Assembly: GCA_011364965.1 (NCBI GenBank)
Contig: RDOB01000004.1
Coordinates: 1-64,000 of the forward strand
Source of the DNA: Candidatus Heimdallarchaeota archaeon
Lineage (GTDB): Archaea > Asgardarchaeota > Heimdallarchaeia > Hodarchaeales > Hodarchaeaceae
DNA: 64,000 nucleotides
Reading direction: 5' to 3'
Part shown: piece by piece, positions 1 through 64,000 of the stretch
How the letters are laid out: every line of letters begins with the position of its first letter
How positions within the stretch are numbered: position 1 is the first letter of the stretch
The notes under the pieces: model-generated
The model's database searches: none
Seen by the model: only the letters and a program-made list of their open reading frames with translations
What the model was told of the DNA's origin: nothing
Position numbers and translations under genes: made by a program

Positions 1-1
1 C

Positions 2-862
2 ATTTTTACAGCATATAGTGAAAAATTAAGTCTTACAACTCTCTTCCAAGATGCATTTACCTTGGTATCAGCCTTCAAAGCTCAAGATCAGGATTTATTA
101 GATAACCTAGGACAAAATGATCAGAAGCTGATCCTCCTAGACAATGCATTCTCTATCTTTCGCCTTCTTCCCAAGATATTGTCCTTCGATAGTGATTCTT
201 TACTTCACAGTCCCAAGATCATTGCTATTATGGATAGTACGGAATTTGAGATTTACCGTCGTTTTTGTATAATTCAGGGTGATCGCAGCTACCGATGTTT
301 ACATCGATTTCCACGATTTTCTGACGCTGAGATCGAAAAATTACTCCTAAAGCGCGTTCTTATTTGTAATGATCAAGAGGAATTAGCATCCCACACTAAA
401 ATGCTTATTAGAAACATCGCTCCAATTGCTTCTGGTAATCCTGGATTAGCAATTCGCATTTTGAGTGAAGTTCTTACTTTTACCCAAACCTTAGAAGAAA
501 TTCAATTCTCCTTTGGGCTAGATCCAACGTTGATTAATGACTTTCCTCCTAGCAAAGCTGCTATTTTACGGGAAATTTTGATTCGTGAAGTCCAAAAAAC
601 CGCTCAATTAGTAAAAGATCAAGATTATCTTATTCATAAAGAGCTTACAACCCTTATGAACAAAACTAAGAGTACTATTAGTCACCATTTAGGAGATCTT
701 CTTAATCGTAATTTAATTTATGAGCAACCAACAACACGAGATCGTAGGGTGCGAGCATATCGACCTAATTCTGCGATCTTCGGTATATTAGAACAACTTG
801 CTTTTGAAACATCTTCATTTGATGATATATTTATTTCAACAGAAGGAATAAAACGTGAATAA
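2..862 (+). CDS. AAA/STAND-type ATPase C-terminal part with winged-helix domain (5' partial)
   Basis: The reading frame is open back to the left edge of the window, so the true start and the Walker A region lie upstream; the first internal start is a TTG at 62. What is visible is the second half of a P-loop ATPase of the archaeal ATPase-plus-HTH type: a hydrophobic strand ending LILLDN that resembles a Walker B, a GNPGLAIRIL segment typical of the helical lid after the nucleotide-binding core, and a C-terminal winged helix (about residues 165-235 of the 266 after the TTG) with a TISHHL recognition helix and a basic wing. It probably acts as a DNA-associated switch or regulator. It overlaps the next gene by 8 nt, so the two are likely co-translated. 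Family placement is moderate; target unknown. Confidence 0.6.
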   Translation: MFTAYSEKLSLTTLFQDAFTLVSAFKAQDQDLLDNLGQNDQKLILLDNAFSIFRLLPKILSFDSDSLLHSPKIIAIMDSTEFEIYRRFCIIQGDRSYRCLHRFPRFSDAEIEKLLLKRVLICNDQEELASHTKMLIRNIAPIASGNPGLAIRILSEVLTFTQTLEEIQFSFGLDPTLINDFPPSKAAILREILIREVQKTAQLVKDQDYLIHKELTTLMNKTKSTISHHLGDLLNRNLIYEQPTTRDRRVRAYRPNSAIFGILEQLAFETSSFDDIFISTEGIKRE

Positions 863-1259
863 TAATTCAGACCCAATTGCGTTAGAACAATTGACTATTG
901 AATATTGTCGCCACCGCGGATTAAACTATGAACGTCCGAGGAGGTATGGAGAGAATAAAGTAAATTATTTAATTCCCAATGGCTCGGAAAACGAGAGTAT
1001 TGGTGTTTTAATTAAAGATTGGAAGCGTGCTGTCGGTGTTGATATCATTATTCGAGCTGAACAGGTCATGAAAGCTAGTCGATATATCAACAAGATGTTG
1101 ATCATTTCCAACGTGTTTTCTGACCCTGCGCGATCATTAGCTGAGAAAATTGGTATTTTTCTGTTGACTCGAAACGATTTATTAAAGATCCTGTCTTCAG
1201 ATCTTAGTCAGGCACTGACTGAGAAACAAGAAAATCGGGAGAATGTTTTACTATACTAG
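855..1259 (+). CDS. Mrr-like restriction endonuclease-fold protein
   Basis: A 134-residue protein starting at a GTG inside the end of the preceding ATPase gene. The core GVLIKDWKRAVGVDIIIRAE followed by KMLIISNVFSDPARSLAEK and a strand FLLTRNDLL matches the Mrr-type nuclease fold: beta strand with the catalytic lysine, a helix, then the strand-helix pair where Mrr has its (I/V)TTS-x-F-x-x-x-A motif. The lysine of IKDWK would be the active-site lysine; the acidic metal ligand usually found before it is not obvious, so cleavage activity is uncertain. This KDWKR-SVGV pattern recalls a small archaeal group of Mrr-like proteins of unknown role. Overlap with the ATPase suggests a two-gene DNA-acting unit. 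Confidence 0.6.
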   Translation: MNNNSDPIALEQLTIEYCRHRGLNYERPRRYGENKVNYLIPNGSENESIGVLIKDWKRAVGVDIIIRAEQVMKASRYINKMLIISNVFSDPARSLAEKIGIFLLTRNDLLKILSSDLSQALTEKQENRENVLLY

Positions 1260-1274
1260 CTTTATTTATTAAAT

Positions 1275-1709
1275 TTATTTATCTAGTTTGTAAGTGAGAA
1301 AAGTTAGACTTGGAATTTCCTTCTGTATACGTCTAAAGTGATAAAAATAATAACTATTCCGGGGAGTGAACGTTTCCAATAGATAGGGAGAGTTATCAGT
1401 CATTCCTAAGATCCTTTCAATCGTCCACTTTTCAAAATTGTCTCCCAATAAATAACATAATTCCTTTTGCTTCTGAAATATGAATGGAAGCATGAGCTGG
1501 CCTGCCAGGGGACTTGGAACGTAATTTTGCAAGAACCCTAGATCTTTTTTTAATACAATTGACTTTTCTTCATTAACAAGGTTAATAACAGGATTTATTT
1601 GAAGATCCCTCAATGAAAGTTTACTTTTAGGCAAATTATTTAAGATTTTTTGTTTTTCTGCCTTCCATAATCCATCTAGGATTTTTTGGGACACAATACT
1701 AACCTTCAA
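1275..1709 (-). CDS. DUF61 / UPF0216 family protein
   Basis: A 144-residue protein that converges on the nuclease gene. The stretch KQKILNNLPKSKLSLRDL, then a short strand pair and LKKDLGFLQNYVP followed by LMLPFIF, follows the layout of the archaeal DUF61 family (helix with NxxLPxxRxxLxxLL, then KxELxxLxxxxPxxxxxxLxLPI). The C-terminal third, with YFYHFRRIQKEIPSL, is not typical of the family. No molecular function is established for DUF61. The start is a TTG placed close behind a TATA-like sequence (ATATAAA at about 1714), so the message may have almost no leader. Moderate confidence in the family, none in function. Confidence 0.5.
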   Translation of the reverse strand: MKVSIVSQKILDGLWKAEKQKILNNLPKSKLSLRDLQINPVINLVNEEKSIVLKKDLGFLQNYVPSPLAGQLMLPFIFQKQKELCYLLGDNFEKWTIERILGMTDNSPYLLETFTPRNSYYFYHFRRIQKEIPSLTFLTYKLDK

Positions 1710-1827
1710 TGTTTATATGCAGTTCCTGTTGAAAAATGATTCATATTCTAAAGTTATTATCCTTCGGAGCTGAGCTATGGTTCTGTTGGGTATTTTCGTA
1801 ATTCAGGTTAACAGGATAGAATAAGGA

Positions 1828-3021
1828 ATGTTAGATCTCTCTTTGTCAGAAACTCACATCATGCTACAACAAAGCATTCAAGAATTTGTAGATACAGAAA
1901 TTAGGCCCATTGTAAAAGATTATGATATTAATCAAACCTTTATTCCTCCCTTGAAAAAGATGGCGAAACTGGGGATCTTTGGAGTATGTATTCCTGAAAA
2001 ATATGGCGGATCTGGTCATGATTACCTCGCACTTGCGCTTGTGTGTGAAGAACTCGAGAGAGGGGACAGCTCATTACGAGTTGCAGTTTCTGTTCATACA
2101 GGGTTGGTCTCCTTGGCTATTTTACAATGGGGAACTGAAGCCCAAAAAATACAATTTCTCTCTCCTCTTGCTCGAGGAAAGAAAATTGCCACATTTGGAT
2201 TAACTGAGGCAACTAGTGGTTCAGATGTTGCGGGGTTACAAACAACAGCTTTAAAATCGGGAAACCATTATATATTAAATGGATCGAAGATGTGGATCTC
2301 TTTAGCTGATACTGCTGATGTTTTTCTTATTATTGCTAGGCTAGATCAAGAAAAAAGGGGAACTAGCAATTTAGCAGCTTTTATTGTGGAAAAGGATTTT
2401 AGTGGCGTTTCAACTTCTCAAATAAAAAATAAACTCGGAGTGAGAGGTATGGATACTGGAGAGGTTTATTTGAAAAACGTTCGAGTTCCTTCAACACACT
2501 TACTTGGGAAAGAGGGGGAAGGATTTAAAATAGCAATGTCAGCTCTTGATAATGGTCGCTTTACTGTTGCTGCAGGAGCAGTTGGACTGATTAAAGCTTC
2601 ATTAGAGGAGTCAAAGCGCTATGCTCTCAGCCGTCAGGCCTTTGATCAGGAGATTGGAAGATTCCAATTGATCCAAGAACATCTTGCATATATACAAGCG
2701 GGATATGATGCTTCCCAATTATTAGTCTGGAAAGTAGCTTGGATGAAAAATCAAGGAATTCGTAATACAAGGGAAACTTCCATGGCAAAATGGATTGCTA
2801 CACATTATGCTCTTGACGCAGCGGATCGTGCAATTCAAATTCATGGTGCGTATGGATATACAGCTGATTTTCCTCTAGAAAGACATTGGAGAAACGCGCG
2901 AGGAGCACAAATATATGAAGGAACAAATGAGGTTCAAAAATTAATTCAAGCGTCCTATATCTTAGGATATCGACAGGATAGACCTCTCAGATGTGAGCTC
3001 CCTTCTTATTCAGCGAATTGA
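1828..3021 (+). CDS. Acyl-CoA dehydrogenase
   Basis: A complete 397-residue flavoenzyme of the acyl-CoA dehydrogenase family, introducing the alpha-beta double bond in an acyl-CoA and passing electrons to an electron-transfer flavoprotein. The family signature FGLTEATSGSD lies near residue 128, and the C-terminal QIHGAYGYT and IYEGTNEVQ segments carry the FAD contact and the catalytic glutamate of IYEGT. Length is normal. The ATG follows AAGGA by a few bases. Substrate chain length or branching cannot be read from the sequence. A 3-hydroxyacyl-CoA dehydrogenase lies elsewhere in the window (43399-44244), which together suggest fatty or organic acid oxidation, or butyrate-type metabolism. No co-transcribed ETF gene is present here. 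Confidence 0.92.
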   Translation: MLDLSLSETHIMLQQSIQEFVDTEIRPIVKDYDINQTFIPPLKKMAKLGIFGVCIPEKYGGSGHDYLALALVCEELERGDSSLRVAVSVHTGLVSLAILQWGTEAQKIQFLSPLARGKKIATFGLTEATSGSDVAGLQTTALKSGNHYILNGSKMWISLADTADVFLIIARLDQEKRGTSNLAAFIVEKDFSGVSTSQIKNKLGVRGMDTGEVYLKNVRVPSTHLLGKEGEGFKIAMSALDNGRFTVAAGAVGLIKASLEESKRYALSRQAFDQEIGRFQLIQEHLAYIQAGYDASQLLVWKVAWMKNQGIRNTRETSMAKWIATHYALDAADRAIQIHGAYGYTADFPLERHWRNARGAQIYEGTNEVQKLIQASYILGYRQDRPLRCELPSYSAN

Positions 3022-3039
3022 ATGAATTTGAGTTTAGGA

Positions 3040-3759
3040 TTATCTTCTCCGTCGAAATTTCACTTCTTTCTCTTCAGATAGTTCTTCGGATGATCTCATG
3101 GAATCTGTCAGTTCTCGTAGTTCTTTTAATTGATCTTTTTCCTTCGTGATTCTTTCTTGTCTGCTGAAACTGCTGGAACGCTCTCCAGTCATAGCAGAGC
3201 GCATAGATCGGCTGGATCGATAACTCCAATATCCAAATCCTCCCAATAAGACTAGAGCACCTCCCCCAAGGATGACTAGCGTATCAACACCTCCAATCAG
3301 GGGTTTGGAGCTCGTTGTGGATGTTGTGGAAGTAGTAGTGGTGGTATTGGCTGACGCATCATAGACTATTTCAGTAACTGTAATCCGGAAATATAAATCA
3401 GCGCCATAAAGCTCGTGTGTAGGATCATTGGCATAACCATCAGCTGCGTTGATCTTGAAGGCCTTTGGTTGATTCACTGTTGCCCCAACAATACCTTCCT
3501 TGAATTTTTCTAAGAATCCCGCGTTAGCATCTGGAACTACTTCTAATACGTATGAAGGAACTGCATATCCTGGCCCTAAATATACATTGGATATTGGTCC
3601 CTGTTCTTTCAAATTGGAATAAGCTGAATCGAGGTATAACTCATAATATACATTAACAACGTCACCCCAATTCGCAGTACTAGCTGCAGTGGCATAGATG
3701 CTCACATTCAAATAGAAACTAAGAAGGATTGTGATAAAAACAACTTTTCGGGAAAACAC
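3040..3759 (-). CDS. Secreted, membrane-anchored FKBP-like peptidyl-prolyl isomerase
   Basis: Starts at GTG with an N-terminal signal sequence (residues about 5-26). Residues about 30-130 read as an FKBP/SlyD-type domain: GDVVNVYYELYLD, a short FKEGIVGA segment and a closing LYFRITVTEIVYD strand, with an insert NAADGYAND like the flap of archaeal FKBPs. A Thr/Ser-rich linker (about 138-150) follows, then one membrane helix (about 158-177) and a charged, Arg/Ser-rich tail that would be cytoplasmic. The likely role is folding or isomerisation of exported proteins on the outer face of the membrane. Typical aromatic catalytic residues of FKBP are only partly recognisable, so activity is unproven. 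Confidence 0.65.
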   Translation of the reverse strand: MFSRKVVFITILLSFYLNVSIYATAASTANWGDVVNVYYELYLDSAYSNLKEQGPISNVYLGPGYAVPSYVLEVVPDANAGFLEKFKEGIVGATVNQPKAFKINAADGYANDPTHELYGADLYFRITVTEIVYDASANTTTTTSTTSTTSSKPLIGGVDTLVILGGGALVLLGGFGYWSYRSSRSMRSAMTGERSSSFSRQERITKEKDQLKELRELTDSMRSSEELSEEKEVKFRRRR

Positions 3760-3958
3760 TCTTAATTACCTTGTGTATTCTGATGATGAAGCATATATTA
3801 CTTGACCTTTAATTTCTTCCATATTCACTAAGATAACATAAATGTATAAGAGGATGAAGAGGTAAATCTCACTAAACACTCATGTCGTACACAAAATAAT
3901 GATGGCTTTTTAAGAAAGTATAATAAGTTTGCATTGAGGATTTTGAAATAATCTAAGG

Positions 3959-4486
3959 ATGAAAGGAATGACCAAGCGAAAACGAAAGAGAAAAACGCTC
4001 GAATTGCAACTACCTCTCGAAGAAGGGGTAACATACCTTTTTGAGGATGAAACTATTGCTAAAGCGTATGAAATATTCGTCAATTTCCTTTCAGAAGGGG
4101 GGACTGGACTCTGTATTACACGTACTTACCCTCCACGTGTTTTAAAGCAATATAACTTGGGAAATATACCAATAATATGGTTAACTAAGCAGAAATCTGA
4201 TGAAAATTTAGATCCAGTGCAATTGAGTCTGATTTCACATACAATTCAACAATTTATCTCGAAAGAGGAGGGTAGTATGGTAATTCTAGATGGTGTGGAA
4301 TATTTGATAACTCAAAATGAGTTTAAGCCTGTTCTTCGGTTTATTCAACACATTCGAGATGAAGTATTCACACAGAAAGCTAATCTACTTATTCCGCTTT
4401 CTCCAAATGCACTAGCTACAGCTGAAGTGAAATTATTAGAACGAGATCTAGAGTTATATCATGATGATTCTCACGAGAAGGGTTGA
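3959..4486 (+). CDS. DUF835 domain protein
   Basis: A 175-residue protein with a basic N-terminus followed by a DUF835 domain: GVTYLFEDE, then GLCITRTYPPRVL, IIWLTKQK, a helix with FISKEEGSMVILDGVEYLI and a final VLRFIQHIRDEV helix. DUF835 is an archaeal domain often found next to or fused with sensor and KaiC-like proteins; its biochemical role is not known. The gene ends inside the start region of the KaiC-like ATPase at 4483-4495, and the two form a clear translationally coupled pair, so they probably act together in signal output. Confidence 0.75.
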   Translation: MKGMTKRKRKRKTLELQLPLEEGVTYLFEDETIAKAYEIFVNFLSEGGTGLCITRTYPPRVLKQYNLGNIPIIWLTKQKSDENLDPVQLSLISHTIQQFISKEEGSMVILDGVEYLITQNEFKPVLRFIQHIRDEVFTQKANLLIPLSPNALATAEVKLLERDLELYHDDSHEKG

Positions 4487-4494
4487 GACCCGCT

Positions 4495-5229
4495 ATGTCC
4501 ACAAAGATTGAGCTCATTAAAACTGGTATTGAAGGATTAGACGCCATTTTAGGCGGAGGATTTCCTTTAGGATGGGTTATCGTAGTTGCTGGGGGGCCTG
4601 GAAGCGGAAAAACTACTCTTGCCACTGAATTCGTTGTTCAGGGATGTTTGAAGGGAGAACCTGGAATTTTGGTTACTATGAATGAACCTCGTAACCATGT
4701 TTTAACTACAATGAAAAATTTCGGTTGGGATCTGTTATTTCTTGAACGTGAAGAACTTTTAACTATTCTAGATTATTCTGCAACGAATGTTTTATATTCA
4801 ATTCATAAACAGGGGATGAAAGATGGAGGACCGAGTTTAAATTTCATGATAGACCAATTGCAGGACAAAATTGATAGCACAGGGGCGATCCGTTTGATGA
4901 TAGATCCCTTGAATGCTTTCTCCTTTTTGTTTCATGATAAATTTTCAATGAGAAGAGAACTCCATAAGCTATTTGGTATGCTCGCAGGACGCAAAACTGT
5001 TTCTCTGACTACTTTAGAATTGGGATCGAGTGATGCTCCATTTACAGTAGAAGAATTTCTTGCTTATGGAGTAGTTAGGATTTACAATAAAAAAATCGGA
5101 AGACATCGTGAAAGATCTATTGAAGTGATTAAATTAAGAGGACTTAATCAGGAAAGATCTACCTATCCTTTTGAAATTGGTGCAAATGGATGCCGTGTGT
5201 ATGAAAGTACTGAAACTTTCGATTTCTAG
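4495..5229 (+). CDS. KaiC-like / RecA-superfamily ATPase
   Basis: A single-domain KaiC/RadA-like ATPase: TGIEGLDAILGGGFPLG, Walker A GGPGSGKTT, and a hydrophobic strand ending LMIDPLN as Walker B. Such proteins in archaea are regarded as ATP-driven signalling or switching modules; this one has only one KaiC domain, as is usual outside cyanobacteria. The ATG at 4495 gives a standard N-terminus; a TTG at 4483 overlapping the upstream stop codon is the alternative, adding four residues. The coupling with the DUF835 gene is seen directly; joint function is inference. Confidence 0.85.
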   Translation: MSTKIELIKTGIEGLDAILGGGFPLGWVIVVAGGPGSGKTTLATEFVVQGCLKGEPGILVTMNEPRNHVLTTMKNFGWDLLFLEREELLTILDYSATNVLYSIHKQGMKDGGPSLNFMIDQLQDKIDSTGAIRLMIDPLNAFSFLFHDKFSMRRELHKLFGMLAGRKTVSLTTLELGSSDAPFTVEEFLAYGVVRIYNKKIGRHRERSIEVIKLRGLNQERSTYPFEIGANGCRVYESTETFDF

Positions 5230-5252
5230 AAAGAAATGCTAGTCTAAAAATG

Positions 5253-6557
5253 CTAGTTCATCGAATGAGAAAATGAAATTTTTAGTTTCACTTCATAAAA
5301 TTGTAAACAGATTTGTCCATTTTGTAGATTAATTTCGATTTCTCCTTGATTGATCCAGATCCAAATTAATTCAGCTGTAGCAATGGGGAAGATGTTAACA
5401 GAAATTGGAATTTCAACCAATTCATGATAGTCTACCTGTGTTGTGACATTGGAACTACCATTTCCAACTACCTGAAGTTCATCGCCACCCAGTTTGTGTG
5501 AAAAATCAAAAGAGATTGCCCAAGGTTCTCCCATTGTAGGTGTAATATTATAACCCCACAGTGGTTCTCCTTGAAGCCCAATGTCTATATCAAAGGCAAT
5601 TGTACTCCCTTCTATTGCGAGATTTCGTATTCCTAAAATTTCAAGACTCGGTTCAAATCCGTTTTTCATATTAGGACCGTCATCTAAAGAAATTGTGATC
5701 AAATTTTGTCCGATGGCAAGTGTAACTGAAAAATCTGTAACCTCAAGTGTTGGTATTCCATCATTTAAGACCTGTTCGAATAACCAAGATAGTTCGGACT
5801 CCCCACTTTCGAATTGTATATCTATTGAAGACTTTTGTGTTGCTATTATTAAATTAGTCATATTTACTGTTCCTAGAATACCAAAATTAGGCGTAAAAAC
5901 GTCAAAACTTATTTTGGTGAGATTAAAATCAATTAAATGAGGATTAAAAGTTTCAATAGTGATTTCCAGTATATTTCCTGGATAAACTGGATGCATATCT
6001 ATTATTTTCAATGAAGGGAAGAAAGATACTTCTATTTTGTCAGATTCTATCTCAAACGATGAAGAAAATCCAAATAAAAAAATAAGTTCTCCTTTCAATG
6101 AAAAATTATCTCCTTCTGCCAATCTTGTTATTAAATTTTGAATATCTGATGTTATAAACTGAAAAGAGATGTTAACTACTTTTTGATTGGATTTTATATT
6201 AGTTATTGACTCTGTTGTGCCCTCAGCAATTATTTTCTCCATTCCTTGAGTGTGATCAATAATTTTACATTTGATTTGTCTGATTTGTATATCGAAGAAA
6301 GATGGAGTAGATAATTCTAGGGATATATCAGCTTTAATAGAATTATTTTCCAATTCTGTTATTTGAAATTCTGTTAATTCGAAATTAGGAAATGATGCGA
6401 GAGAAGTAAGATAATTGATGAGAATTAAGCCTGCAAACGAAAATAGGAAAATTAAGGTAATTATTACAACAGAGAATCCCCTGTGAGTAAAGAGGAATAT
6501 TTGAATTAATTTTAATTTGCCTTTTATCGAAGTAGGAATCATTGTTTTACGATCCAA
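5253..6557 (-). CDS. Membrane-anchored protein with LEA14/WHy-like beta-sandwich repeats
   Basis: A 434-residue protein with one N-terminal membrane helix (about residues 29-52) and a long, mostly beta, extracytoplasmic part. At least three segments share a pattern of PSL(K/E)I(I/L)...(P/N)GN..E(I/F)DI...NP or LQGEPL, recalling the LEA14/water-stress (WHy) beta-sandwich found in archaeal cell-surface proteins. N-glycosylation-like NxT/NxS sites are frequent, as expected of an exposed protein. I do not recognise a specific function. Its gene is alone between two plus-strand genes, with a weakly TATA-like upstream region. Confidence 0.45.
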   Translation of the reverse strand: MDRKTMIPTSIKGKLKLIQIFLFTHRGFSVVIITLIFLFSFAGLILINYLTSLASFPNFELTEFQITELENNSIKADISLELSTPSFFDIQIRQIKCKIIDHTQGMEKIIAEGTTESITNIKSNQKVVNISFQFITSDIQNLITRLAEGDNFSLKGELIFLFGFSSSFEIESDKIEVSFFPSLKIIDMHPVYPGNILEITIETFNPHLIDFNLTKISFDVFTPNFGILGTVNMTNLIIATQKSSIDIQFESGESELSWLFEQVLNDGIPTLEVTDFSVTLAIGQNLITISLDDGPNMKNGFEPSLEILGIRNLAIEGSTIAFDIDIGLQGEPLWGYNITPTMGEPWAISFDFSHKLGGDELQVVGNGSSNVTTQVDYHELVEIPISVNIFPIATAELIWIWINQGEIEINLQNGQICLQFYEVKLKISFSHSMN

Positions 6558-6702
6558 ATTCTCTAAGTAATTTCAAGTTCATTGAATTTGTTCCGATACC
6601 AATTATATACAAAATATTTTTTAATTGTTATAGCATTATTCTCATTTAGTTTTCACGGTTTAAAATTGTTATCTAATAAACTATTCCAAAAGAGGTGAAA
6701 AT

Positions 6703-7485
6703 ATGGATAATGAATCATCATCAGAATTAGTTCTGCGATCGGATCCAGATAAGACTATTTGTGAATGTACGACTGAAATATCTCCTGATTGGATCGTAGT
6801 AGGATTTCCTGGACATGGATTAGTAGGTAATATTGCAGCAAAACACATAATTAAAGAACTTAATTTAAAATGGATTGGCTCTATACGTTCTCCATTGATT
6901 CCGCCTGTTTCAGTATTTATTGACGGAGTACTAGCATACCCTTACCGAATTTATGGATGTAAAGAAAGGAGAATTGTTGTTTTAATTGGAGAGGCTCCCT
7001 GTCCACCGCAAGCATATTACTATATGGCACATGCTACACTTTCTTGGGCAAAATCTATAGGAACGAAACAGGTCGTGTGCCTTGATGGTTTTATGGCAGA
7101 TCCTCGGGAAGGAAAAACAGATGGGGTCTTTTTAGTTGCAGAACCCGAGCTTTATGAAGGGGATAATGAATTAACTCGTTTAGGATTTCCTAAACCGCAT
7201 ACTGGATTCATTTCTGGACTTTCTGGAGCAATTATGAATGAAGCATTACTTACTTCGATTCAAGGTTATTCGCTGCTTGTACCTCTAACCAACCCCTATC
7301 CAGATCCAGGAGGAGCTGCCTTACTTATAGAGGCATTAAATAAAATAAAAGGGCTTGAAATTGACACAACGCCTCTACTAGAAGACGCAGAAAGAATCCA
7401 AAAATCTTTACTTGAACTAGCAGAAAAGAATCAAGCAATTTCCCAAGGAGAGGTATTAACTCCAAGTAAAGGATTATATGTCTAA
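6703..7485 (+). CDS. PAC2 family protein (proteasome assembly chaperone-like)
   Basis: A 260-residue PAC2-domain protein. The N-terminal DWIVVGFPGHGLVGNIAAKHII is the family hallmark (GF-PGxGxVGxxAAxxLI), followed by RSPLIPPVSVFIDGV and a segment with IGEAPCPPQAYY. The C-terminal half has the GLSG, LVPLTNPYPDPGGAALLIEALNKI block of archaeal homologues and ends in a helical tail. Eukaryotic PAC2 helps assemble 20S proteasome alpha rings; archaeal homologues are of uncertain role, perhaps proteasome-related. The ATG follows AGAGGTG closely. Nothing in the direct neighbourhood confirms a proteasome link, though Cdc48 lies 12 kb away. Confidence 0.85.
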   Translation: MDNESSSELVLRSDPDKTICECTTEISPDWIVVGFPGHGLVGNIAAKHIIKELNLKWIGSIRSPLIPPVSVFIDGVLAYPYRIYGCKERRIVVLIGEAPCPPQAYYYMAHATLSWAKSIGTKQVVCLDGFMADPREGKTDGVFLVAEPELYEGDNELTRLGFPKPHTGFISGLSGAIMNEALLTSIQGYSLLVPLTNPYPDPGGAALLIEALNKIKGLEIDTTPLLEDAERIQKSLLELAEKNQAISQGEVLTPSKGLYV

Positions 7486-7501
7486 ACTATAGTAGTAATT
7501 C

Positions 7502-8011
7502 TTACTTCGAGACTCTCCAATCAAGTAAAAGATCCCAGTTATCAAAGAAAGGCATTAGAGCTTTTGAAATCTTATTAGTATATTTTGCTTTGACCCCTTT
7601 TTTGATAAGTTCCATATCTTCGATAGGGAGGGAGAGAATCCATTTATCTTCCTTAATTTCCATTTTGTGTTTTTTTGTAAGACTCAGGAATTCAGTTGAT
7701 GAAATGACAAAATGGTGTTTTTGCATACTTCCTTCTTCATCTGGAAGTCTTATAGCTAATATGATGAAGCTTTCATTACTCATGAAAAATGAGATCTCTA
7801 ATTCCCATGTAACATCTACTTCAGTTTTATGGGGACTGCAAACCTTAATGTCTGCATACCGTACTAAATCCCCGTTCTCAGACCGTATTACCATATCCAC
7901 TTTTCCTGAACTTGCATACGGACTGAATGACTCAACACCCATTTGATACAAAATAATCTGAGTATCTAATTCGTCAAGACCCTCTAATGAGAATTCTTCT
8001 CCTGGTTCCAT
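7502..8011 (-). CDS. Predicted PD-(D/E)xK nuclease-fold protein
   Basis: A 169-residue protein with the core arrangement of PD-(D/E)xK nucleases: an N-terminal helix (LDELDTQIILYQMG), a strand with an acidic residue (GKVDMVIRSE), a second strand YADIKVCS containing a D-I-K that fits the (D/E)xK motif, and then a helix and the strand FIILAIRL. It resembles small archaeal and bacterial proteins that recognise or cut DNA; no partner is encoded next to it. The gene converges with the PAC2 gene, leaving 16 nt between them. The fold call is inference from motif order. Confidence 0.5.
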   Translation of the reverse strand: MEPGEEFSLEGLDELDTQIILYQMGVESFSPYASSGKVDMVIRSENGDLVRYADIKVCSPHKTEVDVTWELEISFFMSNESFIILAIRLPDEEGSMQKHHFVISSTEFLSLTKKHKMEIKEDKWILSLPIEDMELIKKGVKAKYTNKISKALMPFFDNWDLLLDWRVSK

Positions 8012-8270
8012 TAATTTTTGACCCCGAGCTGACCCTAAGTGAAATTATTTACTCTGTTCTTTATCAGGTATGGATGTTCATGAGCTAGATAATTTATCCT
8101 TATGTCAAAAATTATCATGATTTGTCTAATAAAAAGGTTTTGAAATTTATTTCAAGAAGAGTAAATTCCGCTTTATTTATCTAACCATTCAAATCTAGCA
8201 ATTTGGGGAGAACCTAATGTAAAATTTTCACCCTAACCATTTTGCCAATCAATTCTAGCTCTACCATTTA

Positions 8271-9236
8271 TTATCTTGGTATATGACGGGGAGAGATCCT
8301 TTCATGACAAATAGGACAATGTCCGAACACTTTCAACCATTCTAAAAGATGATTACTATGGAAGGCATTCTCACAATGAGGACATGTTATACGGGGTTCT
8401 GAAGACTGAATGTTATGTCTACATATAACGCAATGGCTTATTTCTGTTCTTGATATGGTTTGTACCCGAGAACTGGTTCGAATTATTTGGTTAACTGCTA
8501 AAATTGAATCCCCGTTTGTTTTTTGAAATAAACTCCCACTTATTTCTCCTTGATCTAATGCATGATTTAATATCTGGTTTATTAATTGAGAATCTATCGT
8601 TTTGTCTTTAAAGTACTTCATTACCTTATAGACAAGGTAATCTGACTCAATTTGATTCCTAGGACGATTAATAATCTTATCAATCGAGTTGTATAAAATT
8701 CTTTTTGTATCAATCAGAAAGAGGATCTTTTCTCGTTTTACTTCTATCGTATCCAAGGTATTAGAAGCAAATTTTTGTATCGCATGCAGAATTGATTGTA
8801 TCTCTTCTGTATTCATTGGAGCTGAATTTATATAGAGTTCAGTTGAACAGTCATCCATCAACGTTTTTATTTCAGAATGTAGTTCTTCTAGTTGCAATAA
8901 TACTTCCTTGAAAACACTTAATGGTTGCATAGGTTCAACTAATTCCACTAAAACAGCTGTTTTTTGAACTTTAAGTCTTCTTTCTCCTAATTCTTCAATA
9001 TAACGAGAAACTTCAATAAAAAAGGGCTTTCTAAAATGCTTATTAATTAGATAAACGCCAGTTATTATTGCTAAACAGCTTCCGAGTATAAAGATTTGAT
9101 CAATATTAGTGATTACACCTGAATTGAATCCAGTAAGAAGAATAAACCCACTGGATACTAAAACAATTAGAATGATGACATTTCCTGTGGTTTTATTCCG
9201 TGCGAGTCGAGAAAGTTTGGTGATGTTTGAAGCCAT
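8271..9236 (-). CDS. Membrane protein with C-terminal RING-like zinc finger (NSE1-type, C4H2C2)
   Basis: The preferred start is the ATG at 9236 behind AAAGGTG; an in-frame ATG at 9278 would add 14 residues. Two adjacent membrane helices occupy about residues 20-55. A long helical cytoplasmic region follows. The C-terminus has eight putative zinc ligands, spaced C-x2-C-x12-C-x2-C-x4-H-x2-H-x10-C-x2-C, with a W four residues after the second His and CPIC at the end. That order resembles the RING-like finger of the NSE1 SUMO/ubiquitin ligase subunit and membrane RING E3s more than a plain zinc ribbon. A role as ubiquitin-ligase-like protein at the membrane is inference; no E2, E1 or ubiquitin gene is in this window. 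Confidence 0.6.
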   Translation of the reverse strand: MASNITKLSRLARNKTTGNVIILIVLVSSGFILLTGFNSGVITNIDQIFILGSCLAIITGVYLINKHFRKPFFIEVSRYIEELGERRLKVQKTAVLVELVEPMQPLSVFKEVLLQLEELHSEIKTLMDDCSTELYINSAPMNTEEIQSILHAIQKFASNTLDTIEVKREKILFLIDTKRILYNSIDKIINRPRNQIESDYLVYKVMKYFKDKTIDSQLINQILNHALDQGEISGSLFQKTNGDSILAVNQIIRTSSRVQTISRTEISHCVICRHNIQSSEPRITCPHCENAFHSNHLLEWLKVFGHCPICHERISPRHIPR

Positions 9237-9353
9237 ACCTACACCTTTAATAACACAGGAGCAAATGAAATAGATCACTATATTTCTAACTGGAAACTTA
9301 ATAAGCTCGTCTAGAAAGTCTTTCCGAATGAAATTTAGGAAATAGCGGGAAAG

Positions 9354-10286
9354 CTAAAATTCTTGAAAATGAGGAGTTTTAACCAGTGAATTGCGATAAT
9401 TGCGATCTATTGTTGAATTGGACAAAACTACTGTATGATTTATGTTTAAGTTTTGTTTAACTTCCGTATTATCCCCGATAATTGAATTTTTTATAGTCGA
9501 AGAAGCATCAATTTCAACATTAGAGCCAATGATATTACGATTTTTGGCCAATTTCTTTGTTCTTGAAAGAAATTGCATATTATGCCACCATAGATCAAAC
9601 GGAGTACTTATGTGACAAACCCTCTTTGTTATGACACCTCCAACTCTATGGCCTTGTGTTATCGTTTGATTTATTGCGGTCGCCATCTCATATTCATCCC
9701 GTTTACTTTTTTCTATTCCCTTTAAAATGTCAAAGATTCCAGATTTAAAGGCATAAAAAGCTGAGGAATTATACTTACTTAATACCTGTTCTGGAGTTTC
9801 AGGTTTCTCTCTTATTTGCCAAACCCGTCCATTTTGATATTCCACTGTTGACGAATAGCGCATCTGTTCAAAATTCATATACTCTAATGATAGTGTTATA
9901 GCGTTTATGTCTTTTTGATGGATTTTTGCCAATTTTTTGATGAATTTGGAAGAAAAAAGAGAATCCCCTGCAATTACAAGAAAATCCTCAGTTGAAAGCT
10001 GTTTTTCAATTTGTAAGACAGCATGTGCTGTTCCAAGTGGTTTTTCTTGAACTATGAAGTTAATCCCAAAATCAGGGAAATTGCGTTGTATGTAAGTGGG
10101 GATCTGATTCTCCTGCTTTGAAATGATTATTCCAATAATATCTATTCCTGCGTTAATCAGCCGTAGAAGTGAATGTTCAAGTAATGGTTTATTAAGAATA
10201 GGCAAAAGGGGTTTTGGAATGCTTTCAGAAAATGGTAAGAGCCTAGTACCCTTCCCGGCAGCTAGAATAAAAGCAGATATTGACAT
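9354..10286 (-). CDS. Sugar-phosphate nucleotidyltransferase
   Basis: A 310-residue nucleotidyltransferase that makes an NDP-sugar from a sugar 1-phosphate and NTP. The N-terminal FILAAGKGTRLLPFSESIPKPLLP is the diagnostic nucleotide-binding loop with the KP(L/M)LP motif; GDSLF marks the metal-binding aspartate and WQIREKP the sugar-binding loop. The C-terminal part (NIIGSNVEIDASSTIKNSIIGDNTEV) starts a short left-handed beta-helix, as in GlmU-like and glucose-1-phosphate thymidylyl- or uridylyltransferases. The exact sugar is not determinable. Probably supplies activated sugars for surface glycans or N-glycosylation. Confidence 0.85.
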   Translation of the reverse strand: MSISAFILAAGKGTRLLPFSESIPKPLLPILNKPLLEHSLLRLINAGIDIIGIIISKQENQIPTYIQRNFPDFGINFIVQEKPLGTAHAVLQIEKQLSTEDFLVIAGDSLFSSKFIKKLAKIHQKDINAITLSLEYMNFEQMRYSSTVEYQNGRVWQIREKPETPEQVLSKYNSSAFYAFKSGIFDILKGIEKSKRDEYEMATAINQTITQGHRVGGVITKRVCHISTPFDLWWHNMQFLSRTKKLAKNRNIIGSNVEIDASSTIKNSIIGDNTEVKQNLNINHTVVLSNSTIDRNYRNSLVKTPHFQEF

Positions 10287-10469
10287 AAATCCGTCATGTA
10301 TACTGCTCTAATTGAGTTGAAAATCGTTTTTGAATTCAAAAGCTTAAAAATATCATTCAGATATATACCTTGATTAGAGGTTTTTTAATAATCTCATTAA
10401 TCTTATCTCCAACAAGATAATCTTTATCGGTTATTTACTCATAAATCGATCCTTGGAAAGTAATTGAGA

Positions 10470-11219
10470 ATGGTTCGACTGAAAGCAGTACATATCATCA
10501 CTGAAGAAGGGTTTACTATCTATAATCAATCTTTTGGAGCCACAGAACAGGATCAGGATATGGTAGGTTCTTTGATTATGGCTCTAACCTCATTTGGAAA
10601 GGAGGCTATGGGAGAATCATTATCCTCGTTAGCTTTTGGAAAAGAGGAGGAGGGCAAAGGGGGAGCAGATATGATATTGGAATCAGGAGATAGAATTATT
10701 TCTATCGCGATTGTTGTTCTTGATAAAGATCATAAAGAAAGAGAGGAATATAAAATTCGTAATGACTTGCGAAGATTCACAAAAGAAGTGGAAAGAATCT
10801 ATGCAGACGATTTGAATGACCCCATTTTTCAAAAAAGTGCATTTTCGGGAGTAGGAACGCTTATCTTTTCCATATTCTTCCGCGACATGATGTCACGTAT
10901 TTATAACCAAGATTTTGCGAGCCTAAGTGAATATATTCGGTTCCCAACTACTTTACTTTTTGAAATTACACCTCGTGGCCCAAAACTCTATGGTTTCTAT
11001 CGTGAGTTTCCAGCATTTAAAGAGGCAATGCTAGGGATCCCCATTGAAGAATTTGACAAAATAATTGAAAACATGCAAGACAGAAATAGTATGGTTTCCT
11101 TCAAGGACTGCTTAGAAAGTTTTGGTATAGAAAAAGGTGGTCAAATACTGGAAGTTTTCAAATTTCTTACAAAACGAGGTATGTTTGAGGCATATAATTT
11201 TGAACGAATCGACTCGTAA
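10470..11219 (+). CDS. Longin/roadblock-fold domain protein
   Basis: About 249 residues with the ATG at 10470 (a TTG six bases upstream is possible). The N-terminal ~110 residues read as a longin/roadblock-type fold: strand LKAVHIITEEGFTIYNQSF, a helix beginning DQDMVGSLIMALTSFGKEAMGE, then strands DMILESGDRIISIAIVVLD and a long C-terminal helix. The second half is helical with a final segment that could be a small winged helix. Proteins with this N-terminal pattern are abundant in Asgard archaea and are thought to partner small GTPases. It sits head-to-head in convergence with the coiled-coil/tubulin cluster. Family call is from pattern only. Confidence 0.5.
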   Translation: MVRLKAVHIITEEGFTIYNQSFGATEQDQDMVGSLIMALTSFGKEAMGESLSSLAFGKEEEGKGGADMILESGDRIISIAIVVLDKDHKEREEYKIRNDLRRFTKEVERIYADDLNDPIFQKSAFSGVGTLIFSIFFRDMMSRIYNQDFASLSEYIRFPTTLLFEITPRGPKLYGFYREFPAFKEAMLGIPIEEFDKIIENMQDRNSMVSFKDCLESFGIEKGGQILEVFKFLTKRGMFEAYNFERIDS

Positions 11220-11227
11220 GGATTTCT

Positions 11228-12058
11228 CTATTTTTCGGATGCTTTCATTGCATTAATTATAAGAGCGGTCATTTTTTTCACTTCCTTCCGAGTTTCGGAC
11301 AATTCTGACTTTATTTCGCTCTCTATGACAGCGTTCATTTCTTGTTTCATTGCTTCAGGAAGATTTGCAACACGATTTATTAGCTGATCGGTTTTTAGTG
11401 TTAACTGTTTAATTGCAGTCTCTTGGGACACTAAACGTTCTGTTACAGATGTTTTTAATTCGTTCACGGATGCTTCGAGATAAATAGCAATTCTATCTCT
11501 TAAAGATGCTAATTCAACCTGAATTATAGCATTTACACGATCGCGCAGGTCTGCAACCGTTGCTAGTTGATCAGTCTGATTTTGAATCAAAGCATTTAGA
11601 CTATCTTCTATTCTTTTGACTTGTTCAAGAATAGACACAAAATTATTCACAGTTGCCTCATATTGCCCTTTAGTAGTAGATGCAGCCTCTTTTACAATTT
11701 CCGTTATCTCATTCGATAAATTACGCATACTAACGACAACGTCTTCTACATAACTTACCTTTATAAACTTCAAATCGTTTCGGGTTTCTTCAGTGGTCTT
11801 TTCAAAGGTTCTTTGGATCGCATTTAATGCTTCTGTAAGATTAGAGATCATTGTTGGGAGGTTTTTAATTGAATTTTGCAAAGAAGTATCAATTTTTGAA
11901 TCTTCTAGAATTGAAGTTATCACAAGCATTTGTCTCTGTAGTTCATGGGCACTTGCTTGGAATTCTTCTGTCAAATTACTTGATCCAAACCTATCAATGC
12001 TCTCCTTAAGCTTCAATGTCATTCGTAAGATTTCATTGACATTATCTTCTAGACCCAT
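11228..12058 (-). CDS. Coiled-coil protein of the tubulin-like cluster
   Basis: A 276-residue, almost wholly helical protein with regular heptad-like spacing of Leu/Ile/Val, rich in Glu, Lys, Asn, Thr and poor in Cys, Trp and Pro. No catalytic motif, signal peptide or membrane segment is visible. It is the last gene of the minus-strand cluster 18095-11228, separated from the preceding gene by 111 nt, so it may have its own promoter (an AT-rich stretch lies at about 12080-12150). Its composition resembles filament-binding or tether proteins, as in methyl-accepting-type coiled coils without the signalling tip. Function is not known; a link to the tubulin-like protein rests on position alone. 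Confidence 0.6.
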   Translation of the reverse strand: MGLEDNVNEILRMTLKLKESIDRFGSSNLTEEFQASAHELQRQMLVITSILEDSKIDTSLQNSIKNLPTMISNLTEALNAIQRTFEKTTEETRNDLKFIKVSYVEDVVVSMRNLSNEITEIVKEAASTTKGQYEATVNNFVSILEQVKRIEDSLNALIQNQTDQLATVADLRDRVNAIIQVELASLRDRIAIYLEASVNELKTSVTERLVSQETAIKQLTLKTDQLINRVANLPEAMKQEMNAVIESEIKSELSETRKEVKKMTALIINAMKASEK

Positions 12059-12169
12059 ATTTTACCCTCGCATAGGATTTTAATTCGTTTAATACTAAGA
12101 TTAAAGATTAGATATGATATTTCATTTTTTGCTTTGAAATTCGATTCTATTCTTTATCCTTTTGGGATA

Positions 12170-13195
12170 TTATTTGAGACTTCTTAAAAATGTTTTAAAT
12201 CGGTTATTGTTCAATATTGAATCATTTAGTCGATGAATCAAAATTACTGTTTCCGAATTGATCAACTGCTTGAAATCATTTCCGATACTCTCATTGAGAT
12301 CATTATACGTTTCTTTGGCTATTATATATGATATATTTGGAATTCTTGATTCTAAATCCCCCGCTCCTAGATTGTAATTCTGGAGGATACCTTCCGATAT
12401 CCGAAATGAATCACTTAAAGAATAACTACCCTCCGCGTATTTTGAAATGCTCTCAAAGTATCTTTTTACCACATTCATTATATCTAACTCATCATCGGGA
12501 GTTAGTAATGAGGCTTCATCATTAGGATACATCTTTTTTAAATTCTGGAGAAGTCTAGCGGAAGGAGCCTCTCTAAGTAATTTGGCGATTAGAGCTTGAA
12601 TTCGCAAAACTGGAATTTGAATTACCTCATTACTATTGATTAAAGCTTGAATCGATCCTGATTCATACTTCAACAATTCCTGACAAGCGGTAAAATAATA
12701 CTTGGGAATTGCTAGATGAGATAAATTCGAATATCCAGTAAAAAGGGTAGTAATGTGTTCAAGAATCCCCCATCGATCTGTAAAATCAATGTTTCTCGAA
12801 AATAATCCTATTTTTTCAGTTTCTTCTTCTAATATTCTCCTAGGTGACCTTAAAATGCTTTTATCTATTATTTTTCCCTCTAAAATAGTAATTAGCAAAT
12901 TATTTAATTTTTCTACTTGGTCATGTAATTGAGGAGTTGATTTTGGATTTTCTAACAGTTTTTCAGTAATAGATTTTATATTATTTAATTCTTCTATTGT
13001 TTGGTTAGATAATATTTTTGAATTTTCAAGATCAAGAACCAATGATGATAGTAGATGAAGTATTGAAACATTGAAACCCAAAATTATATTCATTTTCTCT
13101 CCAAGATTTCCTCTGCTAGTCCAGAAATCAATTTCACCTAACTTAGAGGATTCGTTTCCTGTTTGATTTTTTATCTGGGAATGTTCATCATCCAA
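12170..13195 (-). CDS. Conserved-looking helical protein downstream of tubulin-like gene
   Basis: A 341-residue soluble, mainly helical protein that I do not recognise. The N-terminal ~25 residues are polar and probably disordered; the rest has amphipathic helices and a segment ASLLTPDDELDIMNVVKRY suggestive of a helical-repeat or adaptor domain. There is no P-loop, metal motif or membrane helix. It begins 14 nt after the stop codon of the tubulin/FtsZ-like gene, with TTAGACC-type spacing too tight for a separate promoter, so co-transcription is likely and a role as partner or regulator of that GTPase is a reasonable guess. Confidence 0.6.
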   Translation of the reverse strand: MDDEHSQIKNQTGNESSKLGEIDFWTSRGNLGEKMNIILGFNVSILHLLSSLVLDLENSKILSNQTIEELNNIKSITEKLLENPKSTPQLHDQVEKLNNLLITILEGKIIDKSILRSPRRILEEETEKIGLFSRNIDFTDRWGILEHITTLFTGYSNLSHLAIPKYYFTACQELLKYESGSIQALINSNEVIQIPVLRIQALIAKLLREAPSARLLQNLKKMYPNDEASLLTPDDELDIMNVVKRYFESISKYAEGSYSLSDSFRISEGILQNYNLGAGDLESRIPNISYIIAKETYNDLNESIGNDFKQLINSETVILIHRLNDSILNNNRFKTFLRSLK

Positions 13196-13209
13196 AATGG
13201 TCTAACCTC

Positions 13210-14574
13210 TTATTTTTGTTCTGGTTTCATATAATATCCGAATAATTTTTCCAAATCTTGAACTGCGTTCTGTAATTCCGCTTGTGTAGTCCCTTTTGAA
13301 CGCTTAAACCAATGTTGTTTTAGTTCTGAATCACCACTATGTAGCTCTATCAAAGACTTTGCCTCCTCAAGTAAATTATATAACTCAGGCACTTTGGGTA
13401 ATCCGAATAATAATAAAAGTGATGATTTTATCTTATCATCATCAAAAGCACAATAAGTTGGAGATATGCTAGCACCTTTTGCTAAGAAAGGAGTTAATGC
13501 CTTTTTTAGAAGTGGGTCGAATTCCACCCTTGCAATATCTTTGGGTCCACTGAGAACAGAGAAAACAGAGGATGCTCCTGGATTAGTACCCATATATGTT
13601 AAGCTACAATTCGCGGCAGTATATTCTACGGCAGTAGAGAGCTGAGAACCGACTCCACCGATTTCTGGAAAAATAGATAAATCATCATACATTGCAGGTA
13701 CAACAACACTATCCAATTTCAACGCAAAATCACCAATATCAGTAGTGGGTAAAACCTCCTTTCCAATTTCTGGAACACCAGGAGAAAGCATTTCTGCAAT
13801 GCAATCCAAAGCTAAAGGATTAATTAATTCAACAAATTCTTCTTCCATCTTTACAGGGAGGTCTGTTGATACTTGTCCTAAAACATTAGGGGTTGATGTC
13901 CTTCTTACCTCTGCACTTACATCTGCTAAGTCTAAACCAGTTTTACTCAGCAGATCGACTGATTCTCCTCGCTGCATACTCAAGACACGATTAAGCATTG
14001 TACGATTTGATAGGAGAAGAATTAAATCTGGTCCCATATTTCCCTCTTCAAGTTGAAGACGAAGAAGACGAGATAATGCCCAGATACTATTAACTGCCTC
14101 CGATGATTGATTGTCGAACGGAAGAACCCCAAAAACATAGATGAAAATTTTTCGTTTTTCCTCTTTTGCAAATCGCTCACGAAGTAACCTAATTAAAGCA
14201 GGGGTTCCCCCACATCCAGTACCTCCACCAAAGGAAGTAAAAATGCAAAAACCGCTAATCCCCTCATATCCTAATCCTTGTAATTGGTTTAGTATAATAT
14301 CTTGAGAATTCATTACTGCATCATAACCAGCAGAAAATTTTCCTCCGACACCTATTTCAGCGTCTGAATAGAGTAAAGTTCGTTTTTTAGATATAGAATA
14401 TTTTTTTCGTGCTTTAAGAAGATCCCCGCGATCAGTATTCATTACCAAGTATTCTCGGATTCTGGGGGGAAGTTCTCCTTTTTTTGATTTTGCTAAATAA
14501 CTTCCTACAAGATTTGAACCGCATTCACCAATTCCAATTGCAAAAATTTCAGATTCTGGAGCTTCAACTGTCAT
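13210..14574 (-). CDS. Divergent tubulin/FtsZ-superfamily GTPase
   Basis: A 454-residue member of the tubulin/FtsZ/CetZ superfamily. The T1 loop reads GIGECGSN (residues 14-21), the T3-adjacent NTDRGDL is at 46-52, and the guanine-phosphate T4 loop reads GGGTGCGGTP (116-125), in place of GGGTGTG/SG. LPFDNQSSEAVNSIWAL (152-168) matches the CetZ/FtsZ H5-S5 region with its conserved E and N. A candidate T7 catalytic loop TTDIGD (278-283) keeps the two acidic residues of FtsZ NxDxxD but not the Asn. It is longer than FtsZ, close to tubulin length. It is in an operon after a 1169-residue coiled-coil gene (11 nt apart) and before a helical protein (14 nt). It presumably polymerises; whether it is FtsZ-like, CetZ-like or a separate group needs a tree. 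Confidence 0.85.
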   Translation of the reverse strand: MTVEAPESEIFAIGIGECGSNLVGSYLAKSKKGELPPRIREYLVMNTDRGDLLKARKKYSISKKRTLLYSDAEIGVGGKFSAGYDAVMNSQDIILNQLQGLGYEGISGFCIFTSFGGGTGCGGTPALIRLLRERFAKEEKRKIFIYVFGVLPFDNQSSEAVNSIWALSRLLRLQLEEGNMGPDLILLLSNRTMLNRVLSMQRGESVDLLSKTGLDLADVSAEVRRTSTPNVLGQVSTDLPVKMEEEFVELINPLALDCIAEMLSPGVPEIGKEVLPTTDIGDFALKLDSVVVPAMYDDLSIFPEIGGVGSQLSTAVEYTAANCSLTYMGTNPGASSVFSVLSGPKDIARVEFDPLLKKALTPFLAKGASISPTYCAFDDDKIKSSLLLLFGLPKVPELYNLLEEAKSLIELHSGDSELKQHWFKRSKGTTQAELQNAVQDLEKLFGYYMKPEQK

Positions 14575-14585
14575 TTAAAATCCTC

Positions 14586-17500
14586 CTAAACATCCAGCTT
14601 TGTATTACTTTTTATTTCGATTAATAATTTCATAACAAGAGACAAGTATGCCTGAATCACCTCATTATGAGGATAAGTTTCTTTAATTTTCTTTGATATT
14701 TCTTTATATTGACGAATGTTCTCTTCTGCATTATCAGTAGGGGTATAACGCGGACGAAACATTCGGATAGCTCTATGCCAGCGATTTAACTGGATAGATA
14801 CATCTTTCCATTTCTCCCTTTGGGTATCAATTTCTGGTAATAAATCTAATATAAATCGTAAATTATGAGAATCCATCAAATCTTCTCTCAATTCGATTAA
14901 GGTGGACAACGGGAAAATTTTACTAGATGCTTCTTCTATGTACCGTTTAAATACTTCTTGAATGCTCGTATAATATTCTAATTGCCCTAAAGATCCTTGA
15001 AGAGTAGTATTTCGATCTTTTTCTATAGTTTTCATCAATTGAATAATCGTACTGCGAACGTGAGCAACTTCTAATATTGCAGTTGTCAGATGTCCTATAT
15101 GGTTTGTCGTGGCTGTTGTTTGAAATCTGTTCAAATAAGATAAATCGACTCGTTCATCGCGTCTAAGATCTTGTTGATAATTCAAAAAAACATACTCTAT
15201 GCTTTCTTGTATCTCTGCTATATATTGCTCTCCCATCTTACGGATCTCATTACATGCATTTGGATCTGTCTGGAGGTTGTCAATTTCCACAAAAACTTCC
15301 GTAATTTCCTTGATCTCTACATCTTCTTGATTCTTTACAATTATTTGTGAAAATCTCTCAATATAGCCTCCAACATGAGAAATTATGTTGATTCCCACTT
15401 CTTTTAAATCATTGACATTTTTCAATACTTTGCGAGATTCTTGGACAGCCTGAGCTAATAATTCTGATACTATTTCTGTATCATAGAGGAAAATCAATTG
15501 TCGTAAGTTATTTGCTATTCGCTCATGAGAAATCTCATCTATCTGAAAATTAAGGATTTTTTGCTCCGCAGCATAAACCCTAGGATCTAAGGGTATTATT
15601 TCATTTATTCTGGGTAAACTTACACGTAACCAACTATATAGATTTTGGTGAAGGCCAGCTAAACAATCTTTTGCCATTTGCAAACTTTCTAAGCTATAAC
15701 TCTCAAAAACATTGACTAATCGTGTAATATCCTTATGAGTTTTGATCTCTTTTCTTTTATCTTCCATAAGTTTGACTAAATCATTAAAAAAGTGTCCATA
15801 TTGAAGTGGTAATTTAGAATAATCTTGTATGTGAGAGGAAAGCTCACGTTCCATCTGTTCAGCGATGGTAGAAATTCTTCGATCTATATAGGCTTGTAAT
15901 TGCCAATATTCGGTCAAAGCTTCTGAATAATCAAGATTACTTAATTCTTTTTCGGCGGGGTACTTCACACTACCTGTTTGAGATTGAAGAAGCCTGCTGA
16001 GCCTTTTATCAACTCTTTCAAGGTTTTCAATATGCTTTTTTATTTCAACCAAAATTTCATTTTTATTTTCTTCAATTGCTTCTAGGAACGTTATGTATTC
16101 TTTAATCACAGCTTCCACATTTCCAGTTTCTGCGTGTTTATCGATAAGAGAAATGAACTGGTTTCTCTTTTCTCTTAAATCAAACTCAGTTTCGATTGGT
16201 AACAGCGGAAACGGAATATTTTTTAGATTATCTCTTACCCGGGAAATTATTTTAAATTTCCAAACGGGTATCTTTTCATATTCATCTAATAGGCTTTGAA
16301 TACTGTCATCTGCTGCAATGTTTAGATCTTCACGAATAGTCTTCAAATCCTCTAGGTCTAATGGGGGAACATGTGCCTTAAGTTTGGGAGGGATTGTTTC
16401 TAAGTTAGTGAATTGATTAAAAATTGGGTGGATTTCTTGGTCAATCGAGGTCCATATTTCAATTTTAATGTCAGCATTAAGACGATTAAGCACCTCAATT
16501 TCCTTAACAAGCTCACGAATTTCTTTATCCTCAACCTCTTTACGATTCTTTTGCTCTTGTATGCGTTTGGTTAGTTCTTCTGAGAGGATTCCTCGTAAAC
16601 TTTCACGTGAATCATATAAATTGAACAGGTTTTGACGCATTGCCATTTGGGCTGGTTTTGAGAAATATGCAATTAACCGAGTCTCCCAATCTTTAATTTC
16701 TCGCACTTTATTAACTAATTCACTTGGTGAAAGCGTTTCAAAGTCACGGACTGTGGGGACTTGAGGACCATCGCTTACATTAATTACTTCTTGTATGTAG
16801 GGATTCTCTAACAATCTGAAGAAATAATTTTGGCATTCCTCACTTAATTGCGATTTTATATCGTAGTATTGTTTAATTATATGTACCCAATCTTGAAGGT
16901 CAGTTATTTTTTCAGCATCTTTCTCAATCTGCCGAATTAAATCAACAAAACCTTCAGGAAGGGGTATTTTCATTGCATTTATGGTTTTGCCTGCGTTGAT
17001 TAGCTCAGCAGGGGTAATAATTTTTTTTACTGCTATTATTTGTTGTTGATGCCAAGAACGTACCTTTTCTATATCTTGGATTATACTAGGAATTGAAGAG
17101 GAAGAAACATCAATTTCAGGAGCAGGTTTTAAATTCGATTCAGAAGATTCTTTACCTATTATTTGCATGATTCTACCAATTTGATCATCCGTTTCAGTTT
17201 TCAAAGCGATCTCATAGGTTCTTAATGCGTTTATAAGCTCATTTGCGTGATTATTTAGCGTTTTTTCAATCTCTAATAGATTTTCTACCGATTTTGCATT
17301 ATCTGCTTCAGATTGAATATCTTTAATTTGCTGTTTCAATGCTTGGGGCTTATCTCCTAAATCTAGCCCTATTGAAGAGATGGTATCTAAATGCTGTAAT
17401 ATTTCAGATGACAGTTGAACAATAGCAACTTGAATTTTACCCTTTGTTCCTTTGCGACGCTGTTTCAAGTAAGCATTCTCTGCTTCAAGCTGATCGTATA

Positions 17501-18095
17501 GATTGAGAAGATCGGAAATTGATAAGACATGAATACTTGTTTTAGTAGTCTGACTTGTAATACGAATTTTCTCTTCGTCAAAATCGACGAATTTCTCGTA
17601 TAATTCGATAACTTCGCGATTAAAAGCTAATACAGATAAATTTTTTCCTCTCAAAACTTCTGAAATCTCGTTGTAGGTTTTTAGTACACTAGCACTGAAT
17701 TTTACGATCTGAGAGGGATCGAAACTTGGGATTTGCAATTTTTTAATGGTTTCTGTTTCTTGAGGTATGAATTTCGCTATTTCCTTGATGTTATTTGCCA
17801 AGTCAAAGTAAATTTTACGATACCCAACAAGTAGAGTATTAAGTAGGCTTTCATTTAATTGATTATACTTCTCCATATATTGCTGATAATTTCTTTTCAA
17901 TCCTCTTTTCTTGAGAAAACCAGCTGAAGGAATATCATTTTGAAGCTTTTCTATTTCTCCCATTAATCTTTGGGCTTCGTTTAAGGATGGGACAACTTGT
18001 ACCGTGGGATCTAATGATCGAAGCTCTGTTGCCAAATCTCTTATTTTAAGGAGTACTTCTTTAGAAACAAGAAGTCCTTCAGTTTCTGAAGACAT
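14586..18095 (-). CDS. Giant coiled-coil protein upstream of tubulin-like gene
   Basis: A 1169-residue protein made almost entirely of long alpha helices, with heptad-like hydrophobic spacing interrupted by short Pro-containing turns roughly every 80-120 residues. That periodic breaking suggests stacked spectrin-like or tethering-type helical bundles instead of one rod. Only the region near residue 70 (FLKKRGLKRNYQQY) is strongly basic. There is no P-loop (so not an SMC or dynein-like motor), no membrane helix and no signal peptide. It is the first gene of the cluster, followed after 11 nt by the tubulin/FtsZ-like gene, so it is a strong candidate filament-binding or anchoring partner. Function is inferred from position. 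Confidence 0.7.
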   Translation of the reverse strand: MSSETEGLLVSKEVLLKIRDLATELRSLDPTVQVVPSLNEAQRLMGEIEKLQNDIPSAGFLKKRGLKRNYQQYMEKYNQLNESLLNTLLVGYRKIYFDLANNIKEIAKFIPQETETIKKLQIPSFDPSQIVKFSASVLKTYNEISEVLRGKNLSVLAFNREVIELYEKFVDFDEEKIRITSQTTKTSIHVLSISDLLNLYDQLEAENAYLKQRRKGTKGKIQVAIVQLSSEILQHLDTISSIGLDLGDKPQALKQQIKDIQSEADNAKSVENLLEIEKTLNNHANELINALRTYEIALKTETDDQIGRIMQIIGKESSESNLKPAPEIDVSSSSIPSIIQDIEKVRSWHQQQIIAVKKIITPAELINAGKTINAMKIPLPEGFVDLIRQIEKDAEKITDLQDWVHIIKQYYDIKSQLSEECQNYFFRLLENPYIQEVINVSDGPQVPTVRDFETLSPSELVNKVREIKDWETRLIAYFSKPAQMAMRQNLFNLYDSRESLRGILSEELTKRIQEQKNRKEVEDKEIRELVKEIEVLNRLNADIKIEIWTSIDQEIHPIFNQFTNLETIPPKLKAHVPPLDLEDLKTIREDLNIAADDSIQSLLDEYEKIPVWKFKIISRVRDNLKNIPFPLLPIETEFDLREKRNQFISLIDKHAETGNVEAVIKEYITFLEAIEENKNEILVEIKKHIENLERVDKRLSRLLQSQTGSVKYPAEKELSNLDYSEALTEYWQLQAYIDRRISTIAEQMERELSSHIQDYSKLPLQYGHFFNDLVKLMEDKRKEIKTHKDITRLVNVFESYSLESLQMAKDCLAGLHQNLYSWLRVSLPRINEIIPLDPRVYAAEQKILNFQIDEISHERIANNLRQLIFLYDTEIVSELLAQAVQESRKVLKNVNDLKEVGINIISHVGGYIERFSQIIVKNQEDVEIKEITEVFVEIDNLQTDPNACNEIRKMGEQYIAEIQESIEYVFLNYQQDLRRDERVDLSYLNRFQTTATTNHIGHLTTAILEVAHVRSTIIQLMKTIEKDRNTTLQGSLGQLEYYTSIQEVFKRYIEEASSKIFPLSTLIELREDLMDSHNLRFILDLLPEIDTQREKWKDVSIQLNRWHRAIRMFRPRYTPTDNAEENIRQYKEISKKIKETYPHNEVIQAYLSLVMKLLIEIKSNTKLDV

Positions 18096-18294
18096 GTAAA
18101 TTCATCCAATGTATGTAAAATGAGAATTCTCTCTTATACGTTCATTTCAATAATAAATCGTTTAAGCTACAATAATATTTCTAAATTATATTTTTAATTA
18201 TTAAAAGCGTTTTAAATGAAATCAAATTTGAGAACGAAATTTTGCCCAAAAATCATATATTCAATTCTTCAGAGAAGAAAATGGTGTTTGTTAA

Positions 18295-19101
18295 ATGGTT
18301 TCAGCTTTATTAATTTCAATTGGTAATGAGCTATTATCAGGAAAAACAATTAATACTAATGCAACGTTTTTAGCAAAAAAATTGACTCAAATCGGCTTTA
18401 TAGTAAAAAAAATTGTAACCATCCCAGATAAAGAAGATATTGTTGTCGCAGAAATTCGAAATGCCCTTGAAAATGAAAATTATGGAATATTAATTCTTAC
18501 TGGTGGATTGGGTCCTACTTGGGATGACTCCACTGCTAAATTCCTCGGAACCGCCTTAAAAGTGGAGGTTCAGATCAATAACAAGGCACTAGAAATTGTA
18601 ACTCGTCGTTACCAAGAATTATATCGAGAGAAACTTGTTGATACTGCTGATATTACACCGGCTAGGGAAAAAATGGCCTATATACCGCTAGGAGGGAAAC
18701 CCATTGATAATAAAATAGGAACAGCACCAGGGATTTATTATTACCATCAAATATCTAATACTAAGATTTTTTGTCTTCCAGGTGTCCCTCGGGAAATGGA
18801 AAGTATGTTTTTCTCTATCGAAGACAATTTATTAACACTCGTGAGGACAGAAAAAACAGGATACTTCGAAATGGAATATTTAACTCATTTTAAGGATGAG
18901 TCTCTGCTGGCGCCTTATATTGACGAGGTTCTCCAAAAATTCAATGTCTGGATAAAATCTTTACCAGAAACATATCAAGAATACAAGAGTATTAAAGTTA
19001 TTATTTCTAAGACTGCAAATTCTAATAAAGAGGCAAAAAAGGAAGTTTTAGCAGCAAAACAATTATTAGAAGAATTATTATTGCATTCAAAAGGAAATTA
19101 A
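18295..19101 (+). CDS. CinA N-terminal / MoCF-type molybdopterin-binding domain protein
   Basis: A 268-residue protein of the CinA (COG1058) family. The beginning ALLISIGNELLSGKTINTN and the segment ILILTGGLGPTWDD are the conserved MoCF-domain motifs; GTAPGIYY and FCLPGVPREMESM are the typical CinA follow-on motifs. The C-terminal nicotinamide-nucleotide deamidase domain of bacterial CinA is missing, as is normal in archaea, where the protein is linked to pyridine-nucleotide (ADP-ribose) metabolism. A TATA-like run lies just upstream (about 18255). It stands alone, 136 nt before the Cdc48 gene and on the same strand. Confidence 0.85.
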   Translation: MVSALLISIGNELLSGKTINTNATFLAKKLTQIGFIVKKIVTIPDKEDIVVAEIRNALENENYGILILTGGLGPTWDDSTAKFLGTALKVEVQINNKALEIVTRRYQELYREKLVDTADITPAREKMAYIPLGGKPIDNKIGTAPGIYYYHQISNTKIFCLPGVPREMESMFFSIEDNLLTLVRTEKTGYFEMEYLTHFKDESLLAPYIDEVLQKFNVWIKSLPETYQEYKSIKVIISKTANSNKEAKKEVLAAKQLLEELLLHSKGN

Positions 19102-19237
19102 TTCAGATCAATCAGCTACAAAGACTTCTCTACATTGCATATTTCTACTCCTTAGGTGATAATATATCTAAATATTTAAGGAAGAAAAAAATCAATTCTT
19201 CCTTGATAATCAACTTAAATAAGAAAAATGATGTCTT

Positions 19238-21541
19238 ATGTCTGATGAATCTATTAAACCCCTCTTCTTAAAAGTGGCCGAAGCAAACCAAGGTGACGTT
19301 GGAAGAGGACTAGTCCGTATTGATTACCAGATAATGCGAGAACACAATCTCGAGACTGGGGATATCGTCGAAATATCTACTGATAGAGCAGGTGGAAGAA
19401 AAACTGGGGCATTAGTAATCCCTGGGAGAAGAGAAGATCGGGGAAAAAGGATTATTCGAATGGATGGCCTAATTAGAGGTAATGTTGGAACATCTTTAGG
19501 GGAAACTGTGAAAATAAGACCAATAAAGAAAAAAAAGGCGAAGAGGATTACGATAGCTCCAGCAGAAGAACGAATAAGGTTACTGGTCCGCTCTGACATA
19601 ATTCGTGAACGTTTACAGAATCATCCTATATCACGTGGGGATCTATTAGTTATTACGGGTCAGATCCGTAAAGTTCCACCTTCTGGTGGCCCAAGTGGAA
19701 CTGGTATGGATGACTTCATTTCTCGGTTTTTTGGAGCATCAAGTCCTGTAAGTTTGGGTGAAATCAAAGTCGTAGTTGTATCAACAGAACCAGAGGGAAT
19801 TGTTACAGTTGGGGAAACTACAGAAGTCAACATCATCGAAGAAGCACCAAAAGATTTGCGCATGATGCCTCGTGTGACTTATGAGGACATTGGAGGACTT
19901 TCAGAGGAAATTAAAAGGGTAAGGGAAATGATCGAATTACCCATGAAACATCCAGAGTTATTTGAGCGTCTTGGCATTGAACCTCCAAAAGGAGTGCTTC
20001 TTCATGGACCTCCAGGAACAGGAAAAACATTACTTGCCAAAGCAGTCGCAAATGAATCAGGGGTGAATTTTGTTTCAATTGCTGGACCTGAAATTATGTC
20101 CAAATTTTATGGTGAAAGTGAACAAAGAATCCGTGAGATCTTCCAGCAATCAGAAAAAGAAGCACCTAGTATTATATTTATTGATGAGCTGGATTCAATA
20201 GCAGCCAAACGGGAAGAGGTAACTGGAGAAGTTGAGCGACGGGTGGTTGCGCAATTACTTGCATTAATGGATGGATTGAAAAGCCGAGGAAAAGTAATTG
20301 TAATTGGTGCAACAAACCGTCCAAACGCACTTGACCCTGCTCTGAGACGCCCTGGGAGATTTGATCGTGAAATTGAGATTGGAGTTCCTGATAGAAATGG
20401 ACGCTACGAAGTGCTCTTAGTGCATACACGGGGAATGCCTCTTGCTGACGATGTAGATTTAGAACAAATTGCAGCGATAACACATGGATTTGTTGGCGCA
20501 GACATAGCAGCATTAGCAAAAGAAGCAGCAATGCATACACTACGCAAAATTCTTCCTAAAATTGACTTTGATAAACCTTTGTCTCCAGAAATTTTGCTTA
20601 AATTAGTAGTTTCAGAGGAGAATTTTGAAGAAGCACTAAAAGTCACTGAACCGTCAGCTATGAGAGAGGTATTATTGGAAATTCCCAACGTGAGATGGGA
20701 GGATGTCGGGGGTCTTGATGATGTTAAACAAAAACTTATAGAAGCAGTCGAATGGCCAATAGCCAATCCAGAAATCTTTAAACGCCATGGAATTCGACCC
20801 CCTCATGGTATCCTATTGTATGGCCCGCCAGGGACAGGAAAAACATTATTAGCGAAAGCTGTAGCTACAGAGAGCCAAGCAAATTTTATTGCAATCAGGG
20901 GCCCTGAATTGCTTTCCAAATGGGTGGGAGAAAGTGAAAAAGCAATAAGAGAAGTGTTCCGAAAAGCCAAACAAGCTGCTCCATCCATCATCTTTCTAGA
21001 TGAACTTGATGCTATAGCTCCACGAAGAGGAGCATTTACTGGAGGAAGTCATGTGATGGAAAGTGTTGTTAATCAAATTTTGTCCTTAATAGATGGATTG
21101 GAAAACTTAAGAGATGTAGTCATTTTAGCAGCAAGTAACAGACCTGATATGATTGATCCAGCTTTACTACGGCCAGGCCGATTTGATAGAGTCCTTTTAG
21201 TTAAACCACCTGACACAGAATCAAGAGAAAAGATACTAAAAATCCATACAAAAGGAATGAAATTAGCAAAAAATGTAGATCTTCCCCAGCTGGCTAAAGA
21301 TTTAGAATGGTACGTTGGTGCTGATATTGAAGCCATCTGTCGTGAAGCAGTTATGACAGCACTTCGTGAAGATATCAACACTGATTTTATTACTATCGAT
21401 CATTTCAAAGAAGCTTCTAAGGCTATTCACCCGAGTACTAGTGAGGATATAATCAAAAAATTTGAGGAAATGGAAAGACAATTACTTGGAAAATCAGAAA
21501 TTGGGCGAAAGGATTTACTAGGGTTAAAAGATTACCTCTAA
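19238..21541 (+). CDS. Cdc48/VCP-like AAA+ ATPase (two AAA domains)
   Basis: A full-length 767-residue Cdc48. The N domain (about 1-185; double-psi barrel beginning [14 protein letters not shown]) is followed by D1 and D2 AAA domains. Walker A GPPGTGKT occurs at about residues 256-263 and 529-536, Walker [11 protein letters not shown] and [10 protein letters not shown] follow each, and both domains have the GATNRP/AASNRPD sensor region and [16 protein letters not shown] arginine-finger motif. It unfolds protein substrates by ATP-driven threading, in archaea feeding the 20S proteasome. The C-terminus lacks the HbYX ending; the last residues are LKDYL, which may matter for proteasome docking. 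Convergent with the next gene, ends overlap by 4 nt. Confidence 0.97.
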
Positions 21542-22473
21542 GGCGATTTATAGATATCTAGAGGCCATTGCTTTTGCATTAATTTTAATAAAATTCGAGA
21601 GTCAAATTGATCCATTTCTATCGGACTGGTAGAAGTTTTCATCAGTCTCTCCGCTATTAATTTTGCACGAACCACTGAATCTGAATATCCTATAATAAGT
21701 CCTATTACTAATGGATGATTCTTCACAACAACTAATTGTAAATCAGAGGCGGTTAACACTTCCATCCCTGTTGATTCTTTGTTCAACTCGCTCATTGTTT
21801 CATTAATGCCCTTATTCAGCTGATCAAGTACAGTTGTAGAGATATTTGTGAATTTAGTTGTGTAGATTTGATTCGTTTCAAGATCTATCAGTATTACAAC
21901 CCGAACTTTGCATTTAAAACGAGATTCTTCTCCAGCTATGACATCTGCTAACCAATCAAATGCATCATAAAAATTTTCACCAGTTTTAGCTGAAATCCTA
22001 AACAATCCGACTGGTCTTGCCGATCTTGCAGCTCTGGGGAGATCTAAGTCCTTAACGATCAAATCAAATGACCGTGAACCAGGGAGATCAATTTTATTGG
22101 CAATGAAAAGAACGGGAACCTTATCATTCTGCTGTATTGAGTTCCAAAATGCTTCTGATGCTTCTGATATTCTTATATCAGCACTATCAAGCACAAATAC
22201 TATTGCTGATGCCTTTTTTATTGAGTCATGCCAGAGAAGATTACGATAGATTTGTTGTCCACCCAAATCAACTAAATTAAATTCAATTTGTCTATAACGA
22301 ACGGTACGGTAATTCACTCCTAGAGTTCGTGTGGTAGGAATAAATTCAGAACGAAGTAAACGATTAACAATTGTGGTTTTCCCAGCACCATCAAGACCAA
22401 TAATTGCGATCTCGTATTTCTCGGATTCTTTTGCATGGAATATCCGCCGGAGGATGCTTGACACAGTTATCAC
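21538..22473 (-). CDS. Arf-like small GTPase fused to a C-terminal longin/roadblock-like domain
   Basis: A 311-residue fusion. Residues 20-180 are an Arf/Sar-type GTPase: G1 GLDGAGKTT (26-34), an effector Thr near 47-50, G3 DLGGQ (69-73), G4 NKID (126-129) and G5 SAK (161-163). The DxGGQ catalytic glutamine is present, so GTP hydrolysis is expected. An amphipathic N-terminal stretch (SSILRRIF) could insert in membranes as in Arf. Residues 188-290 (RVVILIDLETNQIYTTKF, a helix, VLTASDLQLVVVKNHPLVIGLIIGY, a final long helix) look like a longin/roadblock fold, the fold that usually binds GTPases in trans. Asgard genomes carry many small GTPases; this domain pairing is notable. The C-terminal domain call is inference. 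Confidence 0.8.
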   Translation of the reverse strand: MITVSSILRRIFHAKESEKYEIAIIGLDGAGKTTIVNRLLRSEFIPTTRTLGVNYRTVRYRQIEFNLVDLGGQQIYRNLLWHDSIKKASAIVFVLDSADIRISEASEAFWNSIQQNDKVPVLFIANKIDLPGSRSFDLIVKDLDLPRAARSARPVGLFRISAKTGENFYDAFDWLADVIAGEESRFKCKVRVVILIDLETNQIYTTKFTNISTTVLDQLNKGINETMSELNKESTGMEVLTASDLQLVVVKNHPLVIGLIIGYSDSVVRAKLIAERLMKTSTSPIEMDQFDSRILLKLMQKQWPLDIYKSP

Positions 22474-22891
22474 CGAGTACCTGCAGTCTAAATTATATTC
22501 AAAAAATGATGAATGAGAAAATTACTGCAAAGATGGGACTTTTAATCTATTCAAGTAATTCATTGTCTTTGCTGATAAATCTTTACTAATATTAATTTTC
22601 TAATCTAGGCAAAATTTCAATTTTCAAACAATTTGAGTCCTCCACCATAGTTTTTTGAAAAAAAATATTGCAATTGGAGACAGTTTTGAAAACATCTATC
22701 AATTTTTTCTTTATAATACCAAATAAGATTTGAACTCCAAAATAAATACTTTTTAAGATCACACTGTGAACTTTGAATTTTTCTTAAGCAAAAAAAAGGG
22801 ATAATTTCTATAAACTCAGATTAACACATATGAAGAAATTTAATATCATTATGAGCAAGCTCAAAAAACTAAATCTTGGAGGCTATCCGTC
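22474..22891. other. Intergenic region with no gene seen (promoter of 22892 gene at its end)
   Basis: This stretch is very AT-rich. A TATA-like TCTATAAA lies at 22808-22815, about 25 nt before the A of a short reading frame at 22830 (21 codons) that ends in the TTGA overlapping the next start codon. It could be the promoter for the following gene, with the short frame as an accidental or leader reading frame. Nothing else is recognisable here. Confidence 0.4.
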
Positions 22892-23839
22892 TTGAATATA
22901 AGTTTTCCCGAAACGACAGAATATCATGACCTTAAAAATACAATGAATGAAATTAAAAATTTAAAAATACAAGGAGCGACAAATGTAGCGATATTTGGGG
23001 TCAGAGCGTTTGCTAAACACGCAACAACTGTTCCATTAAAAGATAAAGAATTACAAGCCCATTTAGAAACTGTTGTTGATGAATTAAGTAGTTTGAGAGT
23101 TACAGAGCCAGCACTTAGAAATGGATTAAGATATATTTTAACGGGGATTAGACTAGATGGAAAAGACAACGCGGAAATGCATGGCGAAAAATACATCAAT
23201 CTAATAAATGAAGCAAAGCATAAAATATTTCGGATTGGAGCGGAGAGAATTCGAGATGGGTCTGTCATGTTTACCCATTGCCATTCCTCAATTACAGTTG
23301 GTATATTCTTAGAAGCTGCAAAACAGGGAAAAGAATTCGAGGTTATTAACACAGAGACACGCCCTCTGTTTCAGGGTCGGAAAACGGCTAAAACATTACT
23401 TGAAAATAATATTAAGGTTATTCACATTGTTGACTCGGCGATGAGATGGGCAATGAATCGATTTAATCCCCATATGATCTTGCTAGGCGCCGATGCTATT
23501 ACAGTAGAGGGAGTAGCTCTCAATAAAATCGGTTCCCGTTTATGTGCTCTTGCGTCGGAAGAAGAGCATATTCCTCTCTATATATGTACGTCGTTGTTAA
23601 AATATGATCAAGCGACTAGTATAGGACGACTAAGTGAAATCGAAATGCGAGATCCATTTGAAATATGGGGTGAAGATGCCCCTGTTGGTATAAAAGTACT
23701 GAATCCGGCCTTTGAAACCATTGATAGAGGAAATATTTCAGCTTACATAACAGAGGCAGGATTGATCCCTCCACAAAGCATTCACATAACTTTTGAGCAA
23801 TTATATGGAAAGAAAATAAAAGATTATCATCATTGGTAA
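22892..23839 (+). CDS. Ribose-1,5-bisphosphate isomerase / eIF2B-alpha-like protein
   Basis: A 315-residue member of the aIF2B/e2b2/ribose-1,5-bisphosphate isomerase family. Family marks are the THCHSS segment with the candidate catalytic Cys, NTETRPLFQGR, and LLGADAIT with the candidate catalytic Asp, plus KIGSRLCALASEEEHIPLYICTS. In archaea this enzyme isomerises ribose 1,5-bisphosphate to ribulose 1,5-bisphosphate in the AMP/pentose pathway that feeds type III Rubisco; some homologues act in methionine salvage instead. No Rubisco or AMP phosphorylase gene is in the window. The start is a TTG at 22892, 8 nt after a GGAGG Shine-Dalgarno; no ATG is usable in frame. Confidence 0.85.
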   Translation: MNISFPETTEYHDLKNTMNEIKNLKIQGATNVAIFGVRAFAKHATTVPLKDKELQAHLETVVDELSSLRVTEPALRNGLRYILTGIRLDGKDNAEMHGEKYINLINEAKHKIFRIGAERIRDGSVMFTHCHSSITVGIFLEAAKQGKEFEVINTETRPLFQGRKTAKTLLENNIKVIHIVDSAMRWAMNRFNPHMILLGADAITVEGVALNKIGSRLCALASEEEHIPLYICTSLLKYDQATSIGRLSEIEMRDPFEIWGEDAPVGIKVLNPAFETIDRGNISAYITEAGLIPPQSIHITFEQLYGKKIKDYHHW

Positions 23840-23852
23840 ATGTTTTCTCTAA

Positions 23853-24272
23853 TTAGCGGATATCAGGGCCATCACCTAAATAATAAGTATCATCTTGAAT
23901 GAAGCCTGCCTTCTCGAGTTCATCGCTTACAGATTTGAGAATAAGCTCTTCTTCTGACTCGTCATCCTCATAAGGCCATAACGTAAAGCCCACAATTATC
24001 TCGCAGCTATATGTTTCTTCATCATAGCTATCTAATTCTATTTTAAAAACTCGAGCGGTACCAACATATTCTTGATCTAAAGCTTTGGCTACCTCAATTA
24101 GATTAGCATCAACCTCTTCAAATGATAATTCATCTCCCTCCCGAAATATTCCATTAAAATCGTAATACCGCGTTATTGCTGAAGTTAAAGATTCAGGACT
24201 AGCCAAGTGAAAACACTTCCTAATTATTACTCTTTTTGTTTTGTTATTATTTATTTCTATAGAAGAATTCAT
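23853..24272 (-). CDS. Hypothetical protein
   Basis: A 139-residue acidic, soluble protein, likely alpha/beta, with an extended YSCEIIVGFTLWPYEDDESEEE stretch and a final ELEKAGFIQDDTYYLGDG. I do not recognise it. It overlaps the start of the NreA-like gene downstream (24272 vs 24247 in antisense numbering: its stop side is distinct, but the 3' end of NreA is within 26 nt of its start), so the two may share a transcript in which NreA comes first. No function is suggested. Confidence 0.55.
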   Translation of the reverse strand: MNSSIEINNNKTKRVIIRKCFHLASPESLTSAITRYYDFNGIFREGDELSFEEVDANLIEVAKALDQEYVGTARVFKIELDSYDEETYSCEIIVGFTLWPYEDDESEEELILKSVSDELEKAGFIQDDTYYLGDGPDIR

Positions 24273-25512
24273 TTAAGGTTTTTTGATTTAAGATTGGAGA
24301 TTTTCGTCTGTAATATTGCATGGGAATTGTTAAATTAGGACTAATGAAATCTAGTGCCGCGTTTAAATCCGTAAATGATCTAATGGGTTGCTTGAGAGCT
24401 TGTCGTACATTTTCTCTCACCTGCCAAACTCCCAACGGGATTGCATATCCTTTTCCCACCTCACGAATTGCCAGAACTGCAGCTTTTCTTTTTAATTTGA
24501 ATAACCTTTCAAGAACAGCTAATCTAGCAGCATAATATCCACCAACAGTATTTGAAGCATAAGTTTTTCTACCAAATGCACCTTCATAATCAGATGAAAT
24601 AGATGGAGTCTCTCCAGTCAAGTTCCAAGCGCTTTCTTGTTTCCAAGCTTCGTGATAATCAAAAAACCAATTTCTTTCTGGAAGGAATAATATCCAAAAA
24701 TCATTATCTAGATATGAATTGTAATAAATCGTGTAATCTTGAACCTCAGGAAAGTCTTTAATAATATTTCGGATATTATTTCCAATAGTATCATCCACAG
24801 CAGTTATACTCCATCGTGTAGGGACAAATTTTCGCCGTTTATTCGTTCCAAGTAACCCTGCTGAAAAAATTCTTGAGATCTGAGTCACAGATGATTTATC
24901 TGAATAAAGACTGTTGATTGCAGATGTTGCATGAAGATCTGTATCTGACACGATCCGTTCTATTTTGAAATTAATCTTTGGTGATGAAGCTAATTCTATT
25001 GAATCAATATTTACTCTTGCTCCCATTGGTTGAGTAAATTGGTTGAAACTAAGATTAAGTTGTGGTTTTTTGGAAAATTTTACTTCCAGATCAACTGGTG
25101 ATGATGCTTGAACCTGTTCTCGAGTAATTTCTAGTAATTTGGGAATTTTAGGGTCACTGATCCACTTGATATTAACTGGATCTCCCATAAAACGAAAAAG
25201 CTTTGCTCTAAGAGAAACAATTTCTTGAAGAGTCATTCCCGTTTTCCATAAGTCAGGTTCATCAATAATGGTAATATTATCCCAATCAATAGCCCCCATT
25301 GGCCCTATTCTAACGTCAGGATATCCATATCGGCCTACAAATAGACTTGGAGGACTTGGACCAAAATAACTACTTTTTAACTTCGGTAAAAGTTTCCTAA
25401 CTGGTATTAAAGCCTTAGTTCTGATTAGAATGGGGCAGTAAGTTAAACCACAAAGATATTTTCCTCCTTTACACCGCAAACAAAGCTTCTCATCAGTAGG
25501 AGCTTTAACCAT
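24247..25512 (-). CDS. nreA: DNA repair protein NreA-like, with C-terminal PCNA-binding motif
   Basis: A 421-residue NreA-family protein. It opens with CLRCKGGKYLCGLTYCP, the cysteine cluster expected of the family's zinc-binding N-terminus, followed by SSYFGPSPPSLFVGRYGYPDVRIGP, which is a hallmark NreA block. The last ten residues contain QKTLNEFF, a textbook PCNA-interacting (PIP) box at the extreme C-terminus. NreA proteins act in archaeal DNA repair, with PCNA recruitment through this tail. The gene lies 29 nt after endonuclease Q, also a PCNA-linked repair enzyme, on the same strand; co-transcription is likely. Confidence 0.88.
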   Translation of the reverse strand: MVKAPTDEKLCLRCKGGKYLCGLTYCPILIRTKALIPVRKLLPKLKSSYFGPSPPSLFVGRYGYPDVRIGPMGAIDWDNITIIDEPDLWKTGMTLQEIVSLRAKLFRFMGDPVNIKWISDPKIPKLLEITREQVQASSPVDLEVKFSKKPQLNLSFNQFTQPMGARVNIDSIELASSPKINFKIERIVSDTDLHATSAINSLYSDKSSVTQISRIFSAGLLGTNKRRKFVPTRWSITAVDDTIGNNIRNIIKDFPEVQDYTIYYNSYLDNDFWILFLPERNWFFDYHEAWKQESAWNLTGETPSISSDYEGAFGRKTYASNTVGGYYAARLAVLERLFKLKRKAAVLAIREVGKGYAIPLGVWQVRENVRQALKQPIRSFTDLNAALDFISPNLTIPMQYYRRKSPILNQKTLNEFFYRNK

Positions 25513-25541
25513 TTTTCCACCTTTCGATCATGTAAAATTCT

Positions 25542-26930
25542 TCATTTTAGGAATTCAGTTAGCGCTTTATTAGAGCGCGAAGAATTAATCACTTTAACAT
25601 CTTTATAGTTTCCTCTCTGGCCAATTTCCAATGAACCATACTCACCATCATACCCATATGGCTTGAAGGTAAAGTTACCAGCTTTTACCTCTAATATTGC
25701 GCTAAGAATTGGCTCGGAGATTACCCCTTCCAATTTACTCCTTATTTCAGCTGAAGAAATTTGCCATAAGTGACTCTCTGGACCTAAAATTTCAACAATT
25801 TTTTGATAATGACTAATTATTGATTTAGATGTCTTTGTTTTGATAATCAATATATGTGAAAGAATATCAATTAATGGAACCATATGAATGAAATGTTGCT
25901 TAGGTTTAACATCAATCAGATTTCTATGGGCGCCTTGGGCTCGACCAATTTCAACGCATCTCTGAAAAACTCCTATAGTTAGAGATTTATGGCAAATAGG
26001 GCACCGATCGTTATCTGGAACATGTTGAGGGGAGAAAAAACAATATTCGTTCTCGTGATGCAGACCAGGTTTCTTTCTACCTCCTCGATGTCCTGTTAGG
26101 AAGAATCGTCCCTCTTCTGGGGGAAATTCAGCTGTAAATACAATTTTACCTTTTCTCAATGAGTCTAAAATGCTCGAATATGTTCTATCATGACAAGAAA
26201 TAACGGTAAATTCCCGTCCCATTCTATGCAACGAACTTGAATGAGCATCAGAGTTCGATATTAATATTTTATCATCGAGTTCAGGGATTAGCCCCAAGAA
26301 AACAGGATCAGCTGACAATCCTGTCTCAAAAATTTTTAACCGAGGACTAGCAGTTCCAAAAAATTTATCTAGTTTATTTATTCGGATGTTTGAACCAAAA
26401 ACTCCTTGTGGGGTCATTATATGGGCAGGAATCGCGTCAATTAGTGAATCGATGTCTAATATCGAATTTATTCGCTTACCAACCTCTCCAGGATCACCGC
26501 ATTTGATAAATGGACGTGCCATTTTCTTTTGCTTTACTTCCCACTTCTCCAATAGATCATTTAAGCTATCAATTGTGCTAAAATCTGGAAAAAGAAAAAC
26601 AACATGAACAATTTTGGATCTTTTCCCAATTGGGGCAGTAAAAATTAATTCTGTTTGTAACATAAAAGCGGGAGTGGATGATCCTTGAAATATATAAATC
26701 CCTGATTTCTCTTCAGTTAATTCTGATTTGAGAATTTCAGTCCATTGAGTAAATTGAGAATCTCCAGTTCCGATAACATCAATGCCTTTTAATGGCATTG
26801 TCTCTGTGATCTTTGTTAAATGCTCTAATGCTTTTTTACGATTGCTAGAAATCGTTTCAGGGCTAATCTTGAGAGATTGAGTTCCACCAGCAAATACTGA
26901 ATGTGAATGTAGATCCAATGCCAATTCCAA
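25542..26930 (-). CDS. Endonuclease Q-like PHP-domain nuclease
   Basis: A 462-residue protein of the EndoQ/TIGR00375 family. The PHP phosphoesterase part starts DLHSHSVFAGG and contains GIDVIGTGDSQFTQW and ISNSDAHS metal sites; a zinc finger follows (HVPDNDRCPICHKSLTIGV then CVEIG), then a C-terminal helical region. EndoQ nicks DNA 5' to deaminated bases (uracil, hypoxanthine) and abasic sites, initiating base repair in archaea. Its last residues NKALTEFLK resemble a weak PIP box. Next to NreA and on the same strand, it forms a likely base-damage repair unit. Confidence 0.88.
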   Translation of the reverse strand: MELALDLHSHSVFAGGTQSLKISPETISSNRKKALEHLTKITETMPLKGIDVIGTGDSQFTQWTEILKSELTEEKSGIYIFQGSSTPAFMLQTELIFTAPIGKRSKIVHVVFLFPDFSTIDSLNDLLEKWEVKQKKMARPFIKCGDPGEVGKRINSILDIDSLIDAIPAHIMTPQGVFGSNIRINKLDKFFGTASPRLKIFETGLSADPVFLGLIPELDDKILISNSDAHSSSLHRMGREFTVISCHDRTYSSILDSLRKGKIVFTAEFPPEEGRFFLTGHRGGRKKPGLHHENEYCFFSPQHVPDNDRCPICHKSLTIGVFQRCVEIGRAQGAHRNLIDVKPKQHFIHMVPLIDILSHILIIKTKTSKSIISHYQKIVEILGPESHLWQISSAEIRSKLEGVISEPILSAILEVKAGNFTFKPYGYDGEYGSLEIGQRGNYKDVKVINSSRSNKALTEFLK

Positions 26931-26954
26931 TTTTAAAATTCCCTCATGATGAAA

Positions 26955-28247
26955 TTAGTGTTCTTCGATCCTTTCAGTGGATTTGTTTGACCGAAATTCA
27001 AGCATTTGTTCACTAACCAATTTTAATAATCCAACTCCTTTAGTTGACTCTCCAACCATAAATAAGAATGTATCCTCTTTCGAATTAACCCCCCATTTCA
27101 GAACTATAGAATTAGAACCATGCTGTGACAAAACTAATTGTACTAAATCAGAACGAAAGAGACGTGAGCTGGTTTGATTCATTAACATGAATATCTGACA
27201 TATAAAAGAATGTTTCCGAAAAACATGTGGAGAGGAACCCCTTAATGTATCAACTCTCTTTCCTCTTGCTCTTAGAATAGAGACATCAGTAACTATAGGA
27301 TGAAATGCATGAAATAACTGAAAACTATTAGAGATAAATTGATTCTCAAGGAATTTCTGGCTAAAATCAGAGAAAGTAGGAGAGGGACTGGGAAAATAAT
27401 CTGTATATGAAAAAGGTGTTTGCATCTTTAAATCCCATACAATCTCTCGAAAACTCCTAAAAAGACTTCCTAAGCGCCCTTTACTAGAGCTAAAAGCGAT
27501 AATAAAAATATTCTCAATGGAAATCAAATAAAATTGCTGTTTGTTAAATGTTCTTCCGTGGATTTCAATTGGTAGAACATCGAAAAATGCTCCGAACGAC
27601 TTTAATTCATCTTGATAATGTTGAAGAACGTTGGGAATGTCTTCTACTAAGGATATAATTTCAGGTGACAGAACGATGTTATGAACTGCACGAATAGTTC
27701 CATCTGAAATTAGCACGGTTTCTTGATCTGTACATATTTCACTGATTCGATTCTGAATAGTATTGTCTATTTTGGTCAATAATATTTTTTTTATATTATT
27801 AAAGAGAGTTTCAAGAGAGAAATTATCGTAATAATTAGTATTTTGATATTTTATTTCCGTTATAGCATCTTGCAGAATATTGCTAAAAGCTAAGGAATGC
27901 TGTAAGAGTTTATCTTGATGAGATCTCGGTATAAAAAGCATAAAACTTTCTATTCTGTTTTTTCCTCTCACGCTAGGATCTTCAATCGCAAATGAATGAA
28001 TTAAAACCCTCCCTTGAATTCCCGTGACGTTTATTGGGATAATAGCAGTATCAGGTTCTCCTGTGGGTTCACCAACTCCTATTGCCATAGTAAATAAGGT
28101 TGTTGTTATCCCTTGGAGGATAATCTTCGGAATGTCTAATCCATGTTCCATAGAAGATTTTAGTACTGGGCCTTGCTCGTCATGAAAACTAATGTGAGCT
28201 AAAAAGAATTGTACAGGAATTGAATCTCCATTTTGATGCAACTTCAT
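26955..28247 (-). CDS. Putative longin-domain protein (NPRL2/DENN-like pattern)
   Basis: A 430-residue protein that I do not recognise as a named family. The N-terminal ~115 residues have the layout of the longin domain of NPRL2/folliculin/DENN-type proteins: strand VQFFLAHISFHDEQGPVLKSS (with a G-P after the first turn), a helix with DIPKIILQGITTTLFTMAIG, a short turn, strand RVLIHSFAIEDP and RGKNRIESFMLFIP, where NPRL2 has YSRNxLLFNxGFV. The rest is alpha/beta with no catalytic motif. It is the next gene after the EndoQ gene (24 nt) and before a zinc-ribbon and a roadblock gene; roadblock and longin proteins are the usual partners of small GTPases. Inference only. Confidence 0.4.
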   Translation of the reverse strand: MKLHQNGDSIPVQFFLAHISFHDEQGPVLKSSMEHGLDIPKIILQGITTTLFTMAIGVGEPTGEPDTAIIPINVTGIQGRVLIHSFAIEDPSVRGKNRIESFMLFIPRSHQDKLLQHSLAFSNILQDAITEIKYQNTNYYDNFSLETLFNNIKKILLTKIDNTIQNRISEICTDQETVLISDGTIRAVHNIVLSPEIISLVEDIPNVLQHYQDELKSFGAFFDVLPIEIHGRTFNKQQFYLISIENIFIIAFSSSKGRLGSLFRSFREIVWDLKMQTPFSYTDYFPSPSPTFSDFSQKFLENQFISNSFQLFHAFHPIVTDVSILRARGKRVDTLRGSSPHVFRKHSFICQIFMLMNQTSSRLFRSDLVQLVLSQHGSNSIVLKWGVNSKEDTFLFMVGESTKGVGLLKLVSEQMLEFRSNKSTERIEEH

Positions 28248-28331
28248 ATTATTATGCCTACAATATACTTCATCGATTTTTTTTCAAGTATTTTTTGTTT
28301 TTTAAATCAAAAATTCTGCTATGGAGGTATG

Positions 28332-28664
28332 TCAAGGTTTATCATCTTTCTTTTCCTTTTTTTTAATCAGAGATTCGACATCCTCCCATAATTTCTCTTG
28401 TTTAGTTTTCTTTTTTTGTTTCAGTTCATCTTCAATACCGAGGATATCTAGTGCCCATTGCCTCTCTTGTTCCCTCATTAATTTCTTTTTCTTTTGACGG
28501 TGTTCAGCAGCACCAATCCAAGTCTTTAAGGCGGCTTCTTGAATTCCACATTTAGTACATACATATAATTTTGCGTCTGGTCTCCAATAAAGTGTCCCCT
28601 GTTTACAGTTAGGACAAGGAATACGGGAGTCCCTGATCGTAGGATTGGACATTGTATTAATCAT
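28332..28664 (-). CDS. Small zinc-ribbon protein
   Basis: A 110-residue protein with one N-terminal zinc ribbon (CPNCKQGTLYWRPDAKLYVC then TKCG) followed by a very basic, helical tail ending KKKEKKDDKP. It could bind nucleic acid or ribosomes. The start at 28664 overlaps the end of the upstream roadblock gene by 8 nt; the next ATG, at 28652, falls just after that stop codon, so either could be used. It is likely co-expressed with the roadblock protein. Confidence 0.6.
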   Translation of the reverse strand: MINTMSNPTIRDSRIPCPNCKQGTLYWRPDAKLYVCTKCGIQEAALKTWIGAAEHRQKKKKLMREQERQWALDILGIEDELKQKKKTKQEKLWEDVESLIKKKEKKDDKP

Positions 28665-29154
28665 CCATAAGTAAGAGATGATCTAAATCTTGTTGATTTA
28701 TCTCGAGTTCAGACAGTTGTGTTTTAGATTTATCGATTTTAGGCCACTGCTGGAGAAGCTGAAGGATTGTATCAACAGCTGGTCCAATAATTAATTTTAA
28801 CAATTCAAGATCTACATAAGGATCAGTTAAAACCCCTAAAAATGCGATTTTTCCAATAGTTCTCAAAAAAATTTTATAATTTTGGCTTTCTGACGTAAAG
28901 GAGACCCATGGAGAACTCCCAATCTCCTGACCGATTGTAGTCATATTTGATTGAATTCCAGCTATTAGAGAACATAGAATAAGACTACTTTCCTTTCCTA
29001 ATGTTCCCTCTAAGTTGACTTCTTCAATTATTAACCCATCAGCATCAACACAGAAACAGGAATACATTCCGTCCAATGAATTTACGATGTCTTTGAGAAC
29101 CTGCCTTAAAGTGATGGAATGTCTTGCTGTATCATCTGAGAAGGACAACCACAT
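28657..29154 (-). CDS. Roadblock/LC7-like domain protein
   Basis: A 165-residue protein with a roadblock/LC7 pattern: helix LRQVLKDIVNSLDGMYSCFCVDADGLIIEE (the helix then D-x-D-G-L turn typical of the fold), a central helix ending LIAGIQSNMTTIGQEIG, then strands and FLGVLTDPYVDLELLKLIIGPAVDTIL closing the domain, and a polar C-terminal tail. Roadblock proteins are small dimeric regulators of Ras/Rab/Arf/Rag GTPases (MglB in bacteria). The gene opens the operon 29154-28332 and possibly further to the longin-like gene. Confidence 0.75.
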   Translation of the reverse strand: MWLSFSDDTARHSITLRQVLKDIVNSLDGMYSCFCVDADGLIIEEVNLEGTLGKESSLILCSLIAGIQSNMTTIGQEIGSSPWVSFTSESQNYKIFLRTIGKIAFLGVLTDPYVDLELLKLIIGPAVDTILQLLQQWPKIDKSKTQLSELEINQQDLDHLLLMDD

Positions 29155-29508
29155 ACACCAATGAATGATTTGTTTCTGAAAATAATTTATATTCCACTAT
29201 AGCTAGGGGGAACCAAGTGGGTCAAGATAAATTCGTAATTTATAAGTAATACATCTATTCTAGAATATTAGCATTACTATTAGTTTTCAAATCAGCAGAA
29301 TTTCCAGTATTGGAAAATTACCCCCTAGTGATTTCGCCAAAAATAGAGTACCTGATTTTTCTTAATCATTTGAGAAATTCGATTTAGGTGACTGAGATAA
29401 TTTATTTTCAATTTTAGTAAGAAGTAAGTCTTTCTGGTAAAGGAAATCTGGCCAAATATGTTAGCTTTAGATAATGTAATTTATAAATAAATTCCCTTAG
29501 AGGCTCAT
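29155..29508. other. Intergenic region upstream of structured RNA
   Basis: No gene is seen here apart from the end of a promoter. The sequence is AT-rich and contains only short open frames. The relevant element is the TATA-like box at 29480-29488, listed separately. Confidence 0.4.
29480..29488 (+). promoter_or_regulatory. TATA-like box for the structured RNA
   Basis: The sequence TTTATAAAT lies about 22-30 nt before the GGAGCAG that opens the terminal helix of the RNA at 29509, which is the usual archaeal spacing from TATA box to transcription start. Confidence 0.55.
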
Positions 29509-29857
29509 GGAGCAGTAGGCCGGCTGAGTTAGCGGCTCAGCTACAACGTAACGCTAGATGACGGGCTTAATTCCAGAATTGAGGCATCGAAACCTAGAGA
29601 GGTTTCTTGGTTAGCTGTAATGATGTACCTCCCTTCATGGTGGCTTCTTGCTGAGATTCTTCTGGAGAGAAGAATAAGAATGGAAGGTCAAAATGGGCTA
29701 GGCTGGGATCAGCTAGCTAACAAAGCAAGACAATTTGGCTATCTGCCAGAAACAGAGCAACCCTAAGGCCGTGAGGTTACGCTTGAAGGTTCAGGGTATT
29801 GAACACTGCCAAGTTCGGCCGATCTGGTGTGAACTTGTCGACACTCTGGTCTGCTCC
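29509..29857 (+). ncRNA. Strongly structured RNA of about 350 nt, type unassigned
   Basis: No convincing protein frame is present; a 65-codon frame inside (29735-29932) lacks a start signal. The ends pair perfectly: GGAGCAG (29509-29515) with CTGCTCC (29851-29857), followed by TCTTT. Inside are at least six further stem-loops, for example GCTGAG/CTCAGC (29523-29541), GAAACC/GGTTTC (29589-29606), an 8-bp stem with a GGAG tetraloop at 29656-29675, a GCTAG-CTG/CAG-CTAGC hairpin at 29697-29717, GTTCA/TGAAC (29789-29804) and GTGT/ACAC (29827-29844). G+C content is clearly above the flanks. The opening TAGGCCGG at 29516 resembles the 5' part of archaeal SRP RNA, but neither the SRP54-binding helix-8 motif nor RNase P core motifs were found, so the identity is open. 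Confidence 0.55.
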
Positions 29858-30100
29858 TCTTTAATTATAAAGAATAAGTTAGTTTTAATTTGCTTTTCCC
29901 GTTCGTTTACACTTCAGAGAATAGGTTATTGAAATGAACCAATTCAGCATCTTTAGTCACTTTGTAAAAAAACTAAAGCCTAGCTGTTTTTCTGAACTTT
30001 CTTAAGAGAGAGACCGAATATCTCAAAATAGAGTGTTTAGCAGAATTTCCCAAGATTCTTCGGAGATTATAACTAATAAAGTAAAGTTCCTTTGAAGATA

Positions 30101-30736
30101 ATGATAAGAAGTTTGAAGTTTATTCCTAAATATTTCAAGAGGTATAGAGAATCGAAAACTGAAGACGAGGTTCCGAAAGATTGGAAGAATCACCTCATTT
30201 CACTTTATTTGATTCGGAATAATGATGGAATCTGTCTATTTTCACATCATTTCCAACTTGCTGCAATATCCCAGATCGAAAACCAGCTAATAGGTATGGG
30301 ATTTTCCGCAATATCCAAAATGATGCGTGAAGTCGTGGATAAATCAGCTCAACTCTCTTTAATTGATTTGGGAGAAAAAAAAGTCTTAATCGAGCATCAA
30401 CCAAAAATATTGGCAGTATTGATTACCACTTTTGACCTGAAACATATTCGTAACAAACTTAGAGAATTTGCAATATATTTTGAGCGAATGTTTGAGTTAC
30501 AACAAAGAATAAGTTTAGTAACACACGTTTGCCCAGAAGATTATGCTCTCGCGTCTGAATTAGTTTCATTTATTTTTAATGACCATCCCTCCCGTGTGTT
30601 GGAGATTGTTCCCCTAATCTTTAAGTCAATTCGTATGGATAAAGGGGGAGGAAGTCAATTTTCTTTCAATAAAAAGAAGGAAAATTGGTTTAACTCAAAT
30701 GCCAAGGTAGCTGAAATCCACGAGAAAGGAATGTAA
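30101..30736 (+). CDS. Longin/roadblock-fold domain protein
   Basis: About 211 residues from the ATG at 30101 (TTG nine bases upstream is possible). The middle region is a longin-like fold: strand LISLYLIRNNDGICLFSHHF, helix QIENQLIGMGFSAISKMMREV, strands AQLSLIDLGEKKVLIEHQPKILAVLITTF, and a long helix LKHIRNKLREFAIYFERMFEL. The C-terminal ~70 residues are basic and helical. Its core pattern is the same as in 10470-11219, so both seem to belong to one Asgard family of GTPase-associated domain proteins. A TATA-like TTATAAC lies at about 30067. Confidence 0.5.
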   Translation: MIRSLKFIPKYFKRYRESKTEDEVPKDWKNHLISLYLIRNNDGICLFSHHFQLAAISQIENQLIGMGFSAISKMMREVVDKSAQLSLIDLGEKKVLIEHQPKILAVLITTFDLKHIRNKLREFAIYFERMFELQQRISLVTHVCPEDYALASELVSFIFNDHPSRVLEIVPLIFKSIRMDKGGGSQFSFNKKKENWFNSNAKVAEIHEKGM

Positions 30737-30953
30737 AGTCATAGATATCTCTCCTTCAAGAATGATAAGAAAATAGATATCCATAATATTTCCTTTAATT
30801 CTAAAAACCGCAATCTAGCCCTCTTAATAAGGTAGCAGGCGGAATTAACAGATATTACAGTATTTTGGGCCTTTTGTACTTCTTAATGCATAGAGGAAAA
30901 GGTTTTTATACTACCAACAACACAAACAACATGGGCAACACCAACTTAATTTG

Positions 30954-31253
30954 GTGAGGAAAGACGTGTTAGAACTCCAGCATAAAGAAAATGAAGAATT
31001 AAATGAACTAAATAAGATATCCATCTCTTTGGAGGAGCTATCCATTCCTCAAAGTGCAAAAAAGGTTTATGAAATATTAATTAGTGAAGGACCTCTTACT
31101 TCAGGCGATCTTGAAGATCGATGTACTTATTCTGACCGAACAATTAGAAATGCACTAAAACATTTAATGAAAATAGGATTAGTTCGAAAAGTGGCGAACT
31201 TTAGTGACATGAGGACATCCCTCTTTCATGCTCACTTTGGAACCGTCGCTTAA
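30954..31253 (+). CDS. Small winged-helix transcription regulator
   Basis: A 99-residue protein whose C-terminal half is a winged helix (residues about 38-85): AKKVYEILISEGPLTSGDLEDR, recognition helix SDRTIRNALKHLMKIG, then a wing VRKVANFSDMRTSLFHAHF. It resembles small archaeal regulators of the MarR/TrmB size class. The start is a GTG at 30954 (TTG at 30951 is possible), about 45 nt after a TATA-like TTTTTATA at 30904. A homologous gene begins at the right edge of the window (63785-64000). Confidence 0.7.
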   Translation: MRKDVLELQHKENEELNELNKISISLEELSIPQSAKKVYEILISEGPLTSGDLEDRCTYSDRTIRNALKHLMKIGLVRKVANFSDMRTSLFHAHFGTVA

Positions 31254-31498
31254 CCCTTTTCAATTTAATACAACGGATATTGTCTTTCTTCTTCTCCTAA
31301 CATTCTTAATCAATATTATATAACCCTATCTCATTCTTCTATATCTCTATTCTTTGCTTCTGTTATTTATGGAGCTCAGTTATAGGTTTTTTTTTCATAG
31401 AAACACAGAAAAAAGGACTATAATCAAGAATTACGCAAAAATTAGGACATTTGGGAAATTTTTACAAAAAATAAATGGCTTAAGGAGAGAAAAATTGT

Positions 31499-32116
31499 TT
31501 AGCTCGTCTGATTTTCAAGAATCCAAGGAATTCCTAGCTGTTCAACTAGAACTTCCCAGAAAAATGTAAGAGGGAATCCAATTACGTTATAATAGTCGCC
31601 TATAATCTCTTCCACCAAAATAGCTCCAAGACCTTGAATTGCATAGCTACCTGCTTTGTTCCACCATTCCCCTTTTTCCAAATAAAAATTAATTTCATTT
31701 GTTGTGAGATTCCTAAATTTTACTAAAGTTGACACGATTTTCTGTTTAATCTGCATAGTAGGATAATTAATGATTGTAAAACCTGTTAGAACAGTATGAA
31801 TGTTTCCTGAAAGTGAATAAAGCATATTAGATGCATCTTGTCTGTTTTTTGGTTTCCCTATAATGGTTTGAAATGGATCCATGACCACAGTGTCGCAACC
31901 AATGACTATGAACGCATCATACCTTTTTGAAGCTACTTCTACAACTCTTTCAGCTTTTTTCTCTGATAAGTTTAACACAAATTGTCGTGGATCTAATTCA
32001 GATATTATTTCATCAATCTCACTAGGAATAATGATGAAAGGAATGTTTAATTGACTTAATACTGCAGCTCGTGCAGGAGATTTTGAAGCTAAGATAAGGA
32101 TTGGATTGGAAACCAT
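31499..32116 (-). CDS. maf: Maf/YceF family nucleotide pyrophosphatase
   Basis: A 205-residue Maf protein. The N-terminal LILASKSPARAAVLSQLNIPF (SxSPRRxxLL motif, here with SPAR), VIGCDTVV and IIGKPKNRQDASNMLYSLSG are the family's sequence marks, and SYAIQGLGAILVEEIIGDYYNVIGFPL is the conserved C-terminal block. The enzyme hydrolyses modified or canonical NTPs (dTTP/UTP/m7GTP, by family member) to NMP plus pyrophosphate, a housekeeping role. A 71-codon plus-strand frame at 31354-31569 overlaps its 3' end and is treated as spurious. Confidence 0.92.
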   Translation of the reverse strand: MVSNPILILASKSPARAAVLSQLNIPFIIIPSEIDEIISELDPRQFVLNLSEKKAERVVEVASKRYDAFIVIGCDTVVMDPFQTIIGKPKNRQDASNMLYSLSGNIHTVLTGFTIINYPTMQIKQKIVSTLVKFRNLTTNEINFYLEKGEWWNKAGSYAIQGLGAILVEEIIGDYYNVIGFPLTFFWEVLVEQLGIPWILENQTS

Positions 32117-32268
32117 TGTTATTCAGCTCAAATAAATCGAATACTAACCCTAGAAATTAACTATTTAGTCTTCACATTGCTTGAACGCAAAAGGTCTTAA
32201 AGGGGCTAGTGTTTCTCGGGCAAATTAGGAATAATTTACTTTTTACTCAAAAGGATCAGATTAAAAGA

Positions 32269-33459
32269 ATGCCTACTAGTAATTTAAATCGACATTTAGG
32301 CAAAATCTCTTCTCGTATGACTCAAATTCAACCTTCGGGTTTACGAGAGTTATTTGATCTAGAACATAAAATTGCCAAATCCTCCTCCAATACAATTCTT
32401 TCTTTTGGATTAGGAAATCTCAATATCCCCACACTTTCAGAAATAATTGAAGAAATGAAAATTGTATTAGATAATCCAGTCTCTCATAGATATTCTTCAA
32501 ATGCAGGAATTCTAGCTTTGCGTGAAGCCTTATCGGAAAGATATTTTTCCAAATATCAGCTTGAATATACCACAGAACAGATACTTGTAACTGGAGGTTC
32601 TTTAGAGGCGCTATTTGATGTATTTATTGCCCTCTTAGATCCTGGAGATGAAGTTCTAATTCAAGATCCAACCTTTAACCCCTATTACTCTAATCAGATA
32701 ACTATTGCGGGAGGAAGAGTAAAACCTATTAAATTAAATGAGAAATTTCAGCTTGACCCGGAAAGTATCATTGAATCCCTAACTCCGAAAACTAAAGCAA
32801 TATTACTCAATTTTCCTAGTAATCCTACTGGTAGCGTAATGACTCGTTCTCAGATAAAAGATGTTGTTGAAACCGCGGCTGATAATAAAATTGTGGTTAT
32901 ATCGGATGAAGCATATGAGGATATTGTTTATGATAAGCATAAACATACATGTGCGGCTGAAATCGATTATGAAAATGTAATTGTTATTTCTTCGTTCTCT
33001 AAAACGTTTTCAATGACTGGATTTAGATTAGGGTATGTTTTAGGTATCCAAGAACTAATCAAACCGATCTCATTGGTACATCAACAAAATACAGCCTGTG
33101 CAAATACCCCAAGTCAAATGGCAGCAATTAAAGCTCTGCATCTTCATCCATCGATCCGTGATCCGATGATGCTTGAATTAAATAAACGGAGAAAGGAAAC
33201 AATTAAAGTTTTTACCTCAATTGAGGGAATTTCACTCCAAAATGATCCTTTAGGGGCCTTTTATATTTTCCCGAATGTTTCTGATACTGGAATGAATGGA
33301 GATGAATTTTCCAAATTTTTACTTGAAAAATGCCAAGTTGTTGTAGTTCCTGGAAGTGGATTTGGAAATACAACAAAAGATTTTGTACGAGTATCATATG
33401 GCTTTTTAAATCCAGAGGAGATCCAAGAAGCAGGTTCTCGAATCAAATCATTAATATAA
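32269..33459 (+). CDS. Class I/II aminotransferase
   Basis: A PLP-dependent aminotransferase of fold type I. SFGLGNLNIPT, LVTGGSLEALFDV, NFPSNPTGSVMT, DEAYEDIVYD and the PLP-lysine block SSFSKTFSMTGFRLGYVLG are all present, followed by DFVRVSYGFLN with the substrate-carboxylate Arg. The ATG at 32269 is preferred because the canonical N-terminus of the family starts only about 15 residues later; a GTG at 32209 with AAAGGGG just upstream would add 20 residues. The stop is 10 nt before the tryptophanase ATG, so the two are co-transcribed. Substrate is probably an aromatic or branched amino acid. Confidence 0.88.
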   Translation: MPTSNLNRHLGKISSRMTQIQPSGLRELFDLEHKIAKSSSNTILSFGLGNLNIPTLSEIIEEMKIVLDNPVSHRYSSNAGILALREALSERYFSKYQLEYTTEQILVTGGSLEALFDVFIALLDPGDEVLIQDPTFNPYYSNQITIAGGRVKPIKLNEKFQLDPESIIESLTPKTKAILLNFPSNPTGSVMTRSQIKDVVETAADNKIVVISDEAYEDIVYDKHKHTCAAEIDYENVIVISSFSKTFSMTGFRLGYVLGIQELIKPISLVHQQNTACANTPSQMAAIKALHLHPSIRDPMMLELNKRRKETIKVFTSIEGISLQNDPLGAFYIFPNVSDTGMNGDEFSKFLLEKCQVVVVPGSGFGNTTKDFVRVSYGFLNPEEIQEAGSRIKSLI

Positions 33460-33469
33460 AGTGTTACAA

Positions 33470-34855
33470 ATGACTAAACTAGATAGAAGACTCCCTCCAC
33501 CTCCTTTCAAAATCAAAGTAGTGGAACCTATTAAAATTATTCCTCAAAAAGAACGCAAATTGAGCTTAGAAGCTGCAGGATACAATATATTCAATGTAGC
33601 ATCGGAAAATGTCTATATCGATTTATTAACAGACTCAGGTACCTCTGCGATGTCTGATTTCCAATGGGCAGGACTTCTTCAGGGAGACGAAGCATATGCT
33701 CAATGTAAGAACTTTTTCCATCTTGAAAAAGTCATTAAGGAAATAACAGGCTATAAATATGTAATTCCGACTCATCAGGGTCGTAGCGCTGAAAATTTGA
33801 TATGTTTTGCTTATAATCTCAATAATGCCAAAATGGCGGTATCTAATCAATTTTTCGACACAACAAAAGCTAATATTGAAACCACAGGAGCGAAAACATT
33901 AGATCTTGTTATCCATGAAGCTTATGATACATCTTTAGTATTGGATTTCAAAGGAAATTTGGATACTAATGCATTGAAAAACACAATTGAAAAATATGAA
34001 AATATTGCCCTTATTGTATTAACTATTACCAATAACACAGGGGGAGGACAACCTGTTTCAATGAAAAATATAGCAGAAGTATCTAAAATAGCTAAATCTA
34101 ATAATATACCATTTATTTTGGATGCTGCAAGATTTGCGGAAAATGCATATTTCATTAAACTTCGTGAGAAAGGATATGGAGAAAAAACCCCAAGAGCTAT
34201 TGCGCGCGAGATGTTTTCCTATGCTGATGGTTGTATGGTAAGCGCAAAAAAAGATGGATTGGTTAATATTGGAGGATTCATCGCACTTAACGATGAGAAC
34301 ATGTTTAACAAAATTAAAGAACGTATGGTCATAATTGAAGGTTTCCCAACGTATGGAGGACTGGCAGGAAGGGATTTAGAGGCTATGGCTCGAGGATTAG
34401 AGGAAGTTCTATCAGAAGATTACCTAGAATACAGATATAATCAACTACAATATCTAGGTAACTCTCTCGCTGAGTTTGGAATCCCAGTTCTACAGCCGAT
34501 CGGGGGACATTCCGTTAATTTGGACGCACTGAAATTTTTACCTCATATCCCTCAATCGCAATTTCCAGCATGGGCTCTTGTAAATACTCTTTATGAGAGA
34601 TATGGAATAAGAGCTGTTGAGCTAGGATCAGTGATGTTTGCTAGGAAGGAAAACAATATTTGGATTTATCCTAAACTTGAACTTGTTAGATTGGCAATTC
34701 CTCGTCGAGTATACTCACAGGAACATCTAAATTATGTAATTGACTCTATCGTTGATTTATACCAGCATGGATCAGAAATTTCGGGTTATGAAATCACATA
34801 TGATCCTGGGGTACTTAGGCATTTTAATGCACGATTTAAACCTATTGTAAAATAG
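33470..34855 (+). CDS. tnaA: Tryptophanase (tyrosine phenol-lyase family)
   Basis: About 461 residues of the beta-eliminating PLP lyase family, with RKLSLEAAGYNIFNVASENVYIDLLTDSGT at the start and the PLP-lysine region SAKKDGLVNIGGF near residue 262. The C-terminal DPGVLRHFNARFKP has His where tryptophanase has His463, while tyrosine phenol-lyase carries Phe in this place, so tryptophanase is preferred. It would split tryptophan into indole, pyruvate and ammonia. The family is patchy in archaea, so lateral origin is possible. It is preceded by an aminotransferase in the same operon. An internal GTG at 33461 is an alternative start. Confidence 0.88.
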   Translation: MTKLDRRLPPPPFKIKVVEPIKIIPQKERKLSLEAAGYNIFNVASENVYIDLLTDSGTSAMSDFQWAGLLQGDEAYAQCKNFFHLEKVIKEITGYKYVIPTHQGRSAENLICFAYNLNNAKMAVSNQFFDTTKANIETTGAKTLDLVIHEAYDTSLVLDFKGNLDTNALKNTIEKYENIALIVLTITNNTGGGQPVSMKNIAEVSKIAKSNNIPFILDAARFAENAYFIKLREKGYGEKTPRAIAREMFSYADGCMVSAKKDGLVNIGGFIALNDENMFNKIKERMVIIEGFPTYGGLAGRDLEAMARGLEEVLSEDYLEYRYNQLQYLGNSLAEFGIPVLQPIGGHSVNLDALKFLPHIPQSQFPAWALVNTLYERYGIRAVELGSVMFARKENNIWIYPKLELVRLAIPRRVYSQEHLNYVIDSIVDLYQHGSEISGYEITYDPGVLRHFNARFKPIVK

Positions 34856-34943
34856 AAAGAGGTTTCAAGGAGAGGAAACTCTCCAAAAACCGTATAACAA
34901 CGAGAACTCCAATCTCCCATGCATTCTCGTGGCAATTTGGTAT

Positions 34944-35156
34944 TTAGGCAATTAGACGACGTGATAGGTAGTCAGATAGTTTTTTACTACGTGGAATTTT
35001 AGTGACAAAAGCATCCATACCGCATTCTCCACATTTTAATCGAAGAGTGCTATGGTTAACGATGGTTGTAATACTATGAGTTTGACACCAAGGGCACACG
35101 AGTTCCATTTCTGCCTGATGATGTAAATCAACATTTTCTTCAATTTCGATGGTCAT
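34944..35156 (-). CDS. Small zinc-ribbon protein behind a hairpin-rich leader
   Basis: A 70-residue protein with one zinc ribbon: CPWCQTH, then TLRLKCGECG, and a basic tail RSKKLSDYLSRRL. It could be a nucleic-acid-binding or ribosome-associated factor. Its ATG is preceded by a strong AGGAGGT Shine-Dalgarno (35164-35170 on the top strand), and by a 140-nt leader with five consecutive stem-loops (35185-35294), so its expression is probably controlled by RNA structure. Confidence 0.65.
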   Translation of the reverse strand: MTIEIEENVDLHHQAEMELVCPWCQTHSITTIVNHSTLRLKCGECGMDAFVTKIPRSKKLSDYLSRRLIA

Positions 35157-35184
35157 TTATTAACCTCCTGTCTTTTTCAAGGAT

Positions 35185-35294
35185 GGAAAACTTCCCATTT
35201 CTGGCTTGTTTTCCGATACAGCATGGCTGTATCACACCGAGACACTCTCGGGAAACCCTTTCCTGCACGGAAACGCCACCAACTAGAAGCTAGT
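35185..35294 (-). promoter_or_regulatory. Hairpin-rich 5' leader (candidate riboswitch, ribosomal-protein-type leader or small RNA)
   Basis: Five consecutive, mostly perfect stem-loops: ACTAG/CTAGT (35282-35294), TTTCC/GGAAA (35259-35273), CCGAGA/TCTCGG (35237-35251), GATACAGC/GCTGTATC (35215-35233) and GGAAAAC/GTTTTCC (35185-35214, loop of 16). A TATA-like TTTTTATAG reads toward this side at about 35322-35330, giving a start near 35300 on the minus strand. The stems precede the Shine-Dalgarno of the zinc-ribbon gene. I cannot match the pattern to a known riboswitch. The ligand, if any, is unknown. Confidence 0.5.
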
Positions 35295-35321
35295 AGCGGG
35301 ATTAGAATCTTACTTTTATCA

Positions 35322-35330
35322 CTATAAAAA
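35322..35330 (-). promoter_or_regulatory. TATA-like box for the zinc-ribbon gene leader
   Basis: On the minus strand the sequence TTTTTATAG lies about 25-30 nt upstream of the first stem of the leader (35294), the normal archaeal TATA spacing. Confidence 0.5.
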
Positions 35331-35517
35331 CATTCTGATAAGTAATATTGTAAGAATTTACAAAATGTATATTATTTGAAGAATTATGAAATGTATTTGT
35401 CGGACGGGTTTTAAAAAAACCTTGATCAAGTTGTATTCTAGTTGAAATAAAATATTATCAGGCTTATACATATAATATTAATTCTATTCAAAACACATAA
35501 CACAACACTTTATAGGA

Positions 35518-36714
35518 ATGAATGTGGATTCAGTGAGTTCAGATGAAAATATAAATCAAATTGGATGCAAATTTGCATTGGTAGGACCTGAATTAAAATT
35601 ACAAAAAAATGTTATTCTAGAATTAAATGAAAATGGAACTATTTTAAAAATTACTCCTAATGCGAACATAAAAAGAAGATCTGCTAATGTCAGCTTTCCA
35701 CACCACTTAATTATACCTAAGCTAATAAATTCGCATATTCATCTGGGGGATAGTGCATTAAAAGACCAAGCATTTAATTTATCTTTAGATGAAGCGGTAG
35801 GGAAAACAGGACTTAAATATCAAGTAAATTCCTACTCAAAATCTGAAAGGATTGCTGCAATGAAAAATTCAATTAAAGAAATGATTTATTCAGGAACTTC
35901 AACCTGCTTAGATTTTCGAGAAGGAGGAATTGAGGGAATTAAAGAATTAATTGTAGCAAAGGAAAACTTACCTATTAATATTCAATGTTTTGGTAGATTT
36001 AACAATTCTAAAATCTTAATTGATGAAATTAGTTTATATAATGGTCTTGGCTTGTCAACTCCGATCGATTATACACTTAAGGAAATGGAGAAATTAAAAC
36101 TAATTTCTCAAGAGAACAATCTTGCTATAGCTACCCATATTGGAGAAAATGAAATGGTGATTAGCGAAGCTACGAATCAATTTGGGGATTCAGATCTTAA
36201 CATCGCTCTAAATTATTTAGATCCCAAAATTTTGGTTCATTTAATCGTTACTAGTGAAGCAGACAGAAAAAAAATCCCTAAATCTAAGTTCTTGGTATTC
36301 TGTCCAAGAGCAAATGCGTATTTTGGTCTAGGGTTTCCTCCAGTTGATTATTTCGTTCAAGCAGGATATAAAATTGGATTAGGAACCGATAACGTCATGA
36401 TTACATCTCCAAATATAATTGAAGAATTAAAATGGACATTATTGAGATTAAGGGAGAAAAAGTTATTTCTGGATCCTATTGAAGCATTAAAAATGATAAC
36501 AATTAATCCAGCTTTTAATTTAAATATCAATTCAGGTTGCTTGTATCCAAATTTCAGCGGAGATGCTTTGATAGTCAACTTAAAGACAGCAAGGACAAAT
36601 TTTAGTGAAGATCCTATTAAAAATCTTCTATTTAGAGCCCAATTCCCTTCAGATATCGATATGAATCTCTTTCATGGGAAACAAATTGGAAATGAAGAAA
36701 TTGCTTGTAAATAA
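35518..36714 (+). CDS. Amidohydrolase-superfamily deaminase (cytosine-deaminase/ATZ-TRZ type)
   Basis: A 398-residue metal-dependent amidohydrolase. HxH at INSHIHLGD, ATHIGEN (His and Glu of the deaminase group), ILVHLIV with the next His, and GLGTDN with the metal Asp are all in the right order, with FCPRANAYFGLGFPPVDYFV as in guanine/cytosine/S-adenosylhomocysteine deaminases. It therefore most likely removes an amino group from a purine- or pyrimidine-like ring. Its stop overlaps the start of the riboflavin-pathway reductase (36692), so a role in that pathway is plausible but unproven. Confidence 0.75.
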   Translation: MNVDSVSSDENINQIGCKFALVGPELKLQKNVILELNENGTILKITPNANIKRRSANVSFPHHLIIPKLINSHIHLGDSALKDQAFNLSLDEAVGKTGLKYQVNSYSKSERIAAMKNSIKEMIYSGTSTCLDFREGGIEGIKELIVAKENLPINIQCFGRFNNSKILIDEISLYNGLGLSTPIDYTLKEMEKLKLISQENNLAIATHIGENEMVISEATNQFGDSDLNIALNYLDPKILVHLIVTSEADRKKIPKSKFLVFCPRANAYFGLGFPPVDYFVQAGYKIGLGTDNVMITSPNIIEELKWTLLRLREKKLFLDPIEALKMITINPAFNLNINSGCLYPNFSGDALIVNLKTARTNFSEDPIKNLLFRAQFPSDIDMNLFHGKQIGNEEIACK

Positions 36715-37396
36715 ACCCTGGGTAATACTTTCTGCAGCCATTAGTCTAGATGGAAAAATTTCCACCTTGTATGAAAATTCAGAGCTTTCAAATCTTGAGG
36801 ATTGGAGTCGAGTCCATAAACTTAGAGCTAATTCAGACGCAATTATGGTGGGAAGTGGAACTATACGAACAGATAATTCCAAACTTACTGTGAAAGATGA
36901 ATTAATCGGAAGAAAACCTAAAAACCATCCTATCCGCATTGTTGTTAGTTCTAGGGGAGATCTTCCCTTTGATGCCCGTATATTTACAAATATTCCAGAA
37001 AATCCTTTAACGATATTAGCTACAACTAAACTTTGCCCTACTAATGTTAAAAAGAAGTTTGAGAATCTGGGTGTTGAGGTTCTCATTTGTGGAGATGGAC
37101 CTTTAACTGATTTGCCTCTGTTATTAGAAAAACTCTACATTGACTACAATATTAGAAATTTGATGGTAGAAGGGGGAAGTAAGTTGAATGGGAGTTTATT
37201 GGAGCAAAAATTAATAGATGAAGTTCAACTCGCAATAGCTCCAGTCATTTGTGGAGAAGGTATTCCTCTTTTTTCTTTAAAACAGCCTATCGAAAATTTC
37301 TCAGAATCCCCCACGTTCTCCTTTCAAAATTTAAAGTCTATTGGAGATATGATTTGGATCAGGATTCTCATAGATTATAAAAAAAGGGAAGTGTAA
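36692..37396 (+). CDS. arfC: 2,5-diamino-6-(ribosylamino)-pyrimidinone 5'-phosphate reductase (RibD C-terminal type)
   Basis: About 234 residues of the RibD C-terminal/HTP-reductase family: WVILSAAISLDGKI, HKLRANSDAIMVGSGTIRTDN with the conserved G-S/T-TxxxDN block, and LMVEGGSKLNGSLL near the end, then PVICGEGIPLF. It reduces the ribosylaminopyrimidine to its ribityl form with NAD(P)H, an early archaeal riboflavin/F420-precursor step. The ATG at 36692 is preferred; 36674 is possible. It overlaps the amidohydrolase gene by 23 nt (41 nt with the earlier start), so translation is coupled. Confidence 0.85.
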   Translation: MKKLLVNKPWVILSAAISLDGKISTLYENSELSNLEDWSRVHKLRANSDAIMVGSGTIRTDNSKLTVKDELIGRKPKNHPIRIVVSSRGDLPFDARIFTNIPENPLTILATTKLCPTNVKKKFENLGVEVLICGDGPLTDLPLLLEKLYIDYNIRNLMVEGGSKLNGSLLEQKLIDEVQLAIAPVICGEGIPLFSLKQPIENFSESPTFSFQNLKSIGDMIWIRILIDYKKREV

Positions 37397-37433
37397 TCCT
37401 TCCCATTGGTTTTCAAATGATAAAATTGATCCC

Positions 37434-38390
37434 CTATATAAATGAAGAAGCTGCAAAAAGAGAAATAAATGTCAAAATATATGGGATAATTGCATAAATT
37501 AGTGCAATGAATATAGCATGAGATCCTTGATTATCAATGGCTTTAGCAGCAAAATATATTAGAATAACACCTAACAGATGAAAGATTATTCCCAAAACGA
37601 AAAATATAATTCCTGTCTCCCCAGAAGTTCCAATTGTATCGATTGCAATTAAGTCAGCACTACTATTGACAGTTAGAGTCATTGGTTCAATAAAAAAAGC
37701 ATAATATGCTAGATTGAATATCTCTTCTATTATTGAAGGGAGATAGGTCCAACCTATGATTGTTGCCGCAGTTTTAAAATTTCTTTGATATGACGGGATT
37801 GAGGATGAAATAATTGCAAATAGTCCCCAAAGAATTAAGGAATTAATAATCCATTCAAATAAAAAATTCAATGGAGCCGTGAAAGCCCCTAGTAGTAAAG
37901 AAAATTGCATTATATCAGCAAGTGTACTAGGATCAAGAGGTCCAGATGGATCCATCCCCATACTTTCAAAGAAAGCGGATGAAAAAGTTATGTTCATTTT
38001 ACTAAAGAGAATATATGATGCAAAACCACCAATTAACCCTACTATAACAATCAAAATGATTGGTTGTCCTAGATTTGGCCTTTTTGCGATTTCTGCCATT
38101 TCTTTTTGAGGTGCTGTGATTACTCCACGGAAATGTTGGAGAAACGGAAGGGGTGGTTCTCTTCTATCCCCATATTGATAAGGAAAACTTCTTCCTGAAT
38201 CATATGGAATCGTTGAAATTCTGCTAGAATCAGAATATGAAGAGGACGGAGTTTTGATTACACCTTGTGAGTCGATTTGGGGAACTTTTTCCCCACAATA
38301 AGCGCAGAATGTAGCATTCTGGAGAATTTCCTTACCACAATTTCCACAATATCTTGGTGATTGAAAGTGAGAATTCAATATTCTAAACAT
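37434..38390 (-). CDS. YIP1-family membrane protein with N-terminal zinc ribbon
   Basis: A 318-residue protein with a zinc ribbon at residues about 15-37 (CGNCGKEIL...CAYCGEKVP), a Ser/Pro-rich linker and a C-terminal YIP1-type domain with about five membrane helices. The motif FRGVITAPQKEMAEIAKRPN preceding the first helix (pro-containing amphipathic entry) is the YIP1 mark. Eukaryotic Yip1 proteins bind Rab GTPases and act in membrane traffic; archaeal homologues are of unknown role. Its gene is beside the roadblock pair and the Rab-like GTPase, which makes a link to that module attractive. Confidence 0.75.
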   Translation of the reverse strand: MFRILNSHFQSPRYCGNCGKEILQNATFCAYCGEKVPQIDSQGVIKTPSSSYSDSSRISTIPYDSGRSFPYQYGDRREPPLPFLQHFRGVITAPQKEMAEIAKRPNLGQPIILIVIVGLIGGFASYILFSKMNITFSSAFFESMGMDPSGPLDPSTLADIMQFSLLLGAFTAPLNFLFEWIINSLILWGLFAIISSSIPSYQRNFKTAATIIGWTYLPSIIEEIFNLAYYAFFIEPMTLTVNSSADLIAIDTIGTSGETGIIFFVLGIIFHLLGVILIYFAAKAIDNQGSHAIFIALIYAIIPYILTFISLFAASSFI

Positions 38391-38576
38391 CCTTTAAAAT
38401 TATGCTTTGAAGTATAGTTGAATATTTTCTTCTGTGAAATAAAAGTGTTGTTTTTACAGAAAGCATAATGTTAATTTCAAAAGAAAACAAAAAAATAATT
38501 CAATTAAGAGATTATTGTTTTTAAAAGAAAAGAAAGCATAATAGAAAGAGGTATAGGATATTTAATGGAAAAAAGC

Positions 38577-38891
38577 TTATGATCGATCCTTTAGCACAAC
38601 AATTGTAAAACTTGCTGCCTCATCAGGGGTAATTATCAATTCTGATTGGGGCATTTCTATATAAACGCTTTGAAGCTTCCCGTGATTTAAAGCATCAGAC
38701 ACACTTCTGACTTTTTTCACCAAAGATGCAACATGGGCTGATACTCGTTCAGCATCGGATTGTGGTAGGTTACTTTGTAGTGGCAATCCATCTTCATCAC
38801 ATACAAGGATTCCTTTCACTCCACGTCGGGCTGCAAGTCGTTTAATCGTATTTTGAAGAACTGAAGGTATTACATATTCATCATTGGACAT
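38577..38891 (-). CDS. Roadblock/LC7 domain protein (MglB-like), second of a tandem pair
   Basis: A 104-residue single-domain roadblock protein: LQNTIKRLAARRGVKGILVCDEDGLPLQSNL is the typical helix-strand start with the D-E-D-G-L-P turn, followed by AERVSAHVASLVKKVRSVSDAL and closing strands. It would dimerise with itself or with its neighbour to regulate a GTPase. The next gene upstream in transcription order, 38900-39241, is a paralogue 8 nt away. Confidence 0.92.
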   Translation of the reverse strand: MSNDEYVIPSVLQNTIKRLAARRGVKGILVCDEDGLPLQSNLPQSDAERVSAHVASLVKKVRSVSDALNHGKLQSVYIEMPQSELIITPDEAASFTIVVLKDRS

Positions 38892-38899
38892 TTTATCAC

Positions 38900-39241
38900 C
38901 TATTTTAATGTTGAGGGACCACCTTCCCTCTTGACAAGAGCAACAATTATTATTTCAGAGTCAAAATCAGGAATGATTTCGACATCACCAACTTCTAATT
39001 CTAATCTGATACTGCGAGCCACTTCCTTAGAAATCTCTTTAGATATATATTTCACCTTACCCACTAATGAGGCCACATTCGCTGCTACATTTTCTGTATC
39101 CTCTGATGGTAAACTTGATTGAAGTGGTAATCCATCTGTATCACATAGAACTGCTCCATATACTCCCTTGTGTTTTCCTACTGATTCTATTACTTTTTCC
39201 AGTGCTTGTTGGGATAAATATCCTGCTCCTTGTTGTGACAT
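38900..39241 (-). CDS. Roadblock/LC7 domain protein (MglB-like), first of a tandem pair
   Basis: A 113-residue paralogue of the following gene: ALEKVIESVGKHKGVYGAVLCDTDGLPLQSSL, then NVAANVASLVGKVKYISKEI and VEIIPDFDSEIIIVALVKR. Identity of the G-x-P-L-Q-S-(N/S)-L stretch between the two is direct evidence of duplication. Two different roadblock chains could form a heterodimer. Convenient neighbours are the Rab-like GTPase (40072-40617) and the YIP1 protein. Confidence 0.92.
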   Translation of the reverse strand: MSQQGAGYLSQQALEKVIESVGKHKGVYGAVLCDTDGLPLQSSLPSEDTENVAANVASLVGKVKYISKEISKEVARSIRLELEVGDVEIIPDFDSEIIIVALVKREGGPSTLK

Positions 39242-39574
39242 TTTTCTTCAGAATCCGTATTATTTAAGGATACTTTTAACCTTTTGCTTTCTAATCCTAT
39301 TTTATTAGATTCTTATTTCTCTGTGCTTCAAGTAAGCTATAATGTAGATCAAAAGAAATAGAGAATGGATAAACTTTTATGACATATAATTTAGTATAAT
39401 TCTAATAAAAAATTTAATTTCATCGGTTTCCCACTGAATTAATAGACCTAACGTCAAGAAATGGAAATCATTCGATATTTCAGTATGAATACTAAAAATT
39501 CAGAGAAAAATATAGGGCTTTCAAACAAAGTTCCGTCACAGATAGCTTTAAATGTCAAAGACTTGTAGGGTCAT
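39242..39574. other. Intergenic region, promoter of the winged-helix gene at its end
   Basis: No gene is seen. A TATA-like CTTTAAATG at about 39546-39554 is roughly 25 nt before the ATG at 39575, consistent with a leaderless message for the following gene. The rest is AT-rich intergenic sequence. Confidence 0.4.
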
Positions 39575-40024
39575 ATGATAAAATACTTGTGTGTGACATT
39601 TATGTCTGATAACAAGAAAAAGGTAAATCAAGAGCCAGAGGATAAATTGAATCTGATTTTAGACGCAATGAACACTCTAGCTGAACGTATTTCTAGTTTA
39701 GATAATAGAATTTCGAAGATAGAAGAAAAAATTGCCTCTACAGAAATTATAAATGAGGTGAATTTTGAAGGAAACGATAACGACCAAAGACAAAGTAAAT
39801 TTAATTTTAATGAACTAGACAAACATTTACGGGATACTTATGACATTTTATCTAACTCTAACAAACCCATGACCGCTTCAGATGTCGCGGAGAGAAGAGG
39901 ATTGAGTCGAAGTACGATCAGTTATCACTTGAACCAATTAGTTACTTATGGATTAGCAAGTAAGGATCAAGGAAGAGCACCAGATTCTAAAAAAGTATTT
40001 TTCCAACCGAAAGATCCTGAATAA
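39575..40024 (+). CDS. Winged-helix regulator with coiled-coil N-terminus
   Basis: A 149-residue protein. Residues about 25-50 form a coiled coil (LNLILDAMNTLAERISSLDNRISKIEEKI), then a winged helix (residues about 84-140) DTYDILSNSNKPMTASDVAERRGLSRSTISYHLNQLVTYGLASK with recognition helix STISYHLNQL. It is likely a dimeric transcription regulator. The leaderless ATG at 39575 fits the TATA spacing; ATG 39602 (MSDNKKK...) is an alternative. It stands on the plus strand between the roadblock pair and the Rab-like GTPase, and could regulate them. Confidence 0.7.
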   Translation: MIKYLCVTFMSDNKKKVNQEPEDKLNLILDAMNTLAERISSLDNRISKIEEKIASTEIINEVNFEGNDNDQRQSKFNFNELDKHLRDTYDILSNSNKPMTASDVAERRGLSRSTISYHLNQLVTYGLASKDQGRAPDSKKVFFQPKDPE

Positions 40025-40071
40025 CATCAATAATCAGAAAAAAAGAGAAAATGGGGGAAAAAAAGAGGATA

Positions 40072-40617
40072 TTATTGAGAAGTGTATGATAGAATGTCTT
40101 CCCCAAGATAAGCAAAAGCCTTCTTTACTCCTTCTCCAGTTTTAGCTGATGTTTCTATGAATTTTATGCCGAGTTTTGCGGCCAATTTGCTACCTTCTTC
40201 CGTAGAAACCGTTTCAGCTCCTTCCTCACGAAGGTCTATTTTATTCGCTAGAAGAACTACTGGTACTTTTGTTTCACGGCCAGAATTTGCCCAGAGGTCA
40301 TTTAGCCATTTCTCTGCATTCTCAAAAGTTTGGCGACGAGTAACATCATATACAAGTACACCACCAAATATCTTTGTATAGTAGGCTTTTACGACTTCTT
40401 TAAAGACAGGTTGACCTGCTAAGTCCCAAATTTGCCACCGAATTTGAGTACTCCCAATCTCGGTATCATATAGGGCAAAATCAGCTCCCATTGTACTCAA
40501 ATAGTCAGTATCAAAACCTTCACCAAGATATCGTTTTCGTAAAGAAGTTTTCCCGACAGCTCCATCACCAGCTAATACTATTTTCCATAATCGTCGATCG
40601 TCTGAAATTTTTCTCAC
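40072..40617 (-). CDS. Ras/Rab-like small GTPase
   Basis: A 181-residue small GTPase with all G motifs: G1 GDGAVGKTS (17-25), G2 Thr in STMGADF (41-47), G3 WDLAGQ, G4 NKID and G5 ETSAK. The strong similarity to Rab/Rac-type sequences (FEVVKAYYTK, GVLVYDVTR) is typical of Asgard archaea. The Gln of DLAGQ is present, so GTP hydrolysis is expected. There is no C-terminal cysteine for prenylation, so membrane attachment would need another signal. The gene is 5 nt after that of an unknown helical protein, which may be an effector or regulator. Confidence 0.92.
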   Translation of the reverse strand: MRKISDDRRLWKIVLAGDGAVGKTSLRKRYLGEGFDTDYLSTMGADFALYDTEIGSTQIRWQIWDLAGQPVFKEVVKAYYTKIFGGVLVYDVTRRQTFENAEKWLNDLWANSGRETKVPVVLLANKIDLREEGAETVSTEEGSKLAAKLGIKFIETSAKTGEGVKKAFAYLGEDILSYTSQ

Positions 40618-40622
40618 CTTTC

Positions 40623-41369
40623 CTAATTAGGTAATTTTAATGATATCAAGGTATCTCGTACCCATTGTGTGAATGTAATATCGTTACTTACAATCCGATC
40701 TACTTGAATTTTGTAATCAGAGGCTGCAATTTCGGTAGGAATGATTATAAATGAATCCTTATTTGCAACAGGTTGCAAACGAATCATAGGTTTCTCAACT
40801 TTGGATGCATCATCAGCAGCAGCTAATTCCAACTCAAGTAAAAATAGAAAATCCTTTGTTTTTATATCATCGAATCCATATTTAACCATATTGTCTTCAG
40901 GTTTTAAATCTAGTAACACCCGACTCCATTCGCTAATCCAATATTCATCTGTAAACCAGTGTTCTAGGTATTCCTTTCTTCGAGCTCGTAATTCGCTCAA
41001 AACAACCATATAACGGATCATCCCTTCCCGAACTCTTTTCATTAAGTTCAATCCTGGTTTATCATACAGTTCATTTAACTTAGCTCGCTCTTTACTTAGG
41101 AGGACCATAATTTTTACAATTTCCTCAAGTTCCCGATCACTAGCGATGGGAACGTACTTTGATACTTTTTCTAACCAAGAAATCGTATTTACAACTTCCT
41201 GTTCTGAAACTTCCTTACCACGAATTGCAGCAAGGGTCTTTTGAATCAGACCTTTATTTTTGATTATTTCAATATGCTCTTTCTTCTGAGCCATCTTACG
41301 ATTTTTTATCATTTCCTCAACTTTAATCGTAGCATACTGGTCGTGTTGTCGTTCCAATTTCGATTTCAC
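40623..41369 (-). CDS. Hypothetical protein co-transcribed with Rab-like GTPase
   Basis: A 248-residue protein, mostly helical (residues about 1-165), with a C-terminal alpha/beta stretch SFIIIPTEIAASDYKIQVDRIVSNDITFTQWVR. No known motif is recognised. It ends 5 nt before the start of the GTPase and is co-transcribed, so it is a candidate effector, GEF or GAP for that GTPase. A DNA-binding or RNA-binding role is not suggested by composition. Confidence 0.65.
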   Translation of the reverse strand: MKSKLERQHDQYATIKVEEMIKNRKMAQKKEHIEIIKNKGLIQKTLAAIRGKEVSEQEVVNTISWLEKVSKYVPIASDRELEEIVKIMVLLSKERAKLNELYDKPGLNLMKRVREGMIRYMVVLSELRARRKEYLEHWFTDEYWISEWSRVLLDLKPEDNMVKYGFDDIKTKDFLFLLELELAAADDASKVEKPMIRLQPVANKDSFIIIPTEIAASDYKIQVDRIVSNDITFTQWVRDTLISLKLPN

Positions 41370-41571
41370 CTTCTCTTATATCAAGGTAACGAAAAATAAT
41401 AAAAAATACCTTCGTTTAGAATCATTCGGAGTCATTTAACTGCTTAGAATTCGTGAATGTTATCACATAAATAAATGTTGATACTGCCAAATTTGTAGTT
41501 TTGTATTTAAAAGATTTTTAACGCGGAGAGTAATGCTTACTAATTCATTCTTCTTCTTTTTTAATGTTAAA

Positions 41572-43263
41572 TTACTCTGAATATGTATCAACTCGTTTTA
41601 CATATCCTAATTTGCGTAATTGCTCCAATGATTGTTGTTCAATTTCATGATCTCTCTTAGTTATTTTAGCAGCTGTTTCGGGAGATAGAATATTTGAGGT
41701 AAACAAAGCCCTAACAGTGGGTCTTAATTCCTCTGGAAGAGAAAGCATCCCTAATGTGTCAAACGCTTGGATTTGGATGTATTTAGGTGGTTCTGTACAA
41801 TCACAAATCTTCTTACCAATTTTCTCTTCTAGACTTCGACGTTTAGCACGTGGATTAATACCCACTTCCCGAAGAAAATCATGTCTTGCATTATGAGGTG
41901 TTGTAAATTCAAAAAAGAGAAGCTCTTGGACCTCAGGGTTTTGGTAATTTTTCCTCACAAAGTCTTTGAATAATTCTTCAGGATCTCCCCGTAATAAGTC
42001 TTTTTCTCCTCCATAAGAGAGAATCTTACTTCGTAAAGAATCAGAAACAGTAGTTATATCGAAAATAAAACTTTCAAAGATCTCCTCTACTAATTTATTA
42101 GCCCCTTTAAACCCTCCTAATCTTCCTGTATTTCCAAAATCATTTATTGCATCATTGTATTCAAGTTCAAATTTCTTGATAAAATTAAACAACATATCTG
42201 TCAATGACTCATTCATTGTAGGGCTATATAAAATTCCCACAACTTTTTTACCTTTTCTCTGAATAATTTTAATGTTGCCATTATCAATATAGCGCAAATC
42301 TCCTCTTCTGCCAGCAGTTTCGGAAACCATAAGAGCAATACTTGCCATTGCGGCTGTAATCAAAGCTGGATTTTTCATTTCGTCTTCAGATTTGCCAAAA
42401 AAATAATAGTACATTGTAGAACCTGAACTTATTCCAGTAATAAACAAAGCAATTGGTGGAGCTTCAGATTCATCAACTTGTTCAATAAAAGTTCCTTTCT
42501 CAGCACTCTGATAATACTTATTGCTCAAATCATCAAAAATGTCATTAAATCTGGATTCAGGATTTTCTATGACGAAAACACCTTTGTCTGGGAATTCATT
42601 TAATTCATTAGACCAAGGAATAGAATAGAATACAGGATGTCGTAACTTTGTCTCTAAACTTTCGATATATTGATCATATTGGTTAAAAACAATTGGAGGC
42701 CTAATCATATTAAGTATTAAAAGGCTGGGCTTTGTTAAGAAGGTGAAGAAGTTTTTAATTGTAGATTTTGTGAGATTAAGGGTAGGATATTTTTCTGTTG
42801 ATATAGTCCAAACTATATCACTATTTAAGATAGCACTCATTGAAATTGATTTATCCTCGAGGCTAGAAGGAAGAATAAAAACTAGGAGGTTGATCGTGTC
42901 TTTAAAAAATAGACTATTAGTCCTATACCTTATCTTCTCATGTAGATCAGTATCTGGGATAGCACAGCCTGAAGATGGCAAAACACGTAAAAAAGAGTCT
43001 TCATTTGCATCTTCAAAGATAACTAATGCCTCTTCTACAAGTATATCATCAGAGATCTCACGAATGAAATCAGAACTAGTAAAATGAGACTTTCCATAAG
43101 ATAATAAGCTATATCGTAGTTTTTCCGTAATGGAAAAATCTACTATCAAAATTCGTGACCCTGGATTCGAACGTGCATAAGATGTGAAAACATTCAGCGC
43201 AATAGTCTTTTTTCCACATCCTGAAGTTCTTGAATAGATACTAATAATTTTGGGGGGAACCAA
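41572..43263 (-). CDS. P-loop ATPase (ParA/MinD-like) fused to longin-like and C-terminal domains
   Basis: A 563-residue multi-domain protein. The N-terminal ~240 residues are a ParA/MinD/SRP-type P-loop ATPase: KIISIYSRTSGCGKKTIALN (Walker A at about 12-20, with the deviant lysine replaced), SRILIVDFSITEKLR as the switch I-like strand, and NLLVFILPSS. A second region (about 270-375) has the layout of a longin/roadblock fold: APPIALFITGISSGSTMYYYFF, helices, then KVVGILYSPTMN. The C-terminal ~110 residues, with ELRPTVRALFTSN and a final LGYVKRVDTYSE, contain a winged-helix-like end. Fusion of a Mrp/MinD-like ATPase with a GTPase-partner fold is unusual and lies in the roadblock/Rab neighbourhood. 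Start is GTG/ATG at 43263; domain calls beyond the P-loop are inferred. Confidence 0.6.
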   Translation of the reverse strand: MVPPKIISIYSRTSGCGKKTIALNVFTSYARSNPGSRILIVDFSITEKLRYSLLSYGKSHFTSSDFIREISDDILVEEALVIFEDANEDSFLRVLPSSGCAIPDTDLHEKIRYRTNSLFFKDTINLLVFILPSSLEDKSISMSAILNSDIVWTISTEKYPTLNLTKSTIKNFFTFLTKPSLLILNMIRPPIVFNQYDQYIESLETKLRHPVFYSIPWSNELNEFPDKGVFVIENPESRFNDIFDDLSNKYYQSAEKGTFIEQVDESEAPPIALFITGISSGSTMYYYFFGKSEDEMKNPALITAAMASIALMVSETAGRRGDLRYIDNGNIKIIQRKGKKVVGILYSPTMNESLTDMLFNFIKKFELEYNDAINDFGNTGRLGGFKGANKLVEEIFESFIFDITTVSDSLRSKILSYGGEKDLLRGDPEELFKDFVRKNYQNPEVQELLFFEFTTPHNARHDFLREVGINPRAKRRSLEEKIGKKICDCTEPPKYIQIQAFDTLGMLSLPEELRPTVRALFTSNILSPETAAKITKRDHEIEQQSLEQLRKLGYVKRVDTYSE

Positions 43264-43398
43264 TTCCTTAACAGCTCAGATTGTGCTAGTTCAAACTAGT
43301 AATAGTGGTGATATCTCTAAAAAATGCATTAATTTCGATATTCTTTGAAGCTTGTATATGTATATGCTATTCGTACTTTTTCTACTTTTCGATAGCGG

Positions 43399-44244
43399 TC
43401 AATATTTATAGAATCCTTCTCCTGATTTTCGACCCAATTTTCCTGCACGAACCATTTTTCTTAATAGAGGACAAGCTTGGAATTTAGGCCCAAATTCGTC
43501 TCTTAAGTAGTCCAAAATATGTAGAGCCGTATCTAAACCTATCAAATCTCCAAGAGTCAGTGGACCCATAGGATGTGCAAGTCCTAGCTTGATTGATTTA
43601 TCAATCTCCTCTACAGATCCTAATCCATCTTGCAACATAAACACCGCCTCATTAAGTATAATAACTGCAAGTCGTGTTGTAGCAAAACCGGGTAGATCAT
43701 TAATTACAACAGTTTCCTTCTGGATAATTTTGCAGTATTCAATTGAAGTGTTTAAAGTATCTTCAGAAGTGACTTCTCCCTTGATAACCTCAACCAGTTT
43801 CATCATTGGAACTGGATTAAAGAAATGTAATCCAATGAACTTTGTTTGACGTTCAGCTGAAACAGAGGATGCTAAATCGGTTATACTGATAGCAGATGTA
43901 TTAGATGCAATTATACAATCTTTCTTACAAATAATGTCTAATTTAGCGAAAGTTTCCTTCTTTAATGAAATTATTTCAGGAATGGCCTCTATTATTAGAT
44001 CACAATCCTTAAAATCCTTCAAATCCAAGGATGCTTTAATTTTACCCATGATCTTAGGAACATCAGTCTCAAGTAATTTTTCCTTTTTAACCATCCTACT
44101 GAGAGACTTTTCCATCTCGGTTAGTCCCCTGTCGATGAATTTTTGTTCTATATCATATAATAGAACATTATATCCAGCAATTGCACTAACCTGGGCAATT
44201 CCATTGCCCATAATCCCTGCACCAAGAATTCCTATAGTTTGCAT
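43399..44244 (-). CDS. 3-hydroxyacyl-CoA dehydrogenase (3-hydroxybutyryl-CoA type)
   Basis: About 281 residues of the short 3-hydroxyacyl-CoA dehydrogenase family: Rossmann GAGIMGNGIAQVSAIAGY at the start, IIEAIPE, SNTSAISITDLA, FIGLHFFNPVPMMKLVEVI with the catalytic His, and LGLAHPMGPLTLGDLIGLD near the end. It oxidises 3-hydroxyacyl-CoA to 3-ketoacyl-CoA with NAD(P). The ATG at 44244, behind AAAGGGAAT, is preferred over an upstream frame start at 44328. It complements the acyl-CoA dehydrogenase at 1828-3021. Confidence 0.92.
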   Translation of the reverse strand: MQTIGILGAGIMGNGIAQVSAIAGYNVLLYDIEQKFIDRGLTEMEKSLSRMVKKEKLLETDVPKIMGKIKASLDLKDFKDCDLIIEAIPEIISLKKETFAKLDIICKKDCIIASNTSAISITDLASSVSAERQTKFIGLHFFNPVPMMKLVEVIKGEVTSEDTLNTSIEYCKIIQKETVVINDLPGFATTRLAVIILNEAVFMLQDGLGSVEEIDKSIKLGLAHPMGPLTLGDLIGLDTALHILDYLRDEFGPKFQACPLLRKMVRAGKLGRKSGEGFYKY

Positions 44245-44432
44245 TTTTATTCCCTTTTTTTCTTTAATAATACAGTCATGAAAATTAATTTCCAGTGGAA
44301 GTATAAGAATTTTGACCAATTTTGGCAATCATTATTAACTGCGGAAAATAACCAACTCTAATTTCGGTAGCTAGCAGAAATTAAGTAAATCATGATGGTT
44401 TATTATATATCTATTAATTGGATTTTTACTGG

Positions 44433-45971
44433 CTATTTCCTTCTCATTAATATAACTAGAGGTGGGAAGCTATTCAAAAGAATAAGAATAGCGGGAACCA
44501 AAATGAAAAAAGAGTATAAATCCAGAAATTCATTAAGCACTTCTAATTCATCATATCCTCTTTTAATCACTGCAGATGGATCTTTTAGGAACAGAATGAA
44601 GATTGATGAGTTCTCTTCTACAGGAAATTCATCTGATAAATTGACAGAACAGTTTACACCAAGATTATTGTACTCTCTTTGATTCGATTTCCAGAAAAAG
44701 ACACGAATTGTTGTAATGATATAATTGTAAGTTTCTGGTTCTCCTATTAGATGAATTTGCGTACTTTCTATGAATATTTGACTTGGAATAGTATTATAAG
44801 AAATTCCCCCGTCGGAAATCAACGGTTCATCAATATATTCCTCAGAAGAAACATTATAAAAGCTAAAAGACAATTCTATCTCTCGGTTTGGTAGTGGTTG
44901 TTTCTCGATCTTTAAAATGACCATATAGGTCATATCAACATCGAATCGGAACTCTCCGAGATACTGAGGAGAATTATTATATAGCGATATCGAGTTTTCT
45001 GATATTAAAAATTCATTGTCATTTAGAGCTTGCGAATATGAGCGATTTATTTCCATTGATCTCAAGTTTATGGCAAATGGAGTGATTAAAAATAGTAGAA
45101 GAAAAAATATACTTAAAACAGTTGGTATAGCATAATATTTCCTAGAAAAATATCTTATTCTGTCAGTCCTAATGAATAGCAAGATAGTCATTATTAATCC
45201 CAATAAACCCACAATTATACCCCCAAGAACAGCTAACAATGTAGGTAACAAAATAAACGCTAATCCAATTCTTGCATCGCTTCTAAACCAAGGATTGCTT
45301 ATATTCATTCTATATGTTGAAGAAGTTACAAGTATAACACTGAATAATGAAAAACCTAAAACAAGAACTAGAAATAAAATGAAACTGAAACGTAAAGAAT
45401 CAGATTTAATACTTATGGAGTTTAAATGTTTTTCAGAACTTGCTAGACTAGTTTTGGTCTTATCTAAGTCTGGAGGAGTACCTTCAGGAATTGGAGAGGC
45501 TCCTCTCCTTATTAAGGTATCAAGTACAATATAAAATATAATTATTGGGATGAAAAGGGCAATAGTCCAAGGAAAAACGGGATTTAATATTCCAGGTTCT
45601 AATAACATCGGAATGAAGAAAGATTCCGTTTTTAAAAAGAAGAAGAAGAGAAGGAGAATATAAATAAGATAAATATAAAGAAATGATGTTATATATTTGG
45701 ATTTTAATCTTTCTTGACGAAATTTTTCTAATCTATCAATTAAATTGTCTAGTGGGAATAAAATAAAAAGGGAATAAATACTTGCTAGTATGATCAAAAT
45801 GATTGGATGAATAACAATATGAAAAGGAGGGGAATTCTCAATCACCAAATCTATTTGGGATAAAAAAGTAGCCAATATTAAGGAAAAAAAATATATTGGA
45901 TAAACGTACTTAAGATGAGGAAATTTCGAACACAGGTCATAAATTTTTTCTTTTAACAACATGAAATTCAC
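44433..45971 (-). CDS. Polytopic membrane protein with large extracytoplasmic domain, function unknown
   Basis: A 512-residue membrane protein with about eight membrane helices (near residues 23-43, 50-72, 93-113, 132-150, 193-215, 235-265, 282-304, 485-507). Between the seventh and eighth helices is a beta-rich, Asn-rich domain (about 305-480) with repeated NxS/NxT sites, consistent with an outside, glycosylated domain. A signature such as a transporter motif is not seen. I do not recognise the family. Confidence 0.55.
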   Translation of the reverse strand: MNFMLLKEKIYDLCSKFPHLKYVYPIYFFSLILATFLSQIDLVIENSPPFHIVIHPIILIILASIYSLFILFPLDNLIDRLEKFRQERLKSKYITSFLYIYLIYILLLFFFFLKTESFFIPMLLEPGILNPVFPWTIALFIPIIIFYIVLDTLIRRGASPIPEGTPPDLDKTKTSLASSEKHLNSISIKSDSLRFSFILFLVLVLGFSLFSVILVTSSTYRMNISNPWFRSDARIGLAFILLPTLLAVLGGIIVGLLGLIMTILLFIRTDRIRYFSRKYYAIPTVLSIFFLLLFLITPFAINLRSMEINRSYSQALNDNEFLISENSISLYNNSPQYLGEFRFDVDMTYMVILKIEKQPLPNREIELSFSFYNVSSEEYIDEPLISDGGISYNTIPSQIFIESTQIHLIGEPETYNYIITTIRVFFWKSNQREYNNLGVNCSVNLSDEFPVEENSSIFILFLKDPSAVIKRGYDELEVLNEFLDLYSFFILVPAILILLNSFPPLVILMRRK

Positions 45972-46285
45972 CTTTTAAAACAGATTTGATGAAATTTTAT
46001 TTAATTGAGGATTCCTAGTTTATGAACTTTTATTCTATTGAGGAAAAAAAGGATTTCTAGAGTAATTTAGCATTATATTAATAGAATTATCTCACAAGAG
46101 AATAAATAAATCACCAACATCTATCCGACATTCTCATAACTAGATAAAAGTATTAACAGATTCATTCCCATATAAGAATCTCACAATCGATTCAAATCCA
46201 TATAAAATATTCTTTTGCATTAGCAAAAGTAGATTGGAATAAATAATCTGAAACGAATATTCCATTAAAAAGGAAAAAATGCTTA
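45972..46285. other. Intergenic region with no gene seen
   Basis: AT-rich stretch between divergent genes. A 79-codon minus-strand frame at 46140-46379 overlaps the start of the MptA gene and looks spurious. The promoter of MptA is presumably near 46240-46270, but no single TATA box stands out. Confidence 0.4.
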
Positions 46286-47116
46286 GTGGTGAACCGAACA
46301 TTGACCCAAGATATGCAAGATGAAGAACCGAAATATCATCTTTCTTTAGATGAAGTGGGCGTAACTGACTTTTACACACAAATTTCAGTGACTAGAGGGA
46401 CCAAGATATATCGATATACGTTGAAAATTACTGTAGTTATTAATTTGCCATCTTCGCGAAAAGGAGCGCATTTATCACGATTTGTTGAAGCAATCGCAGA
46501 CATATTAAGTAGCGAAGAGCAATCATATTATTCCCTCGAAGAAATGTCAATTCATATATTGAAAACCTTGAATGAACGCCATCCGTTCGAAAAAGGGTCA
46601 ATTACATTAGATTTCATTTTCTTTGCCTCGAGATTGACTCCTGCATCCAAGAAAAAGACAAAGGAGAGCTATATTGCAAAATTAATAACCACTTGGGAGC
46701 TCGGCAATACCCTCCATGAATTACAGCTAGGAACATATGGAAATACTGTTTGTCCACACGCACTTTCATTAAATAAAACTGGAAACACCCACATTCAACG
46801 AGCCTATGGAGAGGTTAGAGTTAAAGGACGAACTGAAGATATTCCAGATATGGAAGAACTCTCTAGGGTCTTAGATCAAAGTTTTTCAGCTCCAACATAT
46901 AGCTTGTTGAAATCCGAAGATGAACTGTGGATTGTTAATCAAATGCATAAAAATCCGCTATTTGTTGAAGATGTGACGAGAAATATCTTAGAATTTACCA
47001 AAGAGAAATTCTCGCATCACGATCTTGAGATACAAGCAAAAACTGTTTCACAAGAATCTATTCACAAACATAATGTTGTCTCAAAAGGGAGTATTCGAAT
47101 AAATAAAAAAAATTAA
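46286..47116 (+). CDS. mptA: GTP cyclohydrolase MptA (FolE2-type, archaeal)
   Basis: A 276-residue protein matching MptA/FolE2: DEVGVTDFYTQISVTRG at the N-terminus, AHLSRFVEAIADIL, LEEMSIHILKTLNERHPF, ASRLTPASKK, and CPHALSLNKTGNTHIQRAYGEVRV with the metal-ligand Cys/His region. In archaea this enzyme makes a cyclic dihydroneopterin phosphate from GTP for methanopterin or folate-like cofactors. GTG start at 46286 with AAAAAGGA about 18 nt upstream; a later ATG at 46313 is an alternative. It is a single-gene unit. Confidence 0.9.
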   Translation: MVNRTLTQDMQDEEPKYHLSLDEVGVTDFYTQISVTRGTKIYRYTLKITVVINLPSSRKGAHLSRFVEAIADILSSEEQSYYSLEEMSIHILKTLNERHPFEKGSITLDFIFFASRLTPASKKKTKESYIAKLITTWELGNTLHELQLGTYGNTVCPHALSLNKTGNTHIQRAYGEVRVKGRTEDIPDMEELSRVLDQSFSAPTYSLLKSEDELWIVNQMHKNPLFVEDVTRNILEFTKEKFSHHDLEIQAKTVSQESIHKHNVVSKGSIRINKKN

Positions 47117-47142
47117 GCCTCCTCTATATTATTGAAGCTGAT

Positions 47143-48495
47143 TTAATCGTTATCTCCGAAAATTCTGTCTCTAAATTTCCTCGCGGCGGCAAAAATACCT
47201 ACACTACCAGCGGACATAGCTTTTTTGCCCGCAGTTATAACTAGATCTGTTTTAGTTATCTCGCCAGTTTTTAATCTTTCTAAATAATCTACAAGATTAT
47301 CATATGGAGGTAAAAAGTCAAATCTATAAATTTCGGATTCCCAATATCCACCACCTCTCTGTATGGTATAGAAGGCCATAACAACTAACAAGATTATTAC
47401 CATAAATATGAGTGTGATGTCATGATAAGCTTCAGAGAAATCCAACCCCCCGAAAAGAGTTTCATAAACGGAAGCATATCCACTTAAAATCTGTAATTGG
47501 ATTAGATGAAAACCTAGGGCTAATCCTAGGTATATTAAAACAACCCCTTCTCCCCCTACAAACCCAATAAATCGACCAATTCGAAAGGGATCTTCCTTTG
47601 CTTGTTTATCACTTTTTATAGTAGGATCATGAACTACACCTTTCATTTTAATGCGACGAGATATGTTTTGGGCACTATATAGCAAAGAAAAAGTTACTAA
47701 AATGAAATCAAAACTCGTAATGATATTTTCAGATCCACTAACCGATGTAAAGAAAATCATTATCTGATTTGGGAGAGTCATGATAAAGAAAAATCCAATA
47801 CTGGTATTGAATACATCATCTGTAAATATCCACCCGCGAACACACAAAATAACTATTATTCCGACTGCTGTACCAAATATTCCAACTAAGGAATAACTGA
47901 AATGGTTTTGAGTAAATCCAAGATAGGTAATAATTAGATTCCAAATTATTGAAAGAAACGCGATAAGTGCCATAATACCTGAAAATATTGATTTTTGATC
48001 TGAACGCGGTTTCCCAAGAAAAAGGATGCTTCCTGTTATTTTATTAGAAAACATGCCTTTAGAAAAGGCGAATGAAGCTAAGGGAACAAGAAGGGCCCAG
48101 CTGAAAAATGTAAATAAGGGAAAAAGCTGAATCAATAGATCAGAGAAGATTGCAAGAGCCTCAATTCCTTGAGATAACAGGTAGAATGCCTGTACAACAA
48201 TTACAAGTATCAAGAGAAGAAGGAAACGGAGAATTAAGTTCAATTTCTTTGAAACTAGGCCAGAAAGTATCAATCCTATAGCAATGCTGATTTGAAGCAC
48301 AAAAATAAAACGAAGCAACTCTGGGGTAACCAAAGATGAATTCTGGCCTTGTATTACTACTAATCCAGTGGAGAACAATGATGTTAGAAATAAAATTACA
48401 GAGAATAAGATCATTCTACGAGATAGTAGAATTCTAATCCCACCAAACATAACAGATTTCAAATAATCATAGAAAGCTCGTTCTACATAACTCAA
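47143..48495 (-). CDS. Polytopic membrane protein, function unknown
   Basis: A 450-residue integral membrane protein with about ten membrane helices (near 28-48, 60-80, 87-107, 118-140, 172-190, 205-222, 235-256, 317-340, 360-380 and one more). The C-terminal ~75 residues are soluble, with GGGYWESEIYRFDFLPPYDNLVDYLERLKTGEITKTDLVITAGKKAM, which reads like a short regulatory tail. No transport family is recognised. Confidence 0.55.
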   Translation of the reverse strand: MSYVERAFYDYLKSVMFGGIRILLSRRMILFSVILFLTSLFSTGLVVIQGQNSSLVTPELLRFIFVLQISIAIGLILSGLVSKKLNLILRFLLLLILVIVVQAFYLLSQGIEALAIFSDLLIQLFPLFTFFSWALLVPLASFAFSKGMFSNKITGSILFLGKPRSDQKSIFSGIMALIAFLSIIWNLIITYLGFTQNHFSYSLVGIFGTAVGIIVILCVRGWIFTDDVFNTSIGFFFIMTLPNQIMIFFTSVSGSENIITSFDFILVTFSLLYSAQNISRRIKMKGVVHDPTIKSDKQAKEDPFRIGRFIGFVGGEGVVLIYLGLALGFHLIQLQILSGYASVYETLFGGLDFSEAYHDITLIFMVIILLVVMAFYTIQRGGGYWESEIYRFDFLPPYDNLVDYLERLKTGEITKTDLVITAGKKAMSAGSVGIFAAARKFRDRIFGDND

Positions 48496-48606
48496 ATCTA
48501 TCGCTCCAAATATTTTTTCAGATCATTTAGATTAACCTAGCTATATTAATAGAAATTTTAAATTCTTCGTATAGAGGAATTAAAAAATTTCAAATGGTGA
48601 GAAAAA

Positions 48607-48903
48607 ATGAATTTAGAAGAAATATCCAAGCACATTGACGAATTTATTCAGGAACAAGGGGGTTACTGGGATATTCCATGGTTACTCTCTGCTATAACTG
48701 AAGAGGTTGGAGAACTATCCCGTGCGCTTCAAATTTTCTCAAAAATTAGAAAAACTGCTCCTAGAGAGCCAAAAAATGATAAAAATCTTATTGAAGAAGA
48801 AGTGGGAGACATATTATTCGCTTTAACTTGTTTAACAAATTTTTTAAAAATCGATTTGGAAATCGCAGTTTTAAAAACGCTTAACAAGTATAGAAATCGA
48901 TAA
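48607..48903 (+). CDS. MazG-like nucleotide pyrophosphohydrolase
   Basis: A 98-residue all-helical protein with the MazG layout: WDIPWLLSAITEEVGELSRAL (EExxE metal ligands) and later LIEEEVGDILFALTCL (ExxxD motif). It hydrolyses NTPs to NMP plus pyrophosphate, a house-cleaning role. The stand-alone short MazG form (without the tandem domains of E. coli MazG) is normal for archaea. Confidence 0.88.
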   Translation: MNLEEISKHIDEFIQEQGGYWDIPWLLSAITEEVGELSRALQIFSKIRKTAPREPKNDKNLIEEEVGDILFALTCLTNFLKIDLEIAVLKTLNKYRNR

Positions 48904-49131
48904 ATTACCCATAAATGGAGAATTCTACCCAGAGATTTCAAAAGCTCTTGAATGAAGAGAAAAGAAAGGGCTTTCGATACCGCTAGCTGACGCTTTTTAT
49001 TAGTAAAATTTTATTATTAAATCAGTCAAAAAAACCGTATAAATATGTGGGGAATTGTTTGAAATTAGTTGAAACCCTCCTAAAACGGTTAGAACAATAA
49101 AAAAAATATATTAGAGTAAAAGGTTTTTAAA

Positions 49132-50580
49132 ATGGCAAGTGTATTAAAACTAATTGCGGGCTTTTTTATATTAATAATTGGATTCCCGATCTTTATTGGA
49201 GGTAGTGCGGTTCTCTTGGTCGTTCCAATCTTTACTGATAATGATGGTTACTTCATGACTAGAAGCATGAATATCCAGCAAGATGGAGTAGCTGCAGTAA
49301 GAATGGATATTCCTCTTGAAGATATTCAAGTTGGGATTCGCATTGATCCTTCAAAATTTGTGACGATAAAAGTGAATGTTCAGGATAACAATTCTACTCC
49401 AGTATTTTTTGGTATAACAACAAGTACATACGCAAGTGAATATCTTAGTTCCATTTCTTATATTCGTATCACGAACTTTAACTACTTTGATGGCTGGGAA
49501 TTTGGTGATGAAGATCCAAGTTTCTCATACACAATAGATTGGCAAGTAATTCAAAATATAACAACATGGGCTAATCCCTTAACTGATCCAGTAACAACAC
49601 CAACATGGATCGTAGGTGGGGAATTAGGAGATTCATTTATTTGGGAACCTAGTGTTTCAGATCTTGAACAAGGAACACTTTCTTTGATCATTATTGGAGA
49701 AGTAGGTACTACTACAGTAGATAGCTGGGTGAGTATAACTTTCAGTCTAGGAGCAAAAGTACCAATCATTAATGCAATTGGTTGGTTCCTTCTTGTTTTC
49801 GGAGGATTAATCACCATTTTTGGTATTATTGTCGTTTGGAGTGGATTAAGAACAACTCACCGCCGATCAGAACGTGTACGATATTATCAAGGAGCTCCAA
49901 CAAGGCGAGTTGAACCAGTGCAAAGAGCTCCAGCTACTTATCAATTGCAGTGCTCTAATTGCGGATCCTTAAACGAAGCGGATTCTTCTTTCTGTTCACA
50001 ATGCGGAGAGGTACTGTTATCTGAAGATATGAAAACTGTAGGTGCTGTAACGGAGAAAAAGGCTCTAGAAATGGTTGAACCATCATCTGATCGTCTTATT
50101 ATTGCAGATTGGTGGTCTCGTTTTTGGGCATTCCTTATTGATTACTTCATTGTAAGTACTGTGTCTAGCACTATCAGTTCTTTATTTGTTTTTGCTTTTG
50201 GCAATTGGACCTGGTATTCTTCTGGAATTTGGAATCCAATCCCCTGGGTTTTCAATTTTGGACCATTTTCAATTTTCTTCTTCCTGTACTTCTTATTAAT
50301 GGAATATTATTATGGTCAAACCCTTGGAAAAATGGTTCTAAATTTGGAAACTGTTTCGCAAACAACTGGTCAAAGACCTACAATTCAGGAATTCGCTATT
50401 TCGGCAGCAGGAAAAGCATTCTTCTTGCCTTTTGACTGCATAATTGGGGTATTAGCTAAGCCTAAAGACCAAATTCCAGATTTGAATCAAAGATTTTCAC
50501 AACAGTTAGCAAAAACGGTTGTTATTAGACAACAAAAGGAAAAAGATGAGAAAGTACAATTTATATCTTCTAAATTCTAA
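49132..50580 (+). CDS. RDD-family membrane protein with N-terminal region and zinc ribbon
   Basis: A 482-residue protein: an N-terminal membrane helix (about 9-30), a beta-rich extracytoplasmic part (about 35-215), a second helix (about 220-240), then a zinc ribbon CSNCGSLNEADSSFCSQCG (about 280-300), and a C-terminal RDD domain (about 325-475) WSRFWAFLIDYFIVSTV, with GQTLGKMVLNLETVSQTTGQRPTIQEF as the conserved RDD core. RDD proteins are poorly characterised, some acting as Na+/H+ antiporters. Zinc ribbon plus membrane domain is a common archaeal layout. Function uncertain. Confidence 0.75.
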   Translation: MASVLKLIAGFFILIIGFPIFIGGSAVLLVVPIFTDNDGYFMTRSMNIQQDGVAAVRMDIPLEDIQVGIRIDPSKFVTIKVNVQDNNSTPVFFGITTSTYASEYLSSISYIRITNFNYFDGWEFGDEDPSFSYTIDWQVIQNITTWANPLTDPVTTPTWIVGGELGDSFIWEPSVSDLEQGTLSLIIIGEVGTTTVDSWVSITFSLGAKVPIINAIGWFLLVFGGLITIFGIIVVWSGLRTTHRRSERVRYYQGAPTRRVEPVQRAPATYQLQCSNCGSLNEADSSFCSQCGEVLLSEDMKTVGAVTEKKALEMVEPSSDRLIIADWWSRFWAFLIDYFIVSTVSSTISSLFVFAFGNWTWYSSGIWNPIPWVFNFGPFSIFFFLYFLLMEYYYGQTLGKMVLNLETVSQTTGQRPTIQEFAISAAGKAFFLPFDCIIGVLAKPKDQIPDLNQRFSQQLAKTVVIRQQKEKDEKVQFISSKF

Positions 50581-50626
50581 TCTCTCTTTTTCTCTCTTTT
50601 TTTTAAATTTAATAACCCTAATACTT

Positions 50627-51109
50627 CTAAGAGTCACTTATTAAGGCTTCCCGTGATTCTTGCAATACTCTATGATAATCATCGAAGGTTAATAAAGATT
50701 TTGCTTCTTCATATGTTACCCAACGATAATTAACATGTTCTTTCGAAAGATTGATGTCTTTTGAGTGGAACTGAACTAAGAAAAAAACAACCTTTTTCAC
50801 AATTGTCTTGGAACCTCTCTTGGGAAAATAAATAGAATCACTTATCAACCGTTTTAGGAGAGTGAAGTTTTTTTGCCCTGTTTCTTCTTGAATTTCTCGA
50901 ATAGCTGTCTGTTCATATGTTTCTCCCTCTACTTGTCTTCCTTTAGGGAAAGCCCAGTACTGAAAAGGACCATTGTGAAGTACGAGTAAAAATAAGGGAT
51001 TAGCTCGATTTTTTTCGAAATAAATGGGAACACCGCCACAAGAAACCTCGTCAAATTCTTTTTTTGGTTTCATTCCGCGTTTTATTCGAACCACTTTCGA
51101 TTTCCTCAA
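50627..51109 (-). CDS. Nudix hydrolase (Ap4A-hydrolase-like)
   Basis: A 160-residue Nudix protein. The box reads GRQVEGETYEQTAIREIQEETGQ, i.e. G-x5-E-x7-R-E-I-x-E-E-x-G with all catalytic acids present. The preceding FQYWAFPKGRQ and start SCGGVPIYFEK are as in diadenosine tetraphosphate hydrolases. It likely removes NDP-X nucleotides such as Ap4A. The N-terminus is very basic (residues 1-17). Confidence 0.9.
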   Translation of the reverse strand: MRKSKVVRIKRGMKPKKEFDEVSCGGVPIYFEKNRANPLFLLVLHNGPFQYWAFPKGRQVEGETYEQTAIREIQEETGQKNFTLLKRLISDSIYFPKRGSKTIVKKVVFFLVQFHSKDINLSKEHVNYRWVTYEEAKSLLTFDDYHRVLQESREALISDS

Positions 51110-51294
51110 TTTTTTATAGGTAAATTTTCTTCTCCAGCATATAATGTATATTAGCTCATTTTTATTTATATGCTATCAAAAAGATTTCAGAAATCAAAAT
51201 AAAAAGTATTGGATAGGATATTCCGAACCTTTTCCATGGAATTCATCTTTGAGATTTTATTTCCTCTAATCCAAAAACTTATCTAAATATCACA

Positions 51295-52239
51295 ATGAGG
51301 AGGTTTTACTGTAGTGAAAAGGAAGGTGAAAGTGTTTTGGGAGAAAATGACATAATTGGACAATTTCGAGTAGTTTTAAAGCAGGAATATCCCTCCAGTA
51401 ATATCAGAAACACACATGGAACTCTGAAACTTGAGAAAAAAGCTATTCACTTTATTCCACATACCAATGAAGAAAGTTATGAAAGAATATATGAAATGAA
51501 TGATCTTAACTCTGCGAATGTTAATATTAATCGTGAATGGATGCGTAAAAAGAAAACAGTGGAGTTGAAATTTATAAAGAAGCAAGTATCAGTTACAATA
51601 GATATTGAACCCATAGATGTTTCTCCAGAATTCCTTTTACAAGAGATAATTCGATATCGTGATGAAATAAGAAGGAATTCACCAGCTGGAATTTTTGGGT
51701 CTTTGATAGAAAAAATTGGAATCGAAGGACAGAAAATAGTCAAAGAAGTTGGCGCTGTCATTCAATCTTCGACTCAAGATTTAAGTCATGCAATTGATCA
51801 ATCAATTCAATTCATTAGAGAAGCCACTAGAGCATCAAATATACTTGAATCAATTGAAATTAAGGGGGATGATAAAACAATAAATTTAGACACTTCTGAC
51901 ATTGATGAGATTTTAAAAAGGTCTCTTGCTTCTGATAAAATAGAAGCCATGATTGCAGGATTAATAGCAAAAGGATTACTTTCTGCTAAAGATCAAAAGT
52001 TCGATGAAGCATTAGAAGCGCTTAAAATTGCCCAAGAAGCTGCTAAAAAGGAGAATATGACCGAATATTCAGATGTCGCTAAAGAAAATATTAACCAAAT
52101 AGAGGCAGCAGAATCTCGCTTTGATGGTTTAGATCCAAACTTAGGAGAAAAAGCAGCAAAATATGCCAAAGAAGCAAGAGATATTGTTGCAGAATGGGAA
52201 AAATCTAAAAAGGAAGGAGAAGAAAATTCCACACCATAA
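51295..52239 (+). CDS. Protein with PH/GRAM-like N-terminal domain and TPR-like C-terminus
   Basis: A 314-residue protein. Residues about 20-110 follow a PH/GRAM-like barrel pattern: FRVVLKQEYPSSNIRNTHGTLKLEKKAIHFIPHT, YERIYEMNDL, KKTVELKFIKKQVSVTIDIEP, then a closing helix FLLQEIIRYRDEI. Residues about 120-175 are amphipathic helical, and the C-terminus (about 205-300) has TPR-like helices (FDEALEALKIAQEAAKKENM). PH/GRAM domains bind lipids or proteins in eukaryotes. The frame of the next gene overlaps its end. Family placement is a guess from the pattern. Confidence 0.45.
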   Translation: MRRFYCSEKEGESVLGENDIIGQFRVVLKQEYPSSNIRNTHGTLKLEKKAIHFIPHTNEESYERIYEMNDLNSANVNINREWMRKKKTVELKFIKKQVSVTIDIEPIDVSPEFLLQEIIRYRDEIRRNSPAGIFGSLIEKIGIEGQKIVKEVGAVIQSSTQDLSHAIDQSIQFIREATRASNILESIEIKGDDKTINLDTSDIDEILKRSLASDKIEAMIAGLIAKGLLSAKDQKFDEALEALKIAQEAAKKENMTEYSDVAKENINQIEAAESRFDGLDPNLGEKAAKYAKEARDIVAEWEKSKKEGEENSTP

Positions 52240-52240
52240 T

Positions 52241-53356
52241 TTGGATAGAGTACTTTTTTTTTTACTTCTTTTTTCTTCTTCAATAAATTTGCTACATCTA
52301 CCTTCTCATGCTGAATTTGATTGTGTGGGAGCATCAGTTCAAAAATTTAATTTTAAATTCAATGCTTCAAATGCCTATGAAACTATAAAAAAGCAAGTCA
52401 ATTATGGAGCAAGATATCCAGGGTCTCTTGGAATAGAAAAAACCAGGAAATTAATAGCCAATGAGCTTCAGTCGAGCATTAATTGGGATATCAATTTTCA
52501 AAACTTTACTAAAAAGTGGAACGAGGAGGATGTAAAATTAGTGAATATTATCTGCCAACCTCCAAATTTTGATGTATCAACACCTAATTTTCTGTTAATG
52601 GCGCATTATGACACTCGTTTATGGGCAACAAGTGATCCTGATCCAGAGAGAAGAAGAGACTCTGTTCCTGGTGCTAATGATGGGGCATCTGGAGTGGGAA
52701 TATTATTAGAACTCGGCAAAGTTTTAGTTGAATATGGTATCACAAATTTTCGTCTAATTTTTTTTGATGCTGAGGATCAGGGTGGGATATTAGGGTGGGA
52801 TTGGCTTGTAGGATCACGTTATTATGTATCATCTAAGGACTCTGAACTTCAAGATATTTCATGGGCAATCCTTCTTGACATGGTAGGGGCTATAAATGCA
52901 ACTTTCAAAAGGGAAAGAAATTCCGATATGTACGCGAAGGTTCTTCTAGATCAAATCTGGGATGAGGCAGCAAATCTTAATTATAGTAATTATTTCATTA
53001 ATGAATCATGGAAAACTATACTAGATGATCATGTACCTTTTTTACAAGCTGGTATTCCTGCAATTGATATAATCGATGATTTTTCTTCTCGTTACAACCC
53101 TTGGCATACAACTTATGATAATCTTACTTATATCGATGTTGATACATTAGAAGCAGTTGGCTACACTTTAGAGAGTGCGCTACAAAAGTTGGTACAATCA
53201 ACAGATTGGATGAATGGTCTCACGAGGTTCAATTATGTTTCCAAATTTACTATAACAGTTGTACTTGGGAGTATTATAATGATATCACTAATTGTTCGAT
53301 CTTCTGGGAAAGATGCAAGGAAGATTGGTAAAAGTAATAAGATCAATAACTCCTAA
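52241..53356 (+). CDS. Secreted M28 zinc peptidase / glutaminyl-cyclase-like protein
   Basis: Of the M28 family: AHYDTR (His ligand), GANDGASGVGILLELG, FFDAEDQG with the Glu-Asp ligand and catalytic acid, and a C-terminal H at WHTTYDN, with an N-terminal signal sequence and one C-terminal membrane helix (about residues 345-363). It is either an aminopeptidase or a glutaminyl-peptide cyclotransferase; both share this fold, and the PGANDGASG block is more peptidase-like. The TTG at 52241, immediately after the previous stop, gives a good signal peptide. An ATG at 52163 would give a non-signal-like 26-residue N-terminal extension, so is less likely. Confidence 0.85.
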   Translation: MDRVLFFLLLFSSSINLLHLPSHAEFDCVGASVQKFNFKFNASNAYETIKKQVNYGARYPGSLGIEKTRKLIANELQSSINWDINFQNFTKKWNEEDVKLVNIICQPPNFDVSTPNFLLMAHYDTRLWATSDPDPERRRDSVPGANDGASGVGILLELGKVLVEYGITNFRLIFFDAEDQGGILGWDWLVGSRYYVSSKDSELQDISWAILLDMVGAINATFKRERNSDMYAKVLLDQIWDEAANLNYSNYFINESWKTILDDHVPFLQAGIPAIDIIDDFSSRYNPWHTTYDNLTYIDVDTLEAVGYTLESALQKLVQSTDWMNGLTRFNYVSKFTITVVLGSIIMISLIVRSSGKDARKIGKSNKINNS

Positions 53357-53568
53357 AACCGATACTTTTCTCCAAAATTTAGTTCAATTAAAAATTCATT
53401 TTGTAAGGACAAACAAAGTATTTATTTTATCACCTCAAGTGAGTTAAAATGAAACTAGTGGAAAAAATATAAAATCATTTGCATATCAAACCTATATTAT
53501 TCAGCCATAACTCTCTTAATAGAAAAATAAATTCACCTAGATAAACTAAGGAAATTGTAATTGGATAG

Positions 53569-54054
53569 ATGACGATTATGAATTCAATAAAAGAATTAGG
53601 GTCAAAATTAACTTTTCGTCCATTAACAGTTGACGATGTAAGTACAATTATCGACATCGATGAAAAAATCGTACGTAGAAAAAGATCAGAGGATTTTAGA
53701 ACCCAATTAACTGAGCAGATAGAAAAACATGGTGATGAAAGCTTTGGTGCTATCTCTCCATCGGGTCAATTAATTGGATATTTACTTGCAGAGACAAAAG
53801 TTTACATTTATGGATCTGATGATATCAGTGCATGGATTATTCTACTGGGAATAAATCCTGATTTTCAGGACCAAGGCGTAGGGACAGCATTAGCTAAACA
53901 AGCTATTACTCACTTCTCACAAAAGGGGATTAGTACCATTAGAACTATCACAGCATGGGATTGGGGTGATCTAGTTGAATTCTTCAGTTCGGTCGGTTTC
54001 AAACTCTCTGATTATTTAACATTGGAATTGAATATTGGACAAAAAACCCGTTAG
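53569..54054 (+). CDS. GNAT-family N-acetyltransferase
   Basis: A 161-residue GNAT protein: FRPLTVDDVSTIIDIDEKIVR, GYLLAETKVYIYG, WIILLGINPDFQDQGVGTALAKQAITHF (acetyl-CoA motif A with Q-x-x-G-x-G/A), and FFSSVGFKLSDYLTLEL. It transfers acetyl from acetyl-CoA to an amine; substrate not determinable. It is followed after 11 nt by the DUF2080 gene on the same strand. Confidence 0.88.
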   Translation: MTIMNSIKELGSKLTFRPLTVDDVSTIIDIDEKIVRRKRSEDFRTQLTEQIEKHGDESFGAISPSGQLIGYLLAETKVYIYGSDDISAWIILLGINPDFQDQGVGTALAKQAITHFSQKGISTIRTITAWDWGDLVEFFSSVGFKLSDYLTLELNIGQKTR

Positions 54055-54065
54055 GAGCAGATAAA

Positions 54066-54212
54066 ATGACTGAACAATATTCAAGATCAAAATTTGAAGT
54101 TTACGGGGAAGAGATGCTCGAGAAAGAAGTTAAGAAAAGTGGGAACAGTGGTAGAGTATATTTACCTCCTTCGTGGATAGGTAAGAGAGTAAAGATAATA
54201 AGAATGGACTAA
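54066..54212 (+). CDS. DUF2080 family transposon-encoded-type small protein
   Basis: A 48-residue protein found by reading the gap. Its sequence has the DUF2080 pattern: EVYGEEMLEKEVKKSGNSGR, then VYLPPSWIGKRVKIIRMD, a K-x-x-G-N-S-G-R-V-Y-L-P-x-S-W-(I/L)-G-K-x-V-K-(I/V) motif. The family is a small AbrB/SpoVT-like DNA-binding fold, often associated with archaeal transposons, where it probably regulates them. Here no transposase is next to it; it sits behind a GNAT gene with a GGAG just before the ATG at 54066. Confidence 0.8.
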   Translation: MTEQYSRSKFEVYGEEMLEKEVKKSGNSGRVYLPPSWIGKRVKIIRMD

Positions 54213-54230
54213 AATCAAATACCTCTTCTG

Positions 54231-55490
54231 TTATTGCGAACTATCTTCAGATTGCTGCTCTAGTGCTTTCCTTGCTTCTTCATCCTTCTTCTTACCTAAA
54301 AGAAGTTGGGCATTATCCCTCAATTCGGAAACCATGACCCCCGACTCTTTATAAAGACTGTTTATTTGGTCTAATTCAAAAAAGAGATCATTTTCAAGCC
54401 ATTTATGTTTTCGATACTTATAAAGGGAAATGTTGGCAATACGATTTTCGATTTCAGGGAGTTCGAGCATCATAGATGAAATTTCTTCAGACCTCATATT
54501 ACGAAGTTTGGAAAAGGATTCTTCAACAAAAACCTTACAACTTGCCAATTCAGCCTTAATATTTTCGAGTTCTCCTTTATAATTATCAATAATTGGTAAT
54601 TTTATTTCCATCACTTTTTTAGTTATCTCAGGATTGTCAACATTGAATAAAAAGTTGTCATAGTATTTTATAGCGATCTGAGGATCCCCTGCTGCTGCTT
54701 TTTCAATTTCAGAGATCACCACGCTTGAAGAGTATTGTTTTAACGCCCAGATTGCTTTTGCTTGAACTTCAACAACCATATCCTTTGAGGCTTCCAATAG
54801 CGGGATAACGGATTCATAGTGTTTGATCTTCCCCATAGCCTCTGCGGCGTTTGCTCTGGTATCCTTATCTTTGTTTTTCAACATTTTTAGTAGGATCCCA
54901 CTAGCTTTGGAATCTTGTAATTCCCCAAGGCTCCAGCACATTGCTCTTCTTGCATATTCATCTTTTTCGATCTCCAGAGTAGAAATCAAAGGTTCAATGG
55001 CATCTTTGATTTTAATTTTACCTAAAGCAGTCGCAGCATTCTCTCTTATTTCGCTACTTCCTTGGTCCTTTAAAGCTGCTATCAAACCAGGACCAGCAGA
55101 AACCGCGATAGACCCCATTTCACCAAACTGCTTTGCTACCATTGCGCGAAAATCAGGGTCTTTATCTTCCTTCAAAAACTTGAGTAATGAATTTATAGAG
55201 TTAGGACTTGCTATTTCGCCAAGAGCTTCCAAGGCGCCAAATCTGACAGTCCAATAGTCAACTTCAGGATTCAAAGCAGCCAATATTCTTGGAAGAGCCA
55301 TTTGTGGTACTTTTTTACCCAAACTTACCAATTGATGCACCGCAGACGCACGAATAAGTAGTTGGTGACTTTCTAATGCTCTAATCATCACATCACATAG
55401 CGCATCATCAGGTAATTCTTGATCATCAGGAATATCCATGATTTTCCGAATAGCAGGATCTATTGGTTCTTTATCTTCTGACATATACAT
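54231..55490 (-). CDS. HEAT-repeat protein
   Basis: About 419 residues with repeated HEAT units of the PBS-lyase/phycocyanobilin type (about residues 60-290): VRFGALEALGEIASPNSINSLLKFLKE, IRENAATALGKIKIKDAIEPLIST, TRANAAEAMGKIKHYESVIPLLEA. A helical C-terminal part follows. Such repeats form a curved scaffold that binds other proteins. The ATG at 55490 is preferred; a TTG at 55544, overlapping the upstream gene, would extend it by 18 residues, and 55484 is also possible. Confidence 0.8.
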   Translation of the reverse strand: MYMSEDKEPIDPAIRKIMDIPDDQELPDDALCDVMIRALESHQLLIRASAVHQLVSLGKKVPQMALPRILAALNPEVDYWTVRFGALEALGEIASPNSINSLLKFLKEDKDPDFRAMVAKQFGEMGSIAVSAGPGLIAALKDQGSSEIRENAATALGKIKIKDAIEPLISTLEIEKDEYARRAMCWSLGELQDSKASGILLKMLKNKDKDTRANAAEAMGKIKHYESVIPLLEASKDMVVEVQAKAIWALKQYSSSVVISEIEKAAAGDPQIAIKYYDNFLFNVDNPEITKKVMEIKLPIIDNYKGELENIKAELASCKVFVEESFSKLRNMRSEEISSMMLELPEIENRIANISLYKYRKHKWLENDLFFELDQINSLYKESGVMVSELRDNAQLLLGKKKDEEARKALEQQSEDSSQ

Positions 55491-55536
55491 CCCATATTTC
55501 AGGAAAAGGTTTTTCTTCAATATTTTTCTTAGAAAC

Positions 55537-56028
55537 TCATCCAATACGAACTTCTACAATTTGCTGTTTTGTCCTTAATTTTGAGGAGAGAAATCGTCCT
55601 TCTGTAGAGGAAACTTCAAGCATTAATGGATTATTTGACCATGAACACTTTATTGAAGCTCCTTCAAATGAATGATCTGTAAATTCGGGATTTCCACGAA
55701 TAATCACCGGTTCTTGAAATTTATAACCATCCTCTCCTTCAATTATTCTCAAAGAAAATACAGATAAAGCTATTCCTCGTTTCATCATGCTAGAAACGTT
55801 TTCTTCAATCTCAATGGCCTGATTTTCTGCATTCCATGAAATTCGTGCACGAATCCGTCTTGGTTCAGGTTGCTCAATATTGATGAAACGCATTCCAGTT
55901 ATGAAAAATCCTGTTCTATTTCTGCCGTCCTCATCTTTCAGTCCTTTTACATTTAAATGACTCTCAAGGCCAATAATTGGGAATAATTCAATTTTCTTTA
56001 TCTCATCTATCCGGGTCATATTCATCAC
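55537..56028 (-). CDS. Hypothetical beta-rich protein
   Basis: A 163-residue protein, probably mostly beta strands, without signal or membrane helix. Part of it (RRIRARISWNAENQAIEI, KFQEPVIIRGNPEFTDHSFEG) looks like a beta-barrel or OB-like scaffold. I cannot identify it. It lies between the aminotransferase (5 nt from it in the 5' direction) and the HEAT-repeat gene, all on one strand, so a shared transcript is likely. Confidence 0.5.
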   Translation of the reverse strand: MMNMTRIDEIKKIELFPIIGLESHLNVKGLKDEDGRNRTGFFITGMRFINIEQPEPRRIRARISWNAENQAIEIEENVSSMMKRGIALSVFSLRIIEGEDGYKFQEPVIIRGNPEFTDHSFEGASIKCSWSNNPLMLEVSSTEGRFLSSKLRTKQQIVEVRIG

Positions 56029-56033
56029 ATAAA

Positions 56034-57218
56034 TTAATAATTCAAAGTTTTCATGTAATTTTCTACAAGATCTAGAGCTTTTTCCATCGTTTCAATATCA
56101 GGTAACAAAACAGAGCGGAAATGACCATTACCTAGTTCTCCAAATCCACTTCCGAACACAAATAATACGCCTGTCGATTTTAACAAATCGATTACAAATT
56201 CCCTATCACCGATATCTTTTTTTATTAGTGGAAAGGCATAGAATGCTCCTTTAGGAGGAATAACAGACAAATCATCCATTTCATTTATCCTTTTAGAGAA
56301 ATAGGCTGATCTTTCCCTTAGTTTTTTAATCACAGGAGTTAAGTAATCACTTTCTTTATTCAGGATTTTACTTACAGCTACCTGAATAGGGGAGCTCGCG
56401 CATAATCGAATCCGCGATTGCTTCGCAAGAGCTTCCCAAAATGCATCATATTTTCCAGTATTATCTCTAAGTATTGCCCACCCTAACCTCCATCCTGGTG
56501 ATATCAATGTCTTTGAGATACCATTAAGCTCTAGTACGGGAACATCAGTAAGGGAAGTAGTAGATTTGAAACTTCCCTTGTCAAAAGTTAATAGATCATA
56601 TATCTCATCGGAAATGATAAGAAGGTTATATTCTCCCGCAATATCTGTAATTTTCTTAACTGTGTTTGGGGAGTAAACTGCACCTGTTGGATTGTTGGGA
56701 TTAATGATTACAATAGCTTGTGTTTTGGGTGTGATTTTTCTACGAATATCCTCTACATCTGGTTGCCAATTTTCGTTTTCTATAGTCCTATATTGAATAG
56801 GGGTAATATCATTGAAAGTAAAATAAGAAAGATAAGAGGGATATAATGGTGAAGGGACTAGAATTTCCGTACCTGGAGCAAGGGCTGATCCAATGAAGGA
56901 TATCGCTTCAGATACTCCTGTAGTAACTAAAACCTGATTTAGATCCAAATCTGTCCCCCAAAGTCGTTTCTGGCGATTAATAATTTCCTGTCGAAGTTGA
57001 GAATCGCCGGCAGAATCACTATAATAGTTGGCTTTATCGTGAGTTATTGCCTCTATTAGAGCCTCTTTCAGAAAATCGGGGGTATCAAAGTCAAATTTAT
57101 TGGGATCACCAATATTGAAATAGTAGAGCTTTTTTCCTTGTTTTTCTACTTCTTTGGCAGTAATTACAATATCTCTAATTGCATATTTAATACGTTGAAC
57201 GTTGGGGGACAATTCCAC
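56034..57218 (-). CDS. Class I/II aminotransferase (alanine/aspartate type)
   Basis: A 394-residue PLP aminotransferase: YYFNIGDPNKFDFDTP at the start, VTTGVSEAISFIGSAL, NPNNPTGAVYSPNTV, SDEIYDLL, the PLP-lysine NGISKTLISPGWRLGW, and the C-terminal FGSGFGELGNGHFRSVLLP with the substrate Arg. The family includes alanine and aspartate aminotransferases; the exact substrate is not determinable. It is distinct from the one at 32269-33459. The GGATTTA-like element upstream is not informative. Confidence 0.9.
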   Translation of the reverse strand: MELSPNVQRIKYAIRDIVITAKEVEKQGKKLYYFNIGDPNKFDFDTPDFLKEALIEAITHDKANYYSDSAGDSQLRQEIINRQKRLWGTDLDLNQVLVTTGVSEAISFIGSALAPGTEILVPSPLYPSYLSYFTFNDITPIQYRTIENENWQPDVEDIRRKITPKTQAIVIINPNNPTGAVYSPNTVKKITDIAGEYNLLIISDEIYDLLTFDKGSFKSTTSLTDVPVLELNGISKTLISPGWRLGWAILRDNTGKYDAFWEALAKQSRIRLCASSPIQVAVSKILNKESDYLTPVIKKLRERSAYFSKRINEMDDLSVIPPKGAFYAFPLIKKDIGDREFVIDLLKSTGVLFVFGSGFGELGNGHFRSVLLPDIETMEKALDLVENYMKTLNY

Positions 57219-57635
57219 TTTAATTTACCTTCTTATCTTGCCAACAAGTTGTGAAAAGCTAGTCTGATTTATTATTTTACCTCAATGAAAGCTGAGGAAG
57301 GATTAACAACACCTTTTAATCATCTTTTACTTAAACTTTTGCGTTTTGATCTAAACATAGGCAGCAAACTATCATGCTTCAATTGATGATAATTCTCAGA
57401 AATGAAATCATTGACATTATGACCCCCTCCTATCCTCAATATTGTAATTTAAGATAAATGGATTTGTGCATATAACAAAAAATCTTCAAATCCCAGATTA
57501 ATATGCAAAACTTTTTGAAAAACTGAAAATACTTAATATCAATCCAAAATAAATTGAATAGATTCATATTGAACTTGAATCGTTTTTTTAATTGAAAAAA
57601 TAGCATTTGGTACAAGTAAAAGAAGGCAGGATTTC
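57219..57635. other. Intergenic region with no gene seen
   Basis: AT-rich stretch between divergent genes. It should contain two promoters, with TATA-like runs at about 57475 and 57535-57560, but neither is clear enough to annotate separately. No repeat or RNA structure stands out. Confidence 0.4.
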
Positions 57636-58325
57636 ATGAGTACAGATGTTGAATCACTTTCCGTTCTTATAGGTTCGATTGTTGATCTAGGAGCAAAAAT
57701 TTGTGTATTAAGTGACATCTCAGGATTACCAATAGTAACTAGGTCTAAAATTGACGTTGAAGACGTTGAAATAGCACTCAGTGCTCTCAGTAGCATCGTA
57801 ATTTCAACAGGAGACACAATCGCACGAGAATTAGATGGAAACTTTGCGAATATGACCGTCCGTACAACTGGAGGTCTTCTTCTTTCAATTGTTATTGATT
57901 CCATCCCAAAAGTAGTGTTAACTGCAATAGTTGATGAAAATCTGGAAACCACCATTATTCACGAGATGAAACGAGTTCAACCTATTATTTCAAATGCTAT
58001 TGAAGGGATTGCTGTAGAGATAAGAGAAAGAGAAAAATTCCAGGGGACAGATGACCGAAAAATCAATGCATTCTTTGATTCATTTGCTCATAAAATCAAA
58101 CAAGCAGTCACAGCGAATGACATAGTCAGTATCATTAGAGCAGCAAAGGATGATCTATTCACACTGGTTAATTCAGGAACTATCTCTTATGAAATGAACC
58201 AGTTCGCATTAAAACTAGAGAAATTAACAAGAAATAAAACGGTTTCTCCAGAAGCACTATTAAAGATAAAAGAGGGTATTCTAACATCAATTACGGATTG
58301 GAAAAAAAGATTAACGACACAATAA
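57636..58325 (+). CDS. Roadblock/LC7-like domain protein with helical C-terminus
   Basis: A 229-residue protein. Residues about 5-125 are a roadblock/LC7-type domain: GSIVDLGAKICVLSDISGLPIVTRSKIDVEDVEIALSALSSIVISTG, ANMTVRTTGGLLLSIVIDSIPKVVLTAIVDENLE and a final helix. The C-terminal ~100 residues are helical. It is likely another partner of small GTPases, in addition to the pair at 38577-39241 and the one at 28657-29154. Confidence 0.75.
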   Translation: MSTDVESLSVLIGSIVDLGAKICVLSDISGLPIVTRSKIDVEDVEIALSALSSIVISTGDTIARELDGNFANMTVRTTGGLLLSIVIDSIPKVVLTAIVDENLETTIIHEMKRVQPIISNAIEGIAVEIREREKFQGTDDRKINAFFDSFAHKIKQAVTANDIVSIIRAAKDDLFTLVNSGTISYEMNQFALKLEKLTRNKTVSPEALLKIKEGILTSITDWKKRLTTQ

Positions 58326-59343
58326 TTACCTTAAAAGTCAGAGAGCTACTATTATAGAGACTAGAAAAAAAATTTTTTCATATGTATAAAAATGAGTTGC
58401 TAATTCTATATGGATCTTTAACTAGTGAATAATCTTCAGATTAGCATTAGACCTATAATAGCATAAGTCAGGAGTACTTCAACATGAAAGTTGACTAACA
58501 TTAATGAGTTGGTATCCGCGCAAAATGAAAAACAAAATTGATAATGTTCCAAGCAGGTTTTTAACTTCTTCAATCCATATTTATGACACAATCAATTATG
58601 AGATGCTACTCACACGCTCAACAAACAGGAAAGTAAAACCGCTGGAATAACTCTATTTTTAGAAAAAACGGTTTTTTTTGTATCATAATCTTTATATAAT
58701 AAGATGATATTTATTTGAATGAAGAAAGGAAAGGTTCCTGTTTGTTAATCTTGCTTTTATGCTCATAGCAAACCGCCATTCCTTTCACCCTTTTCTCCAA
58801 GATGATTCTTCTTTTTCCTAGTCTGTTTATATGATTCCACATTTGTTTATGGATTTTCCGCCATTTTTGGCCACCGCCATTTTTATGATGGAAGAAAATA
58901 ATATGGAACTTTATCATCTCTACTCTTTATAGATTGATGGTTAGTCATTCCCACCACTAGGATAATCCGATTTACCAACAAACCAAAACCTTTTTTGTCG
59001 GCTTCTTTAATGACTTTTCTGATTTAATTAGCCTTTTTATAATTTGAAAACTCGACAAAAATAATCATTGTCAGTGTATTTCAATCTTCCATGATTTATA
59101 CGTTTTTATTGCACCCAAGCTGATAAGTTCCTTTTATTGGAATCGTTGCTAAAATATGTTTCACCTGATCGAGCTTTGATAGAAAATTTTGCGTTAAAAG
59201 TAGTTAATTGACGTTGATAAAGATCCTAAATCCTGAAAGGTAATATTTACGAATCCTGTTCAGCTTTCTCTTAATGACATAAGTGATAAGTAATTACTGT
59301 AAATCTAATTTTTCCAATGACGGTAAGGAGGGAAAAAACAAAG
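58326..59343. other. One-kilobase stretch without a convincing gene; possible remnant of a mobile element
   Basis: No long frame with a start signal or protein-like composition is seen. A 68-codon minus-strand frame at 58711-58917, with K/R-rich composition (GQKWRKIHKQMW, GKRRIILEKRV), could be the decayed end of a DNA-binding or transposase-like protein. An imperfect 9-10-nt inverted repeat TTTTTTGTCG (58991-59000) / CGACAAAAA (59053-59061) flanks about 50 nt and may be a miniature element. A poly-A/poly-T palindrome at 58663-58679 could be a terminator for the roadblock gene. Confidence 0.35.
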
Positions 59344-60045
59344 TTATTGGGCCTCAAGTCCTTGCATAAAGGTCATGATCTCTCCAGCAGACTTTGGATC
59401 TTCGTGTTGAATTCCGCAATTGGAACAAACCAGATAATTAATAACTTTAACTTTGTCCCAGTATTTGATTTGATACTGACCCTGCATTAATTTTCCCCCA
59501 CAATCGCATGCTCCTTGTGAAGATTCTGAAAAATCTCTTGATACTTCCCTTACTTGACCGACTACTTTTCTTAAATAGATATTTGGATTACCAATTTTAT
59601 GAACAGCTTCGGTATCAAATCTTACCTCTAGAAATGTTATTTCACTTAATCCGGTATATCGACCGAGAAAATCATTCATTAAAAGAGAGGGAGTTAATAT
59701 TCCATTTGTGGCAAAAATGAAGTGGAATTCAGGGATTTTCTCTGTTAACTTCTGTAAACTAGAATTTAATGCCATATCTCCACTGAAATGAGCAACAAGT
59801 TCTTCATATTGCATACATTTGATGAATGTTTTACGACTTTCTGGGTCTAATGTCAATATATCCGCGATTTCTCCGTTAATAAGCTCTAATAAAGGATTAA
59901 TGTCATTTCTTGATGAAAGGGGAGTACTTGTTCTTGATAACGAATGATGAGCTATTCTATGGCCATTTACTTTCAAATAATCTATTGTTGCAGTTAGATA
60001 GAAAAGACGGTGTCGATCTACTGCAGTTGGTCTTGAATCATACAT
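59344..60045 (-). CDS. Hypothetical protein with C-terminal zinc-binding cysteines
   Basis: A 233-residue protein. The C-terminal part has a split zinc site: CDCGGK near residue 181 and LVCSNCGIQ near residue 209, i.e. a rubredoxin/zinc-ribbon-like knuckle pair. The N-terminal part is alpha/beta with a mid segment (HFIFATNGILTPSLLMNDFLG). I do not recognise a family. Two neighbours are unrelated. Confidence 0.5.
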   Translation of the reverse strand: MYDSRPTAVDRHRLFYLTATIDYLKVNGHRIAHHSLSRTSTPLSSRNDINPLLELINGEIADILTLDPESRKTFIKCMQYEELVAHFSGDMALNSSLQKLTEKIPEFHFIFATNGILTPSLLMNDFLGRYTGLSEITFLEVRFDTEAVHKIGNPNIYLRKVVGQVREVSRDFSESSQGACDCGGKLMQGQYQIKYWDKVKVINYLVCSNCGIQHEDPKSAGEIMTFMQGLEAQ

Positions 60046-60178
60046 AATTATACCCTAACAGAATTCTCATATAAGAATCGAATCTTGGCTTTTTCAATAT
60101 TTGTTTATTAACAATATTAATATTTAGAATTAATCTAAAATTCTTATTCTCAAATCCTTTTTTATTTGGGTAATATTG

Positions 60179-61336
60179 ATGATCCTATCAGATACTTCGG
60201 AGAGGGGTTTGCTGGTTGGGAGAGAGACTGGACCTATCGCAGAAGTTATAAAAAGAAATTATCCAAAAATAAAATTAGGCTCAGTAGATATTCTAGGAAA
60301 TCTCGAAACACGGAAATACTCAGATTGGAGTTTTTCTGTTGAAAGACAAATCTCTAACCAACCCCTTCATCGAAAAAAACACCGATCATTATTGGATCTA
60401 ATAGAGGGACTAACAGCTATTATTATGGAGGAACATGATTTCGATTTCTTTCTCCCTCTAACATTAATGCAAAAAAATCCAGATTTGATTGTAAGATTAA
60501 CAAAGAAAATGAAAACAGAATTTATTCGCAGAGATTTACTTGAAATCAGCTCTTCTGGCTATTCTTTCCTAAAAAATATATTGAAAGTTATGCCTGAGTT
60601 ACTGGAATATCCTGAAAGCTTGCTTAACGCTAAGTCTCAGATTAATCAGCAAGTTGTAATTACTCCTCATCAAATGGACATTAAGAATAGTATTTTTATC
60701 AATGATAACCCACCTTCCAATTCCTTTATTCTACCATATGTCCCAGTCTATTGTATGGCGTTTATTCGGACGAATGAAATACTAAATTATATCGGAATGC
60801 AGAGAGTGGTTCCTCCTTTGAATAAAGAACTTTCTGTTAATGCCTTTGAAAAAAATGGACTAATTCCAGCAAATTCAGTTTCTGAGTCTAATATTGCCAG
60901 AACTAAGGAGGTTTTCCAGAAATTAATTAATGTATTGAATCTATTTGGAATAATTACTATATATTTTGGATTGCTAGACTCATTAATAGTTCCTTATAAA
61001 TGCAATTTGTTACCTGATGAAAATTTTGATCTCTGGAATGTCAAATCAAGCCATACACTTTGCAGATTCCTATTAACTAAAAATAAAGAAAAGATTTTGC
61101 CAGTACAATCTAATTATTATGCTTTTAAGTTGCCTATATACCTAGCTCAGTCTATAAAAGTCCCGAAAATTATGAGCTCAATCGCTACGCAAAGAAATAT
61201 CCCTGGTACTATTTCTATGCCAAAATACCCTCTATGTTCAATTTTTGGATATGCAAACACATTAAATGAAACTAAACAGATTCTGAGAGAAAAAAAACAA
61301 TTGATTTTAAAAAATTTAAACTTTAATATGATCTAG
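60179..61336 (+). CDS. ATP-grasp-like protein
   Basis: About 385 residues with the N-terminal layout of archaeal ATP-grasp proteins of the COG2232 type: LLVGRETGPIAEVIKRNYPKIKLGSVDILGNLETRKYSDWSFS, corresponding to the VxGxxTRxxAxSAxxAGYxVxxVDxFGDxD pattern, but with the first glycine loop weakly conserved. The C-terminal catalytic parts of ATP-grasp are not clear. It may be a degenerate or divergent ligase. Start ATG at 60179 (TTG 60176 possible). No neighbouring gene indicates the pathway. Confidence 0.45.
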   Translation: MILSDTSERGLLVGRETGPIAEVIKRNYPKIKLGSVDILGNLETRKYSDWSFSVERQISNQPLHRKKHRSLLDLIEGLTAIIMEEHDFDFFLPLTLMQKNPDLIVRLTKKMKTEFIRRDLLEISSSGYSFLKNILKVMPELLEYPESLLNAKSQINQQVVITPHQMDIKNSIFINDNPPSNSFILPYVPVYCMAFIRTNEILNYIGMQRVVPPLNKELSVNAFEKNGLIPANSVSESNIARTKEVFQKLINVLNLFGIITIYFGLLDSLIVPYKCNLLPDENFDLWNVKSSHTLCRFLLTKNKEKILPVQSNYYAFKLPIYLAQSIKVPKIMSSIATQRNIPGTISMPKYPLCSIFGYANTLNETKQILREKKQLILKNLNFNMI

Positions 61337-61626
61337 TAATTAATTTCTTGCCGTTTTTTCTGTAATAGTTTAAATTTTGAGAGAGATTCCTCTTCTTCCC
61401 AACTTTTTTCCTTAATTTCCAGCATAGAGGGGGTATATAATCCTAGCTGTATCGCTCTTACCAGATCTCTCTCAGTTTGTTCTATTTTTTCAATAAAACG
61501 AGTGTAAATGCGAGAAACGTTATTTTCATGAGAAATACCGTATTTTTGAGCTAACTCAGCATTTTTTTGATGTTCTAAAGCTTTTCCTTTCGCTATTTCC
61601 CATTCGATTTGTTTTATAGGAGCCAT
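61333..61626 (-). CDS. Small helical hypothetical protein
   Basis: A 97-residue protein, very rich in Glu, Lys and Gln, predicted helical throughout (EWEIAKGKALEHQKNAELAQKYG, EIKEKSWEEEESLSKFKLLQKKRQEI). No family is recognised. Its end meets the end of the ATP-grasp-like gene, so the two are convergent and overlap by 4 nt. Confidence 0.5.
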   Translation of the reverse strand: MAPIKQIEWEIAKGKALEHQKNAELAQKYGISHENNVSRIYTRFIEKIEQTERDLVRAIQLGLYTPSMLEIKEKSWEEEESLSKFKLLQKKRQEINY

Positions 61627-61948
61627 TATTGTACCTCAAAAAAGAGTAATTGGAACAAAAATCCTGAATTAAACTTGAATACGCCTTCTTTATATTACAT
61701 TTATCTTTTCATTTATATTTTCTAGTGTTTCTGCAAAAGGATGAGATATTCCAACTTCTTCCTAATCAAAATAACAAGGGAAATTTTCTTTATTTTCTCA
61801 ACAATGGTGAGTCTAGAATGATATTTCAGAATGGATCAAGAAACTGAACTTGAATCAACTTATTCTTTAGTAGAAAAGGCTAAAGGTGGTAGTGAGAATA
61901 TCCCAAGTTTTAATAACCTTGGTTTTTTAAGGCTACACAGGGATATAT

Positions 61949-62356
61949 GTGGTTGGCACTGATTCTATAGAAAATATAGCTCGCGAAAGTTTTCGCAAAT
62001 GCCCCCCTGAATTAGCTTTCCGTTTTTATGGGAGTAATGGCAAAATTATAGCCTCAACATCAAATTTATCTGAATTAATCTCAACTCTTCCCGAAATCCC
62101 TGCTACGATAGCCCAATTCCATGTCTATCGAGAAACTACGCAAGGTATCTTTGATGAACCAGCAGAACTAGACGGACCTGTTGTACGTTCGGATCTTGCG
62201 CTTTGGATCAATTATGTGCTGGGAGATATAGAGCTCTCCCGTTGTGTATATGAACTAGGTAAGGAATTTGCCAATAATCCCGAAGAATTAAAGCAGAAAG
62301 TCATCGAAGTTTTGAAAGAACGCGAACAAGAGCTAATCAGACTTATTAAAGCATAA
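61949..62356 (+). CDS. DUF5752 family protein
   Basis: A 135-residue protein with the DUF5752 layout: PPELAFRFYGSNGKIIASTSNLSELISTLPEIPATIAQFHVYRET, followed by ALWINYVLGDIELSRCVYELG. DUF5752 occurs in archaea, sometimes with trehalose or sugar-related genes; function is unknown. The GTG at 61949 is the only usable in-frame start (a stop codon lies at 61928), and it has no convincing Shine-Dalgarno. Confidence 0.65.
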   Translation: MVGTDSIENIARESFRKCPPELAFRFYGSNGKIIASTSNLSELISTLPEIPATIAQFHVYRETTQGIFDEPAELDGPVVRSDLALWINYVLGDIELSRCVYELGKEFANNPEELKQKVIEVLKEREQELIRLIKA

Positions 62357-62487
62357 TGTGGACAATAGTGGAATGGAATTCCATTCCTTATCCATTTTGA
62401 ATAATTTTCAATAATTTTAATATTTAGCGATAATTAGCTATTATTAAACTGTAATTCCTTTTAATTCATTTAAGAGTCCGTGATATC

Positions 62488-63726
62488 ATGTTTATTAAAA
62501 AATACCTTCAACGAGACCCAAAGATTCAATTTACAAAGGCGCGTGAAGCATTCGATAGGGGCCAGTATGAAAAAGCGTCTAAAATGTATGAAAATGTTTA
62601 TTTAAAATTAGAAACGCTTGAAATGAGAATCATTTCTTTAGAAAATGCCGCAATTGCTGCAGAATTTGCAGAAAGATATGAACATTCACAATGGCTATAC
62701 CTTCAATTAATACTCTACAAGCTTGTAAATGGATATAAGACGACTAAGGAAATTCTAGGGGACTTAGATAAGGCAATTCAACTCACCAGATTCATACAAA
62801 AATCAGGGATTTCCGTAAATAAATTGAATTACATGAAATTCTTAATTTTTCTATCAGAGAAGCAGTTTGATAAGGTTTCTAATTTCTATGAACAAATCAA
62901 ATCTAATCCCGCAGATAAATATTCTAAAGCCATAGATGAAGCTTGGAATCTGATTTATTCTTATGAAACTTTCGAAGAGCAAGACCATCTTCCCCAATTA
63001 GACTTACCAGTAGAATTTGAGAGTATTTTTAGAGAAGCTGAAAAAGTAATGCAAAGATGTTCTCTTTGTGAAATCCACTTGTCTGTAGATGAAAATCAAA
63101 CTTTAGAAAAAGGAAGCAAATTTGAATTAGCATGCAAATTGACTGCTCATGCTCAAATCTCAATTCACGATATCAAATTAAAAACTGGAACACGAGGGCG
63201 CACGATTAGCAATACTCTACCTGATCTCCCATTGAAAATGAGTACTGGAGAGAATTATTCAATTATCTATATTTTAATCCCCAATCTTCCAGGCTCTTGG
63301 GAACTAGGTCCTTTGTCAGTAACTTATAATGTTCTTTCCGAGGAAGGCGAATACCCAACAGGATCTAAACCAATAGGTATTGATGTGAAAGAAGCTTCCC
63401 CCGAATTCAAAATTATCATGGAACCAGAAACTATAGAAGAAGATTTAGATTATATCATTAGGATTACCGCAGAAAATATCGGAAAGACCGTCCTCCAAGA
63501 TGTGAAAATTGTAATAGATACTCCTGAAACGGTTAAAATTACAGAAGGTACCAATGAAAAGTACTTAAGCACATTAGTTGAAGGAGAGAAATTTTCTTAT
63601 GAAATTAGAATTCAATTTGCTCTTGATAAAACCCATTTCGAGGGTAACATTATAAGAGTAAATGGCTACATTGGGGAAAATATTAGACTAGCTAAGACTT
63701 CCTTAAAAATTGGAGGAAAAAATTAA
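62488..63726 (+). CDS. TPR-like plus beta-sandwich protein, function unknown
   Basis: A 412-residue protein. The N-terminal ~170 residues are TPR/alpha-solenoid-like (FTKAREAFDRGQYEKASKMYENVYL, FAERYEHSQWLYLQLILYK). The C-terminal half has two Ig/CARDB-like beta-sandwich domains: one starting CEIHLSVDENQTLEKGSKFELACKL (about 200-300) and one FKIIMEPETIEEDLDYIIRITAENIGKTVLQDVKIVI (about 312-405), the latter with the conserved N-x-G turn of CARDB repeats. No signal sequence or membrane helix is present, so it would be cytoplasmic. The combination of alpha-solenoid and beta-sandwich recalls adaptor-type proteins, but this is only a shape argument. Confidence 0.5.
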   Translation: MFIKKYLQRDPKIQFTKAREAFDRGQYEKASKMYENVYLKLETLEMRIISLENAAIAAEFAERYEHSQWLYLQLILYKLVNGYKTTKEILGDLDKAIQLTRFIQKSGISVNKLNYMKFLIFLSEKQFDKVSNFYEQIKSNPADKYSKAIDEAWNLIYSYETFEEQDHLPQLDLPVEFESIFREAEKVMQRCSLCEIHLSVDENQTLEKGSKFELACKLTAHAQISIHDIKLKTGTRGRTISNTLPDLPLKMSTGENYSIIYILIPNLPGSWELGPLSVTYNVLSEEGEYPTGSKPIGIDVKEASPEFKIIMEPETIEEDLDYIIRITAENIGKTVLQDVKIVIDTPETVKITEGTNEKYLSTLVEGEKFSYEIRIQFALDKTHFEGNIIRVNGYIGENIRLAKTSLKIGGKN

Positions 63727-63784
63727 AAATAATAAAAATTGCACTACGTAGTTAAAATTTGTCATGAAAAAATAGGCTTATAAT

Positions 63785-64000
63785 TTATTGGAATCGTCGG
63801 AGAGCCATCATTTCGCCTTTAAGACGGTTAGCATTTGCAGAATATAATGTTTGTCTCATATCCTTGAGACACGGGCGTCTCTCAACAAAATCATCATCCA
63901 ATAGCCTTTTCAAAGCGTATCTAACAGAACGGGTGGAACAAGAAACGCGTGTGACTATTTCCTTCGAACTCAGAGGTCCTTCTTCCACAATAACGTTGAA
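63785..64000 (-). CDS. Winged-helix regulator (partial, continues beyond window)
   Basis: The frame is open to the right edge, so the true start lies outside; the internal GTG at 63988 is not the likely start. The visible part is a winged helix: EEGPLSSKEIVTRVSCSTRSVRYALKRLLDDDFVERRPCLKDMRQTLYSANAN. It is clearly homologous to the small regulator at 30954-31253 (shared EGPL-S, S-x-R-(T/S)-(I/V)-R-x-ALK-x-L, DMR). Both are probably members of an expanded regulator family in this genome. Confidence 0.7.
   Translation of the reverse strand, partial: FNVIVEEGPLSSKEIVTRVSCSTRSVRYALKRLLDDDFVERRPCLKDMRQTLYSANANRLKGEMMALRRFQ

Follow-up and report, generated by a model that had tools for sequence, protein, structure and literature searches.

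FtsZ and tubulin complete GTP hydrolysis between stacked subunits, and the H11-H12 surface of tubulin is the binding site of associated proteins and motors; canonical FtsZ lacks tubulin-like C-terminal helices. CetZ proteins are the tubulin-like proteins of archaeal cell shape. A further group, FtsZl/Tubulin_2, reportedly recognized by Makarova and Koonin in 2010, is said to consist of tubulin-superfamily GTPases with their own partner genes. Among Asgard archaea, CetZ/tubulin-like paralogues named Asg.Tub have been described as scarce, occurring in Heimdallarchaeia and Lokiarchaeia, of uncertain position near tubulins or CetZ, and with coiled-coil genes nearby (Santana-Molina et al. 2023, PMC9871819), and non-canonical superfamily proteins of unspecified kind have been mentioned in Asgards (PMC9856176). 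Here we analyzed positions 1 to 64,000 of contig RDOB01000004.1 from Candidatus Heimdallarchaeota archaeon (the window), where an earlier note made from the sequence had pointed out a tubulin/FtsZ-like GTPase gene directly downstream of a very large coiled-coil gene. We consider it fairly probable that Hodarchaeales have in this locus their copy of a three-component Asgard tubulin-superfamily system that combines a filament with a scaffold and is separate from the FtsZ division machinery.

Gene layout and features of the GTPase

Four open reading frames, here called CC, GTPase, h341 and cc276, lie head to tail on the minus strand from position 18095 to 11228 (Table 1). The spacers on either side of the GTPase gene measure 11 nt (from CC) and 14 nt (to h341), exactly as the earlier note had them, and 111 nt separate h341 from cc276. 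A Shine-Dalgarno-like GGAGG precedes the ATG of the GTPase gene. Only the GTPase matched a known family in Pfam, with a PF00091 (Tubulin) score of 65.7 bits (9e-18) vs a cut-off of 33. Several genes around the operon are also kept in relatives. A 251-aa protein encoded convergently with the operon at 10464-11219 (+) is conserved in Hodarchaeales (54-69% identity) and had no Pfam match, while the protein at 8271-9278 (-), kept near the operon in Hodarchaeales, has a weak C-terminal RING-finger match (PF13639, 8e-4, below the cut-off). An Arf-family GTPase with a long C-terminal extension (21538-22473 (-); PF00025, 4.6e-34) is likewise kept in the neighborhood.

Table 1. Genes of the locus and mapped protein features (window coordinates)
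Feature	Positions	Strand	Description
CC	14586..18095	-	1169-aa all-alpha protein; core operon gene 1; ORF
CC middle stretch	16131..17015	-	About residues 361-655; long only in Hodarchaeales
GTPase	13210..14574	-	454 aa; tubulin superfamily; core gene 2; PF00091
T1 loop GIGECGSN	14512..14535	-	GTPase residues 14-21
T4 loop GGGTGCGGTP	14200..14229	-	GTPase residues 116-125
Variable insert before helix H7	13846..13977	-	GTPase, about residues 200-243; low confidence; roughly 45 residues
T7 loop PTTDIGD	13729..13749	-	TTDIGD = GTPase residues 277-282; acids D279, D282
Helices resembling tubulin H11-H12	13231..13326	-	GTPase residues 417-427 and 431-448 in the model
h341	12170..13195	-	341 aa; TTG start; core gene 3; ORF
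cc276	11228..12058	-	276 aa; coiled-coil-like; Hodarchaeales accessory gene; ORF

The nucleotide-binding motifs are strongly conserved. Across 22 divergent members of the GTPase family, G14, G16, E17, G19 and N21 of the T1 loop, the glycines of the T4 loop and both T7 aspartates (22/22) are invariant. The T4 loop reads GGGTGCG in 20/20 family proteins examined and serves as a family signature: FtsZ has GGGTGTG there, and CetZ and tubulins have GGGTGSG. The motifs and the Pfam match thus bear out the initial view of a superfamily GTPase that has T1, T4 and T7 and keeps both T7 acids.

Structure prediction, which the earlier note had suggested, was done with AlphaFold on single chains. Using the 22-sequence alignment, we obtained a model of the GTPase alone with a mean pLDDT of 83.7 and a pTM of 0.85, comprising the GTPase domain, H7 (240-266), T7 (276-282), a C-terminal sheet (290-391) and then three helices. 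The predicted structure is the complete two-domain fold of FtsZ, CetZ and tubulin; the insert preceding H7 falls below pLDDT 50 at residues 219-244 and has the lowest conservation in the protein. When this model was compared to known structures with Foldseek, gamma-tubulin, tubulin, CetZ1, AtubB and OdinTubulin were all returned at E about 1e-17, with a TM by target of 0.83 for CetZ1 and a TM of 0.68/0.73 over 495 columns for OdinTubulin.

Placement within the tubulin/FtsZ superfamily

To place the GTPase, we used an unrooted tree of 41 proteins (PMSF, LG+C20) that covered the GTPase family, FtsZ, CetZ and the Asgard/Odin tubulins. The GTPase family (97/97), FtsZ (100/99), CetZ (99/99) and the Asgard/Odin tubulins (100/100) formed four separate groups, and all 13 FtsZ rows, Asgard FtsZ1 and FtsZ2 included, were on one side of the 100/99 branch with the GTPase family not among them. 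The family forms its own clade outside both FtsZ and CetZ, as the proposal of a GTPase distinct from these had implied. A split joining it with the tubulins was found at 95/92, with long branches, and trees in which it was forced to group with CetZ (AU p 0.08) or with FtsZ (AU p 0.14) were not rejected. Given that neither alternative was rejected, we regard the family as distinct and its sister group as uncertain.

Profile scores point the same way with respect to FtsZ: the GTPase reached 31.9 bits with the NCBIfam FtsZ model TIGR00065, below its cut-off of 295.2. With PF13809 (FtsZl/Tubulin_2) it scored 18.0 bits vs a cut-off of 27, matching only around the T4 loop. The host genome contains one further PF00091 gene, which lies on another contig and encodes an ordinary FtsZ, indicating that the GTPase system is additional to FtsZ. 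In another genome of the same class (G035), an AtubA/AtubB-like pair of tandem tubulin genes (433 and 432 aa, GGGTGSG) was observed at L036:9097-11680.

The C-terminal end of the GTPase family follows the pattern W-F-x3-K-G ... A-x2-D ... L-F, preceded, after the C-terminal sheet, by a helix that aligns with the VPRIKEL...EA helix of CetZ. A profile of this end scored 26.4 against three Asgard/Odin tubulins, with a maximum of 17.7 in 200 column shuffles, and 18.1 and 12.7 against the ends of CetZ (on the earlier helix) and FtsZ, respectively. No tubulins were retrieved when the PDB as a whole was searched with a profile of this end, so the H11-H12 assignment rests on the model and the pairwise profile test, and the helices appear tubulin-like on predicted structure. 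Because the corresponding surface of tubulin carries associated proteins and motors, these helices are a candidate docking face.

Partner proteins and conservation of the gene unit

The earlier note had described CC as a giant coiled coil. The gene and its position upstream of the GTPase were as described, but the AlphaFold model (pLDDT 84.4) is entirely helical with many short to medium helices, and because none extends beyond about 44 residues, the term is loose and "all-alpha helical protein" fits better. CC had no significant match in Pfam or NCBIfam and no credible one in a sequence-profile search of the PDB. With Foldseek, no PDB fold matched at E<=0.001, and neither PDB search linked CC to a known scaffold protein. 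We had considered an EzrA-like or spectrin-like nature, which these same searches did not support, EzrA being absent among the Foldseek matches listed. The middle of CC, about 290 residues, has a conservation of about 0-0.1 vs 0.5-0.6 at both ends. Homologues are about 895 or 1170 aa long, and in those of ~900 aa the middle is absent or unalignable. Such length variability fits a spacer or cross-linker.

These properties might also be accommodated by a membrane-trafficking or organizing GTPase that forms dimers or short oligomers under nucleotide control and, through them, brings in CC as a long tether, in the manner of helical tethering factors. CC is large and all-alpha and varies in length in its middle, as would be expected of a spacer, and MUN-domain, vinculin and dynein-tail helical proteins are included in the list of weak, non-significant Foldseek matches of CC. 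However, none of its fold matches is significant, the T7 acids, which are required mainly for hydrolysis between stacked subunits, are kept everywhere, and loci from different lineages have no trafficking genes in common; we consider this explanation quite unlikely.

The h341 family has the conserved motif L-x-EAP-x-ARLLQ and is conserved downstream of the GTPase. It could not be identified as a known adaptor, as Pfam and PDB searches gave no credible match. Homologues of cc276 were found beside Hodarchaeales copies (41-53% identity) and none next to Thor, Hermod or Borr loci. CC, h341 and cc276 all lack a clear transmembrane segment; hydropathy over 19 residues reached at most 1.82, in h341. 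We also considered as a fourth core gene a ~470-aa gene downstream in Thor and Borr loci, the consensus of which looks like a CoA-binding/CoA-ligase protein by sequence, but it was not common to the other lineages.

CC, GTPase and h341 are present together in Hodarchaeales, Thorarchaeia, Hermodarchaeia, Borrarchaeaceae/Sifarchaeia and two more families. A scan of named genomes with strict peptide patterns, which missed families f9 and f10, returned only Asgard loci (Hodarchaeota/Heimdallarchaeota, Thorarchaeota, Hermodarchaeota, Borrarchaeota, Sifarchaeum and two labeled Lokiarchaeota), and the presumed Asgard origin of the DNA is supported. The one of the two "Lokiarchaeota" copies included in the tree was placed among Thorarchaeota. 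Our locus table has 67 rows representing 59 distinct loci, as eight contigs were entered twice. CC is directly upstream of the GTPase in 62/67 rows, the exceptions being at contig ends or in two Hodarchaeota loci into which other genes are inserted (L044, L045), and h341 is directly downstream in 55/67, the exceptions being contig ends or three second-copy loci. When eight representative loci (two of them Hermod-type) were compared, only these three genes were common to distant lineages. The operonic link between CC and the GTPase is therefore conserved, as had been anticipated, but the conserved unit is exactly three genes, CC-GTPase-h341; the four-gene order first proposed does not hold, since cc276 was seen only beside Hodarchaeales copies. 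With a clade outside FtsZ and CetZ and a CC link kept in relatives, the sequence-based grounds on which the earlier note would have been refuted do not apply.

Some loci depart from the usual arrangement. CC and GTPase are interrupted in two Hodarchaeota loci (L045:6166-9774 and L028:905-10745), in one case by a 1202-aa ORF that matched nothing in Pfam and in the other by about 9.8 kb of genes; elsewhere the operon is tight. In families f9 and f10 (L093-L096) the three core genes mostly overlap and the T4 loop is GGGTGCGAT, and one of these loci (L094) is flanked by aminoacyl-tRNA synthetase genes. Divergent from the operon adjoining it, a Thorarchaeial gene (L048:5124-7031, minus) encodes a 635-aa protein with WD40 beta-propeller matches, and similar-sized ORFs occupy this position in most other Thorarchaeial loci.

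Among 228 Asgard genomes, we found the GTPase in 68 (E<=1e-60), CC in 70 and h341 in 68. This GTPase with its fixed partner pair contrasts with true tubulins, which occur in about 1% of surveyed Asgard genomes according to a published report (PMC13394414). All three genes were confined to families f1, f2, f9, f10, f11, f26 and f28, and none of them was found in the other 22 families, including one of 65 genomes (f19) and the remaining families of the window's class. The evolutionary distances of the three proteins correlate (Mantel r 0.93-0.98), a correlation that shared species history also gives. Three Hodarchaeales genomes have a second CC-GTPase locus with the genes 12 nt apart and without h341 (L037:3040-8795, L038:9103-14893, L039:8920-14678); its CC is about 23% and its GTPase about 53% identical to the first copy, and joint duplication of CC and GTPase is the simplest reading. 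Upstream of the second pair is a conserved gene for a 310-312 aa protein of no known family, which could not be related to h341 (hhalign probability 0.1%).

The distribution also bears on two other explanations. The GTPase could be a third Z-ring component that co-assembles with or regulates FtsZ, with CC and h341 as ring cross-linkers or anchors in a role like that of the non-homologous EzrA, ZapA and SepF. Consistent with this, nearly all genomes carrying the system have at least one further PF00091 gene, and archaeal FtsZ paralogues frequently act in pairs (FtsZ1/FtsZ2). On the other hand, the GTPase is its own clade and no offshoot of FtsZ, entire FtsZ-bearing families, f19 included, are without the system, no adjoining division genes are common to the lineages, and the listed CC fold matches do not contain EzrA, all of which makes such a role unlikely. 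A function in DNA or plasmid segregation, as for TubZ and PhuZ, would agree with the shared superfamily and with operonic partners of no assigned function. Yet the loci are on long chromosomal contigs with housekeeping neighbors, their distribution tracks lineages, a pattern scan of viral contigs revealed no relative (a viral origin was rejected on the same result), and no DNA-binding domain was recognized in the partner proteins; we view segregation as highly improbable.

Proposed mechanism and comparison with known systems

We favor a filament-plus-scaffold system apart from FtsZ division. The retention of the T7 acids in every member, together with the predicted two-domain fold, points to GTP hydrolysis between stacked subunits, and the obligate linkage of its gene to those of CC and h341 suggests a complex, or a filament that has associated proteins of its own. 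In the mechanism we envisage, the GTPase would assemble into GTP-dependent protofilaments, with GTP held in the T1-T6 loops and D279 and D282 of the next subunit's T7 loop activating hydrolysis in trans. CC might bind to the filament and act as its dedicated scaffold, spacer or cross-linker, for which the C-terminal helices of the GTPase would be the likeliest docking face, while h341 may be an obligate adaptor or regulator and cc276 an accessory layer in Hodarchaeales. The system could have a role in cell shape or internal organization. Counting against this mechanism are the T that replaces the T7 asparagine of FtsZ, the apparently longer loop before it, and the absence from CC of a recognizable membrane segment and a known scaffold relative; moreover, some members of the superfamily may form no classical filaments. 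With somewhat less than even confidence, we propose that it is an undescribed cytoskeletal system across much of Asgard, in which a deep-branching sister of the tubulins would form filaments with two obligate, Asgard-specific helical partners; on this reading, a machinery of filament plus associated proteins would have existed in the lineage apart from both AtubAB microtubules and FtsZ.

If the GTPase polymerizes, the archaea closest to eukaryotes would have a separate and widespread machine of the tubulin superfamily. The position of the GTPase near tubulins, together with its C-terminal helices, would be relevant to the origin of tubulin and its associated proteins. CC and h341 also add two apparently new protein families of testable function.

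The closest description in the literature is that of Asg.Tub, which, as described, resembles our system in the presence of coiled-coil genes near an Asgard CetZ/tubulin-like GTPase. The main text on it contains neither the three-gene unit nor Thorarchaeia nor the partner families (PMC9871819). The Asg.Tub group may include the GTPase studied here, which is why its being undescribed is probable and not certain. As for other reports, in the passages surveyed the subject of recent papers on Asgard tubulins is AtubAB and Odin tubulins and that of the OdinFtsZ paper is two FtsZs, with the CC-GTPase-h341 system absent from them. The three-gene unit and the CC and h341 families appear to be undescribed in the open-access literature, to which our survey extended.

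Other superfamily systems were compared as well. With regard to TubZ and PhuZ, the GTPase is on chromosomal contigs, and the pattern scan of viral contigs gave no relative. FtsZl/Tubulin_2 is similar in joining a superfamily GTPase to its own partner genes, but PF13809 remains below its cut-off and neither a von Willebrand A nor an OmpA-family partner was recognized beside the GTPase by Pfam. FtsZ1 and FtsZ2 share a profile match to the GTPase domain (E 2e-10) and two aspartates in T7; however, the asparagine of NxDxxD is T in the GTPase, the loop preceding T7 appears several residues longer, the clades are separate, the TIGR00065 cut-off is far off, and a canonical FtsZ is encoded elsewhere in the host genome. 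CetZ gives the best profile match to the GTPase domain (E 7e-13) and the highest TM by target, but is a separate clade with a different T4 loop and a T7 consensus of SSEIIN where the GTPase keeps D..D, and it is without the extra C-terminal helices and the two obligate partners, CC and h341. AtubA/B, OdinTubulin and eukaryotic tubulins resemble the GTPase over the full-length fold (TM 0.62-0.68 over about 495-508 columns) and apparently in the H11-H12-like helices of its model, and the Asgard/Odin tubulins join it in the unrooted tree, although this grouping is not firm, sequence similarity is confined to the GTPase core, and the GTPase has neither the long N-terminal insertions of tubulin nor a tandem second subunit. 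Set beside these systems, the GTPase is a further tubulin-superfamily family with two obligate and apparently undescribed partners.
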